This document shows positions 1 through 64,000 of a stretch of 64,000 bases of DNA, in pieces. Under the pieces are notes generated by a model that was not told where the DNA came from, made no database searches, and saw nothing but the letters and a program-made list of their open reading frames with translations. The stretch covers positions 558,001 through 622,000 of the forward strand of contig JAXHMM010000003.1 in assembly GCA_034521445.1 (NCBI GenBank), in the 5' to 3' direction. Every line of letters starts with the position of its first letter. The first letter of the stretch is position 1. The translations under genes and the position numbers were made by a program. Source of the stretch: Balneolaceae bacterium. GTDB taxonomy: Bacteria; Bacteroidota; Rhodothermia; Balneolales; Balneolaceae.

Positions 1-836
1 CCGAGGCGCGCATAGCTCTCGCGGTCGGCGAAGCCGTTGCGGATCTCGGCGATGTCTTTCAGGTAGACGTCGCGGCCCAGGGTGTTGGTGAGGGTGACCT
101 CGCTGAGGTCGGAAGCGTCGGTAACCTCCCCGTCTACCCGCACCGCGCGCTCCTTGTCGCCCACGTCGAGGTTGCCGCCCGAAATGGTGACATTCTTGCC
201 GGCTACGGCCTCGCGGATCTGGTTAAAGGTGACGTTGGCGGCCTGCATCTTGTGCAGGTCCACGTTGATCTGGATTTCGCGCTCCAGGGCGCCCACAATT
301 TCCACCTCGTTGATGCCTGACTGGCTCTCCACAGCGTCCTGGATCTCGTCGGCGAAGCTTTTGAGCCGCACCAGGTCGTAGTTGCCGGAGAGGTTGATGT
401 TCATGATGGGCTGGTCGTCCAGGTTGACGTCGGTGACCTCCGGCTCCTGGGTGAGCAGCGTGGGGAGCTCGTTGCGCGCGGCCTCCACCGCATCGTTCAC
501 CTCCTGCTGGGCGACCAGTTTCTCCTTGCTGGTTTCGAATTCGATGGTGATGATGGAGGTGGCCTGCTTGGAGACGCTCCGGATCACGTCCACCTGGTCG
601 ATGCCCTGCAGCTCCTGCTCGATGGGGCGGGTGACCAGGTTTTCCATGTCGGCCGGGGAGGCGCCCGCGTAGACGGTGACCACGTTGAAGATGGGGATCT
701 CCACCTCGGGGTACTGCTCCTTGGGCAGGGTCATGTAGGAGAAGACCCCGATGAGGGTGATGAGCACCGTCAGCAGGTAGACGCTGGTGCGGTTGTTGAT
801 GGCGATGCTGGACGGTTTGAACTCTTTGATGTCCAT
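1..836 (-). CDS. RND efflux pump inner-membrane subunit, N-terminal part (cut by window edge)
   Basis: The translation from the ATG at 836 begins MDIKEFKPSSIAINNRTSVY, followed by one membrane segment and then the porter-domain start typical of AcrB/MexB-family pumps (MTLPKEQYPEVEIP, ASPADMENLVTRPIEQEL). About 278 residues are present and the frame stays open to base 1, so the remaining roughly 700 or more residues lie outside the window. The family is a proton-driven trimer in the inner membrane that exports drugs, detergents or metals through a TolC channel. It is the last gene of the tetR-tolC-adaptor-RND operon, 55 bp after the adaptor stop. The substrate cannot be read from this part. 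Confidence 0.9.
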   Translation of the reverse strand, partial: MDIKEFKPSSIAINNRTSVYLLTVLITLIGVFSYMTLPKEQYPEVEIPIFNVVTVYAGASPADMENLVTRPIEQELQGIDQVDVIRSVSKQATSIITIEFETSKEKLVAQQEVNDAVEAARNELPTLLTQEPEVTDVNLDDQPIMNINLSGNYDLVRLKSFADEIQDAVESQSGINEVEIVGALEREIQINVDLHKMQAANVTFNQIREAVAGKNVTISGGNLDVGDKERAVRVDGEVTDASDLSEVTLTNTLGRDVYLKDIAEIRNGFADRESYARL

Positions 837-891
837 GTATGGGTGGTGGTCGGTTGTGCTGTGCTGTGTTGTGCGTTAAGCTCGGGTTGCT

Positions 892-2034
892 TTATTGGCG
901 CTGCAGGGTGATGCGGTCGCCCTCCTCCACGTTGCCGTAACCCCGGGTGATGACCAGGTCGCCCGCGGTGATTCCGCTGTCGGCCACCACGCGATCGTTG
1001 TAGGACATGCCCGTGACGACCGGCTGCCGGCGGGCGGTCCAGGCGCTGTCGCCGCCGGCCTGCTCGGCCAGGTAGACGAAGCGGCTGTTGTTGCCCGACT
1101 GCACGGCGTTGACGGGGATGGTGAGGGTCCCGGGCCGGGTGATGTCGTTAATGCGCAGGCGAGCCATCATATTGGGACGTATGCTGTTGTCGGTTCCCGG
1201 CAAGAATATTTCTATGCTGAAAGTGCGGTTGGCCGGGTCGATGACCCTGCTGACCACATCGATGACGGTGGTCCGTTCGTAGCCGATGCTGGGGATGGTG
1301 ACGGTCACGCTGTCGGTGGTTTCGATGCGGGAGATGTACGACTCGGAGAGCTCGGCGGTGACCTTCAGCGCCTCGGAATTGGCGATCTGGAAGGCGGGCG
1401 CGGTCGGGGATGCCGTCTCGCCCACTTTCAGGGAGACGCTGTTGACGGTTCCCCCGATGGGGGCGGTGATGATGTAGTTGTCGTACTGCTCGCGGAGGGT
1501 GGCCAGCTGGCTTTCGAGGGACTGTACCTGGTTGCGGGCGCGCAGCAGCTCGATCTCTGAGCCGATGTCGTCCCGGCGCAGGTTCTGCTGGCGCTCGTAG
1601 ACGGTGCGGGCCAGGTCCAGCCGGGTTTTCAGCTCCTCGATCTGGGTGCGGGTGACCTCCCCGTCAAGGGTGGCCAGGGTGTCGCCGGCCTGCACCTGCC
1701 GGCCCGACCGGACGTGTATGGTTTCGACGGTGGCCGTGGCCTTGGGAAGGATGCGGATGGTGCGGTCCGATTCGACGGCGCCCTGGATGTGCACGTAGTG
1801 GCGGAAGGTGCCCGGCTGCACCTGCTCGGTGTAGACCGGGACGTGGTTGTTGGGTGTGGCCTGTTGCTGTGTGGCAGCCTGTTGGGTGGCCTGTTGTTGC
1901 GCGGACTGTTGCTGCGCGGGCTGTTGCTGGGCAGCCTGCTGTGCGGGCTGCTGTGCGGGCTCACCGCCGCAGGCCGCGAGTGTGCCGGCCAGGGCCAGGA
2001 GCATTAGGTGGTAGCGAAGCGTGGAGAAGTTCAT
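892..2034 (-). CDS. RND efflux periplasmic adaptor (HlyD/MFP family) lipoprotein
   Basis: 380 residues. The N-terminus is a lipoprotein signal (hydrophobic stretch then LAACGG), so the mature protein is probably lipid-anchored. Residues about 25-62 are an almost pure Gln/Ala/Pro tether, then come the biotinyl-lipoyl-like half (RTIRILPKATATVETIHV, GRQVQAGDTLATLDG), an alpha hairpin with coiled-coil character (RTQIEELKTRLDLARTVY) and the second lipoyl half (ITAPIGGTVNSVSLKVGE). The C-terminal beta-barrel and membrane-proximal domains follow. The family joins the inner-membrane RND pump to the TolC channel. It lies between tolC and the RND gene on the same strand. Confidence 0.92.
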   Translation of the reverse strand: MNFSTLRYHLMLLALAGTLAACGGEPAQQPAQQAAQQQPAQQQSAQQQATQQAATQQQATPNNHVPVYTEQVQPGTFRHYVHIQGAVESDRTIRILPKATATVETIHVRSGRQVQAGDTLATLDGEVTRTQIEELKTRLDLARTVYERQQNLRRDDIGSEIELLRARNQVQSLESQLATLREQYDNYIITAPIGGTVNSVSLKVGETASPTAPAFQIANSEALKVTAELSESYISRIETTDSVTVTIPSIGYERTTVIDVVSRVIDPANRTFSIEIFLPGTDNSIRPNMMARLRINDITRPGTLTIPVNAVQSGNNSRFVYLAEQAGGDSAWTARRQPVVTGMSYNDRVVADSGITAGDLVITRGYGNVEEGDRITLQRQ

Positions 2035-2179
2035 GTGATGTTGGCTTGAAACGGGGTTCTGGGATTAGGTTCGTCGGGGATGGGGCCGGGTGGCGCGGGG
2101 TAGCGCGTGGTGGCGCGGGATGGCCCAGCGGCCGTTTACCGGCGGCCAGGCTCGGCGCTCTGCGCCGGCTTGTCGCGGC

Positions 2180-3811
2180 TCAGCGCTCTGCGGCCGGCTC
2201 CATCCGTATGTCGTCTCGTATGGATTCGATGTTCTGCTGTACAAAGGGCACCCGGCCGATGGCCTGGTCGTACTGCGCCTTGGCGGCCAGGTAGCTGTAA
2301 ACCATCTGGGCGTAACCTGTTTCCGCCTCGCGCAGCTGCAGTTCGGCATCGGTGACTTCCTGCTGGCTGCCCAGTCCGCTGTCGTAGCGTTGGCGGGCGC
2401 GTTCATAGCCCTCGCGGGCCTGCTCCAGGGCGCGGGCTCGCGCCTGGGCCGTCTGCATGGCGTTTTCGATGTTCTGGCGTGCGGAGATAATCTCCTTGCG
2501 TGCGTCGCGTCGGGCCTGCTGCTCCTGCAGGCGAAGGTCTCTCAGCTGGATCTGCGATCGTGTGATGGCTGCGTCGCGGCTGAAGCCCTGAAACAGGGGT
2601 ACCTGCAGGTTGATCATCAGGGTCTGCGAGCGGGCCCGCTGCTCCGAGCTGCCGAAAAAGGCGGGGCTGCCCGACTGGGCGGCTGACCACTGCAGGTTGT
2701 AGGAGGCCGACAGTGTGGGCAGGTACTGGCTTTTCTGGGCGGTAATCTGCTTCTGTTGGAGTTCCTGACGCACGTCCAGGATGCGCATGTCGCCGCGGAA
2801 TTCCATGGCGCCTTGCAGGAAGGTGGAGTCGGCCTCGGCCAGGGGAGTAAGCCGGTCGATGCGCTTGAGGGCCTGGTTTTCGGCTGAGGAAGCCTGGGTT
2901 GTGCGGATGTCAAAGCTGTTCAGGTCGCCGCGCACAGTGAGGTCGAGGTGTACCGGCAGTCCCATCTGGTCAAGCAGGTTGCGGCGGGCGTCCTCGACGG
3001 CAAAGCGTGCGTTGGTGAGCTGGGGCTCCTGGTTGCTGAGCTGTACCTCCAGCTGGGTCACGGCGTAACGGTCTACGAAGCCCTGTTCGTAGCGGCTTCT
3101 GGTGTCGCGCAGGTTGGCGCGGATGCGCTCTACACGGGTTTGCTGCATGGCCAGCTGCTGCTTGGCGATGAGCAGGTCGTAGTAGGCGATGCGGGTCTGC
3201 GTGACTACGCCCTGGGCGGTGGCGCGCAGGTTTTCCGACTGGGAGGCTTTTACGAGCTCCGAGCTGCTGATGCCCACGAAGGCCTGCCCGTTGAAGAGGG
3301 TCTGGGAGACGCTGAAGCCGCCCGACCAGTTGTTGTCGGTGCCGAAGGCCACGGGCACCAGCGTGTTGGGGTCGCCCTCGGGATCGAAGACCACCTCGGG
3401 GATGAAGTTGACCGGCACCTCCAGGTTGCGCGTGTAGTTCATGGATCCGGCCACGGTGGGCAGCACGTTGCTCCAGGCCGAGCGTATTTGCTGGTCGGCG
3501 TCGCGAATGGACAGCAGGGCCCGCTTCACGGAGGTATTGTTGGAGAGGGCGATCTGCAGGGCCTGGGTGAGGTTGATCTCCCCGCTGAACTGCAGGCTGT
3601 CGGGGAGGGCGGCGCTGTGCTGGCTCGTGTCGGAGGTGCGTTGGGCGGAGGCGTTGCCCGGCAGGTAGGCCAGGCCGATCAGCATGGCCAGCAGGCAGGC
3701 GACGGCTGCGCGGCGCAGGGATGTGGCGGTTGTACGGCATAGGGATGTGGCGGCCGCCTTGCCGAGGGAGGACTTGCCGGGATCGAAAGGAGGGAGGTGA
3801 ATCTTATTCAT
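2180..3811 (-). CDS. TolC family outer-membrane efflux protein
   Basis: 543 residues. A basic N-terminus and hydrophobic segment ending ...NASAQ form a signal peptide. Two OEP repeats follow, with long alpha-helical, Gln/Arg/Glu-rich stretches (INLTQALQIALSNNTSVKRA; later ARKEIISARQNIENAMQTAQ). This is the architecture of the TolC trimeric outer-membrane/periplasmic channel. The ATG overlaps the 3' end of the tetR gene by 8 bp, so translational coupling is likely. It is the second gene of the efflux operon. A GC-rich 145-bp gap with short direct repeats of a ggtggcgcggg word separates it from the adaptor gene. Confidence 0.93.
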   Translation of the reverse strand: MNKIHLPPFDPGKSSLGKAAATSLCRTTATSLRRAAVACLLAMLIGLAYLPGNASAQRTSDTSQHSAALPDSLQFSGEINLTQALQIALSNNTSVKRALLSIRDADQQIRSAWSNVLPTVAGSMNYTRNLEVPVNFIPEVVFDPEGDPNTLVPVAFGTDNNWSGGFSVSQTLFNGQAFVGISSSELVKASQSENLRATAQGVVTQTRIAYYDLLIAKQQLAMQQTRVERIRANLRDTRSRYEQGFVDRYAVTQLEVQLSNQEPQLTNARFAVEDARRNLLDQMGLPVHLDLTVRGDLNSFDIRTTQASSAENQALKRIDRLTPLAEADSTFLQGAMEFRGDMRILDVRQELQQKQITAQKSQYLPTLSASYNLQWSAAQSGSPAFFGSSEQRARSQTLMINLQVPLFQGFSRDAAITRSQIQLRDLRLQEQQARRDARKEIISARQNIENAMQTAQARARALEQAREGYERARQRYDSGLGSQQEVTDAELQLREAETGYAQMVYSYLAAKAQYDQAIGRVPFVQQNIESIRDDIRMEPAAER

Positions 3812-4487
3812 CGTGATGGTCTTCGGCGTTGTGGTTTTGCGATTTTATGCCCTGCAGGAGCACCCGGTTGAACTGCCGGAATATGTCGTGCTTGGTCAGG
3901 CCGCTCTCCTCCAGCACCGACTCGACAGGTCCGTGGCGGTCGCATACCAACAGGTGCATGATGCCGCGCATGCCTCCCCAGAACTGGACAGCCAGGATTT
4001 TGGGATTCATATCGGAGGTAATGCTTCCGTCCTGCATGCCGATCTGTATGGCGCGCGTAATGGTCATCAGCAGGCGCCGGGCTACGTCTTCCAGCTCCTC
4101 CTGTTCGGGGAATTCGTCCGGCGAGGCGCTGTGACGGCGCGCCTCGTTCATCATCATGGTGTTAAGGTAGTGGGGGCGGCTGGAGACGTAATCCAGGAAG
4201 GTATCGCCCATCTCCTCGATGAGATAAAGGCCGGGCTTGTCTTTCTGGATAATGGCGTTGAAATCCTGGAAGAGGTCTTCCAGCTCCATGCCAGTGATGG
4301 CCAGGCAGAGGTCGGTCTTGTTTTCGAAGTAAAGGTAGAGGGTCCCCTTGCTGAGCTCCGCGCGATTGGCAATCTCGCTCATGGTAAGACTGTCGATCCC
4401 TTTTTCGGAGATCAACTCCTTGGCGGCCTCCAGGATCTGACGGCGGCGGCGTTCCTTTTCGCGTTTTCTGCGTTCTTCGGTGCTCAT
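3804..4487 (-). CDS. TetR/AcrR family transcriptional repressor
   Basis: 227 residues. The N-terminal TetR helix-turn-helix is clear (ISEKGIDSLTMSEIANRA, then ELSKGTLYLYFENKTDL). It is preceded by a strongly basic start (EERRKREKERRRRQ). The C-terminal ligand domain resembles those in efflux-linked regulators and contains no motif that names a ligand. It is the first gene of the operon and overlaps tolC by 8 bp. A 23-bp palindrome sits 8 bp upstream of its start codon, so autorepression of the whole efflux operon is the simplest model (inference). Confidence 0.92.
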   Translation of the reverse strand: MSTEERRKREKERRRRQILEAAKELISEKGIDSLTMSEIANRAELSKGTLYLYFENKTDLCLAITGMELEDLFQDFNAIIQKDKPGLYLIEEMGDTFLDYVSSRPHYLNTMMMNEARRHSASPDEFPEQEELEDVARRLLMTITRAIQIGMQDGSITSDMNPKILAVQFWGGMRGIMHLLVCDRHGPVESVLEESGLTKHDIFRQFNRVLLQGIKSQNHNAEDHHDE

Positions 4488-4494
4488 GATGTAT

Positions 4495-4517
4495 GGACAG
4501 TCAGTTAATGACCGTCC
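4495..4517. promoter_or_regulatory. Probable TetR-type operator palindrome
   Basis: A 23-bp imperfect palindrome: GGAC-n-GTCA, a 5-bp middle (GTTAA), then TGAC-n-GTCC. Eight of the outer bases on each side pair. It lies 8 bp upstream of the tetR start codon, the usual place for a self-regulating TetR protein operator. Binding is inferred from position and symmetry only. Confidence 0.6.
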
Positions 4518-4655
4518 GTTCAGTCTGTTTGAAAGAAGGTCGTCAATATAAGTAGTTCAGTGTGTACTAAACAAATTGAATTATGTGGGAATTTGGTGCG
4601 GCGCAGGATCGGGCAGGTACATGCCCCTCAGAGGCCCGAAAAGGGACCCTCGTTT

Positions 4656-4672
4656 TTGTGAAAAAATCACAA
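4656..4672. promoter_or_regulatory. 17-bp palindrome TTGTGA-N5-TCACAA, pair A copy 1
   Basis: A perfect palindrome with an all-A spacer, embedded in gtttttgtgaaaaaatcac. Its centre is at 4664, exactly 74 bp from the centre of copy 2. The half-sites resemble Crp/Fnr- or Rex-type sites, but the 5-bp spacer fits neither classical consensus. A regulator site is inferred, not shown. Confidence 0.5.
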
Positions 4673-4729
4673 CTCTGCAGGAGGTGAAGGGCCGCTGGGA
4701 GTTCCTGCGCCATACAGGGCATTTTGAGA

Positions 4730-4746
4730 TTGTGAAAAAATCACAA
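4730..4746. promoter_or_regulatory. 17-bp palindrome TTGTGA-N5-TCACAA, pair A copy 2
   Basis: Identical to copy 1 over all 17 bp and followed by atatgg. Centre at 4738. A second pair with the same spacing lies at 10560-10650. Confidence 0.5.
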
Positions 4747-4995
4747 ATATGGAGGTAAGAAATTTGGGCCCATGGGGGGGGTATGTGGGGCGGAAGAGGC
4801 AGGAAGAGGCAATGAGATTGGGAATACGGGGGAGGTATTTGTAGTCCGGGGCTTCAGCCAGGCCAGCCTCCCACATCATACAGCCGAATGCTGCCTGACG
4901 TCAATATTGTTGGGATATGCAGGATAGTTGGGTTATGCAGGGTTTGCTTGTAAACCCGACTCCCAACGAGCTCACTTTAACGGAAATGCCATACC

Positions 4996-5460
4996 ATGCC
5001 TATTGTACTGCAATCCGATACCCTGATGGAACACCTTACCGGAATCGTCCATGCCGGCACGCAGCAGCACACGCACCGGGTGGACCTTACCGCCGCGGCC
5101 GTCCTGAAGCCTGTCGGCGCGGGTGAATTGGACTTCGGGGGCGGGGAGTTTAAACCCGCCCATACCGAGAGGATGGAACCGCAGAAAAGAGACGCCTCGG
5201 ACGACTACGGCTGGTGGGAGCTGAGTGAGGGAGGCTACCGGGTGCGTTTTAACGAGCAGGTGGAGGGGCCACGCGAACTCTTCATGCTGCTGACCCCGCA
5301 TCGCCATCTCTCGCAGGCGGGTGTGGTGGCTGACAGCCTGCTTATCGCACCCGAGGAAGATCCCGAAGCCCTCGCACTCAATTTCCAGGTGCCTGCCGCC
5401 GGCCTGAACATCAAGGAGAATGCCCGCATGGCTTCCCTCTATATGTTGAGCGGGCAGTGA
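4996..5460 (+). CDS. dCTP deaminase / dUTPase-fold protein
   Basis: 154 residues, single domain. The sequence around RVRFNEQVEGPRELFMLLTP, then HLSQAGVVADSLLIAPEEDP and GLNIKENARMASLYML, follows the pattern of dCTP-deaminase/dUTPase beta-roll proteins. In these, a strand-turn-strand core is followed by a short C-terminal segment. I do not see an unambiguous catalytic motif, so nucleotide hydrolysis is a family-level inference. The gene stands alone between the efflux operon and hipBA. The ATG at 4996 was chosen because the conserved-looking part begins soon after it. Confidence 0.6.
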   Translation: MPIVLQSDTLMEHLTGIVHAGTQQHTHRVDLTAAAVLKPVGAGELDFGGGEFKPAHTERMEPQKRDASDDYGWWELSEGGYRVRFNEQVEGPRELFMLLTPHRHLSQAGVVADSLLIAPEEDPEALALNFQVPAAGLNIKENARMASLYMLSGQ

Positions 5461-5543
5461 TAGATGTCATTGGAAAGGGAGGGCTACAAGCATGCAATCG
5501 ATAGATTAGCACATCCCGCTTTTGTCAATAATGTTTTATATTA

Positions 5544-5569
5544 TGAACAAATTAACTATATTTAGTTCA
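5544..5569. promoter_or_regulatory. Candidate HipB operator / hipBA promoter region
   Basis: An AT-rich stretch just before hipB with nested inverted repeats: TGAAC...GTTCA at the ends and AACTA-TATT-TAGTT inside. It ends 5 bp before the hipB start codon. HipB-type antitoxins bind palindromes here to repress their own operon; the assignment rests on position and symmetry. Confidence 0.4.
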
Positions 5570-5574
5570 GATTA

Positions 5575-5901
5575 ATGAACATTATGTCTCAGAAACGTCC
5601 TACGATGCTTCCACAGCAGAAACGTATTCTTGCAAAAGTGGGGGAGAATATGAAATTGGCTCGGCTTCGCAGAAAGCTCAGTATGGAACAGGTTGCCGAA
5701 CGGGCGGATATCAGCCGAACGACCCTTTGGCATATTGAGGAGGGCTCCCCAAGCGTGGCCATGGGCTATTATTTGCAGGTTTTATCCATTTTGGGCCTGG
5801 AGGATGATCTTTTGGCGGTTGCTTCCGATGATAAGTTGGGCCGTAAGCTTCAGGATGCGGAGTTGAAAGTCAACAAAAGAGCTCCTAAGTCAGGGGCGTA
5901 G
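5575..5901 (+). CDS. hipB: HipB-like XRE-family antitoxin
   Basis: 108 residues with one XRE helix-turn-helix (KVGENMKLARLRRKLSMEQV then ADISRTTLWHIEEG) followed by the short helix typical of HipB (LSILGLEDDLLAVASDD). The C-terminal tail is Lys-rich and probably contacts the toxin. A second in-frame ATG three codons in (5584) is an equally possible start. The stop is 7 bp before hipA, an antitoxin-first operon. The DNA is more AT-rich than the housekeeping genes nearby, in line with horizontal acquisition. Confidence 0.85.
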   Translation: MNIMSQKRPTMLPQQKRILAKVGENMKLARLRRKLSMEQVAERADISRTTLWHIEEGSPSVAMGYYLQVLSILGLEDDLLAVASDDKLGRKLQDAELKVNKRAPKSGA

Positions 5902-5908
5902 GGAGAAG

Positions 5909-7183
5909 ATGGCAGCTTCGGACAACAGAACTACGATCTACGTCTATGCACATTGGCAGGGTATGACAGAACCCCTAATGATGGGCAAGCTGCATGCCAC
6001 GCCTGTTCGAGGCGAGGAAGTATTTTCATTTGCTTACGAAAAAGATTGGCTTGCTTCCCCTCATGCGCAACGATTGGATCCGAATCTTCGCCTATATGAA
6101 GGTGAGCAGTATGTACCAGACCAAAGGCGTAATTTTGGCATGTTTCTAGATTCCTCACCCGATCGATGGGGTCGAATGCTCATGAACCGAAGAGAAGCGC
6201 TATATGCACGCAGGAATGAGCAGGAACCCCGGACATTAAGGGAATCTGATTACCTTCTTGGCGTATATGACGGGCATCGTATGGGGGCTCTGCGATTCAA
6301 ACGGACTCCATCAGGGCCTTTTCTGGATGACAACCATCAGCATGCTTCCCCTCCTTGGTCCATGTTACGTGACTTGGAGTATATCAGCCGTCAGGCAGAA
6401 CGACCAGATGCTTCTGAAGAACCTGAGTATCATAAGTGGCTTGACCTGCTGGTAGCACCGGGCTCCTCCCTGGGAGGAGCCCGTCCCAAAGCCAGTGTTC
6501 TTGATCCGGATGACCAGCTTTGGATCGCTAAATTTCCCAGCCGAAGTGACGACCGTGATGTTGGTGCTTGGGAAAAAGTTGCCGGATTGCTAGCAGATCG
6601 ATGTGGAATCCCAACGGCTGAATCCAGGTTGGAGAAATTTTCCAAGATGGGTCATACTTTTATCTCAAGGAGATTTGACAGATCTGATGCGGGTTACCGA
6701 AAGCACTTTGTTTCGGCCATGACTTTATTGGGCTACCGGGACGGGATCGACCATAGAGACGGTGCCAGCTATCTTGAATTGGTCGCATTAATTATCGAGA
6801 TGGGCTCTGATGTTCAGGCAGATTTGATGGATCTATGGAAGAGAATGGCCTTTAATGTATTAATATCAAATACAGATGATCACCTGAGAAATCATGGTTT
6901 TCTGCTTACTCCAGCCGGTTGGAAGTTATCTCCTGCATTTGATCTGAATCCTGAACCAGCCGGTATCGGCCTGACACTTAATATTAACGAGCGGGAAAAC
7001 GCCTTAGATCTCGACCTGGTACGGGAAGTGGCCCCTCATTTTCGGTTGGATGAAGGTGAGGCTAATAGTATTATTCAAAAAATGGAGAAGGAGGTCGGAG
7101 CATGGCGTGATCTGGCTGCCTCCAGGGGAATATCCAGAGAAGAAATTGCACTAATGCGTCCGGCATTTAATGTGGCGGTATGA
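5909..7183 (+). CDS. hipA: HipA family toxin kinase
   Basis: 424 residues, the usual full length. The family is a serine/threonine kinase that phosphorylates glutamyl-tRNA synthetase and induces dormancy in E. coli. Visible hallmarks are the glycine-rich loop SSLGGARPKASV, the lysine strand LWIAKFPS, the catalytic-loop motif NTDDHLRNHGF and the metal-binding region LSPAFDLNP. All key residues appear present, so the kinase is probably active. It follows hipB by 7 bp. Another tRNA-Glu gene lies just downstream, which is probably coincidence. Confidence 0.9.
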   Translation: MAASDNRTTIYVYAHWQGMTEPLMMGKLHATPVRGEEVFSFAYEKDWLASPHAQRLDPNLRLYEGEQYVPDQRRNFGMFLDSSPDRWGRMLMNRREALYARRNEQEPRTLRESDYLLGVYDGHRMGALRFKRTPSGPFLDDNHQHASPPWSMLRDLEYISRQAERPDASEEPEYHKWLDLLVAPGSSLGGARPKASVLDPDDQLWIAKFPSRSDDRDVGAWEKVAGLLADRCGIPTAESRLEKFSKMGHTFISRRFDRSDAGYRKHFVSAMTLLGYRDGIDHRDGASYLELVALIIEMGSDVQADLMDLWKRMAFNVLISNTDDHLRNHGFLLTPAGWKLSPAFDLNPEPAGIGLTLNINERENALDLDLVREVAPHFRLDEGEANSIIQKMEKEVGAWRDLAASRGISREEIALMRPAFNVAV

Positions 7184-7308
7184 GATGAGGCAGTTAGAGA
7201 CGTGGCAGTAAATGAGGTGGCGGTGTGAGTTTGCGATTCCAGGCTGTAAATATGCCAACGAGAGATGCCAGCGCAAGTTGCCAGTCAAAATTGTCAGCGA
7301 AAGTTGCC

Positions 7309-7350
7309 TGCATAAAAAGAAAGCCCCCGCTTGCCGAAGCAGGCGGGGGC
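7309..7350 (-). terminator. Rho-independent terminator of the tRNA-Glu gene
   Basis: A stem of GCCCCCGC paired with GCGGGGGC (7323-7350), extended by partly paired inner bases, is followed on the minus strand by tttctttttat. It lies directly 3' of tRNA-Glu. Confidence 0.85.
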
Positions 7351-7353
7351 TCG

Positions 7354-7426
7354 TACCGCGTACGGGATTCGAACCCGTGCTACCGCCGTGAAAGGGCGGC
7401 GTCCTAAACCCCTAGACGAACGCGGC
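7354..7426 (-). tRNA. tRNA-Glu (anticodon TTC)
   Basis: On the minus strand the sequence starts GCCGCGTTCGTC, has an anticodon stem CCGCC/GGCGG around loop CTTTCAC, and a T-arm GGTTCGAATCC. The acceptor stem closes with a G-U first pair and discriminator A. It is identical to the copy at 44241-44313. CCA is not encoded. Confidence 0.95.
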
Positions 7427-7564
7427 ATAAATCCGAAAAGGGCTACAAGCATACGGGATTTCCGCCTCTCTTACAAGATAACGGCAGGTGCTGCGGGTCC
7501 GCTCGTTTGCCGGAAATGCCTTTCCGTTCCGGACCGGACAGCGCGCCTGCATCCCGCGTGAAAG

Positions 7565-7639
7565 GGAGCTCGAGGGGATTTGAACCCCCGGCCTCCAGGG
7601 CCACAACCTGGCGCTCTAACCTACTGAGCTACGAGCTCC
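7565..7639 (-). tRNA. tRNA-His (anticodon GTG)
   Basis: The anticodon stem CCAGG/CCTGG encloses loop TTGTGGC. The extra 5' G (G-1) faces C73, the identity pair of tRNA-His. D-arm GCTC/GAGC and T-arm GGTTCAAATCC are present. It is upstream of tRNA-Glu on the same strand, so the two may share a transcript. Confidence 0.95.
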
Positions 7640-8061
7640 ATCTGGGAATTTTCAGGCCTCAAAGATACGGATTAATACGGGAGTTTCAATGCCCTTTGTG
7701 CCTCAAAAACCCTCTCCTGGGGGGTGTTCGCTCCAGGGCCGCGGATCGGGAGGTGCCCGTATTGGGAGATACTCGTAACGGGAGGGGCCATTATTAGGAT
7801 TTTTTCATTTAAAGGACCTTGAAGCTGCGGCGATAACATCAAGGACGGATGAAGCAAGACCATACCGGCCGGTACAGGAATGAACGGGTGGCACATACGG
7901 GCAGGGAGAGCGGGAGGGCCTAGGGCACGAGAGCAGAGGTGCAGGAATAGCCCGGGGGTGCAGAGATGGCCCAGAGGTGCAGAGATGCCCCAAAAGTGTA
8001 GAAATAGTAAGGCCGTCATCCTATTTAATAACCTTTAGGCCCTGAATTAAGCGGGACCGAC
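7640..8061. other. Intergenic region with 19-bp direct repeats
   Basis: About 420 bp between tRNA-His and the first histidine kinase. The tRNA promoter should lie at its left end. I see no gene here. The right part holds four tandem 19-bp repeats (7938-8013), then an AT-rich stretch (cctatttaataacc) that could hold the kinase promoter. Confidence 0.5.
7938..8013. repeat. Four tandem 19-bp direct repeats upstream of histidine kinase 1
   Basis: Units begin at 7938, 7957, 7976 and 7995, an exact 19-bp period. Units 2 and 3 share ggtgcagagatg; unit 1 has ggtgcaggaata and unit 4 has agtgtagaaata. The array ends about 48 bp before the kinase start codon. Repeated factor-binding sites or a decaying minisatellite are both possible. 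Confidence 0.6.
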
Positions 8062-9930
8062 ATGGAAATTTCATCTTCAGAGAGCCGTCGTTTCTACCTC
8101 TCCCGGAAACTGATCTGGGCGGTGGGGCTTTTCGTCGTGTTGGCCAGCGGTATGGTGGTTCTGGTCAACTTCTCGCTGAACATGATTTCGGCCTCCCGTA
8201 ACTACACTTCTCTGCTGTCGCAGTGGAGCCAGTTCCACTCCCAGGGCACCCTATACCTGGAGCGCTATGCCCGCGACGGCGAACTGGAGGATCTGGCGAG
8301 TTACCGTCAGGCTAAGGAGTACGAGGAGCGCATATCGGGGGTGATTGACGAGCTCTTTCTGGAGGATATGGACGTGGAGAAGGTGTTTGATGTTTTCAAC
8401 GAAGCCGAGCTCTATCCGAACGAGATTTCCACCCTCATCATCTCCTTTCAATATTTCGGGGACCTGCGGCCGGTGCAGCGCCTGAGGGAATCGTGGAACG
8501 AACTGGACAGCCTGGACCGGCTGGAGGAAAGGCTGGTAACCCGCCTGGAACGGGCGGACGATCCTGCAGGAACGAACGCCACCCAGAGCCGCGCCTTTCT
8601 GAGCCGCCTGGACGAAATCAACGAGCAGTGGGTGTGGCAGAGCCGGCAGCTTACCGCGGAGGTGGCCGGCATTTCGCAGGGACTGCGGCAGTTCGGTCTC
8701 TGGTTCAGCGTCATCAACGGACTTCTCCTGCTGCTCGTGGGGGTGGTCATTTCGGTGCGCGTATCTAAAAGCATCAACCGCTGGGAGCACAGCATGGCGG
8801 AGCGCGACCGGCTGGCCCGCATCCCCGAGATGAATCCCAACCCGGTGCTTGTGTTGTCCGGTGAGGGGGAGGTGTCCTATTGCAACTCCTCGGCTGAGGA
8901 GCTGCTGCCTCGCATCAGGAAAGAGGGCATCGATCATGCCTTTCTGCGCCATATGGCGGATCACCTGAATCACGATCGGGACATGGAATTTTCACGCACG
9001 CGTACGGTGGAAGTGGACGGTACCTGGTATCAGCAGCTGATTCACTATGTCCGCGAGGAAGACGCCTACCACATTCATGCCCAGGATGTGACCGACAAGC
9101 GCCGGCAGCAGCACGAGCTCCGTGCGTCACTTGAAGAGAAGGAGGTGCTCCTGGGGGAAATCCACCATCGCGTCAAGAACAACCTGGCGGTGGTTTCCGG
9201 GCTGCTGGAGATGGAGAGCATGATGGGACGTGATCCCGGGACGGCGCTCCAGGAGAGCCGCGACCGCATCAAATCGATGGCCATCATTCACGAGATTCTC
9301 TACCGGTCCAACTCCTTTTCCAATCTGAATCTGAAGCACTACGTGGAGCAGCTTTCCGACTACATCGGTGACACCTATATACGCAACGGGCACGGGGCCA
9401 TCCGTCTGAAGAAGGAGGTGGAGGATGTCACCATTAATATCAACCAGGCCATTCCCGCAGGACTCATACTCAGCGAAATGCTGGGGAACGCCATCGAGCA
9501 CGGCTACGATTCGGGCCAGGAGGGGGAGATTCGCGTGCAGCTTCGCCAGGAGGGAGATTGGGTTGTCCTGATGGTTTCCGACGACGGCAAGGGGCTTCCC
9601 GAGCATTTCGACTACGAATCGGAGGATACCGTGGGCTTTACGATTGTACGGGAGCTGTCGCGTCAGCTTGAAGGTGAGGTGGCGCTGGATTCCGCGCCGG
9701 GAGAGGGGGTTCGTTTTGTCCTGCGTTTCCAGAAGGAGGCGGAGGCTCGCGGGGCTGCCGGGAATTACACCCCGGATGCGCAGGATCGCGGGAGCGAAGA
9801 CGCGGGGAGTGTGCCTGACGGCGAAACTTCCGGCGGCGAAACCGCCGGGAGTGTGAGTGACGGAAGTGTGCCTGACGGCAGCGAATCCGCCGGCAATGAA
9901 ACCGCCCCAAATAATGATAGGAGATCATAA
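8062..9930 (+). CDS. Sensor histidine kinase (HisKA_2 type) with N-terminal membrane sensor and PAS-like domain, module copy 1
   Basis: 622 residues. TM1 is at about 13-40 (LFVVLASGMVVLVNFSLNM). An extracytoplasmic, mostly helical sensor region spans about 40-205, and TM2 is at about 213-235. A PAS-like stretch follows (residues ~250-345, NPNPVLVLSGEGEVSYCNSS). The phosphoacceptor box is EIHHRVKNNLAVVSGLLE with the His pair at 368-369. The ATPase has an N-box (LGNAIEHGYD), a G-box (SDDGKGLPEHF) and GFTIVREL. The last ~60 residues are a low-complexity Gly/Ser/Asp/Glu tail with GSVPDG-like repeats. No response regulator is nearby. The start of the 4-TM gene follows 2 bp after the stop. A close paralogue without the PAS-like part is at 23394. 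Confidence 0.9.
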   Translation: MEISSSESRRFYLSRKLIWAVGLFVVLASGMVVLVNFSLNMISASRNYTSLLSQWSQFHSQGTLYLERYARDGELEDLASYRQAKEYEERISGVIDELFLEDMDVEKVFDVFNEAELYPNEISTLIISFQYFGDLRPVQRLRESWNELDSLDRLEERLVTRLERADDPAGTNATQSRAFLSRLDEINEQWVWQSRQLTAEVAGISQGLRQFGLWFSVINGLLLLLVGVVISVRVSKSINRWEHSMAERDRLARIPEMNPNPVLVLSGEGEVSYCNSSAEELLPRIRKEGIDHAFLRHMADHLNHDRDMEFSRTRTVEVDGTWYQQLIHYVREEDAYHIHAQDVTDKRRQQHELRASLEEKEVLLGEIHHRVKNNLAVVSGLLEMESMMGRDPGTALQESRDRIKSMAIIHEILYRSNSFSNLNLKHYVEQLSDYIGDTYIRNGHGAIRLKKEVEDVTININQAIPAGLILSEMLGNAIEHGYDSGQEGEIRVQLRQEGDWVVLMVSDDGKGLPEHFDYESEDTVGFTIVRELSRQLEGEVALDSAPGEGVRFVLRFQKEAEARGAAGNYTPDAQDRGSEDAGSVPDGETSGGETAGSVSDGSVPDGSESAGNETAPNNDRRS

Positions 9931-9932
9931 TC

Positions 9933-10424
9933 ATGGGTATTCAACGTACGGCAGGCAATGTTCTGAAAATTTGGTTGGCGGGTTTCGTGGCCAGCCTGGT
10001 GATGTTCGTCTTTATTTTTCTGGGCGTGCACGTTACCGGCCTGGCCCCCTTCAATGTGGCGCCTTCCGCCGCTTTTCTATACAACATCGGGGTGGAAGTG
10101 CCCATCTACGCCGTACTGCTGCATTTCGCCTATGGCATACTGTGGGGTTATGTGCTGGTCTTTACTTTTGAGGATGACCTTACGGTGAGCAAGGCGCTGG
10201 GGCTTTCGATGGTGCTCTGGCTGTTTATGATGGTGGTCTATTCGCCCCTGATCGGGTGGGGCATTTTCGGTTACGGCTACGCCCATTTGCTGAGTCCCGG
10301 GCACCCGCTCTTTTTGCAGGCCGGCCTTGCCTATGTGTCGGTTACCCTGGTGCTTCACCTGGTGTATGGGGCGGTGCTGGGTCTGGCGACTACGCGGCAG
10401 TGGTTGCTGGAGAGTCGGGTGTGA
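9933..10424 (+). CDS. Small 4-TM membrane protein, partner of histidine kinase 1
   Basis: 163 residues with four predicted membrane segments (about 12-32, 50-75, 85-115 and 135-152). Distinctive stretches are NVAPSAAFLYNIGVE, FMMVVYSPLIGWGIFGYGYA and a charged loop VFTFEDDLTV. I recognise no named family. It starts 2 bp after the kinase stop codon, so co-translation is likely. It is highly similar along its whole length to 24819-25325, which also follows a kinase of the same type. An accessory sensor, or an output partner gated by the kinase, is an inference from this repeated linkage. Confidence 0.85.
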   Translation: MGIQRTAGNVLKIWLAGFVASLVMFVFIFLGVHVTGLAPFNVAPSAAFLYNIGVEVPIYAVLLHFAYGILWGYVLVFTFEDDLTVSKALGLSMVLWLFMMVVYSPLIGWGIFGYGYAHLLSPGHPLFLQAGLAYVSVTLVLHLVYGAVLGLATTRQWLLESRV

Positions 10425-10559
10425 ATGGGTGCCGGCGCGTGGTGGGTTGTCGGTAGCCGGGTGTGGGAAGTGCAGGAGGTAAAGTGCCGGGGGTGCCAGG
10501 GCGTGTCAAGGCAGGGGCATTAGGGGTGCCCCACGGCGCCAAAATTTGACCCCTTATTT

Positions 10560-10576
10560 TTGTGATTTTTTCACAA
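10560..10576. promoter_or_regulatory. 17-bp palindrome TTGTGA-N5-TCACAA, pair B copy 1
   Basis: A perfect palindrome with an all-T spacer, centre 10568. The flank (aaaattTgacccct..attt) resembles the left flank of the first site at 4656. It lies 77 bp before the AAA ATPase start. Confidence 0.5.
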
Positions 10577-10633
10577 AAACGAATGTAAGGTATGGCTGTT
10601 ACAGGGTCTATAGGGGTACCACACCCTTTAGAA

Positions 10634-10650
10634 CTGCGAAAAAATCACAA
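10634..10650. promoter_or_regulatory. 17-bp palindrome, pair B copy 2 (degenerate left half)
   Basis: CTGCGA-N5-TCACAA, centre 10642, exactly 74 bp from pair B copy 1. It ends 2 bp before the first ATG of the ATPase, so a bound protein would block the start region. It is followed by atatg, as in pair A copy 2. Confidence 0.45.
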
Positions 10651-10652
10651 AT

Positions 10653-11942
10653 ATGATGGGCCGTTTTCGGGTCCAAAACAGGGGACCCTTTCTGGGGCAG
10701 GCCGACTTCGATCTGACCGCCTCCCACTACAAAGAACACCCCTCTCACCTGCTACACCTGGAGGGATCGCATCCGTCGCTGCTTCGAAACGCACTGATTG
10801 TCGGCGATAATGGCTCAGGCAAATCCGTACTGCTGGAAGCCATACGCTATATCCGCGACCGGGTCGTTCGCTGCCCCGAGCCCGAGGAGGGCATGAACGC
10901 CCGTATGTTTCGGATCCGAGGCGGGGCGAAACACCTTTCGGCGAGTTATGTGTATTCGTTCTATCATGAAGGGGTCCGCTATCGCTTCAGGCTGTCGATC
11001 TCTCCGCGTCATGTGGTACATGAGATGCTCTACCGGGTCGACACCCTCCCCGGTACCCAGGGAGCGGCCCTTTATCATCGCTGGAACCGGGGGGAAACCA
11101 CCCGTGCACGTCCCATTCGGCCTCAAATGGAAAAGGTACAGGACATCCGAGCCCTGCATCGTATGGCCGCAGCTACGCCGCGCAACGGGATTCTGCTTGC
11201 CCATGCGGAGGAGGAGGGTCTTGAGATGCTGGTGCCGCTGCTCAACTACTTCCGTCAATCGATTCGCATCATTCCTGGTCGCGACGAAGTGCCCCTGATG
11301 GACATCCTCGCCGCACGGCCCGGGAGTCCCTTTTACCGGTATCTGCGGGAGCACCTTGCGGCGGTTCAGGCCGACGGACTTCTACAGGGAACGCATTATG
11401 AGGAGCATGAGGGGACGCTCGGATCCTGGAACCATTACCGCCTTCAGAAGGCGAGGATTTCAAACACCGGGGAAATCATGACGGAGGGACTGGCCTGGTA
11501 CCTGCAGCAGCTGGCCTGTATTTACGATGCCCATCGAAACGGCAAGCTGCTGATCATCGACGGACTGGACCGGGGGTTGCATCCCCGCGTTGCGCGCAGG
11601 CTGCTGAAATGCTGCGTGGAGCCCTGGAGTGGTCCCGCAATTTCGGACAGTCGGCCAAGCCACGCCAACTCGCCGAACTCGTCCAGCAAGGCCAACTCGT
11701 CCAGCAAGGCCAACTCGTCAAACAAGTCCAGCAAGCCCAGCAAAGCCAGCAACGCGCAGTTTGTACTCACCGCCCACGATCCCGTGCTGTTGGATCTGTC
11801 GCTGCTCCGGCGCGACGAGATCTGGCTGGTGGAAAAGGACGCCTCCACCGGCACTTCGACGCTCCGAAACCTGAGGGAGATGGGCTTGCGCAACGACCTG
11901 AGGCTGGGCCGGGCCTACCTGGAGGGGCGGCTGAAAGGCTAA
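10653..11942 (+). CDS. AAA family ATPase (AAA_15/OLD-like, SMC-type nucleotide-binding fold)
   Basis: 429 residues. Walker A is GDNGSGKSVLLEAI at residues ~51-64. The C-terminal half has LLIIDGLDRGLHPRVARRLL as Walker B region and FVLTAHDPVLLDLSLLRRDE as the switch His region, then an ending typical of the family (LGRAYLEGRLKG). Proteins of this type are often defence- or abortive-infection-linked ATPases; no nuclease partner is visible. Residues ~335-368 are an inserted Ser/Asn/Lys-rich run encoded by an 18-bp minisatellite. Two adjacent ATGs (10653, 10656) could start it. Its stop overlaps the doc gene convergently by 4 bp. Confidence 0.8.
   Translation: MMGRFRVQNRGPFLGQADFDLTASHYKEHPSHLLHLEGSHPSLLRNALIVGDNGSGKSVLLEAIRYIRDRVVRCPEPEEGMNARMFRIRGGAKHLSASYVYSFYHEGVRYRFRLSISPRHVVHEMLYRVDTLPGTQGAALYHRWNRGETTRARPIRPQMEKVQDIRALHRMAAATPRNGILLAHAEEEGLEMLVPLLNYFRQSIRIIPGRDEVPLMDILAARPGSPFYRYLREHLAAVQADGLLQGTHYEEHEGTLGSWNHYRLQKARISNTGEIMTEGLAWYLQQLACIYDAHRNGKLLIIDGLDRGLHPRVARRLLKCCVEPWSGPAISDSRPSHANSPNSSSKANSSSKANSSNKSSKPSKASNAQFVLTAHDPVLLDLSLLRRDEIWLVEKDASTGTSTLRNLREMGLRNDLRLGRAYLEGRLKG
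11664..11755 (+). repeat. In-frame 18-bp minisatellite inside the AAA ATPase gene
   Basis: The unit gccaactcgtccagcaag occurs twice in full and is flanked by diverged copies (gccaactcgccgaactc; tcaaacaagtccagc; cccagcaaagccagc). The unit length is a multiple of three, so the frame is kept, giving a Ser/Lys/Ala/Asn repeat in the protein. Confidence 0.75.
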
Positions 11943-12331
11943 TCCTCCCGCTTCGATGAGTGCTTTTTCAAGAATTCTGCCAATTCCTTCTTCTCAACTT
12001 TACCGTTGGCCAGGTCGATCATGATAGCAAACAGCCCTTTCTTATCAGCCGCCATCCGGTAACCATTAACAAAAAGAAAGGTGTACATGGCAATAAGAGC
12101 TGTTCGTTTGTTGCCATCATAAAACGGATGGTTTTGACAGATATGAAATCCATAGGCCGCTGCCATTTCAAACAGATCCTCGTGGACATACTCTCCTCCA
12201 AAGCTGGCCTGAGGTTGGGAAAGGGCAGATTCCAACAGTCGTTCATCCCGTATCCCCTGGCTGCCTCCATAGGAGACTATTTGATCCTGATGAAAGGCAA
12301 GGATCGTCTTCTTATCCAGAAATTTTATCAC
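11939..12331 (-). CDS. doc: Doc/Fic family toxin (death-on-curing)
   Basis: 130 residues from the GTG at 12331. The Fic/Doc signature HPFYDGNKR is intact, with the preceding helix EMAAAYGFHICQ. Doc enzymes phosphorylate EF-Tu and halt translation. The GTG start overlaps the antitoxin stop (GTGA), strong support for this start over longer frames. The usual partner is Phd; here it is an AbrB/MazE-type protein. The 3' end overlaps the convergent ATPase gene by 4 bp. Confidence 0.88.
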   Translation of the reverse strand: MIKFLDKKTILAFHQDQIVSYGGSQGIRDERLLESALSQPQASFGGEYVHEDLFEMAAAYGFHICQNHPFYDGNKRTALIAMYTFLFVNGYRMAADKKGLFAIMIDLANGKVEKKELAEFLKKHSSKRED

Positions 12332-12549
12332 TTGGCCAACTCCTTGAGCACGTCCTTGTAATCGGTATTGGCCTCGCGATAGGCCTCGGCCCACTGTTCA
12401 AATTCAGGATCCATCGGCGTTAGTTTCACATTACCATCCTGGGTTTCGATAGTCAGGGTATCTCCCTCTTTCAGATGGAGTTCATCAATCAATTGCTTGG
12501 GAAGGGTGACACCCAGACTGTTTCCAATTTTGCGAATTTTGGTTTCCAT
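12328..12549 (-). CDS. AbrB/MazE-type antitoxin paired with Doc
   Basis: 73 residues from the ATG at 12549 (an in-frame GTG six bases upstream is an alternative). The swapped-hairpin AbrB DNA-binding domain is clear: KIRKIGNSLGVTLPKQLIDE, then LKEGDTLTIETQDGNVKL. The acidic C-terminal part (DPEFEQWAEAYREANTDYKD) would be the toxin-binding tail. It precedes and overlaps doc by 4 bp, the normal antitoxin-first order. It probably represses its own promoter in the AT-rich stretch at 12550-12600. Confidence 0.85.
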   Translation of the reverse strand: METKIRKIGNSLGVTLPKQLIDELHLKEGDTLTIETQDGNVKLTPMDPEFEQWAEAYREANTDYKDVLKELAK

Positions 12550-12833
12550 AGCCACGTATTTGCGGTTCTTTAAGTTATAACAATGTTATTATTTGTCCAA
12601 AAATACAATGCCTATCACCAAAAGTTATTCCATATGTCTATTCTACGATTCCGGGAGGAGGCCATGAACAATATCAAACGCATGAACCTGATGCAGCTTG
12701 CTTTTCTGGAAGGCATCAATCAGATTTAGAATATCAAATCTGGGTAGCTGATCCCAATTCTGCACAGATTATGCTCCACACGTTATACACGCATCCTCTA
12801 CTCATCAACTTTCATTTTTACTGAAGTTTATTC

Positions 12834-13295
12834 ATGAGTGATATTCTGCAAACCCTTATTCGTGGTTTAACCTACGAAGGTGAACTACTACATATCATCA
12901 TAAACTATACCCTGATCATTTTGACCGTTATGCCATTCGTGTTGTACCGTGGCTCGCCTACTCATTGGGAAAATCGGGGATGGGCGATAAGCTTAACAAT
13001 AATAACTTCTTTCCAAGTTATTGTTTGGTTTGTCATAGATGCGGTGGGGGTCTCACTGATATGGTGCACGATGGCAGGTTATACAATTATCTGCTATTGG
13101 TATGAATGGCACTGCGCCCATGAGAATGTTCCAAAACGATTAGCTTTAATAGCCGTCCTATCTGCATTTTCAGCGATAGTTTATTATGCAATTGTGTTTC
13201 CAATAATTACGACCGTAGCGCATGTTGTAGCGGTGCTCATAGGCATCAGTCTATTCTTTCTAATACGAGGTATTCAAAGTAAAACAGTAAAGTAA
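12834..13295 (+). CDS. Hypothetical integral membrane protein
   Basis: 153 residues with about five hydrophobic segments. Aromatic- and Trp-rich loops occur (SPTHWENRGWAISLTI, ICYWYEWHCAHENVP). I recognise no family. The gene is more AT-rich than its surroundings and has Ile/Thr-rich codon use. It is coupled to the next small gene (stop and start share one base). A transferred pair is plausible. Confidence 0.6.
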   Translation: MSDILQTLIRGLTYEGELLHIIINYTLIILTVMPFVLYRGSPTHWENRGWAISLTIITSFQVIVWFVIDAVGVSLIWCTMAGYTIICYWYEWHCAHENVPKRLALIAVLSAFSAIVYYAIVFPIITTVAHVVAVLIGISLFFLIRGIQSKTVK

Positions 13296-13516
13296 TGAAT
13301 GACCCCGAGGCAGAGCTATTGAGGTATCATTTCTACGCCCATCGCACTATTGAGCATATCTTTGAACGGGCTGAAAGCATATCACAGACACACGTCAAGG
13401 GAGTAAAGATTTCTGAATATGCCAATGAACATTCGGCCGCCCTCTGCACCCGTGATGCCGCAGGGTCGGAGATCCGGGCTTACACATGGGAGGAGCTGCT
13501 GAGGATTATATCGTAA
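13295..13516 (+). CDS. Hypothetical small protein coupled to the membrane protein upstream
   Basis: 73 residues, soluble and mixed-charge, starting MNDPEAELLRYHFYAHRTIE. No family recognised. Its ATG overlaps the upstream stop codon by one base (taATG), indicating co-translation. It ends about 75 bp before the ABC permease gene. Confidence 0.5.
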   Translation: MNDPEAELLRYHFYAHRTIEHIFERAESISQTHVKGVKISEYANEHSAALCTRDAAGSEIRAYTWEELLRIIS

Positions 13517-13592
13517 CCTGGCCCGCGATTTTTCGTGAGAGACGGGGAAGCGCTTCGGTCCGCCACCAACCCCGAACTCCATCTTCCCAGCC

Positions 13593-15998
13593 ATGCTGAG
13601 AAACTACGTTAAGATCGCTTTTCGCAATCTGTTCAAGGAACCCTCCTATACGCTGATCAACGTGGCCAGCCTGGCCGTAGGCATTGCCTGCTTCCTGTTC
13701 CTCCTGCTGCTGGTCCAGTATACCTTCAACTTCGATACCTTCCACGAGAAGTCCGAGCAGATCTACCGGCTCAACGATCATATCCTTACCGAGTCGGGCA
13801 GTGAAATCAACGCGGCCATCACGCCCTGGCCGTGGGCGCCGGCTATCGCCGATGAGTTTCCCGAGGTGGAGGGCTATGTGCGCTTCGCCGACCGGTCGCA
13901 CAGCGTGGCCTACCAGGAAAATATTCTCAGTTACGGCGTTCACTACGTGGATGAGGCGTTTTTCGACGTCTTCTCCTTTGACCTGCAGACGGGTGATCCC
14001 GCCCTGGCGCTGGACGGGCCGAACAAGGTGGTGCTGACCCCGCCGGTTGCCACCAGCCTATTCGGACAGGAACAGCCGGTAGGCAGGGAAATCCTGCTGG
14101 ACGGGGAGCCGTATGTGGTGAGCGGGCTGCTCGAGGAGATTCCGGCCCATTCAAGCATCGGCTTCAACATGCTGGTCTCCTCCGACAACCTGACCCCGCA
14201 GAACTACGCCAACTACGACAACTGGCGGACCCACAGCATCTATACCTACCTGCTGCTGAGGGAAGGGGCGGATATAGCCGCCATGGAGTCCCGGTTTCCT
14301 GCCTTTCTCCGGAGCTACATCGACGAGGATGCGGCGGAGCGGTACACCCCCTCCCTGCTCAAGTATACCGATATGTTCCTTGCCGACGAGTACTACAGCA
14401 GCCAGAACGCCACTCTCGATGAAAGCTACGTATATATATTTACGGCCATCGGATTCCTGGTGCTGGTGATCTCGTGCGTGAATTTTATCAATCTCTCCAC
14501 GGCGCGCGCGGCCCGGCGAAATACCGAAGTGGGCATTCGCAAGGTGCTCGGGGCCATGCGCAGGCAGCTTGTATTCCAGTATCTCTTTGAGGTTCTGATC
14601 ATTGCGCTTTTCGCCGTGGGGTTCTCCATGCTGCTGGTGGAGGTCGGGCTGCCGTGGTTCAACTCCATGACCGGCTGGGAGGTCGTGGTGGGTTACACCT
14701 CCAACGCCTTCTTCTGGCTCTCGTGCGCCGGGATCCTGTTGTTTGTTACGCTGGTGGCCGGCGGGTATCCCGCCTTCTACCTTTCCCGCTTCAAACCCTC
14801 GCGGGTGTTTCAGTCCTCGGGTACACGGTCACGCAAATCGTGGCTTCGTACCGGTCTGGTGGTCTCACAGTTCACGCTGGCAGTCTTTCTGTTGGTCAGT
14901 TCGCTGACCGTAGACCGTCAGCTCAGCTTTCTCCAATCCAAGGATATGGGATACCAGCAGGAAAACCTGATACAGGTTATCCTCCCGAACGAAGAGGCCC
15001 GCCGGCAGGCCGAGCTGTTCAGCCAGGAGCTGCTTCGCAATCCGTCCGTGGAGCAGGTGGCGCTGGCCTCCAACGGCCCGTATTCCAGCGGGTCCGTCAC
15101 CGAGTACCGGATCGAGGGCACGGAATGGGAGGAGGGTATACTGGTCAGCACCTGGTATGCGGATGAGCGGTTGATTCCGGTGCTGGGACTGGACCATAAA
15201 CTGGGCAGGAATTTCAACCCGAACCTGGCCTCGGACAGTGCCGGTGCCTTTATCATCAACGCCACGGCGGCGCGCACCTTCGGCTGGGAACCTGAGAGCA
15301 GTCTCGGCAAGACCATTCGGACCGGCAGCGGGGACGACCTGATTACCGGGGAGGTGGTCGGGGTGGTGGAGGATTTCCATTTTGAATCCCTCCAGAACCG
15401 GATCAGTCCCCTGATCCTGCGCTACCGTCCGGCCGAATTCGACAATATCCTGGTCCGGACGGTTCCCGGCGCCGGCGGCGAGGGCGGGGTGGAATCCACC
15501 GCTTCCCTGCACGGGCAGGTGGAGGAGCTGTGGCGGGAGATGTTCCCCGGCGAGCCCATCTACTATTTCTATGTGGAAGAGGATCTGTCCGATATCTACA
15601 CGACAGAAGAGGTAATCGGCAGGTTGCTGAGCAGGCTGACCTGGCTCACCATGTTCATCGCATGTCTCGGGCTGCTCGGGCTCGCCTCCTACAGCACGGT
15701 GCAGCGCACCAAGGAAATCGGCATCCGCAAGGTAATGGGCGCCACGGCGCGGCAGATCGCCACCATGCTTTCAAAAGATTTCATACGCTATGTGCTGGTC
15801 GCCCTGGTGATCGGCATCCCGCTGGCCTGGTTCGGCGTACGCCAGTGGCTGCAGAATTTCGCCTACCACACCAGCGTGGGCGTGGACACCCTGCTTATCA
15901 CACTCGTCGCCAGTCTTGGAATTGCCCTGGCAACGGTAAGCTGGCAGGCCGTGCGCGCTGCCCTCGCCAATCCCATTGATTCGCTGCGCTCCGAGTAG
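13593..15998 (+). CDS. ABC transporter permease, MacB/FtsX family with two FtsX domains
   Basis: 801 residues. TM1 follows the cytosolic start (NYVKIAFRNLFKEPSYTLIN), then a large periplasmic MacB-like core (~50-280) and a first FtsX block (~285-430: INLSTARAARRNTEVGIRKV). A second periplasmic region (~445-660) is followed by the second FtsX block with the repeated signature RTKEIGIRKVMGATARQIA. This duplicated layout is common in Bacteroidota-type genomes. No ATPase gene is adjacent, so it must use one encoded elsewhere. Substrate unknown. Confidence 0.88.
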   Translation: MLRNYVKIAFRNLFKEPSYTLINVASLAVGIACFLFLLLLVQYTFNFDTFHEKSEQIYRLNDHILTESGSEINAAITPWPWAPAIADEFPEVEGYVRFADRSHSVAYQENILSYGVHYVDEAFFDVFSFDLQTGDPALALDGPNKVVLTPPVATSLFGQEQPVGREILLDGEPYVVSGLLEEIPAHSSIGFNMLVSSDNLTPQNYANYDNWRTHSIYTYLLLREGADIAAMESRFPAFLRSYIDEDAAERYTPSLLKYTDMFLADEYYSSQNATLDESYVYIFTAIGFLVLVISCVNFINLSTARAARRNTEVGIRKVLGAMRRQLVFQYLFEVLIIALFAVGFSMLLVEVGLPWFNSMTGWEVVVGYTSNAFFWLSCAGILLFVTLVAGGYPAFYLSRFKPSRVFQSSGTRSRKSWLRTGLVVSQFTLAVFLLVSSLTVDRQLSFLQSKDMGYQQENLIQVILPNEEARRQAELFSQELLRNPSVEQVALASNGPYSSGSVTEYRIEGTEWEEGILVSTWYADERLIPVLGLDHKLGRNFNPNLASDSAGAFIINATAARTFGWEPESSLGKTIRTGSGDDLITGEVVGVVEDFHFESLQNRISPLILRYRPAEFDNILVRTVPGAGGEGGVESTASLHGQVEELWREMFPGEPIYYFYVEEDLSDIYTTEEVIGRLLSRLTWLTMFIACLGLLGLASYSTVQRTKEIGIRKVMGATARQIATMLSKDFIRYVLVALVIGIPLAWFGVRQWLQNFAYHTSVGVDTLLITLVASLGIALATVSWQAVRAALANPIDSLRSE

Positions 15999-16140
15999 AA
16001 GGGGAGGAGGGAAGCAAGATCCTCTATATGGCGCTCGGCAAGGATGGGTCGCCGGAGAATTATGTTGATCTTTGCAGTCAAGGAAACATTGAGTAATATG
16101 AAATCTGTTTCGATCATACAGAACCCAGACCTGCTGTTTT

Positions 16141-16395
16141 ATGTCAAGATTGACAATCCGAGAACTGGACGGAGATTTAATGGACCGTCTCAGAATTCAG
16201 GCTGCTCAGCATGGTCACTCCATGGAGGAGGAAGTGCGTAGTATTTTAAGAGCAGCGCTGGCAAAGGAGCCGGAACATACGGACAATATCGTTGATGCAA
16301 TCCGAAAGCGATTTGCTCCGTTGGGCGGGATTGAACTGCCTGTGTTGCCTCGGAAGCCGATGCGCAAGCCTGATGATATCGGTTTTGACCCTTGA
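16141..16395 (+). CDS. FitA-like ribbon-helix-helix antitoxin, apparently orphan
   Basis: 84 residues. The N-terminal ribbon-helix-helix is typical of FitA/VapB proteins (LTIRELDGDLMDRLRIQAAQ then GHSMEEEVRSILRAAL). These bind DNA and neutralise PIN-domain toxins. The 196 bp downstream contain no PIN-domain frame, so the toxin gene seems lost. The start ATG follows an AT-rich segment. Confidence 0.75.
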   Translation: MSRLTIRELDGDLMDRLRIQAAQHGHSMEEEVRSILRAALAKEPEHTDNIVDAIRKRFAPLGGIELPVLPRKPMRKPDDIGFDP

Positions 16396-16590
16396 TTGGT
16401 TGAGATTATTAATCCCTGGCTGCCATAGTTTCACAGTCAAGCCGGCTTTTCTTGAGAGGGCCATTCCGGTCTGACTGAATGAGATCGCCTGAATATTCCC
16501 GGCCGGGCTGCTGTATAGAACGCTTATTGTATTTTCTGAGCATTTCTGTTACTCTGCTGTTTACACGGCCTTCCAACCAACCCTGCCCTT

Positions 16591-18785
16591 ATGAGATCTT
16601 CCCGACCTCTGACGTCACGCGACGCGCAAGTCTCTGCAAAGCTGCACCTGTTCACACTTCCCCTGCTGGCGCTTCTGGCCTTGGCCTTTGCCGCCTGCAC
16701 CTCCGCCGACGGGCCGCTGGCGGCCGAAGAGGATGAAATCGCGGGGGTGGTCACCTCCACCGAAGGACCCGAGGCCGGGGTGTGGGTAATTGCCGAGACG
16801 GAAGACCTCCCCACCCGTTTCGCCCGGATTGTAGTCACCGATGAGCAGGGACGGTACCTGATACCCGACCTGCCGGATGCGGAATACCGGGTCTGGGTTC
16901 GGGGCTACGGGCTGGTCGACTCCCCGCAGTCCGAGGCATCCCCGGGAACCATGATGGACCTTCGGGCGGAGCTGGCGCCTGACGCACAGGCGGCCGCCCA
17001 GTACTACCCGGCCGGCTACTGGTATTCCATGATCAATGTGCCGGAACAGAGCGAATTTCCCGGCACGGGTCCGGACGGAAACGGCATTTCGCCCAACATG
17101 CAGACGCAGGCCGAATTCCTGCGCAACATCAAGACGGGCAACTGCACCATCTGCCACCAAATGGGCAACAAGGCGACGCGTGAGTTGCATCCCTCCATGC
17201 AGGATTACGAGAGTACCGAGGCGGCGTGGGAGCGGCGCCTGCAATCGGGCCAGGCGGGCGGTTATATGACGTACGGACTGCAGAACATGGGCAAGGAGGC
17301 CGCGCTGGAGATGTTCGCCGACTGGACCGACAGGGTGGAGGAGGGAGCCGTCCCGCCAGCGCCGCCGCGTCCGGAGGGCGTGGAGCGTAACGTGGTCATC
17401 ACCATGTGGGACTGGGCGGACCCGAAATCGTACCTGCACGATTTGGTGTCGACCGACCGCAGGGACCCCACCCTGAACGCCGACGGGAAGATCTACGGCG
17501 CGCTCGAAGCGAGTTCGGACTACCTCCCCGTGCTCGACCCGGCCGCCCACGACACGAGCCGGGTTCCCGTCACGGTGCGCGACCCCGACACGCGGCCGGC
17601 GTCCGGGCCCAACATGCCCGCCCCGTCGCCCTACTGGGGGGACGAGCCGCTGTGGGACAGCCGCGCCAATGTGCACAATCCCATGTTTGACGGGCAGGGT
17701 CGCGTCTGGATCACCGCTACGGTGCGTCCCCCGGCCAATCCCGACTTCTGCCGGGAAGGCTCGGATCATCCTTCGGCACAGCTGTTTCCCCTGGAGCGGG
17801 CCGGCCGCCATTTGGGCGTATACGATCCGGCGAGCGAGGAGTATACGCACCATCAGCACCTGCTTCAGCACGCACCACCTGATGTTTGCCGAGGACGAGG
17901 AGAACACCTTGTGGACCAGCGGCGGCGGATCGGTGATCGGCTGGCTGAACACCGAAGAGTACGACCGGACCGGCGACGAGGAGGCCTCCCAGGGATGGAC
18001 GGCCTTCATCCTCGACACGAACGGCAACGGCGAGCGGGACGACTACGTGGAGCCTGGCGAGCCGGTCGACCCGGAGCGGGACAAGAGGATCAGCGGAGGG
18101 TACTACGCCGTGGCCCCGGCCCCGGACGGCACCGTATGGGGATCGGACCTGGGTTACCCGGGCGGCATCTTCCGTCTGGATCCCCGGTGACAATCCGCCG
18201 GAGACCGCCCTGACGGAGTACTACGAGCTGCCCCTGGACGAAGACGGGGAGCCGGTCGAGGGATTCACCCCACGCGGCATGGACATCGACCGCAACGGCG
18301 TTGCCTGGGTGGCCCTGGCCAGCGGACATATGGCCCGGTTCGACCGCAGCCAGTGCGAAGGTCCCCTGAACGGTCCCGAAGCCACCGGCCAGCACTGCCC
18401 GGAAGGCTGGACGTTCTACACCGAACCGATGCCTCAGATGCAGAACGTGGAATATTCGGGAAGCGCCGAGGCCAGCTACTACACCTGGGTCGACCAGTTC
18501 AACACGCTCGGCCTGGGCGAAAACACCCCGATCAACACCGGCAACGCCTCAGGGGGTTTGTTGGCGTGGGACGACGGGGAGTGGGTGGTGCTCCGGGTGC
18601 CCTACCCGCTGGGTTTCTATACGAAGTGGATGGACGGCCGGATCGACGACCCGGATGCGGGCTGGAGAGGCCGCGGCGTCTGGGCAACGGTAAGCACCCG
18701 GGCCCCCTTCCACATGGAGGGCGGCAAGGGGACCACGAGCAAGGTGTACAAGTTCCAGATCAGGCCCAATCCGCTGGCGAGGTAA
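16591..18785 (+). pseudogene. Secreted cytochrome-c-like protein with carboxypeptidase-regulatory-like domain, two frameshifts
   Basis: Three successive frames read as one protein of about 730 residues. Frame 1 starts MRSSRPLTSR, with a signal/lipoprotein-like hydrophobic segment ending FAACTS. An Ig-like carboxypeptidase-regulatory domain follows (~48-115: DEQGRYLIPDLPDAEYRVWV), and then a CTICH haem motif at residues 185-189. Around 17847-17860 the reading must shift by one base to continue as CFSTHHLMFAEDEENTLWTS. At about 18182-18185, in a run of four Cs, it shifts again to continue as DPGDNPPETALTEYYELPLD. A propeller-like C-terminal part (RGMDIDRNGVAWVALASGH) ends at 18785. Either a decaying gene or sequencing indels. 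Confidence 0.8.
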
Positions 18786-18789
18786 TTTT

Positions 18790-19005
18790 ATGGCCCTATC
18801 GATACGCCTGCCCGAAGATCTGGAAAAACGCCTTGATGAATTGGCCAAACTAACCGGCCGAACAAAATCCTACTACGTGCGGGAGGCATTGGAGGAAAAG
18901 CTCGATGAGTGGGAGGATCGCTATGTTACCGAATACCGGCTTGAGAACCCGGAGGGGCCGCGTTGGAGCCTGGAGCAGTTGGAGGAGGAGGTAGATCAGA
19001 AGTAA
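18790..19005 (+). CDS. RelB-like ribbon-helix-helix antitoxin
   Basis: 71 residues: SIRLPEDLEKRLDELAKLTG and RTKSYYVREALEEKL form a RHH domain, followed by an acidic helix (WSLEQLEEEVDQK) that would bind a RelE/ParE toxin. It begins 4 bp after the end of the frameshifted gene. The toxin gene downstream is only a remnant, so this is an antitoxin without a working partner here. Confidence 0.75.
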   Translation: MALSIRLPEDLEKRLDELAKLTGRTKSYYVREALEEKLDEWEDRYVTEYRLENPEGPRWSLEQLEEEVDQK

Positions 19006-19015
19006 GGGCAGTCAC

Positions 19016-19087
19016 ATGTGGACGGTTGAATTTGACGATAGGGCAAGCAAGGAGCTGCTAAAGCTGGATCCGTCTCTCTCTGCGTGA
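19016..19087 (+). pseudogene. RelE/ParE toxin remnant
   Basis: A 23-codon frame, MWTVEFDDRASKELLKLDPS and a stop shortly after, matches the N-terminus of RelE toxins. Another frame overlapping the stop reads SLREWLTA, resembling the next conserved helix. A small deletion and frameshift therefore destroyed the toxin. It starts 11 bp after the antitoxin stop. Confidence 0.65.
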
Positions 19088-19099
19088 ATGGCTGACTGC

Positions 19100-19468
19100 T
19101 CACCGCGTGATGGTCCATCCCAGCCATGCCGCTGTGAATCCGGCCAGCAGGCTCGCTGCCGTGTATAGCAACAGCGTCGGTACCTGTCCCTGTTCAGCCA
19201 GCAGGACCCCTTCCATGGAAAAGGTGGCGAAGGTCGTAAACCCTCCGCAAAAGCCGGTGGCCAGAAGCATTCGGAGTTCGTGGCCGATGATATGCCGCTG
19301 TCCCAGCCCGAACAATAACCCAATAAGGAAACTGCCCGCGATATTGACCGCGAAGGTGCCCAGAGGAAAGGCGTAGGCGGGGAACAGCTGCTGGATTCGG
19401 AGTGAGAGAAGGTAACGAAGGTAACTGCCGGCAAAACCGCCCAGTCCCACCAAGAGAAATGCTTTCAT
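19100..19468 (-). CDS. crcB: CrcB fluoride channel
   Basis: 122 residues from the ATG at 19468, with four membrane helices. Family signatures are GGFAGSYLRYLL, FAVNIAGSFLIGLLFG and GFCGGFTTFATFSMEG (the FTTFSTF-type fluoride track). CrcB/Fluc dimers passively export fluoride. The start was chosen because AGGAGT lies 7 bases upstream. A fluoride riboswitch sits in the leader, fully consistent with the function. Confidence 0.95.
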   Translation of the reverse strand: MKAFLLVGLGGFAGSYLRYLLSLRIQQLFPAYAFPLGTFAVNIAGSFLIGLLFGLGQRHIIGHELRMLLATGFCGGFTTFATFSMEGVLLAEQGQVPTLLLYTAASLLAGFTAAWLGWTITR

Positions 19469-19473
19469 AAGAG

Positions 19474-19516
19474 TGACTCCTGTCAATTGATGTTTGACTG
19501 TGAATTGCAGGAGTCA
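19474..19516 (-). promoter_or_regulatory. Expression platform: Shine-Dalgarno / anti-Shine-Dalgarno hairpin of crcB
   Basis: On the minus strand TGACTCCTG (19508-19516, the 3' strand of the aptamer) is perfectly complementary over 9 bases to CAGGAGTCA (19474-19482), which contains the crcB ribosome-binding site. The same ACTCC is also needed for riboswitch stem P1, so the two structures exclude each other. Confidence 0.75.
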
Positions 19517-19563
19517 TCAGCGCCGGCGGAAGCCGGGGCGGTTGAGGGCGAACTCCATCGCCG
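19508..19563 (-). promoter_or_regulatory. Fluoride riboswitch (crcB motif)
   Basis: The minus strand reads CGGCGATGGAGTTCGCC, then AACCGCC..., then GCTGATGACTCCTGC, the conserved crcB-motif layout. Stem P1 is GGAGT with ACTCC. The pseudoknot is GGCGA with TCGCC. P2 is the GC-rich hairpin in between. It lies 40 bases upstream of the crcB start codon. Confidence 0.9.
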
Positions 19564-19745
19564 ATTCAATAATATAATTTTTCCTGCCTGTATACAATTC
19601 TGAGAGTTTTTTTGTTTACGGTATCAAGAAGGGAGAAGGCACTGCGTCTTCTCCATTTTTCACGGAGTGGAAGCAATATTTGTAAAGGAAGTGTAGGTAC
19701 GGAGATCGCCTTTCGCTTCTCCCTGCCGAGTGGGATATTGGGGCC

Positions 19746-20789
19746 ATGAGACCTCGAGACACCTCCCAGACCCGCACCCTTCCCTTCGGCTCCGACGAGG
19801 CCTTGCGCCGCCGGTTCATGCTTATTGACGACCCGGTGTCGGGGAATCTGCGATGGGGACTCCTGCTGGAGGAGCTGGACAAGCTGGCCGAGGATGTAGC
19901 CCTGGCGTACGCGCGCCGTACCCGGGAAGATGCGGCGGTGGTGACGGCGGCCATCGACGACATCATGCTGCGTACGCCGGCCGACATCGGGAGGGACCTT
20001 CACCTGCGGGCCCGCATCAACTATGTGGGCACTTCCTCCATGGAGGTGGGCATACGCGTGGACCAGGAGGGGGAAGAAGGACGCTCCCTGGCTTCCTGCT
20101 ACTTTACCATGGTGGCGCGATCCGGCCGCGGCCGCGAAGCCGGGAGCCTGGCGGTGGAGCCGCTATCCTATGAGTCGGACCTGGAGATGAAGCGCCGCGA
20201 CAACGCGGTGTGGCGACGCAAGGCTTACCGCCGCCGCATGGAGGAGATGGAGGAGCCGCCCGACCGGGATGAGTACAACCACCTCAGAGAGGTACACCAG
20301 GCGCAGGAGCGCGACGATTTTGACGGGCTGCTAGCCTCCGACCTGGTGCGGAGCAACTGGGAACGCATGTACCCCGAACAGGAGAACGTGCCCGAAAAGA
20401 TCTTCGGCGGCTACGTCATCCGCCGCGCCTTTGAGCTGGCCATGATGCACGCCGAGGAGATTGCCCCCGACCGGCCGGTCTTCGTACGGGTGAACCGCAT
20501 CAACTTTCTGCAGCCCGTGCACATAGGTGACAAGCTGGATTTTACCAGCCGCATCGTCTATACCGGGGAGACTTCCATCAGCATGGAAATTGACATCGAG
20601 CGCATCAGCAAGAACCAGGTGACCCGTGCCCTGTCGAATACCTGCGAATTCACCTTCGTGAATGTGGACCGGCAAATGCGTCCCCGTCCCGTCCCCAGGG
20701 TATATCCCACCACCTACGACGAAGACCGCCGCTACCTTAAGGCGCGGCGGCAGCACAGGCGCCGGAAAAAGAGTTCCGACTCCCCCTGA
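19746..20789 (+). CDS. Acyl-CoA thioesterase with two hotdog domains (ACOT9-like)
   Basis: 347 residues. Two hotdog folds are visible: the first ~45-135 (NLRWGLLLEELDKLAEDVAL, RARINYVGTSSMEVGIRV) and the second ~225-325 (PEKIFGGYVIRRAFELAMMH, PVHIGDKLDFTSRIVYTGET). This double arrangement is that of ACOT9/10-like thioesterases, which hydrolyse acyl-CoAs to free acid and CoA. The ends are basic (ARRQHRRRKKSS). It stands alone downstream of, and divergent from, crcB; its promoter would lie between 19564 and 19745. Confidence 0.82.
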   Translation: MRPRDTSQTRTLPFGSDEALRRRFMLIDDPVSGNLRWGLLLEELDKLAEDVALAYARRTREDAAVVTAAIDDIMLRTPADIGRDLHLRARINYVGTSSMEVGIRVDQEGEEGRSLASCYFTMVARSGRGREAGSLAVEPLSYESDLEMKRRDNAVWRRKAYRRRMEEMEEPPDRDEYNHLREVHQAQERDDFDGLLASDLVRSNWERMYPEQENVPEKIFGGYVIRRAFELAMMHAEEIAPDRPVFVRVNRINFLQPVHIGDKLDFTSRIVYTGETSISMEIDIERISKNQVTRALSNTCEFTFVNVDRQMRPRPVPRVYPTTYDEDRRYLKARRQHRRRKKSSDSP

Positions 20790-21102
20790 AAAGAGGTAAA
20801 TTCCCTGTTTTCAACGGTCACGAAAACGGGATGAGGTCACGAAAACGGGATGAACCAGACAGGCGATCGCTGGTGATTGAAATTATTGGACAAATTGTCA
20901 ATGCGATTTACAATTTGTCCAATTTCGGGTTAGGGGTAATGGGATTGAGATCAGGGGCAACAAACCCGAGGGAGGGAGAACACATCCTGCCGGGAGGGTT
21001 TGCGCTTTTAAGTCATACTACTATATTAGGCATTGAAATTCCGGGCCCGGATGGGACATGCATCATACCGGCGTCCTCGAACGTAATCACGCGCGACGGC
21101 TT
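20790..21102. other. Intergenic region with long inverted repeat
   Basis: About 310 bp. It contains a short tandem duplication (acgaaaacgggatga twice near 20820-20850) and the 14-bp inverted repeat at 20885-20923. An open frame across it has no family resemblance. It is presumably the promoter region of the ABC exporter operon. Confidence 0.5.
20885..20923. promoter_or_regulatory. Perfect 14-bp inverted repeat, 11-nt spacer
   Basis: ATTGGACAAATTGT and ACAATTTGTCCAAT flank caatgcgattt. It is AT-rich with no T-tract after it, so it is not a standard terminator. A large operator or a remnant of a mobile element end are possible readings. It is 180 bp before the DUF5687 gene. Confidence 0.5.
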
Positions 21103-22590
21103 ATGATTTTCCAGCTTTTTAAATTGGAAGTGCTCAAAAGCGTACGGTCGGTATCACTCTCCCGGAACGTGATCGGGGGCATCTTCCTGGCGATCATCGG
21201 CTTTTTCTTTCTGATCAATCTGCTCTTTCTGGCTTTTTTCCTGGACGAAATCCTGGTGGAAAGCCTGGGTGCCGAGCAGCCCGCGGTCTTCCTGAACGGC
21301 CTGCTTTTCTACTACTTTGTCTTTGAGCTGATGGTCCGTTTCTTCATGCAGAAGATGCCTGTGATGGAGCTGGAGCACTACCTGCACCTGCCCGTACGGC
21401 GCAGTACTCTCATTCACTACCTGCTGGGGCGCTCCAAGCTGACGCCGCTTACCATGCTGGTGCCCCTGATTTTCGCTCCCTTTGCCTTTACGGAGGTGGC
21501 CTCCACCTGGGGCGCGGCGGGTGCGTGGAGCTGGCTGCTCTGCCTCTGGGCGGTCAGCCTGCTGATTCACTGGTTCATGCTCTGGTACAAGCAGCGGCTG
21601 GGAAGCAGTCTCCCGGGCATCATCGCGCTGGTGCTGCTGCCCGTACTGACACTGGGCGCGCAATACTATGGTCTTTTCAATGCGGGGCAGTGGGCGGCCC
21701 CTTTCTGGAACGCTGCCCTGGAGGGCTGGCTGCCGGTTGCTGTAACGGCCGCAGCCGGACTTGCGGCCTACGTCTTCGCCTGGCGCTACTACCGCCGCCA
21801 CGCCTACACCGAGGAGCTGGGCGACCGTCGCGGGGGCACCTACGTGAACCGGTCCATCGATTTCTTCTCGCGCTTCGGCCGCATGGGCGAGATGGCCGAC
21901 CTGGAGTGGAAGCTCATCCTGCGCCACAAGAAGAGCCGAATCTACCTGCTCATTACAGGACTCTTCCTGCTCTACGGACTCATATTCTACGGTGAGCCGG
22001 CCTACCAGTCGGAGACCGGCGTCTCGTGGATGTACATCTTCCTGGGGGTCTTCATCACCGGCATTTTCATCATGCAGTACGGGCAGCTTTTCCTGAGCTG
22101 GAACTCCAGCACCTTCGACTTTTACATGACACGGCGCGGGGGACTGGACGACCTGGTCCGCGGCAAGTACCTGCTTTTTTACGTGATCACCGTGCTCTGC
22201 TACCTGCTCTCCATCCCCTACGTCTACTTCGGATGGGACGTACTGCTGGTGCACACGGCGGCCTTCTTTTTCAACATGGGCGTGACCATCCACCTCATCG
22301 TCTGGATTTCCCTTTGGAAGCCCAAGCCGATGGATCTAAGCAAGGGCGCCATGTTCAACTACGAGGGCATAGGGGCGGCGCAGTTTGTCATGATTATTCC
22401 CATGATCGCCGTACCCTACGCGGTGTTCATTCCCTTTTCGCTGCTGGCCGGCGATTACATCGGCCTGACTGCACTGGGCGTCACCGGCCTGGCCGGGCTG
22501 CTCTTTTCCGACAAGCTGACCGAAGTCTGCGTGCGCAGGCTGACGACCCAGCGCCACGAAATTTCATCCTCATTCAGACAGGAAATCTGA
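21103..22590 (+). CDS. ABC-2 type exporter membrane subunit (DUF5687 family)
   Basis: 495 residues from the ATG at 21103 (MIFQLFKLEVLKSVRSVSLS). About ten or more hydrophobic segments occur, with the soluble stretch DLEWKLILRHKKSRIYLLIT in the middle, as in the DUF5687 proteins of Bacteroidota. The partner ATPase follows with a one-base overlap of stop and start (TGATG), so the two form an exporter. The substrate is unknown. I prefer the internal ATG because the longer frame begins with a charged segment unlike the family. Confidence 0.85.
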   Translation: MIFQLFKLEVLKSVRSVSLSRNVIGGIFLAIIGFFFLINLLFLAFFLDEILVESLGAEQPAVFLNGLLFYYFVFELMVRFFMQKMPVMELEHYLHLPVRRSTLIHYLLGRSKLTPLTMLVPLIFAPFAFTEVASTWGAAGAWSWLLCLWAVSLLIHWFMLWYKQRLGSSLPGIIALVLLPVLTLGAQYYGLFNAGQWAAPFWNAALEGWLPVAVTAAAGLAAYVFAWRYYRRHAYTEELGDRRGGTYVNRSIDFFSRFGRMGEMADLEWKLILRHKKSRIYLLITGLFLLYGLIFYGEPAYQSETGVSWMYIFLGVFITGIFIMQYGQLFLSWNSSTFDFYMTRRGGLDDLVRGKYLLFYVITVLCYLLSIPYVYFGWDVLLVHTAAFFFNMGVTIHLIVWISLWKPKPMDLSKGAMFNYEGIGAAQFVMIIPMIAVPYAVFIPFSLLAGDYIGLTALGVTGLAGLLFSDKLTEVCVRRLTTQRHEISSSFRQEI

Positions 22591-23288
22591 TGATCGACAT
22601 CGAATCTCTTACCAAAACCTACGGGGGCGAGACGGTTCTCGACATCCCCGAGCTGCACATTCCCAGGGCCGAGTGCTTCGGACTGGTGGGCAACAACGGG
22701 GCGGGGAAGACCACCCTCTTCCGCATCCTGCTCGACCTGGTGCGTCCCAGCGGGGGACGCGTGCTCCTGGAGGGCACCGACGTGAGCACCGACGAGGAGT
22801 GGAAAGGACGGGTGGGCTCCTACCTCGACGAGCACATGCTGCTGGGCTACCTGACGCCCGACGAGTATTTTGAGACTCTTCGCAAGATCTACGGACTGGC
22901 CGAGGAGGACCTTCAGGTGCACCTGGAGGATTTCGACGACCTCTTCCACGGGGAGATCCGCGACAAGAAGAAGTACATCCGCGACCTCTCCAAAGGCAAT
23001 ATCAAGAAGGTGGGCATCGCCGCGGCCTTCCTGGGCAATCCCGAGGTGGTGGTGCTGGACGAGCCTTTCGAAAACCTGGACCCCAGCTCACAGATCAAGC
23101 TCAAGAAGCTTATCAACCGCAAGAGGGAAGAGACGCGCACCACCTTTCTGATCTCCAGCCACGACCTCACCCACGTCACCGACATCTGCGACCGCATCGT
23201 GCTGCTGGAGAAGGGCACCGTCATCCGTGACATGAAAGAGGACAAGGAGGCCATGTCGCAGGCCCTGGCCGATTACTTCGAGGGCTGA
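22590..23288 (+). CDS. ABC transporter ATP-binding protein
   Basis: 232 residues. Walker A is GNNGAGKTTLFRIL (~33-46), the signature region is LSKGNIKKVGIAAAFLG (a variant LSKGN in place of LSGGQ), Walker B is VVVLDEPF and the switch is SSHDLTH. It is a short single-domain ATPase of the exporter type. It overlaps the DUF5687 membrane gene by one base and must energise it. Confidence 0.92.
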   Translation: MIDIESLTKTYGGETVLDIPELHIPRAECFGLVGNNGAGKTTLFRILLDLVRPSGGRVLLEGTDVSTDEEWKGRVGSYLDEHMLLGYLTPDEYFETLRKIYGLAEEDLQVHLEDFDDLFHGEIRDKKKYIRDLSKGNIKKVGIAAAFLGNPEVVVLDEPFENLDPSSQIKLKKLINRKREETRTTFLISSHDLTHVTDICDRIVLLEKGTVIRDMKEDKEAMSQALADYFEG

Positions 23289-23393
23289 GGGCGGGACAGC
23301 GGGTTAGGCAAGCAAACGCGCCGAGGAGGTAAGAAGGGCCTGCCACGGCGCGTCTAGGAAAACGCCGCGTTTATTAACGCATAGCCTTCGTCC

Positions 23394-24782
23394 ATGCCGG
23401 GACCCGATAACAGTCGAAACGGATTTTATTTGAGTCGCAAGATGGTGGCGCTGGTCGTGCTGTTTATCGGGCTGGCAAGCGGACTGGTGGTGCTTACCAA
23501 CTTTTCTATCAACCTGATATCGGCCTCCGGTTCCTACCGGGTCCTGCTGGGCGACTGGTCTGAGAGGCACGAACGCGGGGACGTGGCACTGGAGCGGTAT
23601 TTTGCGACAGGTCGTGAAAGTCACCTGGAGGAATTCCGCCGTATCCGTGCCGGGGAGCAACCCATCGAGGGACTCATAAACGAGCTTTTCCGGGATCGGC
23701 CTGACCCGCAGAAGGTCTATCGGGGTTTTCCCTCGGGGGAGGTCTATCCCGGCGAGCTGTCCACCCTGCTCTTTGCCTTCCGGCATTTCGGGAATACGGA
23801 TCCCGTGGTGGAGCTGGAGAACACCTGGGAGGAGCTGATGCGCATCGACCGCCAGAAAGATGAATTGGCCGGGCGGGTGCAAAGCGGGGAAAACCGTCCC
23901 GGCGAAAGCGTTGATCTGCAACCCTATGCGGGGGAGCTCGATTCCCTCAATCGCCGGGCGAACCGCCATGAGGATCTACTGGAGGCTGAGCTGGCCGGTA
24001 TCTCCCGGCTGCTGAAGCAGTACGCGCTCTGGTTCAGCGTCATCACCGGCATTCTTCTGGTGCTGATCGGGGTGGTGGTCTCCGTGCGCATCTCCAAGAG
24101 CATCGCGAAGTGGGAGCAGGCCATGGAGAGCCTGAAAGAGTCGCTGCGCGAGAAGAAGGTGCTGCTTTCCGAAATTCATCACCGCGTCAAAAACAACCTG
24201 GCGGTGATTTCCGGCTTGCTGGAGCTGGAGAGCATGATGGGCCGCGAGCCGGAAAACGCCCTGCAGGAAAGCCGTGACCGCATCCGTTCCATGGCCCTGA
24301 TACACGAGCAGCTTTACAGCGCGGAATCGTTCTCCAGCATTGACCTGGGGCGGTACGCCCGGGAGCTGATGGAATACATGGAGGAGTCCCACCTGCGAAA
24401 CGGCCGTTCGAAGATACGCCTGCAAGGCGAGATTGAAGAGGTGAAGGTGAATATCAACCAGGCTATTCCAACCGGACTCATCCTGAATGAATTGCTTGCA
24501 AACGCCATTGAGCACGGCTACGACATGGGGGAGGAGGGACGAGTCCTCATCCGTCTCGGACAGAACGGAGGAGAGGTGCACCTCAGCGTGGAAGACGACG
24601 GGAAGGGCGTGGAAGGCGATTTCCAGCTCGAAGACGCCGACTCGGCGGGCTTTACCATCATTCGCGAGCTGGTCCGCCAGCTGGAGGGAGAAGCCGTAAC
24701 CGGCGATCGGGACGGCTTTTATTTTCAGCTGCGCTACCGGAAAAACGACAGCCGGGGCCCGGCCGCCTCGGTGTTACCATAA
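23394..24782 (+). CDS. Sensor histidine kinase (HisKA_2 type), module copy 2
   Basis: 462 residues. TM1 is at ~15-40 (VLFIGLASGLVVLTNFSINL), the helical sensor region at ~40-205 and TM2 at ~212-235. The kinase core follows directly: EIHHRVKNNLAVISGLLELE with the His pair at 262-263, N-box LLANAIEHGYD, G-box EDDGKGVEGDF and GFTIIREL. It aligns with the kinase at 8062 over the whole sensor and kinase parts but lacks the ~100-residue PAS-like segment and the acidic tail. No response regulator is adjacent. The 4-TM partner starts 36 bp downstream. Confidence 0.9.
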   Translation: MPGPDNSRNGFYLSRKMVALVVLFIGLASGLVVLTNFSINLISASGSYRVLLGDWSERHERGDVALERYFATGRESHLEEFRRIRAGEQPIEGLINELFRDRPDPQKVYRGFPSGEVYPGELSTLLFAFRHFGNTDPVVELENTWEELMRIDRQKDELAGRVQSGENRPGESVDLQPYAGELDSLNRRANRHEDLLEAELAGISRLLKQYALWFSVITGILLVLIGVVVSVRISKSIAKWEQAMESLKESLREKKVLLSEIHHRVKNNLAVISGLLELESMMGREPENALQESRDRIRSMALIHEQLYSAESFSSIDLGRYARELMEYMEESHLRNGRSKIRLQGEIEEVKVNINQAIPTGLILNELLANAIEHGYDMGEEGRVLIRLGQNGGEVHLSVEDDGKGVEGDFQLEDADSAGFTIIRELVRQLEGEAVTGDRDGFYFQLRYRKNDSRGPAASVLP

Positions 24783-24818
24783 AACCCAGGGAGCGGATTT
24801 AAAACCATACCAAGAAAC

Positions 24819-25325
24819 ATGACAAAGAACAGGCGCATGCGGAGCGGAAGACTTCTCTATACAGGCGTGAGCGGGCTGCTGGCCAGCCTGGTCATGTTTT
24901 TCTTTATCTACCTGGCCATCAACCTGGCCGGCATCGCGCCGTTCAATATCCCTCCCTCCGCCGCCTTTCTCTATAACATCGGCGTGGAGGACAGGATTTA
25001 CAGCCTGCTGCTTCACTTCTGCTACGGGACGCTCTGGTCGTATGTGCTGGTTTATACCTTCGAAGAGGATGTGAGCATTCGCAAAGCGCTGGTGCTTTCT
25101 GTGGTCCTCTGGTTTTTCATGATGGTGGTTTACAGCCCACTCATTGGCTGGGGCATCTTCGGTTTCGGCTATGCCCATATGCTGGCGCCGGATCATCCCC
25201 TCTACCTGGCGCCGGGCCCCGCATACCCGGTAAGTACCCTGGCGCTTCATCTCTTGTACGGACTGGTGCTGGGCTACCTCAACGCCCGGAAGTTTTCCGG
25301 GGAAGAGGAGGCCGGAGAGCTATAG
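24819..25325 (+). CDS. Small 4-TM membrane protein, partner of histidine kinase 2
   Basis: 168 residues, four membrane segments. It shares long near-identical stretches with 9933-10424, for example APFN-(I/V)-PPSAAFLYNIGVE-type and FMMVVYSPLIGWGIFGFGYA. The charged loop VYTFEEDVSI matches the copy-1 loop. The N-terminus is basic (MTKNRRMRSGR), fixing it cytosolic. Unknown family; see the module finding. Confidence 0.85.
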   Translation: MTKNRRMRSGRLLYTGVSGLLASLVMFFFIYLAINLAGIAPFNIPPSAAFLYNIGVEDRIYSLLLHFCYGTLWSYVLVYTFEEDVSIRKALVLSVVLWFFMMVVYSPLIGWGIFGFGYAHMLAPDHPLYLAPGPAYPVSTLALHLLYGLVLGYLNARKFSGEEEAGEL

Positions 25326-25339
25326 GGACAGTCCGCCGG

Positions 25340-25774
25340 TCAGGAGTTCACGATGACCCACCCGTACATCTTTACCGCCTCGTGGGGAATACAGAAATAC
25401 CGGTAGGTGCCCGGCTCCCGGAAGGTGTGCTCATAGCTTTCCCCGGGATCGAGCATGCCGGAGTCAAAGGCCTCTGCGCCGTCAGGCAGGCGCGCGCTCT
25501 TCTCGAGGGTCGCCTCGGACGGATCGGCGGTCACTGAGTGCGCCAGCAGGGAGGTGTTTTCCCACCGCACGGTTTCCCCGGTGGAGATGCGTACGGTGTC
25601 CGCCTCGAACTTCATGGTGTTGGTCATGGTCACTGTGACGGTCGGGTCGGAGGAAGCGGTCGCGGAAAGGGCTTCGCCTGAGGAGTGGTAGGTCGGGAGG
25701 TAGGCATGGCCCCCGGTCGAGGCAAGCAGGGGCACCAAAAGGAGCAGGGAGATGATTTGATAAGGGTGGCGCAT
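25340..25774 (-). CDS. Cupredoxin (plastocyanin/azurin-like copper protein)
   Basis: 144 residues from the ATG at 25774, which gives a good signal peptide (MRHPYQIISLLLLVPLLAST); a longer frame begins at 25843. The mature part is a cupredoxin fold. Type 1 copper ligands are visible: His in LLAHSVTADP, then Cys, His and Met in YFCIPHEAVKM. The protein would be a periplasmic electron carrier. It follows a gene for a secreted protein of unknown function on the same strand, about 110 bp downstream of it. Confidence 0.85.
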   Translation of the reverse strand: MRHPYQIISLLLLVPLLASTGGHAYLPTYHSSGEALSATASSDPTVTVTMTNTMKFEADTVRISTGETVRWENTSLLAHSVTADPSEATLEKSARLPDGAEAFDSGMLDPGESYEHTFREPGTYRYFCIPHEAVKMYGWVIVNS

Positions 25775-25884
25775 GGGAGGTACGGGTACTCTGGAATTAG
25801 GATGCGTGTGAAAGGAGCCGGTAGGCTCGGAAGAAGTCCGCACCGCCGTATCAGGACGGGGCGAACCGGGTTTGTGGAGTTAGC

Positions 25885-26862
25885 TTATTGTCGTTGGGCG
25901 TTGATTTCCAGGTTTTCAAACATCACGTGCCAGAAGGGAAGTTGCATGCCGTTTGGGAGCTGAAAGCCGGTTTCAACATTGCTGTGTACGAACTCCTGCT
26001 CTTTCGGCTCGGGCATCATCGGCGGGACCATCAGGTGAAAATGTCGTCGACCCGGGGAGACTTCCTCGTCGGTTGCCAGTTCGTAGCCCTCGGTGCGGAC
26101 GTATTCGGTGAGCATGCCGTGTACCAGGCGCGGTTTCTGCTGTACCTCGCCGTTTTTGCGCACCTCGCCCATGCCCCAGAAAGCGAAGTAGACGTATTCG
26201 GTGGGCATGAGCGCGGTGCCGATGCGGCTGGAGCCGTGCAGAATCGTGTTGGATACCACACCGCCGAAAGTTGGATATTCAACCCCGTGGGCAGCCAGTT
26301 GGGCGCAGCAGCGCACCGAGTAGGTGTTGCCCTCCCTGTCTTCCCAGCTGGCCTGGAAGGTTACCTGGTCTTGGGTGGAGGAGGCGTCCGCTGCCGTGGC
26401 GTCTACCGCCTCGATGCTGAGCTGCCCGTTCGGCATGACGATATTCTTGTCACCAAAGGGGGAGGGATTCTTCATTCGGGTGTAGGAGCCGTCGCTCACG
26501 CCGCGGGCTCCCGGGGGAAGTCCGTTGATGCCGGGACTGCCGGCCAGCGCCCGCGGCACTTCGGGCGTGCCGAAGACATGGGGGTCCAGCTCACGCCGGG
26601 AGGGCACGACGGTGAACACCCCGCCGCTGTTCTGGCTGATGGAGATTTCAAGTGGACCGCCCAGCAACGCCTGGGGCTCGGCCTTCATGTGGGCCTGCAG
26701 GTAACCCAGGTAGGGAGCCATTTTCTGCAGCATTTCGAGTTTTTCCGGCTGGTCGGGATCGTCCTGGGCGTGGACCGTTTGGAAGGTGGTGGCCAGTCCC
26801 ATTAACAGGGCGGCGAGTGCGAGGCTTAGTATGCGAGTTGATCGTAATAGGGCTTTTAACAT
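25885..26862 (-). CDS. Secreted protein of unknown function
   Basis: 325 residues with a clear Sec signal peptide (LSLALAALLMGLATTFQTVHAQ region). The mature part contains TEYVYFAFWGMGEV, a vicinal Cys pair in SVRCCAQLAAHG and a His-containing segment RRHFHLMVPPMMP. I recognise no family. It heads a two-gene minus-strand unit with the cupredoxin. The Cys pair and His/Met-rich segment would be compatible with metal handling, but that is conjecture. Confidence 0.75.
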   Translation of the reverse strand: MLKALLRSTRILSLALAALLMGLATTFQTVHAQDDPDQPEKLEMLQKMAPYLGYLQAHMKAEPQALLGGPLEISISQNSGGVFTVVPSRRELDPHVFGTPEVPRALAGSPGINGLPPGARGVSDGSYTRMKNPSPFGDKNIVMPNGQLSIEAVDATAADASSTQDQVTFQASWEDREGNTYSVRCCAQLAAHGVEYPTFGGVVSNTILHGSSRIGTALMPTEYVYFAFWGMGEVRKNGEVQQKPRLVHGMLTEYVRTEGYELATDEEVSPGRRHFHLMVPPMMPEPKEQEFVHSNVETGFQLPNGMQLPFWHVMFENLEINAQRQ

Positions 26863-27056
26863 GGCAGAGGCAAGTTTTTTATCGTTTCGATTTCCACTTC
26901 ATAAGACCACACGGGTTCGGTAACTCTTACCTTCCGTGCCGGCTTGCGCTACTCCCTGTCCGATCCGAAATAATTTCAGGAATCCCGGGTAAGACGGGGC
27001 CGAGGCAGGTCGTCTATTATGGGGGAAATACTCTGAACCAATAGATTCTTTATACC

Positions 27057-27599
27057 ATGAATGCTACATATCGCCTTCTGACTCTTGCCCTTGTCCTCTC
27101 ACTCACGTTTGCGGCCGGCTGTTCGCAGGGCGATACGAACCAATCCGGAGGCGAAAGCGCCGAGAGCGGTGAATCGCAGCAGCGGATGGCTCCCGATTTC
27201 AGCGTCACAACCATCCAGGGCAATACGGTAAGCCTGGAAGAGACGATGGCCGAGAATAAACCCATGGTGGTCTACTTTACGGCTTCCTGGTGTCCCATCT
27301 GTGCCAAGAACTGGCCGGTGCTCTCCGAGGTTTATCCCGATTATCAGGATCGCCTGGACTTTATTGCCATCGGGATTGATCCCACCGATACCCGCGAAGT
27401 CATGACCGAATTGGCCCGGGAGGAAAACTTCACCTTCCCGCTTACCTGGGGGCACCCTGACATTATGCTGGATTTTGGCGTGCAGGCACAGGCCACCACC
27501 GTGGGCATTAGCCGTGAAGGCCGTGTGGTCTTCCAGCGTAACAAAACCGCGCTCAGCGAACAGCAGTACCGTGACCTCTTCGACCGCCTGGTCAACTAG
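27057..27599 (+). CDS. TlpA/ResA-like thioredoxin-fold lipoprotein
   Basis: 180 residues. The lipobox FAAGCS at ~18-23 anchors it in a membrane. After a short Gly/Ser/Glu linker comes a thioredoxin fold (APDFSVTTIQGNTVSLEE, VVYFTASWCPICAKNW) with the redox pair in WCPIC. The late region LDFGVQAQATTVGISREG has the position of the cis-Pro loop, but Thr-Thr replaces the usual Thr-Pro. The ccdA gene starts 4 bp after the stop, so CcdA probably reduces it. Confidence 0.88.
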   Translation: MNATYRLLTLALVLSLTFAAGCSQGDTNQSGGESAESGESQQRMAPDFSVTTIQGNTVSLEETMAENKPMVVYFTASWCPICAKNWPVLSEVYPDYQDRLDFIAIGIDPTDTREVMTELAREENFTFPLTWGHPDIMLDFGVQAQATTVGISREGRVVFQRNKTALSEQQYRDLFDRLVN

Positions 27600-27603
27600 G
27601 CCT

Positions 27604-28269
27604 ATGGATTTCCTTCATTTTTCCTTCCTCCAGGGGGTTCTTGCCTTCTTCGCCCCCTGTGCCGTCGCGCTGCTGCCGGGATATATCGTATCCTACGTTT
27701 CCCGGGAAGGGGCTGAGACATCAGATTGGAGAGTCAGTGCCTGGCGCGGTTTCAAGCTGGCGCTCCTGAGCATCCTGGGCATTCTGGCCGTCTACCTGGT
27801 CGCCGGCCTGCTTATTGTCGTGGCAGCCCAGCTCCTGAAAACCTATATGAAGTGGATCGCCATGGCCATGGGAGGGGGACTCATCATACTGGGAGCGTTC
27901 ATGGTCGCGGGCAGGAGTGTGGCTTATTCGGCCGGCGTCCGGTTCGGCCGCGCCTCCAACGAGACGGCGGATGCTTTCCTGTTCGGTCTGGCCTATGCCA
28001 TAGGCGCCCTGGGCTGCCTGTTTCCCCTTTTCCTGGTCGTGGCTGTACAGGCCATGGCCGCTCCCTTCTGGCAGGGCGTATCCTACCTGGCGGCCTACTT
28101 TGCAGGCATCAGCGGGATGATGATCCTGGCCATTGTGCTATCCTCGCTGGCCAGGGAGTGGTTTATGAGGCATCTCAGAACACTTCTTCCGCATATGGAG
28201 CGTATAGCCGGAGTGCTGCTGATTCTGGCAGGTATCTACGTGATCCACTACCAGACGGCCCTGCTGTGA
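27604..28269 (+). CDS. ccdA: CcdA-type cytochrome c biogenesis / thiol electron-transfer membrane protein
   Basis: 221 residues, six membrane segments. The two conserved cysteines are in the repeated motifs FFAPCAVALLPGY and GALGCLFPLFL. CcdA passes electrons from cytosolic thioredoxin to periplasmic thiol proteins. The ATG at 27604 is 4 bp after the TlpA-like gene. A DoxX gene follows, so the three may serve a thiol or sulfur redox route together (inference). Confidence 0.9.
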   Translation: MDFLHFSFLQGVLAFFAPCAVALLPGYIVSYVSREGAETSDWRVSAWRGFKLALLSILGILAVYLVAGLLIVVAAQLLKTYMKWIAMAMGGGLIILGAFMVAGRSVAYSAGVRFGRASNETADAFLFGLAYAIGALGCLFPLFLVVAVQAMAAPFWQGVSYLAAYFAGISGMMILAIVLSSLAREWFMRHLRTLLPHMERIAGVLLILAGIYVIHYQTALL

Positions 28270-28395
28270 AAGGGTTTCCCGCCTGACAGGAGAGAAAGGG
28301 GGGGATGGAAGGCGGCGGTGAGGTAAGAGAATGCGCGGTCGCCTCATCCATAAAGCTACCGAAACCACAATTTCAATCAACGTACGCTCAATCTT

Positions 28396-28818
28396 ATGGA
28401 AAAATTAAATTCACTATCCGGCATTGCGCATTGGCTGCCCCGATTTTCCCTGGCTGCCATTTTCCTCTATCACGCCTTTCCGAAAATAGCCATGACGGGC
28501 GCCGTATCCTCCATGATGGGCATGCCCTTTGTTATGGTGCTCATGCTGGGCATTATGGAAGCGGCGGGCGGTCTGCTCATTCTCTGGGGCGGATTCGGTC
28601 CTGAGTGGGCCACACGCCTGGCCGGGCTGATCTTTACCGTGATCATGATCGGGGCCATCTTCATGGTTCATGCCCAATTCGGATGGAACTCCATCAACAT
28701 GGGTGACAACGGGGGCCGAGGCATGGAATTCCAGGTCCTCATCATTGCTGTCTCCCTGCTCTATGCGTTCAAGGGCAATAGCCTCAAGGAAAAAGTACCG
28801 GTTCCCGAAGGAGCGTAA
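28396..28818 (+). CDS. DoxX family membrane protein
   Basis: 140 residues, four membrane segments. DoxX pattern: IAHWLPRFSLAAIFLYHAFP, then MMGMPFVMVLMLGIMEAAGG and LIFTVIMIGAIFMVHAQFG. Family members are quinone- or redox-linked membrane proteins. It lies about 125 bp after ccdA. A strong terminator follows at 28869-28925. Confidence 0.85.
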   Translation: MEKLNSLSGIAHWLPRFSLAAIFLYHAFPKIAMTGAVSSMMGMPFVMVLMLGIMEAAGGLLILWGGFGPEWATRLAGLIFTVIMIGAIFMVHAQFGWNSINMGDNGGRGMEFQVLIIAVSLLYAFKGNSLKEKVPVPEGA

Positions 28819-28868
28819 CATCCACAGGGCCATCAACGTGACGCGGCCTATTCGGGCCGCACATCACC

Positions 28869-28925
28869 ATCCCGAAGCAAGCGTCACCCGGTACGGGTGC
28901 GCGCCTGCTTCGGGATTCCTTTTTC
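28869..28925 (+). terminator. Rho-independent terminator after doxX, overlapping the convergent gene's 3' end
   Basis: ATCCCGAAGCA (28869-28879) pairs with TGCTTCGGGAT (28905-28915), with an inner CACCCG/CGGGTG hairpin, followed by tcctttttcaa. The hairpin includes the stop codon of the minus-strand rhodanese gene (28884). Confidence 0.8.
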
Positions 28926-30188
28926 AATGGGGTTGGAGGGATCGCTGCACCACTCGTACCACCCCCCGTCGTAGACCGACACCCGCGGCCATCCCATCAG
29001 CCAGGCGTTCAGGAAAGCCTCGCTGCCCCGCCATCCCGTGCCGCAATAGAAGGCGATGTGCTTGTCCGGCGTGATGCCGCCCTCCTCCCAGGTGCGGGCC
29101 ACTTCGGGGTATTCCCGCATGGTGTGATCGAAGTTGCGGTAGTTTTCCATGTGATAGGCGTCGCTGCCGCAGTTGCCGAAGAGGGCTCCCGGTATGCGAC
29201 CCTTTTTCTCAATATAGTGGTAGCCGCTGCGCTCACCGATGAATTCCTCCCAGCTGCGGATGCTGACCAGTTCACCATCCCCGGAGTTCAGAAGCTTATG
29301 TGCCTCCGGCAGGTCCACCATGTACTCCGGGTGGCCGGGGATCTTGAGACCGAAATCGCCCGCTGGAGAGGGAGACGCCGGTTCTTCGGTGATTTCGTAG
29401 CCGGCGTGCTCCCAGGAGGTGATGCCCCCGTTAAGGATACGCACATCTTCCACCCCCGCCCAGAGCATGATGGCAGCGCAGCGAAGCGCGCCCAGGTGAC
29501 CCGCGCTCTTGCCGGGAAAGGGATTCTGGTCGTAGACGGGGGATGAAAAACGGCCATAAAGTACGACGGTGGTGTCGTGACGGATGCCGAGGTCTTCCAG
29601 GGTCTCCTTCACCTCGGCGGGTGTGCGGCGATTCCAGGTATCGGGAGACTCCAGGCTGTTGGTGTTCACGGGCACGGCCCCCGGGATGTGTCCCCTGCGG
29701 TAGTCTTCGATATAATCGTAGTGGCTGTGGCAGATCACGAAACGGTCGTTATCGTAGTGTTGGGGGCGGCCGCCCTCGGCCAGCTCCTTCACCCAGCCGG
29801 GCCAGACCAGGTGGCGGAAGCGGGGAAGCCGCTCGAGGGGGCGGTCTGAATTGGCGGCCCACTCGTTGGTGAAAGCGCCGTAGACGCGCACCTCGCTGTA
29901 GCCGAGACGCTTCAGCTTGTCCGCCATTCCGGCGCCCTCCTCCTCGCCGTAGCCGTAGACCACCACAGGCCGGTCCGGAGTAATGTCTTTCTCCTCCAGC
30001 ACCTCCACCCAGTCCATGTAGCGGGTCCAATCCAGGGGCAGGCTCCTGGCGCCCGGGATGTGTCCCCCGCGCGGCTCATTCTCCAGGCACCAGCCGTTGT
30101 AGGCGGACAGGGGGCGCACATCCAGCAGCGTAAGGTCAGACCGGCCCAGGCAACGGGCCAGCTCTTGGGTTGTTATGGTGTTGCTCAT
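28884..30188 (-). CDS. eanB: Three-domain rhodanese sulfurtransferase, EanB-like (ergothioneine)
   Basis: 434 residues with three rhodanese domains (~8-110, ~145-265, ~300-415). The first two active loops lack Cys (YGYGEEEGAG; LYGRFSS), while the third has FYCGTGWRGSE with Cys 382. The known EanB of green sulfur bacteria is a multi-rhodanese enzyme that transfers polysulfide sulfur directly onto hercynine to make ergothioneine without oxygen. Its partner EanA is an EgtD homologue. Here the upstream gene is an EgtD homologue, and stop and start overlap by 4 bp (ATGA). The EanB role is thus inferred from architecture plus linkage; a general thiosulfate sulfurtransferase is the alternative. Confidence 0.7.
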   Translation of the reverse strand: MSNTITTQELARCLGRSDLTLLDVRPLSAYNGWCLENEPRGGHIPGARSLPLDWTRYMDWVEVLEEKDITPDRPVVVYGYGEEEGAGMADKLKRLGYSEVRVYGAFTNEWAANSDRPLERLPRFRHLVWPGWVKELAEGGRPQHYDNDRFVICHSHYDYIEDYRRGHIPGAVPVNTNSLESPDTWNRRTPAEVKETLEDLGIRHDTTVVLYGRFSSPVYDQNPFPGKSAGHLGALRCAAIMLWAGVEDVRILNGGITSWEHAGYEITEEPASPSPAGDFGLKIPGHPEYMVDLPEAHKLLNSGDGELVSIRSWEEFIGERSGYHYIEKKGRIPGALFGNCGSDAYHMENYRNFDHTMREYPEVARTWEEGGITPDKHIAFYCGTGWRGSEAFLNAWLMGWPRVSVYDGGWYEWCSDPSNPIEKGIPKQARTRTG

Positions 30189-31141
30189 GAGGAGTCGTCG
30201 ATTTTTTTCAGCAGTTGCAGTGAAAACCAGTCGCGGCGATCGGTCCAGACCTTCTCAATGTGAAAGCGGTCTTTGACAAGTCGGCGGAATTCCTCCAGGG
30301 TGTACTTGTGGGAATTCTCGGTGTGGATGGTCTCGCCCTCTTCCAGCTCGAAGGTGCGGCCGGCCACCTGTACCTTCTGGCGCTTGCGGGAGACCAGGTG
30401 CATCTCGATGCGTCCCTTCTCCGGGTTGTAGAAGGCCAGGTGTTCGAAACCCGAGGGGTTGAAGTTGCCTTCCAGCTCCCGATTCAGGTGGCGCAGGATA
30501 TTGCGGTTAAATGCAGACGTGACGCCCTTGCGGTCGTTGTAGGCCGCCTCCAGCACCCTGGGGTCCTTTTTCAGATCCACCCCGATGAGCAGCAGCCCGC
30601 CGGCTTTCATCAGCCCCGCGATGCGAGCGAGTATGGCCTGCGCCCGGGTGGGTTTGTAGTTGCCGATGGTCGATCCGGGGAAGAAAAAGGCGAGGCGTTC
30701 GGTTTCGCCGGGCAGGTCGGGCAGTTCGAAGTGGGTGGTGTAGTCGGCGCAGACGGGCCTGACGGACAGCCCGGGGTATTCCCGGCGCAGCTCCCGGCTG
30801 ACCTTCCGCAGGTAGTCGCTGGAAATGTCCACCGGCACGTAGGCCTGCAGGTCCGGCAGCCGGTCCAGCAGCAGGCGCGTCTTGCGGCTGCTGCCGCTGC
30901 CAAGCTCCACCAGCGCCGCGCGGGCGCCGATGCGCCGGGCCATATCACCGCCGTGATCTTCCAGGATAGACCATTCGGTGCGCGTCAGATAGTATTCCTC
31001 CAGGCGGGTAATGTGTTCGAAGAGCTCGGAGCCGCGTTCGTCGTAAAAATATTTACTGGGCAGTCGTTTTTGGGGGCGGCTGAGACCCTCGATTACTTCC
31101 CGGCGCATGGTTTGGCTGCCGGAGGCGATTTCCTGAGGCAT
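30185..31141 (-). CDS. egtD: L-histidine N-alpha-methyltransferase (EgtD/EanA family)
   Basis: 318 residues from the ATG at 31141 (MPQEIASGSQTMRREVIEGL). Family marks: LPSKYFYDERGSELFEHIT, EEYYLTRTEW, the SAM site LVELGSGSSRKTRLLLD, and FFFPGSTIGNY. The enzyme trimethylates histidine to hercynine. The start is supported because a longer frame would run into the flavodoxin-family gene ending at 31197. It overlaps the rhodanese gene by 4 bp; together they could make ergothioneine. Confidence 0.88.
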   Translation of the reverse strand: MPQEIASGSQTMRREVIEGLSRPQKRLPSKYFYDERGSELFEHITRLEEYYLTRTEWSILEDHGGDMARRIGARAALVELGSGSSRKTRLLLDRLPDLQAYVPVDISSDYLRKVSRELRREYPGLSVRPVCADYTTHFELPDLPGETERLAFFFPGSTIGNYKPTRAQAILARIAGLMKAGGLLLIGVDLKKDPRVLEAAYNDRKGVTSAFNRNILRHLNRELEGNFNPSGFEHLAFYNPEKGRIEMHLVSRKRQKVQVAGRTFELEEGETIHTENSHKYTLEEFRRLVKDRFHIEKVWTDRRDWFSLQLLKKIDDSS

Positions 31142-31196
31142 GGGGGGCTGTTTGAATTGGGTGGTTCTGGGACATGCGGCGTCGCCGTCCGCAAAG

Positions 31197-31943
31197 CTAC
31201 CGGTGTTCGGGGTTGGGATGGTCGAAACGGCAGCCCGCATCCCACTCCGAACGCTGGTTCCCGTGGGCGGGTATGCCCCCGGCCTCCTGCAGCATGTAGG
31301 CCATGTGCATCAGGTTCCAGGTCATAAAGGTGGTGTTGCGCTGGGTGAAATCGTTTTCGGGTCCCCCGGAATCCTCATCGCGGTAGGAGGGACCGGGGCC
31401 AGCCTCACCGATCCAGCCGCAGTCGGCCTGGGGGGGGATCACATAGCCCAGGTGCTGAAGTCCGTAGAGTATGCTCATGGCGCAATGCTTGATACCGTCT
31501 TCGTTGCCCGTGATGATACAGCCCCCGGTGCGGCCGTAGTAGGCGTACTGCCCCTCATCGTTTAATTTGCCGGACCAGGAGTAGAGACGCTCGATCACCC
31601 GGTTGCAGACGGAGGATTTCTCGCCCAGCCAGATGGGGGAGCCGATGACCAGGATGTCCGCCTCCATCACCTTGCGCTGGATCTGGGGCCACTGGTCCGT
31701 CTCCTGCCCGTGCTCGGTCATGTCGGGGTAGACGCCGGGTGCGAGATCGTAGTCCATGGCCCGCAGCACCTCGGTGTCCACGTCGTTTTCCTCCATAATG
31801 GAACGGGACACCTCGATGAGGCCGTCGGTGTGTGAGAGGCGGGGCGACGGTTTCAGCGTGCAGTTGATATAGAGGGCGCTGAGGCCGGAAAAGTCCCACC
31901 GGCTTTCGCTGCAAAGTTCCTGCTGCTGTTGGGATAGCGTCAT
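31197..31943 (-). CDS. Flavodoxin-family NAD(P)H-dependent oxidoreductase
   Basis: 248 residues. Flavodoxin-like fold with ALYINCTLKPSPRLSHTDGL as the phosphate-binding start, DILVIGSPIWLGEKSS as the second FMN loop, and GRTGGCIITGNEDGIKHCAM. Members reduce quinones, azo dyes or other acceptors with FMN. It is directly upstream of egtD (55-bp gap) on the same strand. Any link to sulfur transfer is only positional. Confidence 0.82.
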   Translation of the reverse strand: MTLSQQQQELCSESRWDFSGLSALYINCTLKPSPRLSHTDGLIEVSRSIMEENDVDTEVLRAMDYDLAPGVYPDMTEHGQETDQWPQIQRKVMEADILVIGSPIWLGEKSSVCNRVIERLYSWSGKLNDEGQYAYYGRTGGCIITGNEDGIKHCAMSILYGLQHLGYVIPPQADCGWIGEAGPGPSYRDEDSGGPENDFTQRNTTFMTWNLMHMAYMLQEAGGIPAHGNQRSEWDAGCRFDHPNPEHR

Positions 31944-31993
31944 GTTGAATCCGTTTTTTTAAGGGTTATACAGGTCTCTTGTGTCAGGATCGC

Positions 31994-32596
31994 TTAGTAT
32001 TTATAGCCCCCGACCTCCTCTTCGCCGGGCTCCACACCCAGGCCAAGGACCAGCCGGTTGACAAAGTTGAAATAGCCTGTCACCAACACGGCGTCCAGGA
32101 CGGCCCGTTCCGAGAGGCCCAGGTCGGTGAGGGAGCTAATGTCAGGATCTTTTTTAATGCCGTCGGGCCGGAGCGTCAGCTTGCGGGCCAGGCGGCAGAG
32201 TTGCCGGTCGGCCGGTTCCAGGTCGAGGCTTTCGAAATCGCGGGCCAGGGCCTGCACCCGCCGCTCGTCTTTCCAGTAGTGGTTCAGCGCCTCCGAGTGG
32301 TGCTGGACGCAGTAGGGGCAGTTGTTGGAAGACGAGACCACCACGCCCAGCATCTCGCGCTGCGCCCGGCTCAGGGGCGAACGGCCGAACATGACCGACA
32401 GGTAGAACTCCATGTGCGTGACGATGCTCTCCGGGTTCAGGCTTTGTATCTTGTGCACATGGGCCAGCTTGCCCCGCTTTTCCCGGAGCTCCTCGTAGAT
32501 TTCTTTCAGGCGTCCTTCGGCTTCCTCGGGCTCTATGATGGAGATGTAGGGCATGTCATGGGTAGTGGGTTGAGCGTTCATTCCTAAGATATGCAT
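31994..32596 (-). CDS. Peroxidase-related AhpD/carboxymuconolactone decarboxylase-like protein
   Basis: 200 residues; a start at MPYISIIEPEEAEGRL (32554) is equally possible. The AhpD core SPLSRAQREMLGVVVSSSNN is followed by CPYCVQHHSEAL with the CxxC and His of the redox centre. Such proteins act as alkylhydroperoxidases. It lies 50 bp upstream of the flavodoxin-family gene, same strand. Confidence 0.85.
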   Translation of the reverse strand: MHILGMNAQPTTHDMPYISIIEPEEAEGRLKEIYEELREKRGKLAHVHKIQSLNPESIVTHMEFYLSVMFGRSPLSRAQREMLGVVVSSSNNCPYCVQHHSEALNHYWKDERRVQALARDFESLDLEPADRQLCRLARKLTLRPDGIKKDPDISSLTDLGLSERAVLDAVLVTGYFNFVNRLVLGLGVEPGEEEVGGYKY

Positions 32597-32621
32597 TCAG
32601 CGGCAGGTCGCAAGAGCACGG

Positions 32622-33725
32622 TCAGTCTGCCTGGTAGAGGTCGAGTGCCGGGAAGAAATCGACCCATGCGAACCAGTAGCCCGTGTAGGAGTGGGTGGGT
32701 TGCAGGCGCTGGCCCTTGCGCGGCCCCTCCACGGCCACCCCGAAGAGATTCCAGCGGTTGCCTTCGCCGTCCTCCATAACTACCGGCAGGGCGTCCTGCA
32801 CGGCCTTCATTTCAAGCTGTGTGCCGTCGGGAAGGGTGCTCCTGAAAGAGGCGGCGAAGTCGTGCTCCCTGCTGCCCACCACAAGTATTCGCTGCCCGCG
32901 CAGGGTCTCCTGGATGACGTTGACGCCCTCCCCGAACACCTTGATGGGATATACCCTGACCGGCGCTACCTCATCGGCGGGACGCTCCAGGATCACGCCG
33001 TGCACGCGATCCTTGCGGTCCAGGCGGTCATCGTGATGGGTAATGGGGAAGAGGATAGCCGAATCGTCGGTGCTGTAGGTGCTGCCGTAGGCATAGCCGG
33101 TATAACCCCTGTTGTAGCCGGTCTCCCGTGTGAGCACCTCTGAATCGGGGTACATGGATTTCCAGGTGGCCCAGGTGGTTTCCAGCAGGTCCTCTGTCTT
33201 AATGTCGGTGCCAGCCAGTTCCCCGGCCACGCTTCGCATTTGCATCTGTGACCAGTTGCTGTCGGTATGCCGGTCGTAGGGGATGAGATTGTTCCTGAAG
33301 AGCAGACCGGAAACTCCGAATTCAGTAACCTGTCCGTTAACCTTTCTGTTCCATCCGATGGCGGTGCCGGTGAGCGGGCAGTGGGTGATGGCTACGGGTG
33401 TACCGTTCACCTCGTCGTTCACGATCTCGTGCCAGTCCAGGATCTGGTGGGGATAGGCCCGGATGGTGTCGCCTATGCGCAGGCCTACTACGCGGCGGTC
33501 GTCGTCGATGTACTGCACCTCCGACGCTTTGGCGAAGACGGGTCTATCCACCGAGGGGATGCCGTCCTTCCCAGGGCCACCGCTGACCACCTGGTCACGT
33601 GGGATGATCCAGTTATCGTGCCCGTCGTTGGAGGAATCGCTCACCGAGTTACTGCAGGCCGTAAAAAGAAATCCATAGAGCAGCAGGATGAGAAGAATGC
33701 GAAGGATGGTGTCGGACAGGTACAT
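32622..33725 (-). CDS. DUF3179 lipoprotein
   Basis: 367 residues. The signal ends at a lipobox (FLFTACSNS). The DUF3179 pattern is obvious: PRDQVVSGGPGKDGIPSVDR, RAYPHQILDWHEIVND, VAITHCPLTGTAIGWNR and FGVSGLLFRNNLIPYDR. Function is unknown in the family; the conserved Cys in THCPLTGT suggests a redox or metal site. Together with the next upstream gene it forms a minus-strand pair of exported proteins. Confidence 0.88.
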   Translation of the reverse strand: MYLSDTILRILLILLLYGFLFTACSNSVSDSSNDGHDNWIIPRDQVVSGGPGKDGIPSVDRPVFAKASEVQYIDDDRRVVGLRIGDTIRAYPHQILDWHEIVNDEVNGTPVAITHCPLTGTAIGWNRKVNGQVTEFGVSGLLFRNNLIPYDRHTDSNWSQMQMRSVAGELAGTDIKTEDLLETTWATWKSMYPDSEVLTRETGYNRGYTGYAYGSTYSTDDSAILFPITHHDDRLDRKDRVHGVILERPADEVAPVRVYPIKVFGEGVNVIQETLRGQRILVVGSREHDFAASFRSTLPDGTQLEMKAVQDALPVVMEDGEGNRWNLFGVAVEGPRKGQRLQPTHSYTGYWFAWVDFFPALDLYQAD

Positions 33726-33740
33726 GGCTCGTGGGGTGGG

Positions 33741-34559
33741 TTAAAAGATGACGCTCCTGTTCAGATTGAAAAAGAGGGAAGCCGAGGCGGTGAAGGCCGT
33801 GGAGCGGTAGCGCAGCATGAACACATAGGAGAGGTCGCCGGCCAGTTTGTCGGTTATCCCCGCCGTGGAAACCCATTCGTTGCCAAACTTGTACCGGTCG
33901 CCTTTTCCAAAACGCTCTGCCGTGCCTGTTCGGCGGTAGGTATTGAACCAGAAGACATTTAGAGTGGTGGCGGGGGCGAAGCTCTTGGAAAAATAGGACC
34001 ATAGTACCCCGTCCCAGGCGCCGGTGCCCGGCTGCATGTCGGCATTCAGCGGGAGCCGCCCGTCGCGCAGGGAATGGCGTCCCACCGGCGCCTTGATCCC
34101 GATGCCGGCTGCCAGCTGGTACTGCTCGCGGATGGTGTTCTGGTGGAGGACGTATTTGAGCATCAGCAGCCCGTCACCTATTCCGCGCGTGGTCAGCGTT
34201 GGATTGGGTCCGGGCGTTCCGAGTCCTGTTTCACGATATTTCTGTACGAGGGAGGCGGTGCCTGTAAGGGTGATTCGGCGGGTGAGCCCGTAGCTGAATT
34301 CAAGGAGTGTGGACCGGGTGTGGCGACGCACCGAGTTGTTCTTCAGCCGCGAATTTTCACTGTAGAGAAGGGAAATGTCGTTGTACTGGTAGGTGAGTCC
34401 CACAAGCAGGTTCCCGCTGGAGGTGGTACTGATGCTCTGGGAGCTGATCAGGGGGGCGCCCGCGCAACTGCAGGTCTGGGCCTCCGCAGGTGCGGGCATG
34501 GCCAGGATCCCTGCAAGAAGGGTGCCCGCTAGCAGGAGTATGTAAGGCGGCTGTTGCAT
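33741..34559 (-). CDS. Outer-membrane beta-barrel protein
   Basis: 272 residues. Signal peptide (LLLAGTLLAGILAMPAPAEAQ) then TCSCAGAPL with two Cys close to the mature N-terminus. The rest alternates short amphipathic strands (LLVGLTYQYNDISLLY, LLEFSYGLTRRITLTGTASL) and ends FFNLNRSVIF with terminal Phe, as outer-membrane barrels do. Likely a transporter or sensor of unknown substrate. It is 15 bp upstream of the DUF3179 gene. Confidence 0.78.
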   Translation of the reverse strand: MQQPPYILLLAGTLLAGILAMPAPAEAQTCSCAGAPLISSQSISTTSSGNLLVGLTYQYNDISLLYSENSRLKNNSVRRHTRSTLLEFSYGLTRRITLTGTASLVQKYRETGLGTPGPNPTLTTRGIGDGLLMLKYVLHQNTIREQYQLAAGIGIKAPVGRHSLRDGRLPLNADMQPGTGAWDGVLWSYFSKSFAPATTLNVFWFNTYRRTGTAERFGKGDRYKFGNEWVSTAGITDKLAGDLSYVFMLRYRSTAFTASASLFFNLNRSVIF

Positions 34560-34679
34560 GTCGGCAGCTTCAGGTTATATGAATAGACTACCGACCGGTG
34601 AAAGTTCTTACCCCAGGGGGATTAAAAAGGCAGGTAAAAAAGGTGAGCGTGTAGCGTTCGTTTCCGCCTCCAATCGCTG

Positions 34680-34919
34680 TCAGGAGGTACCGAGTTCCTG
34701 CATGGCCTCGATCAGGGCCTCGTATTCCTCCCTGCAGTTTCCGCAATGGTCGAGGTGTTCCTGAACCAGGGGCATGGCTTCCTCGGGCGATTTGCCGGCC
34801 AGCTCCATTTCGGCGAAGCGGTGAAGCTTGTCAAAACAATCATCGCAGCCGATTTCATCGGCTTTGGTGGCGGTGACCGCCCGGATCAGTTTTTTGAGTA
34901 CTTCAGTTGTCAGTTTCAT
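34680..34919 (-). CDS. Putative zinc-finger anti-sigma factor
   Basis: 79 residues from MKLTTEV. A first Cys pair occurs in GCDDCFDKL, then the HxxxCxxC motif of zinc-binding anti-sigma factors (HLDHCGNCREEY). There is no membrane segment, so it would be cytosolic. It is directly downstream of an ECF sigma factor gene on the same strand, the standard sigma/anti-sigma order. Confidence 0.75.
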   Translation of the reverse strand: MKLTTEVLKKLIRAVTATKADEIGCDDCFDKLHRFAEMELAGKSPEEAMPLVQEHLDHCGNCREEYEALIEAMQELGTS

Positions 34920-34983
34920 GGGTTCAGGCAGTTGCACTTGATGGTGCGATACAGGATAACGGATGCATTGAAACCGTCATGTC

Positions 34984-35637
34984 TTACCATTTTTTCAGCA
35001 GTTCCTCGGGATCAACCCCTTCTTTTTGCAGACGATTTTTGAGTTTGAGTCTGGCATCGTGCACCACTTTGTAGAGGGCGTTCCGGTTGGTGTCCATCTG
35101 TTCGGCCACCACGGTAATGGGCAGCCCGTGCACCATGAGCGCCCGTATGGCGGTTCGCTGTTTCTCGGTCAGCTCCTCGTCCATGATGCGCATCACCATC
35201 TCCATGATCTGTGACTGGTGGGTGTCGTGGTCGGGCTCCGGACCGGTATCTGCCATGCTCATGGAGAAGATCTCCCGGTCGCCGGGCTCGGCCTTCAGAT
35301 CGTCGATGGAAATATCGTCGTAACGCTTGCGCCGCAGCTCCGTCAATCCCTCCCGCACAGCGATCTTCATCGCCCAGGTGGTAAACTTGCTCTCTCCCCG
35401 AAAGGACTCCACGTTATCAAGAATTTTGAGCAGGGCATCCTGGGCCACATCCTCCACGAAGTCCTCCAGCTCCCGGTCCACGTATTTGCTCAGGGCGGGT
35501 TTAAGGCCGCGAACGAGCGTCTGCCGCAGCTGTTTTACCGCCCGCTCGTCAGGCGGGTTGCGCAGTCCCTCCATCCACTCCTCGTTGGAGGCGAAAGATT
35601 TGGACTGTTCTGATCGTCTCTTGAACCAGTTGAACAT
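34984..35637 (-). CDS. ECF-type RNA polymerase sigma factor
   Basis: 217 residues. Region 2 is DFVEDVAQDALLKILDNVES with FRGESKFTTWAMKIAVREGL; region 4 is LTEKQRTAIRALMVHGLPIT with VVAEQMDTNRNALYKVVHDA. A cytosolic zinc-finger protein is encoded next to it. Its regulon is unknown. Confidence 0.9.
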   Translation of the reverse strand: MFNWFKRRSEQSKSFASNEEWMEGLRNPPDERAVKQLRQTLVRGLKPALSKYVDRELEDFVEDVAQDALLKILDNVESFRGESKFTTWAMKIAVREGLTELRRKRYDDISIDDLKAEPGDREIFSMSMADTGPEPDHDTHQSQIMEMVMRIMDEELTEKQRTAIRALMVHGLPITVVAEQMDTNRNALYKVVHDARLKLKNRLQKEGVDPEELLKKW

Positions 35638-35759
35638 GGCAAACCGGGCTGTGTATTTTCAGGTCGATAAATACCGAACCATAGCGTACCATTCAAGTGC
35701 ATTGTTTGGTCTTCCGGCGGGCTATACGCATCTATTCAAAACGCAAACGCATCCACATC

Positions 35760-36515
35760 ATGAAAAGCCATACCCTGCGTTTTCCCGGGCACAGCGAAGA
35801 GCTGGCTGCCCGCCTCGACGAACCCGAAGGGGGCATCCGCCGGGGCACCGTACTGTTCGCCCACTGTTTTACCTGCTCCAAAAACCTGCGCGCGGTGGGA
35901 CGTATATCCCGGGCCATGACAGAGGCCGGGCTGGGGGTCTTCCGTTTTGACTTTACCGGTCTGGGAGAGAGCGAGGGCGATTTCGCCGATACCAACTTCT
36001 CCTCCAACGTAGAAGACCTGCTGGCCGCCGCCGGTTACCTGGAAAAGGAGTGGCAGGCCCCCGGCCTGCTGATGGGACATTCGCTGGGAGGCGCGGCGGT
36101 GCTTCAGGCAGCGGAACGGCTGGAATCGGTTCAGGCCGTGGCCACCATCGGCGCCCCCTGCAAGCCCGAACATGTGGCCCATCTGCTGTCGGACAGCAGG
36201 GAAGAGATCGAATCCAGCGGACGTGCGCATGTCGTGCTTGCCGGACGCTCCTTTACCATCAAAAAGCAATTCCTGGAGGACCTGGAGGAGCAGCATATGA
36301 ATGAGATTATCCGTGGACTGGGCAAAGCGCTGCTGATCTTCCATTCGCCCGTGGATAAGACCGTGGATATCGACAATGCCGCCCACATCTACAGGATGGC
36401 GCGCCACCCCAAAAGCTTCATCTCTCTGGATAAAGCCGACCATCTGCTGAGCAAGGAGGAGGATGCCCGGTACGTAGGTTCGGTGGCCGCAGCCTGGGCC
36501 CGCCGCTACCTGTAA
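35760..36515 (+). CDS. Alpha/beta hydrolase
   Basis: 251 residues from the ATG at 35760 (MKSHTLRFPGHSEELAARLD). Nucleophile elbow GHSLGGAAV, oxyanion region FAHCFTCSKN, and late Asp and His (SPVDKTVDI, DKADHLLS). It matches the hydrolase half of the hydrolase-OsmC fusion proteins, without the OsmC half. Divergent from the sigma factor gene; substrate unknown. Confidence 0.88.
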   Translation: MKSHTLRFPGHSEELAARLDEPEGGIRRGTVLFAHCFTCSKNLRAVGRISRAMTEAGLGVFRFDFTGLGESEGDFADTNFSSNVEDLLAAAGYLEKEWQAPGLLMGHSLGGAAVLQAAERLESVQAVATIGAPCKPEHVAHLLSDSREEIESSGRAHVVLAGRSFTIKKQFLEDLEEQHMNEIIRGLGKALLIFHSPVDKTVDIDNAAHIYRMARHPKSFISLDKADHLLSKEEDARYVGSVAAAWARRYL

Positions 36516-36697
36516 GCGGTCCTTTGCCCGGGCCGGACATGCGCGGGACCGCCCGTATTGGCGGAACCTATTTGCCTCATCGACAGAATCTTCATGCCCT
36601 GCGGGTAATAAATCTGCGGCGCATCCCATCCAATAATCCGGGGCCGGAATTCCGGTCACCGTCACTCTCCCAACCTGTAACAAAACATCGGATCTTT

Positions 36698-37255
36698 ATG
36701 GACTTTGATATTTATACCGCAGACAACGCTCCCGAGAACTCCCGACCGCTGCTGAATGCGGCCGAAGAGAACTTCGGTTTCATCCCCAATCTTCTGGGCG
36801 AATTTGCCGAGTCGCCCGCTGTTCTGCAGGGTTACCTGCAGCTCAACGAGGCGGTTTCGCAAACCGACTTTTCGCCCAAAGAGCAGCAGCTTGCCATCCT
36901 GGCCGCCAGCATTGAAAACAAGTGCCACTACTGCTCGGCGGTGCACTCCACCATCCTGAAAAACCAGCTCAAGGTGGATGAGGATACGGTGAACGCCGTT
37001 CGCAGCGGGGAGGGCCTGGATGACCCTAAACTGGATGCACTGGTGAGCTACACCCGCAGCGTGGTACGCAGCCGCGGTCACGTGGACGCCGGGGAGGTGC
37101 GGTCCTTCCTGGACGCCGGGTACAGCAAGCGCAACCTGCTGGAGGTAAACCTCATCGTGACGTTGAAGACCCTGAGCAACTATACCAATCACCTGGCGGA
37201 TACCCCGCTGGACGAGGCCTTCAAGCCGGAAGCACTTGAATTTGCGGCCGTGTAA
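36698..37255 (+). CDS. Carboxymuconolactone decarboxylase / AhpD-like protein
   Basis: 185 residues from MDFDIYTADNAPENSRPLL. The redox motif is CHYCSAVHSTI (CxxC plus His) inside the AhpD helix pair (LAILAASIENKCHYCSAVHS). It is a second member of the family found at 31994, but the two are only distantly alike. A strong terminator follows. Confidence 0.85.
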   Translation: MDFDIYTADNAPENSRPLLNAAEENFGFIPNLLGEFAESPAVLQGYLQLNEAVSQTDFSPKEQQLAILAASIENKCHYCSAVHSTILKNQLKVDEDTVNAVRSGEGLDDPKLDALVSYTRSVVRSRGHVDAGEVRSFLDAGYSKRNLLEVNLIVTLKTLSNYTNHLADTPLDEAFKPEALEFAAV

Positions 37256-37278
37256 TCCCGATACGGTCCCTGACCCAG

Positions 37279-37310
37279 ACCCGGGCCGCCGGAAGGCGGT
37301 CCGGGTTTAT
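37279..37310 (+). terminator. Rho-independent terminator
   Basis: ACCCGGGCCGCC pairs with GGCGGTCCGGGT (one G-U) around loop ggaa, followed by ttattat. It ends the AhpD-like gene and argues that the downstream sigma factor starts after it. Confidence 0.75.
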
Positions 37311-37452
37311 TATATTGGCGAGATTCGGAACACTTCGTTTGCAACGGAATGGTGAATGCGCACTATATTTTTTTGCCGACACTGTAATTGCGATGGTATT
37401 GATGCAACTAATGCAGTGTAACCCCAGAAACTTACCGTACATAACGGTCGCT

Positions 37453-37950
37453 GTGAAATCAGATATTCGGGAAGAGAAATTTTTGGAAAGGGTGATGGAT
37501 GATCAGAAGATCATCCACAAGGTATGTGGCATGTATTGTGACAACGAAGAAGATCGGAAGGATCTGTTCCAGGAAATGCTGGTCAATCTGTGGAAATCGT
37601 ACCCGTCGTTCCGGGGAGACGCAAAGTTTACCACATGGATGTATCGGGTGTGTCTGAATGTGGCGTTTCAGCAGTTGCGGAAACGTGACAAGAGCAGGGA
37701 ATATACAACGTCGCCGGGAGATTTCGACCGGATGAGGATGCCCGGGAAAGAGGAATTGCCGGAAAATGAATTAAACCTGCTGTATAAGGCCATTGCACAG
37801 TTGAGTGAGATTGAAAAGGCTATAGTCATGCTCTACCTGGAGGCAAAGGGCAATGAGGAGATCTCCGAAATCATCGGAATATCCCAGAATAACGTAAGGG
37901 TCAGGATGACCCGGATCAGGAAGAAGCTCAAAAAAATCGTGGAGGAATGA
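37453..37950 (+). CDS. ECF-type RNA polymerase sigma factor
   Basis: About 165 residues if started at the GTG at 37453 (VKSDIREEKFLERVMDDQ); ATGs further upstream (37393, 37402) are possible. Region 2 is CDNEEDRKDLFQEMLVNLWK and FRGDAKFTTWMYRVCLNVAF; region 4 is LSEIEKAIVMLYLEAKGNEE and IIGISQNNVRVRMTRIRKKL. It is typical of the Bacteroidota sigma factors that precede a small membrane protein. That partner starts 4 bp after the stop. Confidence 0.85.
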   Translation: MKSDIREEKFLERVMDDQKIIHKVCGMYCDNEEDRKDLFQEMLVNLWKSYPSFRGDAKFTTWMYRVCLNVAFQQLRKRDKSREYTTSPGDFDRMRMPGKEELPENELNLLYKAIAQLSEIEKAIVMLYLEAKGNEEISEIIGISQNNVRVRMTRIRKKLKKIVEE

Positions 37951-37954
37951 GTTT

Positions 37955-38623
37955 ATGGAACTGGAAACTCTAAAAACCATATGGCAGGAAGCGGGAAAGT
38001 CCCCGTATCACGGCCACACCATGGATAAAGATCATATACAATCACTTATGAAGAAGAAATCACAGACTACTTTTGCGAATATTAAACGATCCATGCGCCT
38101 TAAAGCGGTTGCGGCCGGCGTCATCGGGACCTTCGTGCTGGCCGTTTCCGTGGTGCAGCTGCTGGCGATCACCGAGGAGCCTATACTGGATTTCAGTTTC
38201 CTCTCCGCATTTGAAATGGGGTTGGTTGCGGCTGTGATGAGTATGGTAGTGCTAACGGTGGCCGCGGTCAATTTTATAGGCTACCGGCGCATAACCCGAT
38301 TTGAATGTTCCACCCGGCCCCTGAAAGCAATGCTGGAAGAGAGTGTTGTTCTGCTTCGCAGAATCATGATGATCGGAGTCTACTCGGACGCGATTTTCAC
38401 ACCTGCCATAGCAGGCTTCGTCGCCTACATCTGGTTGTTTCAGAGACAGGAATTTGCGTGGGATATTCGTCTCATTTATCTCGTCATGATCATGGCAGGC
38501 ACCGCATTTTTTGCCTACGTCACGGCAAACTGGCTGATGCAGGGCAAGCACGGAAGCCATCTCAATAAACTGCAGGGTTATCTGAAGGAGTTGAAACTTT
38601 CAAACGGTAATTCCTACGCCTGA
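37955..38623 (+). CDS. Membrane protein linked to ECF sigma factor (possible anti-sigma)
   Basis: 222 residues. The cytosolic N-terminus (ELETLKTIWQEAGKSPYH) is followed by a Lys-rich helix and four membrane segments. Proteins of this layout regularly follow this sigma family, and an anti-sigma role is inferred from that. No zinc-binding Cys/His motif is present. Confidence 0.7.
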   Translation: MELETLKTIWQEAGKSPYHGHTMDKDHIQSLMKKKSQTTFANIKRSMRLKAVAAGVIGTFVLAVSVVQLLAITEEPILDFSFLSAFEMGLVAAVMSMVVLTVAAVNFIGYRRITRFECSTRPLKAMLEESVVLLRRIMMIGVYSDAIFTPAIAGFVAYIWLFQRQEFAWDIRLIYLVMIMAGTAFFAYVTANWLMQGKHGSHLNKLQGYLKELKLSNGNSYA

Positions 38624-38690
38624 AAAGCCGGTTGATAGTTCTCCCGGTCTGGGACCCGAAACACAACCGCATTAACCAAATAATACTGAT

Positions 38691-39035
38691 ATGATTCCCA
38701 CCGTACTGTGGAGAATAAACAAATTAACTTGTTCTATGGCATATCGGGCCATACTGCTGCTGGCGATTCTTGGTCTGTCTTTTTCGAACGATCTTTCCGC
38801 GCAGGGAAACAGCTATGAACACCAGATTGACGCGCTCCAGAAAAGCTTTGCCGGGCGAAGTGTGGATCCCTTAAAACAATATCTTAGCAAGGAACTGACC
38901 TTCCTCACGTACCCATCCTCGGCTACAGCCACCATTTTGGCTCAGGTGTTTGCGAATATGCCGCAATTGGTTTCCTTGGAGACCGTGGCATGGAATCCGG
39001 GGAAGGTCAGGCTCAGCTATACCTTTTCCCTTTGA
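38691..39035 (+). pseudogene. Fragment of a secreted protein, C-terminus lost
   Basis: 114 residues. A signal peptide (AILLLAILGLSFSNDLSAQ) is followed by a short soluble start (QIDALQKSFAGRSVDPLKQY). The frame ends abruptly at SYTFSL. In another frame the sequence goes on FEKAKKAQRDIGW, so a frameshift near 39030 is likely. Function unknown. Confidence 0.5.
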
Positions 39036-39250
39036 GAAGGCCAAGAAGGCTCAGAGGGATATTGGATGGCCCTCGAGGAGTTTCTTTCCGTCTTCTATCC
39101 TGATAAATAACTCGCCCGGTTCAAGGGGCTTGCCGCCGCACGGGTCCGTCGCTACCTCTTCCCCTTCTTCCACCTGTAGCGGTTTTATTATATTGAGACA
39201 TACGTGAAGTTCTTTCACCGGCCACGGACCCCAAATTATTGTTGTTTCCC

Positions 39251-39754
39251 ATGGATACTCCCACCGGCAACGACTACAAAGTCCCCGACCGGACCCGCAT
39301 CGGGCACGTTCACCTGAAGGTGGCGGACCTGCATCGCGCCCTGGACTTCTACTGCGGACTGCTTGGATTCGAGCTGACCACCACCTACGGCGATCAGGCC
39401 GCCTTCGTCTCCGCGGGCGGATACCACCATCACATCGGGCTCAATACCTGGCACAGCAAGGACGGCTCACCGCCCCCTCGCGGCAGCACGGGACTTTATC
39501 ACACCGCCATCCTCTATCCATCGCGCGAAGAGCTGGCCCGCGTTTTGCAGCGCATCCTGGAGGCAGAGTGGCCGCTTTCGGGAGCAAGCGACCACGGAGT
39601 TTCCGAGGCCATCTACCTGGACGATCCCGACGGCAACGGCGTGGAGCTCTACCGCGACCGGCCGCGGGGGGAATGGAACTACGGGGAGGACGGCAGCGTA
39701 GAGATGGTGACCCGGCCGCTGGACCTGGAAGAACTGCTGGCGGAACTGGAGTAA
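39251..39754 (+). CDS. VOC (glyoxalase/dioxygenase fold) family protein
   Basis: 167 residues from MDTPTGNDYKVPDRTRIGHV. Two paired beta-alpha-beta modules: RIGHVHLKVADLHRALDFYC and GLYHTAILYPSREELARVLQ, with YHHHIGLNTWHS between and YLDDPDGNGVELY at the end. The His and Glu positions for metal are present. Catechol-dioxygenase-like or resistance activity cannot be told apart. Confidence 0.85.
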   Translation: MDTPTGNDYKVPDRTRIGHVHLKVADLHRALDFYCGLLGFELTTTYGDQAAFVSAGGYHHHIGLNTWHSKDGSPPPRGSTGLYHTAILYPSREELARVLQRILEAEWPLSGASDHGVSEAIYLDDPDGNGVELYRDRPRGEWNYGEDGSVEMVTRPLDLEELLAELE

Positions 39755-39863
39755 GAGATTAGAAAGGGCTCTGCCGTTAAAACGATCGCCAGGGCCGTGA
39801 ATTATGCAGGGGCCCTGGTGCTTCCGTATATTCAACGGTCATTGTAACCGACAGACAGTCCTT

Positions 39864-41033
39864 ATGAAACCACTCTCCTCCCTGACCGAATCACTCCGTC
39901 ACAGCGATATCCGCTCCATTACCGCCCGGGTCAATGAGGTGGACGGCATCAACCTGGGACAGGGAATCTGCGACATGCCCACTCCCGGCGCCATCAAAGA
40001 GGGCGCCCGAAAGGCCATTGACCGCGACAAGAACATTTATGCTCCCTTTGACGGAGTTGACCTGCTCAAGCAGCGTATTGCGGAGAAGGTCATCTCCTTC
40101 AACAACATCCCCATACGCGGTTCTGACAATATTCTGGTTGCGAGCGGCTCCACCGGCGCCTTTGTGACCGCGGTTTTTGCCCTGCTCGATCCCGGAGATG
40201 AGGTTATCCTATTTGAGCCGCTCTACGGCTATCACAGTCATATTCTGCAGTTGCGGGGAGTGCGGCAGAAAACGATGCTTCTGAACCCCCCGGACTGGCC
40301 CGTTGATTTTGAGGAACTGAAATCCCTCATCACTCCCCGGACCAAGGCCATCGTCGTAACCACGCCCAACAATCCCTCCGGGAAGGTTTGGTCCGAGCAG
40401 GAACTCCGCCGCCTGGCGGGACTGATCGAGAAGCACGACTTGTACGCCATAACCGACGAGGTCTACGAGTACATGACCTATGGCGATCACGCCCATATCT
40501 CCCTGGCCTCCCTGGAGGGCATGTTCGAGCGAACGGTTACCCTTTCCAGCTTTTCAAAAACGTTCAACATGACCGGCTGGCGGCTGGGGTATGCGGTCGC
40601 CGCAGAACATATCGCCGAAAAGATGGGACTGCTGAGCGACCTGTTTTACATCTGTGCGCCCACTCCTCTGCAGTACGGACTGGCGGAGGGCTTTCCCGCC
40701 GATGATGCCTATTACGAGGAACTGCGTGAGGACTACAGCCGAAAACGAAGCCGCATTTGCAAGGCCCTGGAAACGGCCGGCTTTAAGGTCCCTCGTCCGC
40801 AAGGGGCCTATTATGTTTTTGCCAGTTTTGAACCGCTCAGCGACCGGCCCGGCTTTGCTGACGACAAGGAAGCCTGCACCACGCTCATCGAACAGGCCGG
40901 CGTAGGCTCCGTTACGGGGCGATCCTTTTATACCGATCCCGGGGACGGCAAATACCTGCTTCGTTTCTGCTTCGCCAAGAAAGAGCACGAACTGGAAGAG
41001 GCGTGCCGAAGATTGGAGAAATGCTTCGGTTAA
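39864..41033 (+). CDS. Class I/II pyridoxal-phosphate aminotransferase
   Basis: 389 residues from [23 protein letters not shown] Lys is in [16 protein letters not shown]; other marks are [34 protein letters not shown] and the arginine near the C-terminus ([10 protein letters not shown]). The fold is aspartate-aminotransferase-like; the substrate (aspartate, kynurenine or methionine type) cannot be decided. It is one of a co-directional run 39251-42087. Confidence 0.88.
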
Positions 41034-41058
41034 ACCTACCCATCATCACAGGCATCCT

Positions 41059-42087
41059 ATGGAATTTGGCATTTACACCTTTGTGGAAAACACCCCCGTG
41101 GCCCGCAGCGGCGAGACCCTGCCGCCCGAACAGCGCATGGCCCACCTGCTGGAGGAGATCAAGCTGGCCGACGAGGCGGGACTGGATGTCTTCGGCATCG
41201 GCGAGCACCACCGCGAGGAGTACCTCTCCTCGGCACCTGCGGTCATCCTCGGCGCCGCCGCGGCGCGCACGGAGAAGATACGTCTCAGTTCGGCGGTGAC
41301 CGTGCTGGGCTCGGAAGATCCGGTGCGGGCCCACCAGCAGTATTCGACGGTGGACCTTCTCTCCGGCGGGCGCGCGGAGATCATGGTGGGGCGGGGCTCC
41401 TTTACCGAGTCCTTCCCGCTCTTCGGCTGCAGCCTGCAGGACTACGACGCGCTTTTCGCCGAAAAATTGGAGCTGCTGCTCGAGCTGCGCGAAGAGGAGG
41501 AGGTTAACTGGGAGGGCAACCATAGACCTTCTATTGACGGCCGGGGCGTCTACCCGCGGCCGGTGCAGCGGCGCCTGCCCGTCTGGGTGGCGGTGGGAGG
41601 TACCCCGCAGTCGGCCTACCGCGCCGGCAGGCTGGGACTGCCCATGGCCCTGGGCATCATCGGGGGGCAGCCGGCTCAGTTCAAGGGTCTGGCCGACCTC
41701 CACCGGAAGGGGGCGAAGGAGGGCGGACACGATCGCCTCCCCCTGAGCATCAACTCCCACGGTTTTATCGCGGAGGATTCACGGGAGGCCGCCGACATCG
41801 CCTTCCCGGCCTTCAAGGAGACCATGGACAAGATCGGACGCGAGCGGGGCTGGGCTCCCATGACACGGGAGACTTTCGAAGCCTCACGGCAGTTAAAAGG
41901 CGCCAATGTGGTGGGCAGCCCGCAGGAGGTGACCGAAAAAATCCTCTACCAGCATGAGATTTTCGGGCATGAGCGCTTCCTGCTGCAGATGAGCGTGGGC
42001 AGCCTGCCGCACGACAAGCTGCTGCGCTCCATCGAACTCTTTGCCACGGAGGTGGCGCCGGCGGTGCGGAAGGCGCTGGAGGAGTGA
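41059..42087 (+). CDS. LLM-class flavin-dependent oxidoreductase (luciferase-like)
   Basis: 342 residues, TIM barrel. Family marks: [57 protein letters not shown], and [20 protein letters not shown]. Such proteins are FMN- or F420-dependent monooxygenases or reductases. It starts 25 bp after the aminotransferase. Confidence 0.9.
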
Positions 42088-42100
42088 CGGCCCCTCCGCG

Positions 42101-43456
42101 TCAAATCATATACTGCAGGTTCGAACCGTAGGTGGGATAGGCAAAGATCATCTGTTTCATTTCAGTGGTTTTGATGCCCCTGTTGATGGCCATGGTCAGC
42201 ATGTTGATGAGCTCCGGCGCCTGTTCCCCGATCAAATGGGCTCCAATCACCGTATCGCTCTCCTTGTCCACGAGGGTTTTGTAACCGGTATGTGTTTCGT
42301 TGGTTCGTTTTGAAGAGTACCAGCCGTCGGTCCGTCCACTTTTTATGTCCACTTCCAGGCCACGTTCATTTGCCTCATCCTCTGTCAGACCAGCCATCGC
42401 CAGCGGCGGGATGGTAAAGACCATGGAGGGCTGTACCGGATATTTCGCTTCGCGATTGTTACCGTTTAACAGGTTGGAGGCAACAATATGCGATTCGAAA
42501 CCGGCTACGGGGGTCAGCGGCTTGCCCGGGCTGGAGGCTGCGTCACCGGCGGCATAGACTCGGGGATTATCGGGACTTTGCAGAAAATCGTTGACGACAA
42601 TTCCCCCCTTGTCCCGTTCAACCTTCGCATGGTCCAGCTGCATATCGTCAATGTCGGGTACGCGACCTGCGCCATGAACTACCAAATCGGCTTTCAGGGA
42701 TTTGGTGTCACCGTTTTGGGAGGCCTCGACAGTAAAATGGTTTTGGCTCTTTCGAACAGTCTGTACCTCGGCATTCAATTGTACGGTTATTCCCAGCTGC
42801 CGGGTCTTTTCCAGTAAGATATTGGAAAGGTCCGCATCGAAATTTTCCAGCGGGCGGTCGCCACGGTGTACGATATGCACCTCGCTTCCGGCCCGGGCGG
42901 CGATATGAGCAAATTCAAACGAGATGTACCCGCCTCCGACAAAAATCAGGGAATCCGGCAGGTTATCCAGCTCCAGGAAGTCCGTGCTGGTGACCATATG
43001 ATCAATACCGTCAATAGGCAAGGGTGCCGGTTTGGCGCCCGCGGCAATGAGCATGCGATCGCCGGTAAGTGTTCGCCCTCCCACCCGGAGGGTCCGCTCA
43101 TCTGTAAACCGCGCTCGACCGTGTACCGGCGTGATGCCCTGTTTTTCCATGGCCTTTTCCCTGTTTTCAGGGACCGGTTCGGTGAAACCGCGTTTGAATT
43201 CCATCATATTCTGCCAGTCGATTTCCGCTTTGCCGTGCACGCCACGCCCCTTCATCCGCCGGGTCCAGTCAACAGCCTCAGCCGCTCCTACGAGCACTTT
43301 TTTGGGGTCGCATCCCCGCCGGGCGCAGGTGCCGCCAAAGGGGCGGGAGTCAATTTGGGCAACCTTCCAGCCCGCTCCGGCACATTTGCCGGCCGCGACG
43401 GAGCCGCCGGATCCGGTTCCGATGACGATAAGGTCGAAATGTTCTGAATCAGACAT
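42101..43456 (-). CDS. FAD/NAD(P) disulfide oxidoreductase, MerA/lipoamide-dehydrogenase-like
   Basis: 451 residues. FAD site DLIVIGTGSGGSVAAGKCAG, redox disulfide GGTCARRGCDPKKV, NAD site LIFVGGGYISFEFAHIAA, and second FAD site RVYAAGDAASSP. The C-terminal active-site segment reads FAYPTYGSNLQYMI: the catalytic His of lipoamide dehydrogenases (HPT..E) is replaced by Tyr, as in mercuric reductases. The C-terminal Cys pair of MerA is missing. It lies downstream of GDCCVxC and HMA genes, which often accompany mercury genes. Confidence 0.82.
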   Translation of the reverse strand: MSDSEHFDLIVIGTGSGGSVAAGKCAGAGWKVAQIDSRPFGGTCARRGCDPKKVLVGAAEAVDWTRRMKGRGVHGKAEIDWQNMMEFKRGFTEPVPENREKAMEKQGITPVHGRARFTDERTLRVGGRTLTGDRMLIAAGAKPAPLPIDGIDHMVTSTDFLELDNLPDSLIFVGGGYISFEFAHIAARAGSEVHIVHRGDRPLENFDADLSNILLEKTRQLGITVQLNAEVQTVRKSQNHFTVEASQNGDTKSLKADLVVHGAGRVPDIDDMQLDHAKVERDKGGIVVNDFLQSPDNPRVYAAGDAASSPGKPLTPVAGFESHIVASNLLNGNNREAKYPVQPSMVFTIPPLAMAGLTEDEANERGLEVDIKSGRTDGWYSSKRTNETHTGYKTLVDKESDTVIGAHLIGEQAPELINMLTMAINRGIKTTEMKQMIFAYPTYGSNLQYMI

Positions 43457-43528
43457 ATCAAAGGGTGTTGATTACAGGGTAGACCTATGGATGTGATACG
43501 ATGGGGAATTCTTACCGGCAGAGTCGTT

Positions 43529-43741
43529 TCAACAACAGGATTCTCCTTCTTTCTGCACGGGCGGACAGGGATGGTCGCCATAGGAGCAGAACACGCAGCA
43601 ATCTCCCTTTTGAGGTTTAATAAGGTTGTCACACCGGGGACATTCCCAGAAGAAGCGACAGGAATCGGTCGGCATTTTCTCCGTAGAGCGGTGCCCACAT
43701 TCGGGACAAGTTATGGTTGATGTCAACGATACGTTATTCAT
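43529..43741 (-). CDS. GDCCVxC-motif small Cys-rich protein
   Basis: 70 residues with twelve cysteines: CPECGH, CPRCDN, GDCCVFCSYGDHPC and a terminal ESCC. The GDCCVxC family, some members of which are selenoproteins, often sits in mercury or other metal-resistance operons. Here all positions are ordinary Cys codons. It overlaps the HMA frame upstream by 8 bp and precedes the MerA-like gene by 72 bp. Confidence 0.8.
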   Translation of the reverse strand: MNNVSLTSTITCPECGHRSTEKMPTDSCRFFWECPRCDNLIKPQKGDCCVFCSYGDHPCPPVQKEGESCC

Positions 43742-43952
43742 GGCTATTCAGTTTGCGTTGGCACTCTTTTGCTTTACGGTGAATCCGGTCTTGTTGATAG
43801 CGGCCGGTTTCTTCCTCGCGCCAGAAATGCCGGGCCGTTTCGTCGGGTATGTGCAGGCCGGTTGAATCCATGAAGGAAATGTCGGCCGATCGGATTCCTT
43901 TCAGATTGTTCAATACGTCAGCTACGCGTTCCGCGCATCCGCTGCAATGCAT
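43734..43952 (-). CDS. Heavy-metal-associated (HMA) domain protein, probably 5'-truncated
   Basis: 72 residues from the ATG in GMHCSGCAERVADVL, which contains the metal motif GMHCSGC. The reading frame is open and HMA-like upstream of this ATG (AKKEIRTAGMHC), but it runs into a stop at about 44042 with no start codon in between. The 5' end is therefore likely lost. The C-terminal half (ETARHFWREEETGRYQQDR) departs from the family. It could be a decayed MerP or a CopZ-like chaperone. Confidence 0.6.
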   Translation of the reverse strand: MHCSGCAERVADVLNNLKGIRSADISFMDSTGLHIPDETARHFWREEETGRYQQDRIHRKAKECQRKLNSHE

Positions 43953-44205
43953 GCCGGCTGTCCTTATTTCCTTTTTGGCAGGCGTGATCGTCGCCCCTCT
44001 TCCAGCTTTCTGAGTGGCATCCGCTGGCGTGAATCGGGGCGGTCATTGCAATGCCTGCCTGCGGTGTACGGCCTGCACGCATGCCCAGAGTCGAACATGT
44101 CTTTGAGGCTGGTAGCAGAAAGCCTCATGCCGGGTGGACGCCCGGATTTCACGGGAGGTTGTGGCAGGCGGCGGCAGGCGGAAGGGGGAGGGGAGGAGAA
44201 AAGCG

Positions 44206-44235
44206 CCTTCCCTTCGCCGGAAAGCGAAAGGAAGG
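44206..44235 (-). terminator. Terminator of the tRNA cluster
   Basis: CCTTCCCTTCGC and GCGAAAGGAAGG form a 12-bp stem with one mismatch. On the minus strand it is followed by gcgcttttctcc. It lies just 3' of tRNA-Glu. Confidence 0.6.
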
Positions 44236-44240
44236 GCTCG

Positions 44241-44313
44241 TACCGCGTACGGGATTCGAACCCGTGCTACCGCCGTGAAAGGGCGGCGTCCTAAACCCCT
44301 AGACGAACGCGGC
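44241..44313 (-). tRNA. tRNA-Glu (anticodon TTC), second copy
   Basis: Identical in sequence to the tRNA at 7354-7426, with anticodon loop CTTTCAC. It is the last of four tRNAs on the minus strand. Confidence 0.95.
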
Positions 44314-44329
44314 AGGTAAAAAAGGGAAG

Positions 44330-44400
44330 AGGCGACAGGCGGATTCGAACCGCCGTAGGAGGTTTTGCAGACCTCTGCCTAACCACTCGGCCATGTCGCC
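44330..44400 (-). tRNA. tRNA-Cys (anticodon GCA)
   Basis: Acceptor GGCGACA/TGTCGCC, anticodon loop CTGCAAA on stem GAGGT/ACCTC, T-loop GGTTCGAATCC and discriminator U, the usual tRNA-Cys identity base. Confidence 0.95.
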
Positions 44401-44427
44401 CTGTTCTAATCTGTCCAACTACACTGG

Positions 44428-44501
44428 TACGCCCGGCAGGACTCGAACCTGCAACCGTCGGCTTAGAAGGCCGATGCTCTATCCAGTTGAGCTACGGGCG
44501 C
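44428..44501 (-). tRNA. tRNA-Arg (anticodon TCT)
   Basis: Acceptor GCGCCCG pairs CGGGCGT with a G-U first pair; anticodon stem TCGGC/GCCGA with loop CTTCTAA; T-arm GGTTCGAGTCC. Reads AGA/AGG codons. Confidence 0.95.
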
Positions 44502-44537
44502 GGGTTCCGCAGCGCCGGAAGGTCTGACTGTCATGTG

Positions 44538-44611
44538 TCGGGGAGACAGGATTTGAACCTGCGACCCTTCGCTCCCAAAGCGAATGCGCTACCGGGCTGC
44601 GCTACTCCCCG
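44538..44611 (-). tRNA. tRNA-Pro (anticodon TGG)
   Basis: Acceptor CGGGGAG/CTCCCCG, D-arm GCGC, anticodon stem TTCGC/GCGAA with loop TTTGGGA, T-arm GGTTCAAATCC. It is the first tRNA of the cluster in transcription order. Confidence 0.95.
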
Positions 44612-44902
44612 TCATTACGTTCATGCTGTCAAAGAAAAAGGCCGCTGGAGACCGCTTCAGGCGGCTTGTTTCGCGGCTTTGAAAGACTTCAAATATAGGG
44701 GTCCTCTCCTCACAAATCAATGCGAATCGCGACCGGTGTGATCGAAGGCGTCGCCTGTGCTAATGTGACAAGTTTCGATTGGGATGAGTGCCAAGGGTCA
44801 GAGTCCATCATTCGAATTTGTAAGTTGATACCGGGTGAGAAGTCCAATATAGGAACTGGGTGCCTTTAATCAGGAATTGCACCGATTGGAAAAAGTACCG
44901 GA

Positions 44903-45298
44903 ATGATATCAATAGATGAGCTGGAGGAATTGGCGAACTCGAAGCTGATCGATGCCAGGGTGTTGCATCAGGGTGAGCGATACGACAGTTCCGTATACCT
45001 TTGCGGGTATGTTATCGAAATTTGTCTTAAATTGAGAATATGCAAGACGTTACGTTGGTCCGGGTATCCGAACTCCAATAAGGAATTCGAAGATCTGAGG
45101 AGTTTTCGGACACACAAATTGGATATTCTTTTGACACTTTCCGGCATTGAAGAGAGTATAAAGTCCGAATGTTTTGAGGATTGGGCCCGGGTAACCAAGT
45201 GGGATCCGCAAAGCCGTTATCGCCCGGCAGGAACAATTGATGCAAGCCACTCCAAACAGATGATTTTATCCGCAGAAAAACTTAAAAGTTTGTTATGA
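44903..45298 (+). CDS. HEPN-domain-like protein
   Basis: 131 residues. The helical pattern ARVLHQGERYDSSVYLCGYV followed by IEICLKLRICKTL is typical of HEPN domains. A candidate catalytic Rx4-6H-like segment is RSFRTHKLDILL. HEPN proteins are often RNases of toxin-antitoxin or defence systems. The gene overlaps the next by 4 bp (ATGA). The coding DNA is AT-richer than the housekeeping neighbours, hinting at transfer. Confidence 0.7.
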   Translation: MISIDELEELANSKLIDARVLHQGERYDSSVYLCGYVIEICLKLRICKTLRWSGYPNSNKEFEDLRSFRTHKLDILLTLSGIEESIKSECFEDWARVTKWDPQSRYRPAGTIDASHSKQMILSAEKLKSLL

Positions 45299-45684
45299 AG
45301 AAAGTAATTAGAGATAAATTCCGAAAAATGGAACGCAGGCTTTCGGAAGAGTATGGGCCTTTTAATTTTTTTGGAGTTTTTCTCCCGGAGGAATCGCCAA
45401 ATCGGTGGGATTTGCTGGTATCGGCAAACTGGTTGGCTTCTGATGATGGAGCGGCTACCAGGTTTTTAATCGAAAGGATGCGTGAACATCTTGACCAGGG
45501 GGAGATCATCTTTATGTCGACGGTCGTGGTGCTGGAGGGTGATCACCCGGACATGGATGAAATCTATGAGGAGATCGAAGTGGAACATGGATTCGTAGAA
45601 ATGCGCGATGAGGTAATCTTCGGTAGAGATATTGAGAGAGCGTATATTTTGACCTGCCGACGAAGTACTGCTGAAGCCTGGTAA
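45295..45684 (+). CDS. Unrecognised partner of the HEPN-like protein
   Basis: 129 residues, soluble and acidic in the middle (EIYEEIEVEHGFVEMRDEVI). The start is basic (MKKVIRDKFRKMERRLSEEY). I cannot place it in a family and see no nucleotidyltransferase GS motif, so it is not the usual MNT partner. It starts inside the upstream stop (4-bp overlap), showing a two-gene unit. An antitoxin or regulatory subunit role is inferred only from the linkage. Confidence 0.6.
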   Translation: MKKVIRDKFRKMERRLSEEYGPFNFFGVFLPEESPNRWDLLVSANWLASDDGAATRFLIERMREHLDQGEIIFMSTVVVLEGDHPDMDEIYEEIEVEHGFVEMRDEVIFGRDIERAYILTCRRSTAEAW

Positions 45685-45700
45685 ATCTCCAGCGGCGCTA

Positions 45701-46660
45701 TTACCCTGTCCGGTTCCGAAACTGCTCGCGGATGAAGCCGCTTCCGTAGCCCGTCAGCTGTACCAGGGAGGTGAACACTGCCAGGGCGCCCACGCGGAGG
45801 CTGCCGGTGATCACGCCGGCGTGCATCAGCAGGGTGGCCAGGAAGAGGCCGAAGGGCATGCTGAGCCAGCCGAAGAGGGGAGGGTTGAGCGGGATCAGCA
45901 GTAGGTAGCAGGCCAGTCCCACCGTAAAAAGGGCAGGCAGCGCATGCACCCATTTGATCTCCCCGGGATGGAAGCGGGCGATATTAATACGCGCACGGCC
46001 GAAAAAGTGGGCCTGGCGGAAGAAGTCCCCCAGGCTGGTGCGCCGCTTGTGATAGACCCAGGCGTCGGGGATGAGTCCGGTGCGGAAACCCTGCTTGATA
46101 ATGCGCAGGCTGAACTCGATGTCCTCGCCCATGCGCGTGATGCGGTAGCCGCCGGTGGCGCGGTAGACCTCGGCCGAGATGCCCATATTGAAGCTTCGCG
46201 GGTGGAAGGTACCGGCGTGGCGGGCGTTGCCCCGTATACCGCCGGTGGTGAGGGGGGAGGTCATGGAGTAGCTGATGGCCTTCTGCAGCGGGGTAAAATC
46301 GTCGTGTGCACGGTCGGGTCCCCCCCATGCATCCAGCGGCTGCTGGTCCAGGTGGTTGCGGACGATACGGAAATAGTCGGGGGGCACCAGGCAGTCGGAG
46401 TCAAAGACTACGTACCAGTCGCCGCGCGCCCGGTCGAAGCCGTAGTTGCGGCTGAAGCCCTGTCCGCTGTTCTCCTTGTAGAAATAGCGCAGGTTGAGGC
46501 GGTCCTGGAATTCGCGCGCCACATCTTCACAGGGCTCGGAGGAGCCGTCTTCCACGATGAGCACCTCAAAGTCGGTGAACGTCTGTTTGGCAAGGCTTTC
46601 CAGAAGCTCCCTGACTTCGTCGGGACGGTTGTAGACGGGCACAATCACCGAGAAAGTCAT
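45701..46660 (-). CDS. Family 2 glycosyltransferase, membrane-anchored
   Basis: 319 residues. GT-A fold start FSVIVPVYNRPDEVRELLES, DxD-type VFDSDCLVPPDYF, and GEDIEFSLRI as the acceptor ED motif. Two to three membrane helices follow (~230-300). It probably builds a polysaccharide or glycolipid at the inner membrane. Its start codon lies inside the left end of an AAGTC array (gaaagtcat), so that repeat borders its ribosome-binding region. Confidence 0.88.
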   Translation of the reverse strand: MTFSVIVPVYNRPDEVRELLESLAKQTFTDFEVLIVEDGSSEPCEDVAREFQDRLNLRYFYKENSGQGFSRNYGFDRARGDWYVVFDSDCLVPPDYFRIVRNHLDQQPLDAWGGPDRAHDDFTPLQKAISYSMTSPLTTGGIRGNARHAGTFHPRSFNMGISAEVYRATGGYRITRMGEDIEFSLRIIKQGFRTGLIPDAWVYHKRRTSLGDFFRQAHFFGRARINIARFHPGEIKWVHALPALFTVGLACYLLLIPLNPPLFGWLSMPFGLFLATLLMHAGVITGSLRVGALAVFTSLVQLTGYGSGFIREQFRNRTG

Positions 46661-46796
46661 AAAGTCTCTAAAGTCCTACAAGTCCAAAAGTCCAGAAGTC
46701 GGAAAGTCAAAAAGTCATAAAGTCCACCGACTTTTGGACTTTTTGACTTCAAGACTTATTAGACTTAGTTAGTTAGACTTGGTGGCTTTCAGACTT
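46653..46796. repeat. AAGTC/GACTT array A (between clpC and a glycosyltransferase)
   Basis: About nine AAGTC words, then about seven GACTT words, spaced 8-12 bp apart and able to fold on each other as a long imperfect hairpin. It includes aaaagtccagaagtcgg and gacttattagactt, both also in array B (57331-57475). On the minus strand the array starts inside the last codons of clpC (CAA GTC TAA) and ends at the glycosyltransferase start. Confidence 0.8.
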
Positions 46797-49460
46797 TGAT
46801 TCGGAGGCTTTGCGTCCGCCCCCTGCAGTCGCACCGCCGGCGGAGGTCGAGGCGCTTCCGCCCGACGAGCCGGAGCCCGTAGAGGAGGAAGAGCCAGAGG
46901 ATCCGGAGTCGTCGCCGGAGGAGGCCTCCGTGTCGCCCTCGTCGCCGGCGTTCTCGGGCTCGTCCCATCCGAAGGTGATGCCGTCGCGGGATTTGTTCAT
47001 CTTGATCTTGATGGTGGTGCCGTCGGCATGCTCGTTCTCCAGCAGCTCCTCGGCCAGCGGGTCCTCCACATACTTCTGGATGGCCCGTTTGAGGGGACGC
47101 GCCCCGTACTTCTGGTCGAAGCCCTTGTCGCTGAGGAAGTCTTTGGCGCCTTTGGTGATCTCGATGGTGTAGCCCAGCTCGCGGATGCGTTCGAAAAGAT
47201 CGTCGGCCATCAGGTCGATGATCTTGTAGATGTCATCCTGCTCGAGGGCGCGGAAGGTGATGACATCGTCAATGCGGTTCAGGAACTCGGGGTTAAACAC
47301 CTTCTTGAGGGCGTCCTGTACCGTCGACTTCATCTGCTCGTAGTCGTAGGTGGATCCGCTGCTGAAGCCGATGCCCTTGCCCATGCTGCGGATGTCGCGG
47401 GCACCGATGTTGGAGGTCATGATGATAATGGTGTTGCGGAAGTCCACCTTGCGGCCCAGGCTGTCGGTAAGTATGCCGTCGTCCAGCACCTGCAGCAGGA
47501 TGTTGAAGACATCGGGGTGGGCCTTTTCGATCTCGTCCAGCAGGATTACGCTGTAGGGTTTGCGCCGCACTTTTTCGGTGAGGATTCCGCCCTCCTCGTA
47601 GCCCACGTAGCCGGGAGGGGCCCCGACCAGTCGTGAGACGGAGAACTTCTCCATGTATTCGCTCATGTCGATGCGAATGAGGGTGTCCTCCTGGTCAAAG
47701 AGGTAACGCGCGAGCACCTTGGCGGTTTCGGTCTTGCCCACGCCTGTGGGACCCAGGAAGATGAAGGAGCCGATGGGGCGGGTGGGGTCCTTCAGGCCGG
47801 CGCGGGTGCGCTGGATGGCCTTGGTGAGTTTCACGATGGCCTCGTCCTGGCCGATGATCTCCTTGCCCAGCTCCTCCTTCATCTTGAGGAGCTTCTTGCC
47901 CTCGCTCTGGCTGATCTTGTTGACGGGCACGCCGCTCATCATGGCCACCACTTCGGCCACATCCTCTTCGGACACGTCGAATACGATGTCTTCGGCCTCC
48001 TTTTCCCACTCCTTCTGGGCCTGGTCGAGTTCTTCGCTGAGGCGCTTCTCCTTGTCGCGCAGGCGCGCGGCCTCCTCAAAACGCTGTTTCTTGACCATGG
48101 CGTTCTTCTCCTGGCTGGTGGCGTCGATCTCCTCCTCCAGGTCCAGGATGTTCTGCGGCACATGGATGTTGGAGAGGTGTACGCGGGCCCCGGCCTCGTC
48201 GAGAGCGTCCAGGGCCTTGTCCGGCAGGAAATGGTCGGTGACGTAGCGGTCGGTCAGCTTCACGCAGGCCTGGATGGCCTCTTCGGAATAGCTGACGCTG
48301 TGGTGTTTCTCGTATTTGGGCTTGATCTGCGTAAGAATCTCGACGGTCTGCTCCGGGGTGGTGGGATCGACCATGATCTTCTGGAAGCGGCGCTCCAGCG
48401 CGCCGTCCTTTTCAATATACTGTCGGTATTCGTTCAGTGTGGTGGCGCCGATGGCCTGCACCTCGCCGCGGGCCAGGGCCGGCTTGAGCATGTTGGAGGC
48501 GTCCAGTGATCCGCTGGCGCCGCCGGCGCCCACGATGGTGTGCAGCTCGTCGATGAAGAGAATGACGTTCTCGGTTTTCTCCAACTCGCCCATCACGGCC
48601 TTCATCCGCTCTTCGAACTGTCCGCGGTACTTGGTGCCTGCCACCAGGGCAGCCAGGTCGAGGGCGATCACACGCTTGTCATAGAGCACGCGGGACACCT
48701 TGCGCTCGATAATACGGGAGGCGAGTCCCTCGGCGATGGCGGTCTTGCCCACCCCGGGCTCGCCGATGAGTACGGGGTTGTTTTTCTTGCGGCGGCTCAG
48801 AACCTGGGCCACGCGTTCAATTTCCTTTTCGCGTCCGATGATCGGATCGAGCTTGCCTTCCTCGGCCAGCTGTGTCAAGTCGCGGCCGAAGTTGTCGAGT
48901 ACGGGCGTTTTTGATTTGTCCATTTTCTTCTCCCTGGAGCTTCCAGACGATTGTCCACCTTTCGAGGATGAGGAAAGGCTGGAGGATACGGATCGTGCAT
49001 CCTGATGATCTTCGTCAGGTGATTTGCCGGAAATAATCAAGTCCAGCTCTTCGCGGACGGAGTCGTAGGATACGTTGAACTGCTGTAGGATCTGCGCGGC
49101 GATATTCTCGTCGTCGCGGAGCAGGGACAGCAGCAGATGTTCGGTGCCGATGGTGTCGCTCTTGTAGAGCTTGGCTTCCAGATAGGTGATGCGCAGTACC
49201 TTTTCGGCCTGCTTGGTGAGGGGGATATTGCCCACGGTGACCGATCCCCCGGTTCCTCGGACGGTGTCCTCCACGGTTTTTTTCAGCTTGTAGAGGTCGC
49301 AGTTGAGGTTCTTGAGGATCTTGATGGCTACACCTTCGCCGAGACGGACGATACCCAAAATCAGGTGTTCCGTGCCGATATAATCGTGACCCAGCCTCAG
49401 CGCCTCCTCGCGGCTGAACTGTATGACATCACGAACCTTGCTGGAAAAATTGCCCTCCAT
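46773..49460 (-). CDS. clpC: ClpC-type AAA+ unfoldase of the Clp protease
   Basis: 895 residues, longer than the usual ~820-850. Two Clp_N repeats (~1-150), AAA1 with [14 protein letters not shown], a UVR/middle region ([17 protein letters not shown]), AAA2 with [14 protein letters not shown], and the D2-small domain. The last ~65 residues are a Ser/Gly/Thr-rich low-complexity tail, ending in [10 protein letters not shown] encoded partly by the AAGTC array. ClpC unfolds proteins for ClpP; no clpP gene is in the window. A linker between the N-domain and AAA1 (~150-185) is also Ser-rich. Confidence 0.95.
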
Positions 49461-49736
49461 AGAGTCTGTTGCTTCTGAAAAAATTTGGGGTCGTTCGTAC
49501 CCGTGTGTAACGAGTGGGAGTGTTCTTTAGTTCACCTTTCCCCATCGAAAGTAGTATTGGCTCTGTGCAAAAGCAAGCCCGATGGCGTGCTCCCGGTGCT
49601 TCCCGACGCCGGGCTTTCGGCGCCCCGTCCCGAGTGGGTAAGCGGCACCGAATGGGGCGCTTTAAACCGTATGAAAGGCAATTCAGGGAGACCATGCAAT
49701 GGATGGCCGGAGAGGCCGGCCGCAGGACAAAGACAT

Positions 49737-51257
49737 TTAAAACAAGGGCTTCCCCGTCATCTCCGCAGGCGCTTCCAGTCCCATCATTTTCAGCAGGGTG
49801 GGGGCGACGTCGGCCAGGATACCGTCGCGGAGACGGGTTCCTTCGCCCTCCCCGAGGAGCAGCACGGGAACGGGTGCGCAGGTGTGCGCGGTGTGCGGAG
49901 AGCCGTCCTCCTGCACCATGCAGTCGGCGTTGCCGTGGTCGGCTATGATGAGCACCTTGTATCCGTGTTCACGTGCGGCGGTTACCACCTTTTCAAGCTG
50001 GGTATCCACCGTCTCCACGGCGCGGACGGCCGCCTCCATCACGCCGGTGTGTCCCACCATGTCGGGGTTGGCGAAGTTGAGAACGGCCAGGTGGTGCTTT
50101 TCGGTGATGAGCTGCGAACAGAGGGCGTCGGCTACCTCAGGGGCGCTCATCTCAGGCTTCAAGTCGTAGGTGGCCACGTGGGGACTGGGAATGAGAATGC
50201 GTTCCTCGCCCTGGTACGGATCCTCCTCGCCTCCGTTGAAAAAGTAGGTCACATGCGCATACTTCTCGGTTTCGGCAATGCGCAGCTGACGAAGGTGGCG
50301 GCGGCTGACGGTCTCGCCGAGGGTATTGGGGATGGCGGCGGGTGGAAAGGCCACCTGCGCTTTCTCAAAGTCATCGTCGTAGCGGGTGAAGGTGCAGTAG
50401 TGGGGCTTCAGGTCCTCTGCCGGGAAAGCTTCGAGATTCTCCTGCAGGAAAGCGCGCGTGAGCTGGCGCGCGCGATCGCCGCGTATATTATAGAAGACCA
50501 CCACATCGCCCTCGCGAATACGCCCGTCTTCCAGGCCGGCGCGTACCATCGGCCGGATGAACTCGTCGGTCTCCCCGCTGGCATAGCGATGCTCGAGGGC
50601 TTCAGCCGGGTCTTCGAAAGGTTCGCCATTCCCGCGGACCAGCAGATCGTATGCGGCGCGAGTGCGATCCCAGCGCTCGTCGCGGTCCATGGCGAAGTAG
50701 CGTCCCACGATGGAAGCGATGGTCCCCAATCCGATCTCGCGGCTGCGCTGCTGGAAGGTGCGCATATAGTCGGCGCCGGCCCGGGGGGCGGTGTCGCGTC
50801 CGTCGGTGAAGGCATGCACGAGGGCGCGGTCCACCTCGTGGCGGCGGGCGAGTTCCAGCAAGGCGAAGAGGTGGTCGTTGTGGGAATGCACGCCACCCTC
50901 CGAAAAAAGTCCCATAATATGCAGGCGACCCCGTTCGGACGCCTTCTCCATGGCATTGACGAGCACCTCGTTACGGTAGAAAGTTCCGTCAGCTATGGCG
51001 CGGTTGATGCGGCTGAGCTCTTGCCAGACGATGCGACCCGCTCCGATGTTGAGGTGTCCCACCTCGGAGTTGCCGAATTGACCTTCGGGCAGTCCCACGT
51101 CGGTTCCGCTGGCTGAGAGACGCGCATGGGGCGCGGAGACGAAGAGGTGGTCAAGAAAGGGGGTGTCGGCCCGGTCGATGGCGCTGACCTCGGGATGCTC
51201 GGCAATCCCGTAGCCGTCCAGGATGACCAGGAGCGCTTTGGAAGAGGGGGAGTCCAA
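49737..51257 (-). CDS. gpmI: 2,3-bisphosphoglycerate-independent phosphoglycerate mutase
   Basis: 506 residues. Metal site LLVILDGYG, the catalytic serine in GQFGNSEVGHLNIGAGR, and IIADHGNADCM with VPVLLLGEGEG near the end. It interconverts 3- and 2-phosphoglycerate in glycolysis/gluconeogenesis, using two divalent metals. It is 17 bp downstream of rpsT on the same strand, so the two genes probably share a transcript. Confidence 0.95.
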   Translation of the reverse strand: MDSPSSKALLVILDGYGIAEHPEVSAIDRADTPFLDHLFVSAPHARLSASGTDVGLPEGQFGNSEVGHLNIGAGRIVWQELSRINRAIADGTFYRNEVLVNAMEKASERGRLHIMGLFSEGGVHSHNDHLFALLELARRHEVDRALVHAFTDGRDTAPRAGADYMRTFQQRSREIGLGTIASIVGRYFAMDRDERWDRTRAAYDLLVRGNGEPFEDPAEALEHRYASGETDEFIRPMVRAGLEDGRIREGDVVVFYNIRGDRARQLTRAFLQENLEAFPAEDLKPHYCTFTRYDDDFEKAQVAFPPAAIPNTLGETVSRRHLRQLRIAETEKYAHVTYFFNGGEEDPYQGEERILIPSPHVATYDLKPEMSAPEVADALCSQLITEKHHLAVLNFANPDMVGHTGVMEAAVRAVETVDTQLEKVVTAAREHGYKVLIIADHGNADCMVQEDGSPHTAHTCAPVPVLLLGEGEGTRLRDGILADVAPTLLKMMGLEAPAEMTGKPLF

Positions 51258-51274
51258 GGCGTCCGGGCGCTGGT

Positions 51275-51526
51275 TTAAAGGTTATTGACGTGCCTGGTGA
51301 GCTTCGACTTCTTGCGGGCTGCGTTGTTGGGGTGAAGAAGACCCTTCTGAGAATAGCGGTCCAGCACGGAGATGGCGTCCTTGAGGTACTCCTCAGCTTT
51401 CTCCTTGTCGTCCTCCTCGAGGACTTTACGGACCATGGTCCTCATCTTGGAACGCTGCGCCTGGTTATGCTGGCGGCGCTTTTCATTCTGGCGAACACGC
51501 TTTTTTGCTGATTGGTGCTGTGGCAT
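51275..51526 (-). CDS. rpsT: Small ribosomal subunit protein bS20
   Basis: 83 residues, Lys/Arg-rich, starting MPQHQSAKKRVRQNEKRRQ and ending AARKKSKLTRHVNNL, the bS20 pattern. It binds 16S rRNA early in 30S assembly. It is the first gene of a likely rpsT-gpmI transcript and is divergent from cmk. Confidence 0.95.
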   Translation of the reverse strand: MPQHQSAKKRVRQNEKRRQHNQAQRSKMRTMVRKVLEEDDKEKAEEYLKDAISVLDRYSQKGLLHPNNAARKKSKLTRHVNNL

Positions 51527-51678
51527 AAACGTCGAGGATAAACCTTATCGGTTATTCAGAATTCTTTGTATCATCTTTCCGCCTGCGGATAGACTTCAAA
51601 GTTAAAATTTCTGAAATCATTAAACAAGAAAACATTGAAAATTTACCGAAAGACAAGTAATTTGAGAGACTTTCCATT

Positions 51679-52338
51679 ATGGTTATCGTAATTGACGGCC
51701 CGGCGGGGTCGGGCAAAAGTTCAACGGCCCGCGCCGTGGCGCAGAAAATGGATATCCGGTACCTCGACTCCGGCGCCCTCTACCGGGCGGCCACGCTGCT
51801 TTACCTGGAGTCGCAGGGTGACCGGGAAACGTTCTTTCGAAAACTGGACCGGCAACCCCTCGACTTTACGTACGGGGACGGCTTTCGGGTGCTGGCAGGC
51901 GGCCGCGATCGCACTGCTGAAATACGCACTCCCGAAGTCACCCGCTCTGTGAGCGAGGTGGCTGCCATGCCTCGCGTGCGCGAGCATGTAAATAAACTGA
52001 TGCGACGGAGGGTGGCCGAAGACGTCTACATTGCCGAGGGACGCGATTTGGGCACGGCGGTCTTTCCCGACGCCGCGCTGAAGATTTTTATGTCGGCGGA
52101 TGTGGAGGAGCGCGCCCGCCGGCGCTACCGGGAGATGAAGCAGAAGCACCCGGAGACGGACTACCAGGATATACTTGAAAACATACGGGAGCGCGACCAC
52201 CGCGATGCGGCCCGCGTATCCGATCCGCTGCGCAAGGCGGACGACGCCGTGGAGATCGACACCACGGATTCGACCTTCGAACAACAGGTCGACCGTATTT
52301 GTTCATTAATAAACCAGCTTAACAAACCCCAACCCTAA
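51679..52338 (+). CDS. cmk: Cytidylate kinase
   Basis: 219 residues. P-loop GPAGSGKSSTARAVAQ, RYLDSGALYRAATLL, and VYIAEGRDLGTAVFPDAALK. The enzyme phosphorylates CMP and dCMP with ATP. It is 44 bp upstream of rpsA, a very common cmk-rpsA order, with a GC-rich hairpin in the gap. Confidence 0.95.
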   Translation: MVIVIDGPAGSGKSSTARAVAQKMDIRYLDSGALYRAATLLYLESQGDRETFFRKLDRQPLDFTYGDGFRVLAGGRDRTAEIRTPEVTRSVSEVAAMPRVREHVNKLMRRRVAEDVYIAEGRDLGTAVFPDAALKIFMSADVEERARRRYREMKQKHPETDYQDILENIRERDHRDAARVSDPLRKADDAVEIDTTDSTFEQQVDRICSLINQLNKPQP

Positions 52339-52341
52339 TCC

Positions 52342-52358
52342 CGCGGCCCTTGGCCGCG
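52342..52358 (+). promoter_or_regulatory. GC hairpin in the cmk-rpsA gap
   Basis: CGCGGCC-ctt-GGCCGCG, a perfect 7-bp stem with a 3-nt loop. There is no T-tract after it, so it is not a standard terminator. It lies 24 bp before the rpsA ATG and could act in the rpsA leader (inference). Confidence 0.5.
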
Positions 52359-52382
52359 CGGTAATGCCAACTAAAACCGAAA

Positions 52383-54770
52383 ATGACCGAAGATCTTAAG
52401 CAAGAAGAACAACAGCAGAATTCCGAATCCCAGCAGGAAGCCGCCACCGAGGTAACCGAAGAGGAAACCTCGGCACAGACCGGACAGACTGACGAGGCCG
52501 ATGAGGCCGATGAGACCGGCGACGCGGCGGAAGAATCCGGGGATACACCCGAAACCGCCCAGACTGCCGACACCGACGATGCCGCCGATGACGGCGGGTC
52601 TGAAGGCGCTGGCGAGACCGCCGGCACGGACGACCAGCCCATTGAGGTGAGCGAGGAGGCCGATGCCATCCAGCCCAAGGGCGCAGATGTGGAGGCTACC
52701 ACCGCTGAAGACCTTCAACAGGTGACCGAAGAGCAGGTGGCCGCCTTTACCGGTGAGATGGACGATAAAGTCTATACCTTCGACGAGCTGCAGGCGGCGT
52801 CCGAAGACTACACCGACGAGGAGTATCACCAGCTCGAGTCGATGTATGAGAACACGCTGAACGAGATTGAAGAGAAGGAGATCGTTACCGGACGCGTGGT
52901 ATCCGTCGACGAAAAGTATGTGGTCGTGGATATCGGCTTCAAGTCCGAGGGACTTATCTCCGTCAACGAATTTCCCAACGAAACGGTCGAGAATCTGGCC
53001 CCCGGCGACGAGGTGGAAGTATTCCTCGACAAGGTGGAAGACCAGGAGGGCCAGCTGATCCTGTCCCGACGAAAGGCCGACATATTGCAGGCCTGGGAGA
53101 CCATCGAACGCGCCTCCGATACCGGTGAGGTTCTGGAGGGCACCATCCAGCGCCGCATCAAAGGCGGCATGGTGGCCGAGATCATGGGCATTGACGCCTT
53201 CCTGCCAGGCTCCCAGATCGATGTGCGTCCCGTACGCGACTTTGACGCATATGTGGGCAAGACCATGGAATTTCAGGTGGTCAAGCTCAACATGCAGGCT
53301 GAGAACGTGGTGGTGTCTCACCGCGCCCTCATCGAATCCGACCTTGAGGAGCAGCGCAAGGAGATCCTGGCCACCATCGAGGAGGGTCAGGTGCTGGAGG
53401 GCCTTGTCAAGAACATTACCGACTTCGGGGTCTTCATCGACCTTGGAGGCGTGGACGGCCTGCTGCACATCACCGACCTCTCATGGGGCCGCGTGGAGCA
53501 TCCCGACGAGATTGTCTCGCTGGACCAGCGCATGAACGTCGCGGTCATCGACTACGACGAGGAGACCAAACGCGTCTCGCTGGGTCTCAAACAGCTCCAG
53601 CCGCATCCGTGGGACGAGATAGACCTGAAGTATCCCGAGAACATGAAGGTGCAGGGCCGGGTGGTATCCATCACCGATTACGGTGCCTTCATAGAGCTGG
53701 AGAAAGGGATCGAGGGACTCATCCACATTTCCGAAATGTCATGGACCCAGCACATCAAGCACCCCTCGCAGCTGGTGCAGAAGGACGACATCATCGAGTG
53801 CGTGGTGCTGAACGTGAACGCCCCCGAGAAGAAGATTTCCCTGGGTGTCAAGCAGCTTGAGAACGATCCGTGGGAGGAGATCGACAAGCGCTACCCCGTG
53901 GGCTCCCGGCACTCCGGCACCGTGCGCAACCTTACCAACTTCGGTGTCTTCGTGGAGCTGGAACCCGGCATCGACGGGCTGGTCCATATTTCCGACCTGA
54001 GTTGGACCGAAAAGATCAACCATCCGAACGAAATAATCGACAAGGACCAGGAGATCGAGGTGATCATCCTGGCCATCGATTTCGAAAACCGCCGTATCAC
54101 CCTCGGTCACAAGCAGATCGAGGACAACCCCTGGAAACTCTTCGGCCGCGAGTACGGCCTCACCGCCGAAGTGGAAGGGCAGGTCACGAAGGTCACCGAC
54201 AAAGGACTCTTTGTGGAACTGCCGCATGAGCTCGAGGGCTTCGTTCCGGCCAGCAAGATCGGCGAGGAGGGCACACCCTCCGAGCACTTCGAGGACGGCG
54301 ACACCGTCAAGGCCTGGGTGATCGAGCTCGACGAGAGCAATAAGAACATTACCCTAAGCCGCCGCGAGGAGGACGTCGAGAATATCGACTCTTCCCGTAA
54401 AGAGCGCGGTGGCAGCGGCGACGGAGGCGGAGGCGGCAGCAAGAAGTCCCGCTCAGGCGAGCCTTCGACACAGACGGGCACACCCACCCTGGGCGAGATG
54501 TCCGGCCTGGCCGACCTCAAGGAACAGATGGAGGCCAAGGAGAAGGAGGCTGAGGAGGCCGAAGAGGCTGCCAGGAAGAAGGCCGAGGCGCAAGCCGAAG
54601 AGGCAGAATCCGAAGAGGCGAAGGCTGAGAAGCAGGAGGAGGCGTCGGAAGATGCCGACGAAGCTGACGAACAGCCCGAAGCCGAGGAGGAGCCCGAAGC
54701 TGAGGAAGAACCCGAAGCCGAGGAAGAGCCGAAGGACAAGAAGTCTGGAGAGGGCGACGAGGAGGAATAA
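52383..54770 (+). CDS. rpsA: Ribosomal protein bS1 with long acidic ends
   Basis: 795 residues against ~560 for E. coli S1. An acidic Glu/Asp/Thr/Ala tail spans ~1-155. Six S1 domains follow (~160-640): EIVTGRVVSVDEKYVVVDIG, GTIQRRIKGGMVAEIMGIDA, GLVKNITDFGVFIDLGGVDG, GRVVSITDYGAFIELEKGIE, GTVRNLTNFGVFVELEPGID, and GQVTKVTDKGLFVELPHELE. A Gly/Ser linker (RGGSGDGGGGGSKK) leads to a highly charged Glu/Ala/Lys C-terminal end with EEEPEAEEEP repeats. S1 binds mRNA for translation initiation. A terminator follows. Confidence 0.95.
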   Translation: MTEDLKQEEQQQNSESQQEAATEVTEEETSAQTGQTDEADEADETGDAAEESGDTPETAQTADTDDAADDGGSEGAGETAGTDDQPIEVSEEADAIQPKGADVEATTAEDLQQVTEEQVAAFTGEMDDKVYTFDELQAASEDYTDEEYHQLESMYENTLNEIEEKEIVTGRVVSVDEKYVVVDIGFKSEGLISVNEFPNETVENLAPGDEVEVFLDKVEDQEGQLILSRRKADILQAWETIERASDTGEVLEGTIQRRIKGGMVAEIMGIDAFLPGSQIDVRPVRDFDAYVGKTMEFQVVKLNMQAENVVVSHRALIESDLEEQRKEILATIEEGQVLEGLVKNITDFGVFIDLGGVDGLLHITDLSWGRVEHPDEIVSLDQRMNVAVIDYDEETKRVSLGLKQLQPHPWDEIDLKYPENMKVQGRVVSITDYGAFIELEKGIEGLIHISEMSWTQHIKHPSQLVQKDDIIECVVLNVNAPEKKISLGVKQLENDPWEEIDKRYPVGSRHSGTVRNLTNFGVFVELEPGIDGLVHISDLSWTEKINHPNEIIDKDQEIEVIILAIDFENRRITLGHKQIEDNPWKLFGREYGLTAEVEGQVTKVTDKGLFVELPHELEGFVPASKIGEEGTPSEHFEDGDTVKAWVIELDESNKNITLSRREEDVENIDSSRKERGGSGDGGGGGSKKSRSGEPSTQTGTPTLGEMSGLADLKEQMEAKEKEAEEAEEAARKKAEAQAEEAESEEAKAEKQEEASEDADEADEQPEAEEEPEAEEEPEAEEEPKDKKSGEGDEEE

Positions 54771-54800
54771 ACCTCCCGGCCCTTTTCAACGATAAAGCAG

Positions 54801-54864
54801 AACCCCTGCTTCGAACCGTGCCGCCATGCGGCGTTACGGTCCGGGGCAGGGGTTTTCTGTTTTA
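54801..54864 (+). terminator. Rho-independent terminator after rpsA
   Basis: AACCCCTGC pairs GCAGGGGTT, with inner paired bases (GAACCGT/ACGGTCC and a gccgc/gcggc tip), followed by ttctgtttta. Confidence 0.85.
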
Positions 54865-54961
54865 CAGGTGGGGTGCCAAACGCCAAAATCCCGTCGCGTT
54901 GGTACGGCCCGGTGGGACCGGAACGACGGGCAGGCGTTAAAGGAGTTCAGGTCTAATACGG

Positions 54962-55210
54962 TTACTCTTTGTAGAAGTAGACGACCTTCTCCTTGGGATG
55001 CTTGCTGCTTTTTACTTTGCTGCCGGTCTCCTTGTTGTAGTTGTACACTACATTGCGCATGGAGTTGAGCTCGGAGTCGTCCTTGAATTTTACTTCAAGG
55101 GCCTTGCCGCCCTTTTCCAGTTTCTTGACGGCCTCCAGTAGAGGTTGGTATTTGGAAGAACTTTTCTTTGATACACTCACGTCGTCACGGGATACGATAT
55201 TAATCTTCAT
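54962..55210 (-). CDS. Hypothetical small basic protein
   Basis: 82 residues, Lys-rich, with one helix plus strands (YQPLLEAVKKLEKGGKALEV, VVYNYNKETGSKVKSSKHP). No family recognised. The lysine spacing and the segment VVYNYNKETGSKVKSS fit a nucleic-acid-binding or phage-like small protein, but this is conjecture. A 187-bp gap separates it from the moxR gene. Confidence 0.6.
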   Translation of the reverse strand: MKINIVSRDDVSVSKKSSSKYQPLLEAVKKLEKGGKALEVKFKDDSELNSMRNVVYNYNKETGSKVKSSKHPKEKVVYFYKE

Positions 55211-55397
55211 TGTTTTTGCTGTCTTTATAGAAGTCGGTTGTAAGAAAGAGTGAATCTAACAATAAAACAACTGTATTTACAGGTGGTTCTTGTAGTATTC
55301 ACTCTATTTATCCTTATTTGTTCCACAACCAAAACCAATATTACTGTCCGGGGATTCCATCCGGGACAAAAAAATGGTCGCCAGGAGGAGCCGGGGA

Positions 55398-56405
55398 TCA
55401 AGGAACCTGGACGGTGGAGAGAATGGTCTCGACCAGGTCTTCGGAGCTAATCTCCTCGGCTTCGGCCTCAAAGGTGGGAATAACGCGATGGCGCAGCACG
55501 TCCATCGCGATGGTCCGCACGTCTTCGGGGGTTACGTAGGCACGGTGTTCCATAAAGGCGCGTGCACGCGAAGCCAGGTTGAGATTGATGGAAGCGCGGG
55601 GAGAGGCCCCGAAATTAATCAGCTCGGCCAGATCCTCCATTTCGTAGCTCGCAGGATCGCGGGTGGCGAAAATAAGGTCGACGATATACTGCTCCACCTT
55701 CTCGTCGATGTAGATCTCGTTGACCACCTTGCGCGCCTCGAGCACCCTTTCAGGCGTGATGACGGGATTGAGCTTCTCCTTGCGTCCGGTACGTGCCTGC
55801 CGGCGCATGATCTCAAGCTCTTCCTTTTCGGTGGGATAGTCGATGACAATCTTCATCATGAAGCGGTCCACCTGTGCTTCGGGCAGGGGATAGGTGCCTT
55901 CCTGCTCGATGGGGTTCTGCGTGGCCAGCACCAGAAAGGGCTCATCCAGTTCGAAGGTATTCTCGCCGATGGTTACCTGCAGTTCCTGCATGGCCTCCAG
56001 CAGGGCGCTCTGAACCTTGGCCGGGGAGCGGTTGATCTCGTCGGCAAGGATGATATTGGCGAAGATGGGGCCTTTCTTGACGGTAAACTCGGCCTCCTTC
56101 TGGTTGTATATGAGTGTGCCGATCAGGTCGGCCGGCAGTAGATCGGGGGTGAATTGCAGTCGCTGAAACTTGGTGCTGATCACCTGTGCCAGGGAGGAGA
56201 CCGTGAGGGTCTTGGCGAGCCCGGGCACGCCCTCCAGCAGCACGTGGCCGTCGGCCAACAGGCCGATAAGCAGCCGGTCGATCATATACCTTTGCCCGAC
56301 AATTACCTTGTCAAGTTCCTGGTAAATCTCATCGATGAAGGCGCTCGACTTCTCAATCTTTTCGCCGAGCTCCTGCATGTCGACCGTCGCTGGGGATGTA
56401 TCCAT
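55398..56405 (-). CDS. MoxR-family AAA+ ATPase
   Basis: 335 residues from MDTSPATVDMQELGEKIEKS. Walker A GVPGLAKTLTVSSLA, Walker B NIILADEINRSPAKV, sensor ATQNPIEQEGTYPLPEAQ, arginine finger region RFMMKIVIDYP, and the AAA lid. MoxR ATPases act as chaperones for von Willebrand-factor-A proteins; the usual DUF58/VWA partners are not next to it here. It is divergent from uppP with a 96-bp gap. Confidence 0.93.
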   Translation of the reverse strand: MDTSPATVDMQELGEKIEKSSAFIDEIYQELDKVIVGQRYMIDRLLIGLLADGHVLLEGVPGLAKTLTVSSLAQVISTKFQRLQFTPDLLPADLIGTLIYNQKEAEFTVKKGPIFANIILADEINRSPAKVQSALLEAMQELQVTIGENTFELDEPFLVLATQNPIEQEGTYPLPEAQVDRFMMKIVIDYPTEKEELEIMRRQARTGRKEKLNPVITPERVLEARKVVNEIYIDEKVEQYIVDLIFATRDPASYEMEDLAELINFGASPRASINLNLASRARAFMEHRAYVTPEDVRTIAMDVLRHRVIPTFEAEAEEISSEDLVETILSTVQVP

Positions 56406-56501
56406 GGCGTGCGTATGAGTTTTATAATTTGTTCTGCATTTGACTATTTTCCGGCGCGTGAAAAACAACCGCCTGCCGCCGGCAGGCACCAAAGGTAACA
56501 A

Positions 56502-57317
56502 ATGGAGATCATAGATTCTTTCTTATTGGGACTGATCCAGGGCCTCACCGAATTTCTGCCCATCAGCTCATCCGGACACCTGGTACTGGCCGGCGCCCTT
56601 CTGGAGGACGATCTCGATCGCAGCATCACCTTTGAGGTAGTGGTGCACTTCGGGACCCTTTGCAGTATCCTGCTCTACTACCGCACCACCCTGGCGGAGA
56701 TGGCGGTCTCGCTTTGGGACGCGCTGCGCGATCCCTCCTCGGCCAAAGGGGAGGAGGGGTATGATCCTAACGTGCGTATGGCCGGTTTCATTTTGCTGAG
56801 CATGGTTCCCGCTCTTATTGTGGGACTTACCCTGAAAGATACCATTGAGGATGTCTTCCTGGCTCCCTTTCCCGTCTCGGTCATGCTGCTGGTCACCGGC
56901 ACTATCCTGTTCGCCACACGCTTCCGCAGCAGTTTCCCCAACCGCCTGGGCTCCGGCAGTGCGCTGGCCATCGGCGTGGCCCAGGCCTTTGCCATCCTGC
57001 CCGGGGTGAGCCGCTCCGGAACCACCATCTCGCTGGGACTCGGCCTGGGCATCAAGAGGGAGGAAGTGGCCAATTTTTCCTTCCTGATGGTGATTCCTGT
57101 GATCGCCGGCGCCATGCTGGTGGAGGTAGTCGGGCTGGCGCAGGCGGGCGTGGATTCTGCCGCGCTGGGCGCGTTGACCGTAGGCTTTCTGACAGCTTTT
57201 GTCTCGGGCTACTTCGCCTTGAAATACCTGATTATCCTGTTGAAGACCCGCGGAATCCATCCCTTTGCCTGGTACTGTTGGGCGCTTGGGGGTTTTGGAC
57301 TATACATCTTCGCTTGA
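56502..57317 (+). CDS. uppP: Undecaprenyl-diphosphatase
   Basis: 271 residues, eight membrane segments. BacA marks: LIQGLTEFLPISSSGHLVLA and ILPGVSRSGTTISLG with the catalytic Ser/Arg. The enzyme recycles undecaprenyl pyrophosphate for cell-wall synthesis and confers bacitracin tolerance. Its last codons form the left arm of a 22-bp inverted repeat, with the TGA stop in the loop. Confidence 0.95.
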   Translation: MEIIDSFLLGLIQGLTEFLPISSSGHLVLAGALLEDDLDRSITFEVVVHFGTLCSILLYYRTTLAEMAVSLWDALRDPSSAKGEEGYDPNVRMAGFILLSMVPALIVGLTLKDTIEDVFLAPFPVSVMLLVTGTILFATRFRSSFPNRLGSGSALAIGVAQAFAILPGVSRSGTTISLGLGLGIKREEVANFSFLMVIPVIAGAMLVEVVGLAQAGVDSAALGALTVGFLTAFVSGYFALKYLIILLKTRGIHPFAWYCWALGGFGLYIFA

Positions 57318-57340
57318 TAGCGAAGATGTATAGTCCAAAA
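57293..57340. repeat. Perfect 22-bp inverted repeat across the uppP stop codon
   Basis: TTTTGGACTATACATCTTCG plus CT (57293-57314) is matched by its exact reverse complement at 57319-57340, with a 4-nt loop TGAT that contains the uppP stop codon. The right arm runs straight into the AAGTC array (agtccaaaagtc). Confidence 0.9.
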
Positions 57341-57475
57341 GTCTAATTAAAGTCGAAAAGTCCAGAAGTCGGGAAGTCAAAAAGTCGGTGGACCTTCGGA
57401 CTCCACGACTTTACGACTTTCTGACTTATTAGACTTTAAGACTTTTTAGACTTTCAGACTTTCAGACTTTTACAT
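57331..57475. repeat. AAGTC/GACTT array B (between uppP and nuoJ)
   Basis: AAGTC-type words (57331-57400), a central gtggacc/ggactccac turn, then GACTT-type words to 57475 (gacttattagactttaag...agactttcagactttcag). It shares aaaagtccagaagtcgg and gacttattagactt with array A. The two halves can fold together as a long imperfect hairpin. Confidence 0.8.
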
Positions 57476-57505
57476 AGTTTTGGAGCCTTAATTTAAACCG
57501 GAGAT

Positions 57506-58027
57506 ATGGTCACCTACGTATTTATCTTCCTGGCCCTGCTGGCCATAGCCTCGGCACTGGGCATGGTCATCAGCCGAAACACGGTCAACAGCGCCCTTTT
57601 CCTGGTGCTCAATATGGTCTCCCTGGCGGGTATCTACCTGCTGCTGGAGGCACAGTTCCTGGCCGTCATACAGATCCTGGTCTACGCCGGTGCCATCATG
57701 GTACTCTTTCTCTTTGTCATCATGCTGTTGAACCTGGATGCCGAGAAGTCGCTTTTCAATCGCTTCCGGGCCCGCTATTTTGTGGCATTTCTGCTGGGCG
57801 TGGCACTGTTGACGCAGATTCTTTACAGCGCGGGCGGCATGGCTGGCGTGCTCCCCGAAATTTCGCCCGAAATGAGCAGCGTGGGCACCGTGGAAGCGGT
57901 AGGCGATGTGCTCTTCACCACCTATCTGCTGCCCTTTGAAATCACGGCCATCCTGCTGACAGCCGCCGTGGTTGGGGCCCTTGTCATTGCACAACAAAAA
58001 ATAAAGCCCAAGGCCGAGAATGATTGA
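57506..58027 (+). CDS. nuoJ: NADH-quinone oxidoreductase subunit J
   Basis: 173 residues, five membrane helices. NuoJ marks: SRNTVNSALFLVLNMVSLAG, YLLLEAQFLAVIQILVYAGA, IMVLFLFVIMLLNL. It belongs to the membrane arm of complex I. nuoK overlaps its end by 8 bp. nuoA-I genes are not in the window. Confidence 0.95.
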   Translation: MVTYVFIFLALLAIASALGMVISRNTVNSALFLVLNMVSLAGIYLLLEAQFLAVIQILVYAGAIMVLFLFVIMLLNLDAEKSLFNRFRARYFVAFLLGVALLTQILYSAGGMAGVLPEISPEMSSVGTVEAVGDVLFTTYLLPFEITAILLTAAVVGALVIAQQKIKPKAEND

Positions 58028-58322
58028 CATTGACTGGTTCCTTGCGCTCAGCGCCGTGCTCTTTTGCATTGGCATCGTAGGCGTGCTTGTACGAAAGAAC
58101 GCCATCGTGATTTTCATGAGTGTGGAGCTCATGCTGAATGCCGTCAACCTTACGCTGATCTCTTTCAGCAGTTACTATGGGAATATCGAAGGCATAATCC
58201 TCGTCTTCTTCGCCCTTGCCGTAGCTGCCGCCGAAGCGGTGGTGGGACTGGCCATCATCATCGCCATCTTCCGCAACAACCTCTCGGTGGATATCAGCAA
58301 GGTAAACCTGCTACGCTGGTAA
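58020..58322 (+). CDS. nuoK: NADH-quinone oxidoreductase subunit K
   Basis: 100 residues, three helices. The Glu residues needed for proton coupling are in MSVELMLNAVNLTLI and VAAAEAVVGLAIIIAIF. It overlaps nuoJ by 8 bp, so coupled translation is expected. A 258-bp gap without a recognised feature precedes nuoL. Confidence 0.95.
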   Translation: MIDIDWFLALSAVLFCIGIVGVLVRKNAIVIFMSVELMLNAVNLTLISFSSYYGNIEGIILVFFALAVAAAEAVVGLAIIIAIFRNNLSVDISKVNLLRW

Positions 58323-58580
58323 TCGGACGGCTGCTCGAAAGCCAGCCTTTCCGGCGCCCGGCATTCGCCGGTATAACGGACCGGATTTCTGTCTGTTGCT
58401 GCGACCCGCCCGTGCGCTTCCATTAGGCCGCATTTTGGGCCTCAGCATCATCCATTCAACATTCTTTGCCACTTTTTATATCTTGGGCATCAGCTAATTT
58501 CTCCTTGGGAAAGCAGCATGGATTAGCTACCTTTGAGGCAAAATTTTTCGAGGACCCTCGTAACGGAACCGCTCCCTTAG

Positions 58581-60602
58581 ATGGACTCTGCTACAGCGCT
58601 TATTGTACTGATTATCGGCTTGCCGCTGGCCGGTTTTCTTGTTAACGGATTACTGGGGCTTTCGTCCCCCTCGTGGAGGCGCAACCGCTCTCTTATCGGC
58701 ACCATCTCCAACCTGGCCGTCTTCGTCCCCTTCGTGGCGGCATTCTGGTTCTTCCTGAACATGAGCGAGGGCTCCGACGCCCTCTACGTGAGCCTTTTCC
58801 GTTGGATGGAAGCGGGCAGCTTCTCGGTGGATATCGCCTACCAGGTGGATCAACTCTCCATCGTGATGACGCTGGTGGTGACGGGCGTGGGTTTCCTGAT
58901 CCACCTCTACTCCATCGGCTACATGTGGGATGACCCGGGGTACTGGAAGTTTTTCGCCTACCTGAACCTCTTCATCTTCGCCATGCTCAACCTGGTACTG
59001 GCGGACAACCTGCTGCTGCTCTTCCTGGGCTGGGAAGGCGTGGGACTCTGCTCCTACCTGCTCATCGGATTCTGGTACAGCGACATGGCCAAGTCGGCCG
59101 CCGCCAAGAAGGCCTTTATTTACAACCGGGTGGGCGACTTCGCCTTCCTGGTCGCCATGTTTATGATCTTCCAATATATAGGCAGCCTGCGCTTCGAGGA
59201 GATCCTGGCCGCGCTCGACGCCATTCCCGCCGACCAGAAGTTCTGGATTGGCCTGTTGATGTTTATCGGCGCCACCGGCAAGAGCGCGCAGATACCCCTG
59301 TTTGTCTGGCTGCCCGACGCCATGGCCGGCCCGACTCCTGTCTCCGCTCTTATTCACGCGGCCACCATGGTGACCTCCGGCATCTACCTCATTTCGCGCA
59401 TGTCGCCCATGTTCGTGATGTCGCCTGAGGTCATGATGATTATCGCCGTGATCGGGGCGCTCACCGCGCTGGTCGCCGCCACCATCGCCCTCACCCAGAA
59501 CGACATCAAGAGGGTGCTGGCCTACTCCACCGTCTCGCAACTGGGCTACATGTTCCTGGCCCTCGGCTCAGGCGCCTTCACCGCCGCCATTTTTCACGTG
59601 GTCACCCACGCCTTTTTCAAAGCCTGTCTCTTTCTGGGTTCCGGCTCGGTGATTCACGCCATGGAACACGTGGAGCACGGGCTGGAGGAAGAGGGGCGGG
59701 ACGTGCACTTCGATCCGCAGGATATGCGGAACATGGGCGGGCTCAAAAAGTACATGCCCTCCACCTACTGGACCTTCATGCTGGCGACGGTGGCCATAGC
59801 GGGTATTCCGCCGCTGGCCGGTTTCTTTTCGAAGGACGAGATCCTGGCCTTCACCTTTAACGCCGGCTTCGGCGAATATGCCGGGGCCCTTTATTTCGTG
59901 CTCTGGGGCGTGGGAATTCTCACGGCCTTCCTGACCGCATTCTATATGTTCCGCCTCACCCTGGGCACTTTCAACGGACCTTTCAAGCTGCCCGGCCGCA
60001 TTGAAGGGGCCGAGGGGGCCGAGAAGCATCTGCACGAGAATCCCCCCTCCATGACCATACCTCTCTGGACCCTCGGAGGACTTTCGGTGGCGGGCGGACT
60101 GCTGGGCGTGCCTAATTTCCTGCTGGCCACCTTCACCCACGAGGAGGAGCACATCAACCTGCTGCACAACTGGCTGCACAACGTGAATGCCGATGCCGTG
60201 CTGGGACTCTCCCACGCTGCCGAGTGGGGGCTTATGGGACTCTCGGTTGCCGTGGCTCTGGGCGGCGTATGGACCGCCTGGCGCATGTACGGCGCCGGAG
60301 CCACCGAAGAGTCCGATGCGCGGATCGCCACCCGCTTCGGAGCCCTCTACCGCACCTGGAATGAGAAGTACCGCCTGGACGAATTCTACGAGGGCGTGGT
60401 GGTGAATCCCCTGGTACGCTTTTCGGACCGGGGACTCGCCGCCTTCGACATGAAAATTGTGGACGGAGTGGTCAACACCGTGGGTGGCATCGTGCGGCTC
60501 TTCGGCAGCCTCATCCGCTACACCCAGACCGGGGTAGTCAGCTCCTACGCCCTCGCCCTGGTTATAGGGGTGATCATCGTACTCAGTCTACTGATCCTGT
60601 AA
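58581..60602 (+). CDS. nuoL: NADH-quinone oxidoreductase subunit L
   Basis: 673 residues, the antiporter-like proton pump with the long lateral helix at the C-terminus. Marks: FLGWEGVGLCSYLLIGFWY, ATGKSAQIPLFVWLPDAMAG, PTPVSALIHAATMVTSGIYL and NDIKRVLAYSTVSQLGYMF. It starts 258 bp after nuoK and precedes nuoM by 15 bp. Confidence 0.96.
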   Translation: MDSATALIVLIIGLPLAGFLVNGLLGLSSPSWRRNRSLIGTISNLAVFVPFVAAFWFFLNMSEGSDALYVSLFRWMEAGSFSVDIAYQVDQLSIVMTLVVTGVGFLIHLYSIGYMWDDPGYWKFFAYLNLFIFAMLNLVLADNLLLLFLGWEGVGLCSYLLIGFWYSDMAKSAAAKKAFIYNRVGDFAFLVAMFMIFQYIGSLRFEEILAALDAIPADQKFWIGLLMFIGATGKSAQIPLFVWLPDAMAGPTPVSALIHAATMVTSGIYLISRMSPMFVMSPEVMMIIAVIGALTALVAATIALTQNDIKRVLAYSTVSQLGYMFLALGSGAFTAAIFHVVTHAFFKACLFLGSGSVIHAMEHVEHGLEEEGRDVHFDPQDMRNMGGLKKYMPSTYWTFMLATVAIAGIPPLAGFFSKDEILAFTFNAGFGEYAGALYFVLWGVGILTAFLTAFYMFRLTLGTFNGPFKLPGRIEGAEGAEKHLHENPPSMTIPLWTLGGLSVAGGLLGVPNFLLATFTHEEEHINLLHNWLHNVNADAVLGLSHAAEWGLMGLSVAVALGGVWTAWRMYGAGATEESDARIATRFGALYRTWNEKYRLDEFYEGVVVNPLVRFSDRGLAAFDMKIVDGVVNTVGGIVRLFGSLIRYTQTGVVSSYALALVIGVIIVLSLLIL

Positions 60603-60617
60603 GAGCAAGCGCGCACC

Positions 60618-62342
60618 ATGGAACTGATTCTTAATCTCTGTATTTACCTCCCGCTGGCCGGCATTGCCGCCATCCTGCTGATCCAGGGCTTCACGCCTGC
60701 CGGACCCGGCCGCGACCGCGCGATCAAGTGGACCAGCCTGGCCGCCACCCTGGCGGTCTTCGGGCTCTCCCTGCCGCTGATGCTCAACTTCGACGTGGCC
60801 GGCTCGGCCACGGTCCAGTACCTGACCGAGGGCGCCGCGGTCATTGAGGGCATGGACATTAAATACCTTGTGGGACTGGACGGGCTCAGTCTGCTGCTCT
60901 TCATGCTCACCACCCTTATGGGACCCATCGTCATTCTCTCCTCCTGGGAGTCGGTGACCAAGTATCTGCCGGGCTACTATTCCATGCTCCTTCTGCTGCA
61001 GACGGCCAGCATGGGTGTATTTGCGTCCCTTGACCTGATTGTCTTCTACGTATTCTTCGAGCTCTCTCTCATCCCCATGTACTTTCTTATCGGCATTTGG
61101 GGGGGCAAGGGCCGCATTCACGCCACCGTCAAGTTTTTTCTCTATACCCTGGTGGGCTCCCTCATCATGCTGGTGGGCCTGATCTGGGTGGGCTACGACG
61201 CGGGCACCTTCATCGAGGGCGTGAGCTTCTCTTCCGACTGGCGATTCCTGTCCGGGTCCGAATACACCATCGGACTGGTGGAACAGACCTGGCTCTTCCT
61301 GGCCTTCGCGCTGGCTTTCTGCATCAAGGTACCGCTCTTTCCCTTTCACACCTGGCTGCCCTACGCCCACACCGAAGCGCCAACGGCGGGCTCGGTGGTG
61401 CTGGCGGCCATCATGCTGAAGATGGGAACCTACGGGCTGCTGCGCATCTGTTTGCCGATTTTTCCCAATGCCTTCACCACCTTTGCTCCCTACCTGGCCA
61501 CCCTCGCCGTGGTGGGCATTATCTACGGTGCGCTGGTGGCCATGGTTCAGAAAGACGTCAAAAAGCTGGTGGCCTACTCCTCCGTCAGCCACCTCGGTTT
61601 TGTGGTGCTGGGCCTCTTCGCCTTCAACACCATCGCCGTGCAGGGCGCCCTTATACAGATGGTTAACCACGGGCTCTCCACCGGCGCCCTCTTCCTGGTG
61701 GTGGGCATGATCTACGACCGCGCCCACACCCGACGTATCGCCGACTTCGGGGGAATTGCCAGAATCATGCCGGTCTTTGCCGTGGTGTTCATGATTTCCA
61801 CCCTCGCCTCCATCGGATTGCCCGGGCTGAATGGATTCGTGGGAGAGTTTCTGATTCTGAACGGCGCCTTCATTTCCGAGGTGCTGCCCCAAAACGCATG
61901 GACCGTCTTCGCAGCTACCGGCGTAATTTTGGCCGCGGTCTACATGCTCTGGATGTACCAGCGGGTGATGTTCGGTCCTGTAACCAATGAGGAGAACAAA
62001 AATCTGGTCGACCTGAACGCCCGCGAGATCGGGCTGATGGTACCGCTGATCGTGTTCATGATCTGGATTGGCATCCGTCCCGTGGACTTCACCCAGTATT
62101 CCGAAGCGCAGGTGAGTCAGCTGCTGGAATCCTCCCGTGACAAAAGCACGGCCGTACTCCGTTCGGCCTCCCCCGATGAACTCCCTGCCTGGGCCGGCAC
62201 CCTTTACGACGTGAGCCCGCAGATGGCGGAGGAGGCGGGCGGTTACTCCATCGATGGGGAGGCGCAAAGCGGCCCTGAGCACCGCAGCGTCGACGGCATC
62301 GCAAACGAATCTGCAAACGAATCCAAAGCGCAAACCGACTGA
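60618..62342 (+). CDS. nuoM: NADH-quinone oxidoreductase subunit M
   Basis: 574 residues with the antiporter-like pattern: FYVFFELSLIPMYFLIGIWG (Glu of TM5), LAFALAFCIKVPLFPFHTWL, PYAHTEAPTAGSVVLAAIML and KLVAYSSVSHLGFVVLG. The last ~60 residues are a soluble tail (ASPDELPAWAGTLYDVSPQM...) not usual for NuoM. A pterin dehydratase gene follows at 13 bp. Confidence 0.96.
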   Translation: MELILNLCIYLPLAGIAAILLIQGFTPAGPGRDRAIKWTSLAATLAVFGLSLPLMLNFDVAGSATVQYLTEGAAVIEGMDIKYLVGLDGLSLLLFMLTTLMGPIVILSSWESVTKYLPGYYSMLLLLQTASMGVFASLDLIVFYVFFELSLIPMYFLIGIWGGKGRIHATVKFFLYTLVGSLIMLVGLIWVGYDAGTFIEGVSFSSDWRFLSGSEYTIGLVEQTWLFLAFALAFCIKVPLFPFHTWLPYAHTEAPTAGSVVLAAIMLKMGTYGLLRICLPIFPNAFTTFAPYLATLAVVGIIYGALVAMVQKDVKKLVAYSSVSHLGFVVLGLFAFNTIAVQGALIQMVNHGLSTGALFLVVGMIYDRAHTRRIADFGGIARIMPVFAVVFMISTLASIGLPGLNGFVGEFLILNGAFISEVLPQNAWTVFAATGVILAAVYMLWMYQRVMFGPVTNEENKNLVDLNAREIGLMVPLIVFMIWIGIRPVDFTQYSEAQVSQLLESSRDKSTAVLRSASPDELPAWAGTLYDVSPQMAEEAGGYSIDGEAQSGPEHRSVDGIANESANESKAQTD

Positions 62343-62355
62343 CGAGGTACATGTT

Positions 62356-62649
62356 ATGGCAAAACCCCTCAGCGAAGACGAGATTCAAGAGGCCATCGGC
62401 GACCGCCTTCCCGGTTGGTCGCACGACGATGACAAACTTACCAGGGAGTTCGGCTTTTCGGATTTCCGGGAGGCCTTCGCCTTCCTGACCCGCATCGCCT
62501 TCGAGGCGGAGGACCAGGTGCACCATCCGGAGATCTATAATGTCTACAAAACGGTGGTCATCTCCCTGAGCACGCACGACGCGGGAGGGAAGGTGACCGA
62601 AAAGGATCTGAAACTGGCAGCGGCCATCGAGTCGCTCTACACCAACTGA
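62356..62649 (+). CDS. phhB: 4a-hydroxytetrahydrobiopterin dehydratase
   Basis: 97 residues from MAKPLSEDEIQEAIGDRLPG. The PCD pattern is plain: LPGWSHDDDKLTREFGFSDF, FLTRIAFEAEDQVHHPEIYN and VVISLSTHDAGGKVTEKDLK, with the HHPE motif of the active site. It recycles the pterin cofactor of aromatic hydroxylases, or has a DCoH-like role. It sits between nuoM and nuoN, inside the complex I operon. Confidence 0.9.
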   Translation: MAKPLSEDEIQEAIGDRLPGWSHDDDKLTREFGFSDFREAFAFLTRIAFEAEDQVHHPEIYNVYKTVVISLSTHDAGGKVTEKDLKLAAAIESLYTN

Positions 62650-62667
62650 GCTGAATAACGTAGCTGC

Positions 62668-64000
62668 ATGGATTACCTACACGATCTGAACGCATTCCTC
62701 CCGGGCGTCGTGGTGGCCCTGGCCGGCCTGGCCGCCATCATGATCGACGCCTACAAAGACGACCACGAGGGTATCTTCGGGGTGACGGTCACCGCGCTGG
62801 CCGCCGCGCTGGTCCTCAGCATAATGGATCTTTTCGGTCCACAGGGGGAGGCTTTCAGCGGGATGATCGTCTATGGCGGCACCGCCGCATTCGGTTCGGC
62901 CGTGGTGCTCTTCGCCTCGCTCTTCTGCGTGCTCATCTCCCGGGAATACCTTATCGCCATCGATCATAATTTTGGGGAGGTATACGCCCTGGTGCTCTTC
63001 GCCACCACCGGCATGCTGGGGCTGGCCGCCGCCGATAACCTGATCATGATCTTCCTGGGACTCGAAACGATGTCTATCTGCCTCTACGTGCTGGCCGGCA
63101 TAGTGCACGAGGAGAAAAGAGGAGCGGAGGCGGCTCTCAAGTACTTCCTGCTGGGCGCCTTTTCCACCGGCTTCCTGCTCTATGGCATGGCCCTGCTCTA
63201 CGGGGCCACGGGCACCCTCGACATGGCCGGCATCGCCTCGGCAGCCACGGGCGATCTTATTTTCGTGGCGGGCGCGGGCCTTCTGCTGACGGGCTTCTTT
63301 TTCAAGATTGCCGCGGTGCCCTTCCACATGTGGACCCCGGACGTCTACCAGGGCACCCCGACCACCCTCACCGCCTATATGGCCACCGCCTCCAAGTCGG
63401 CCACTTTTGTGGCGCTCATACTTATTCTTTCGCGCATGATCCCGGATTCTACGGCCGACTGGGGCAATCTGCTGATGGTGATCTCGGTGCTGACCATGAT
63501 CGCAGGCAACCTCATCGCACTGGTGCAGGACAATATCAAGCGCATGCTTGCTTACTCCAGCGTAGCCCATGCCGGCTACGTGCTGGTGGGACTCGCCGCG
63601 GGCACGCCCGAGGGATACAGCGCCGTGCTTTTCTACCTCTTCGCCTACTCTATCATGAATATCGGCGCCTTCGGCGTCGTGGCCTACTACGAGCGGCAGC
63701 AGGGCCTCGATTTCACCGACGTAAACAACTACGCCGGCCTGGGCTTCAAGCGCCCGGCCATGGCGGTGATGCTCTCCATCTTTCTTTTCTCCCTGGCCGG
63801 CATACCGCCGATGGTTGGCTTCTTCGGGAAGTACCTGGTCTTTGCCGCAGCTATCAATGCCGGGTATGTGGGACTGGCCATTACGGGCGTGCTGGCCAGC
63901 GCCCTGAGCGTCTACTATTACCTGCGTCCCATGGTCTACCTCTACATGCGCGAGCCTCACAAGGAGGTTCCCTTCGTTCAGCCGGGATGGCTATTCAAAG
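62668..64000 (+). CDS. nuoN: NADH-quinone oxidoreductase subunit N, partial (window edge)
   Basis: The frame from the ATG at 62668 (MDYLHDLNAFLPGVVVALAG) is open to the end, 444 residues so far of a usual ~480-500. Marks: LGLETMSICLYVLAGI, KYFLLGAFSTGFLLYGMALL, FKIAAVPFHMWTPDVYQGTP, and NIKRMLAYSSVAHAGYVLVG. It is the third antiporter-like pump of the membrane arm and lies 18 bp after the pterin dehydratase. Confidence 0.95.
   Translation, partial: MDYLHDLNAFLPGVVVALAGLAAIMIDAYKDDHEGIFGVTVTALAAALVLSIMDLFGPQGEAFSGMIVYGGTAAFGSAVVLFASLFCVLISREYLIAIDHNFGEVYALVLFATTGMLGLAAADNLIMIFLGLETMSICLYVLAGIVHEEKRGAEAALKYFLLGAFSTGFLLYGMALLYGATGTLDMAGIASAATGDLIFVAGAGLLLTGFFFKIAAVPFHMWTPDVYQGTPTTLTAYMATASKSATFVALILILSRMIPDSTADWGNLLMVISVLTMIAGNLIALVQDNIKRMLAYSSVAHAGYVLVGLAAGTPEGYSAVLFYLFAYSIMNIGAFGVVAYYERQQGLDFTDVNNYAGLGFKRPAMAVMLSIFLFSLAGIPPMVGFFGKYLVFAAAINAGYVGLAITGVLASALSVYYYLRPMVYLYMREPHKEVPFVQPGWLFK

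Follow-up and report, generated by a model that had tools for sequence, protein, structure and literature searches.

Intergenic repeats with heptamer units include the STRRs of cyanobacteria. Further repeats of this kind, with the unit TAACTGA, have been found in Beggiatoaceae, Cyanobacteria and some Bacteroidetes, and in Beggiatoaceae they mostly precede start codons (PMC4679880). The REP/BIME elements represent another type; they form hairpins at the 3' ends of genes or in the gaps between convergent ones, and the REPs share one conserved palindrome (PMC3733652). Regarding the origin of hairpins, template switching is known to copy the nascent strand and thereby to make an imperfect palindrome perfect (PMC7202029), and it can create the stems of RNA hairpins in one event (PMC8794818). 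In the genome of a member of the Balneolaceae, we analyzed a window, i.e. a whole stretch of 64 kb, in which the gene uppP ends in a perfect palindrome that runs into an array of AAGTC-N3 octamers. The right arm of this palindrome probably arose by template switching (snap-back), as a copy of the 3' end of uppP made where the array meets the gene.

The AAGTC-N3 arrays resemble the STRR and TAACTGA-type repeats in being short-unit direct repeats, which are dispersed between genes, patchy across lineages and have no known mechanism of spread. However, their unit is not 7 nt but 8 (sometimes 9) nt long with a fixed AAGTC, a variable N3 and a polar composition, their half-arrays often form inverted pairs, and their outer end lies on stop codons. 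Collecting array loci of this genome by pattern and similarity yielded approximately 73 loci (22 palindromic, 51 one-sided) with 95 blocks, a total that is possibly somewhat low; further analysis covered the array stretches and a 400-kb sample of the genome. The pattern AAGTCNNNAAGTC matched 431 times compared to 11 matches in the control, while it was found 0-8 times in 57 relatives; likewise, triples of AAGTC octamers occur 251 times here and at most four times in each of 127 other genomes of the order. The array family is unique to this genome among the 128 genomes of the order, and a search of the literature found no published report of such arrays in Balneolaceae. Most units are 8 nt long (n=393), followed by 9 nt (n=118) and 7 nt (n=20), and the spacers have a G+C content of 0.15 at the outer end, which increases to 0.62 by the sixth spacer. 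The blocks are mostly intergenic, since only 3 of 96 were called inside an ORF. Based on ORFs near arrays that we chose ourselves for their length and codon composition, the 3' end of a gene adjoins 55 blocks with a median gap of -2 nt, and in 40 of these the first units overlap with the stop codon; another 34 blocks adjoin a gene start with a median gap of 8 nt. It was also observed that the AT-rich outer end of the arrays sits on stop codons and often supplies the stop. One apparent array between gene calls (L098, 5163-5428) was regarded as a stretch coding for a protein repeat and left out, its units reading as Glu-Val-Glu-Glu-Ser codons.

At the end of uppP, the two arms form 22 of 22 possible pairs around the 4-nt loop TGAT (Table 1). 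The coordinates and the ORF agree with a preliminary description of this DNA, which had claimed a perfect 22-bp inverted repeat with the uppP stop codon in its loop. It is the longest perfect inverted repeat with a loop of at most 12 nt in the window, the next one having 14 bp, and the number of 22-bp repeats of this type expected by chance is about 8e-8 per 64 kb. The right arm was also said to merge into the AAGTC array, and indeed its last 9 nt together with the next 3 nt read AGTCCAAAAGTC, an in-phase array unit. The array comprises 131 nt at 57339-57469, or 57332-57469 when the unit common to the right arm is counted. The predicted folding energy of the 48-nt hairpin as RNA is -34.5 kcal/mol (z = -15), in line with the very stable mRNA structure at the stop codon that had been proposed, and the array contributes further stability to the region (Table 1).

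Table 1. Features of the uppP-nuoJ region and of further array-linked hairpins; positions refer to the 64-kb window.
Feature	Position	Strand	Description
uppP (undecaprenyl-diphosphatase, BacA family)	56502..57317	+	ORF, 271 aa; Pfam BacA E=4.6e-74; 66-72% identity to Fodinibius homologues
Left arm	57293..57314	+	TTTTGGACTATACATCTTCGCT; ancestral copy; covers the final seven sense codons of uppP and one more base; conserved G-L-x-x-F C-terminus, equal length in relatives
Hairpin loop TGAT	57315..57318	+	holds uppP stop TGA (57315-57317) as three of four loop bases
Right arm	57319..57340	+	perfect reverse complement of left arm; end AGTCCAAAA in phase with array; absent in relatives
Forward half of octamer array (AAGTC-N3 units)	57332..57386	+	first unit common to right arm
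Centre of palindromic array	57387..57406	.	GGTGGACCTTCGGACTCCAC; similar centres at other loci
Reverse half of array (GACTT-N3 units)	57407..57469	-	pairs with forward half; region -95.6 kcal/mol, z=-9.6
Probable -7 promoter element	57475..57484	+	TAGTTTTG, type TAnnTTTG; before nuoJ, adjoins array end; resembles TACCTTTG before nuoJ in relatives
nuoJ (NADH dehydrogenase chain 6 family)	57506..58027	+	Pfam Oxidored_q3 E=8.7e-41
Second array of the same family	46654..46796	.	without perfect gene-end hairpin
Hairpin at L080, cytidylyltransferase(-like)			21 bp, loop TTTC; ORF continues through right arm, stop in first array unit
Hairpin at L118, QtmA-like			17 bp, 1-nt loop; stop within right arm; array 7 nt further
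Hairpin at L073			12 bp; loop TGAT holding TGA stop
Hairpin at L063, PFK		-	10 bp; stop TGA at loop

The comparison with Fodinibius and other relatives allowed us to distinguish the two arms. The order uppP-nuoJ is common to the window and Fodinibius, where the gap between both genes measures approximately 50-130 nt and contains neither the array nor the hairpin nor the right arm. The C-terminus of UppP is conserved as -GLxYFW-stop or close to it in Fodinibius and reads -GLYIFA-stop at equal length in the window. Because the relatives keep this C-terminus and the position of the stop codon without the right arm, the left arm is regarded as inherited and the right arm as new. Hence, the locus shows two of the features expected of a template-switch product, a perfect inverted repeat with a short loop and an ancestral arm paired with a new copy, a third expected feature being an imperfect palindrome in the sequence before the event. 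The preliminary description had suggested a recent snap-back copying event. Its templated origin is well supported by the left arm being the conserved gene end, by the absence of the right arm in relatives and by four further cases, while the word recent follows from the perfect pairing only.

These four further cases are gene ends abutting arrays, which carry perfect hairpins straddling or adjoining the stop codon with loops of 1-4 nt (Table 1). In two of them, homologues show again which arm is the older one: the left arm at L080 corresponds to the conserved DWK-SAE stretch, while the right arm replaces the tail, and the left arm at L118 encodes the conserved C-terminus of the QtmA-like protein. 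The stems of the five hairpins have no common sequence and vary also in length and loop. In a 400-kb control sampled from the genome, with 358 ORFs, the sole hairpin overlapping a stop codon with a stem of at least 10 bp was the array-linked one at L118. A script applied to all sequence analyzed counted hairpins at 3 of 63 gene ends flanked by an array and at 2 of 564 without one (p=0.008). This count was corrected by hand: L118, whose array contains fewer perfect units than the script required, was moved to the array group, and L080, whose ORF had been lost to an overlapping call, was added. With stems of at least 10 bp, the corrected numbers are about 5 of 65 array-flanked versus 1 of 563 other gene ends (p~6e-5); these p-values are guides rather than formal tests, because of the hand correction and because the thresholds for stem and loop were set after seeing the data. 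The remaining case without an array (L097) is terminator-like with flanking A- and T-runs. A hairpin at L119, which was considered as a further case, is an ordinary terminator. Since four other genes show a hairpin where an array touches the gene end, copying linked to the arrays is favoured, and the data point to array-linked errors in DNA replication or repair and not to a one-off event or artefact.

Regarding the mechanism, the growing strand probably folded back over the 4-nt loop when replication or repair crossed the uppP/array junction, copied some 22 nt from the end of uppP and then re-annealed into the array at the array-like AGTCCAAAA; the polymerase step itself is what we infer. The GTC units of the array may seed the fold-back when they pair with a GAC among the last codons. 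At each of L063, L080, L073 and L118, GTC is paired with a GAC close to the loop, but the full GACT is present in only three of the five arms (binomial p~0.009, post hoc), while the uppP loop has no GAC/GTC seed and shows the array-like match AGTCCAAAA at the outer end of the stem instead. The idea of seeding by GTC/GAC arose post hoc and is no more than suggestive. Across the array-flanked gene ends, GACT is not significantly enriched (p=0.09) and is thus not required for array placement. The outcome resembles quasipalindrome template switching, as observed with thyA/lacZ reporters in E. coli (PMC7202029) and for RNA stems (PMC8794818), where a short reverse-complement copy likewise results in a perfect repeat with a small loop. 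It differs from quasipalindrome mutations in recurring at sites where a dispersed array of octamers meets the stop codon of a gene. The hairpin itself is most likely a tolerated by-product of mutation, because it is located at and after the stop codon.

A sub-variant of the snap-back explanation assumes that the array was inserted by microhomology-mediated repair, so that the copy would be the footprint of the insertion and not an error made once the array was in place. The start of the arrays right at the stop codons of the 55 gene ends mentioned above, the continuous phase of right arm and array, and the fold-back end AGTCCAAAA, which matches a unit present in other arrays, are consistent with such an insertion. 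However, about 60 of the 65 junctions are without fold-back, a search for a donor array had no success, and neither arm of a palindromic array is a copy of the other, which makes this sub-variant possible but rather unlikely. A snap-back origin of the palindromic arrays themselves was also considered and rejected, since the two arms of one locus resemble each other no more than arms from different loci do (mean rank 0.65).

A selected RNA element, in which the hairpin acts as transcription terminator or 3'-end stabiliser and the array is part of the element, appears quite improbable. The very stable fold and its position exactly at the gene end, which is found in five of five cases at gene 3' ends, would agree with such a role, as would the frequent location of palindromic arrays between convergent genes. 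Nevertheless, the stems vary in sequence, length and loop, and about 60 of the 65 array-flanked gene ends manage without a hairpin. An intrinsic terminator was rejected, because the stem ends in AAAA followed by GTCTAATT without a U-tract and no terminator-like site was detected, whereas ordinary T-run terminators exist elsewhere in the genome (L107, L114, L119). Such terminators are likewise strong hairpins after a gene, but the hairpin of uppP has its left arm within the coding sequence. Rfam models gave no match in the region 55000-59000. The hairpin will also form in the mRNA. There it might influence peptide release or nuo read-through, as suggested in the preliminary description, or the expression of nuo. 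The REP/BIME elements likewise are hairpins found at the 3' ends of genes and in the gaps between convergent ones, but the REPs share one conserved palindrome (PMC3733652), while the hairpins reported here copy each host gene, and the comparison of the five stems revealed no single palindrome repeated throughout the genome.

Finally, an assembly or library artefact, i.e. a fold-back chimera from sequencing, is highly improbable, because, although the genome is a draft assembly of 18 contigs and fold-back artefacts do exist, all five independent cases have short arms (10-22 nt) and lie at array junctions, with none at other gene ends bar one terminator, the sequence runs on into the array and the syntenic nuoJ with the same gene order as in relatives, and the 400-kb control contains only 15 inverted repeats of at least 10 bp with loops of at most 6 nt, so that a random chimera is unlikely.

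Snap-back copying at the array/gene-end contact belongs to a mechanism that is known in kind; what is unexpected is the recurrent link to octamer arrays anchored at stop codons. The signature at these contacts provides a testable handle on how arrays of short units arise and move, and it shows how a single step can produce perfect hairpins and, as in L080, new C-termini of proteins. At that locus (1541-1594), the snap-back copy is now coding and gives the cytidylyltransferase-like protein the new C-terminus RVFQHSSKS before the stop in the first array unit. Going further, the AAGTC-N3 arrays might be a new type of dispersed repeat, for which template switching is the means of spread or growth and a stop codon the end point, with the hairpins as footprints, but we consider this extension doubtful.

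Some additional observations concern the uppP-nuoJ gap and the arrays themselves. The region of the -33 element before nuoJ is occupied by the array, while the -7-like element is kept. Because TAGTTTTG, which we take to be a -7 promoter motif, survives beside the array, nuoJ may retain its own promoter; in the DNA alignment with relatives, TAGTTTTG and TACCTTTG were not placed in register. In another genus (L024, about 2300-2400), the same gap harbours a different array composed of AAAACTC heptamers. A pair of these heptamers is present in 14 of 58 genomes of relatives, with a similar score for the reversed control pattern, because the heptamer unit is nearly symmetrical. Moreover, the two halves of one palindromic array (L071, 1597-1691) have a perfect repeat of 32 bp in common, far longer than in other arrays, which suggests a recent conversion between them.
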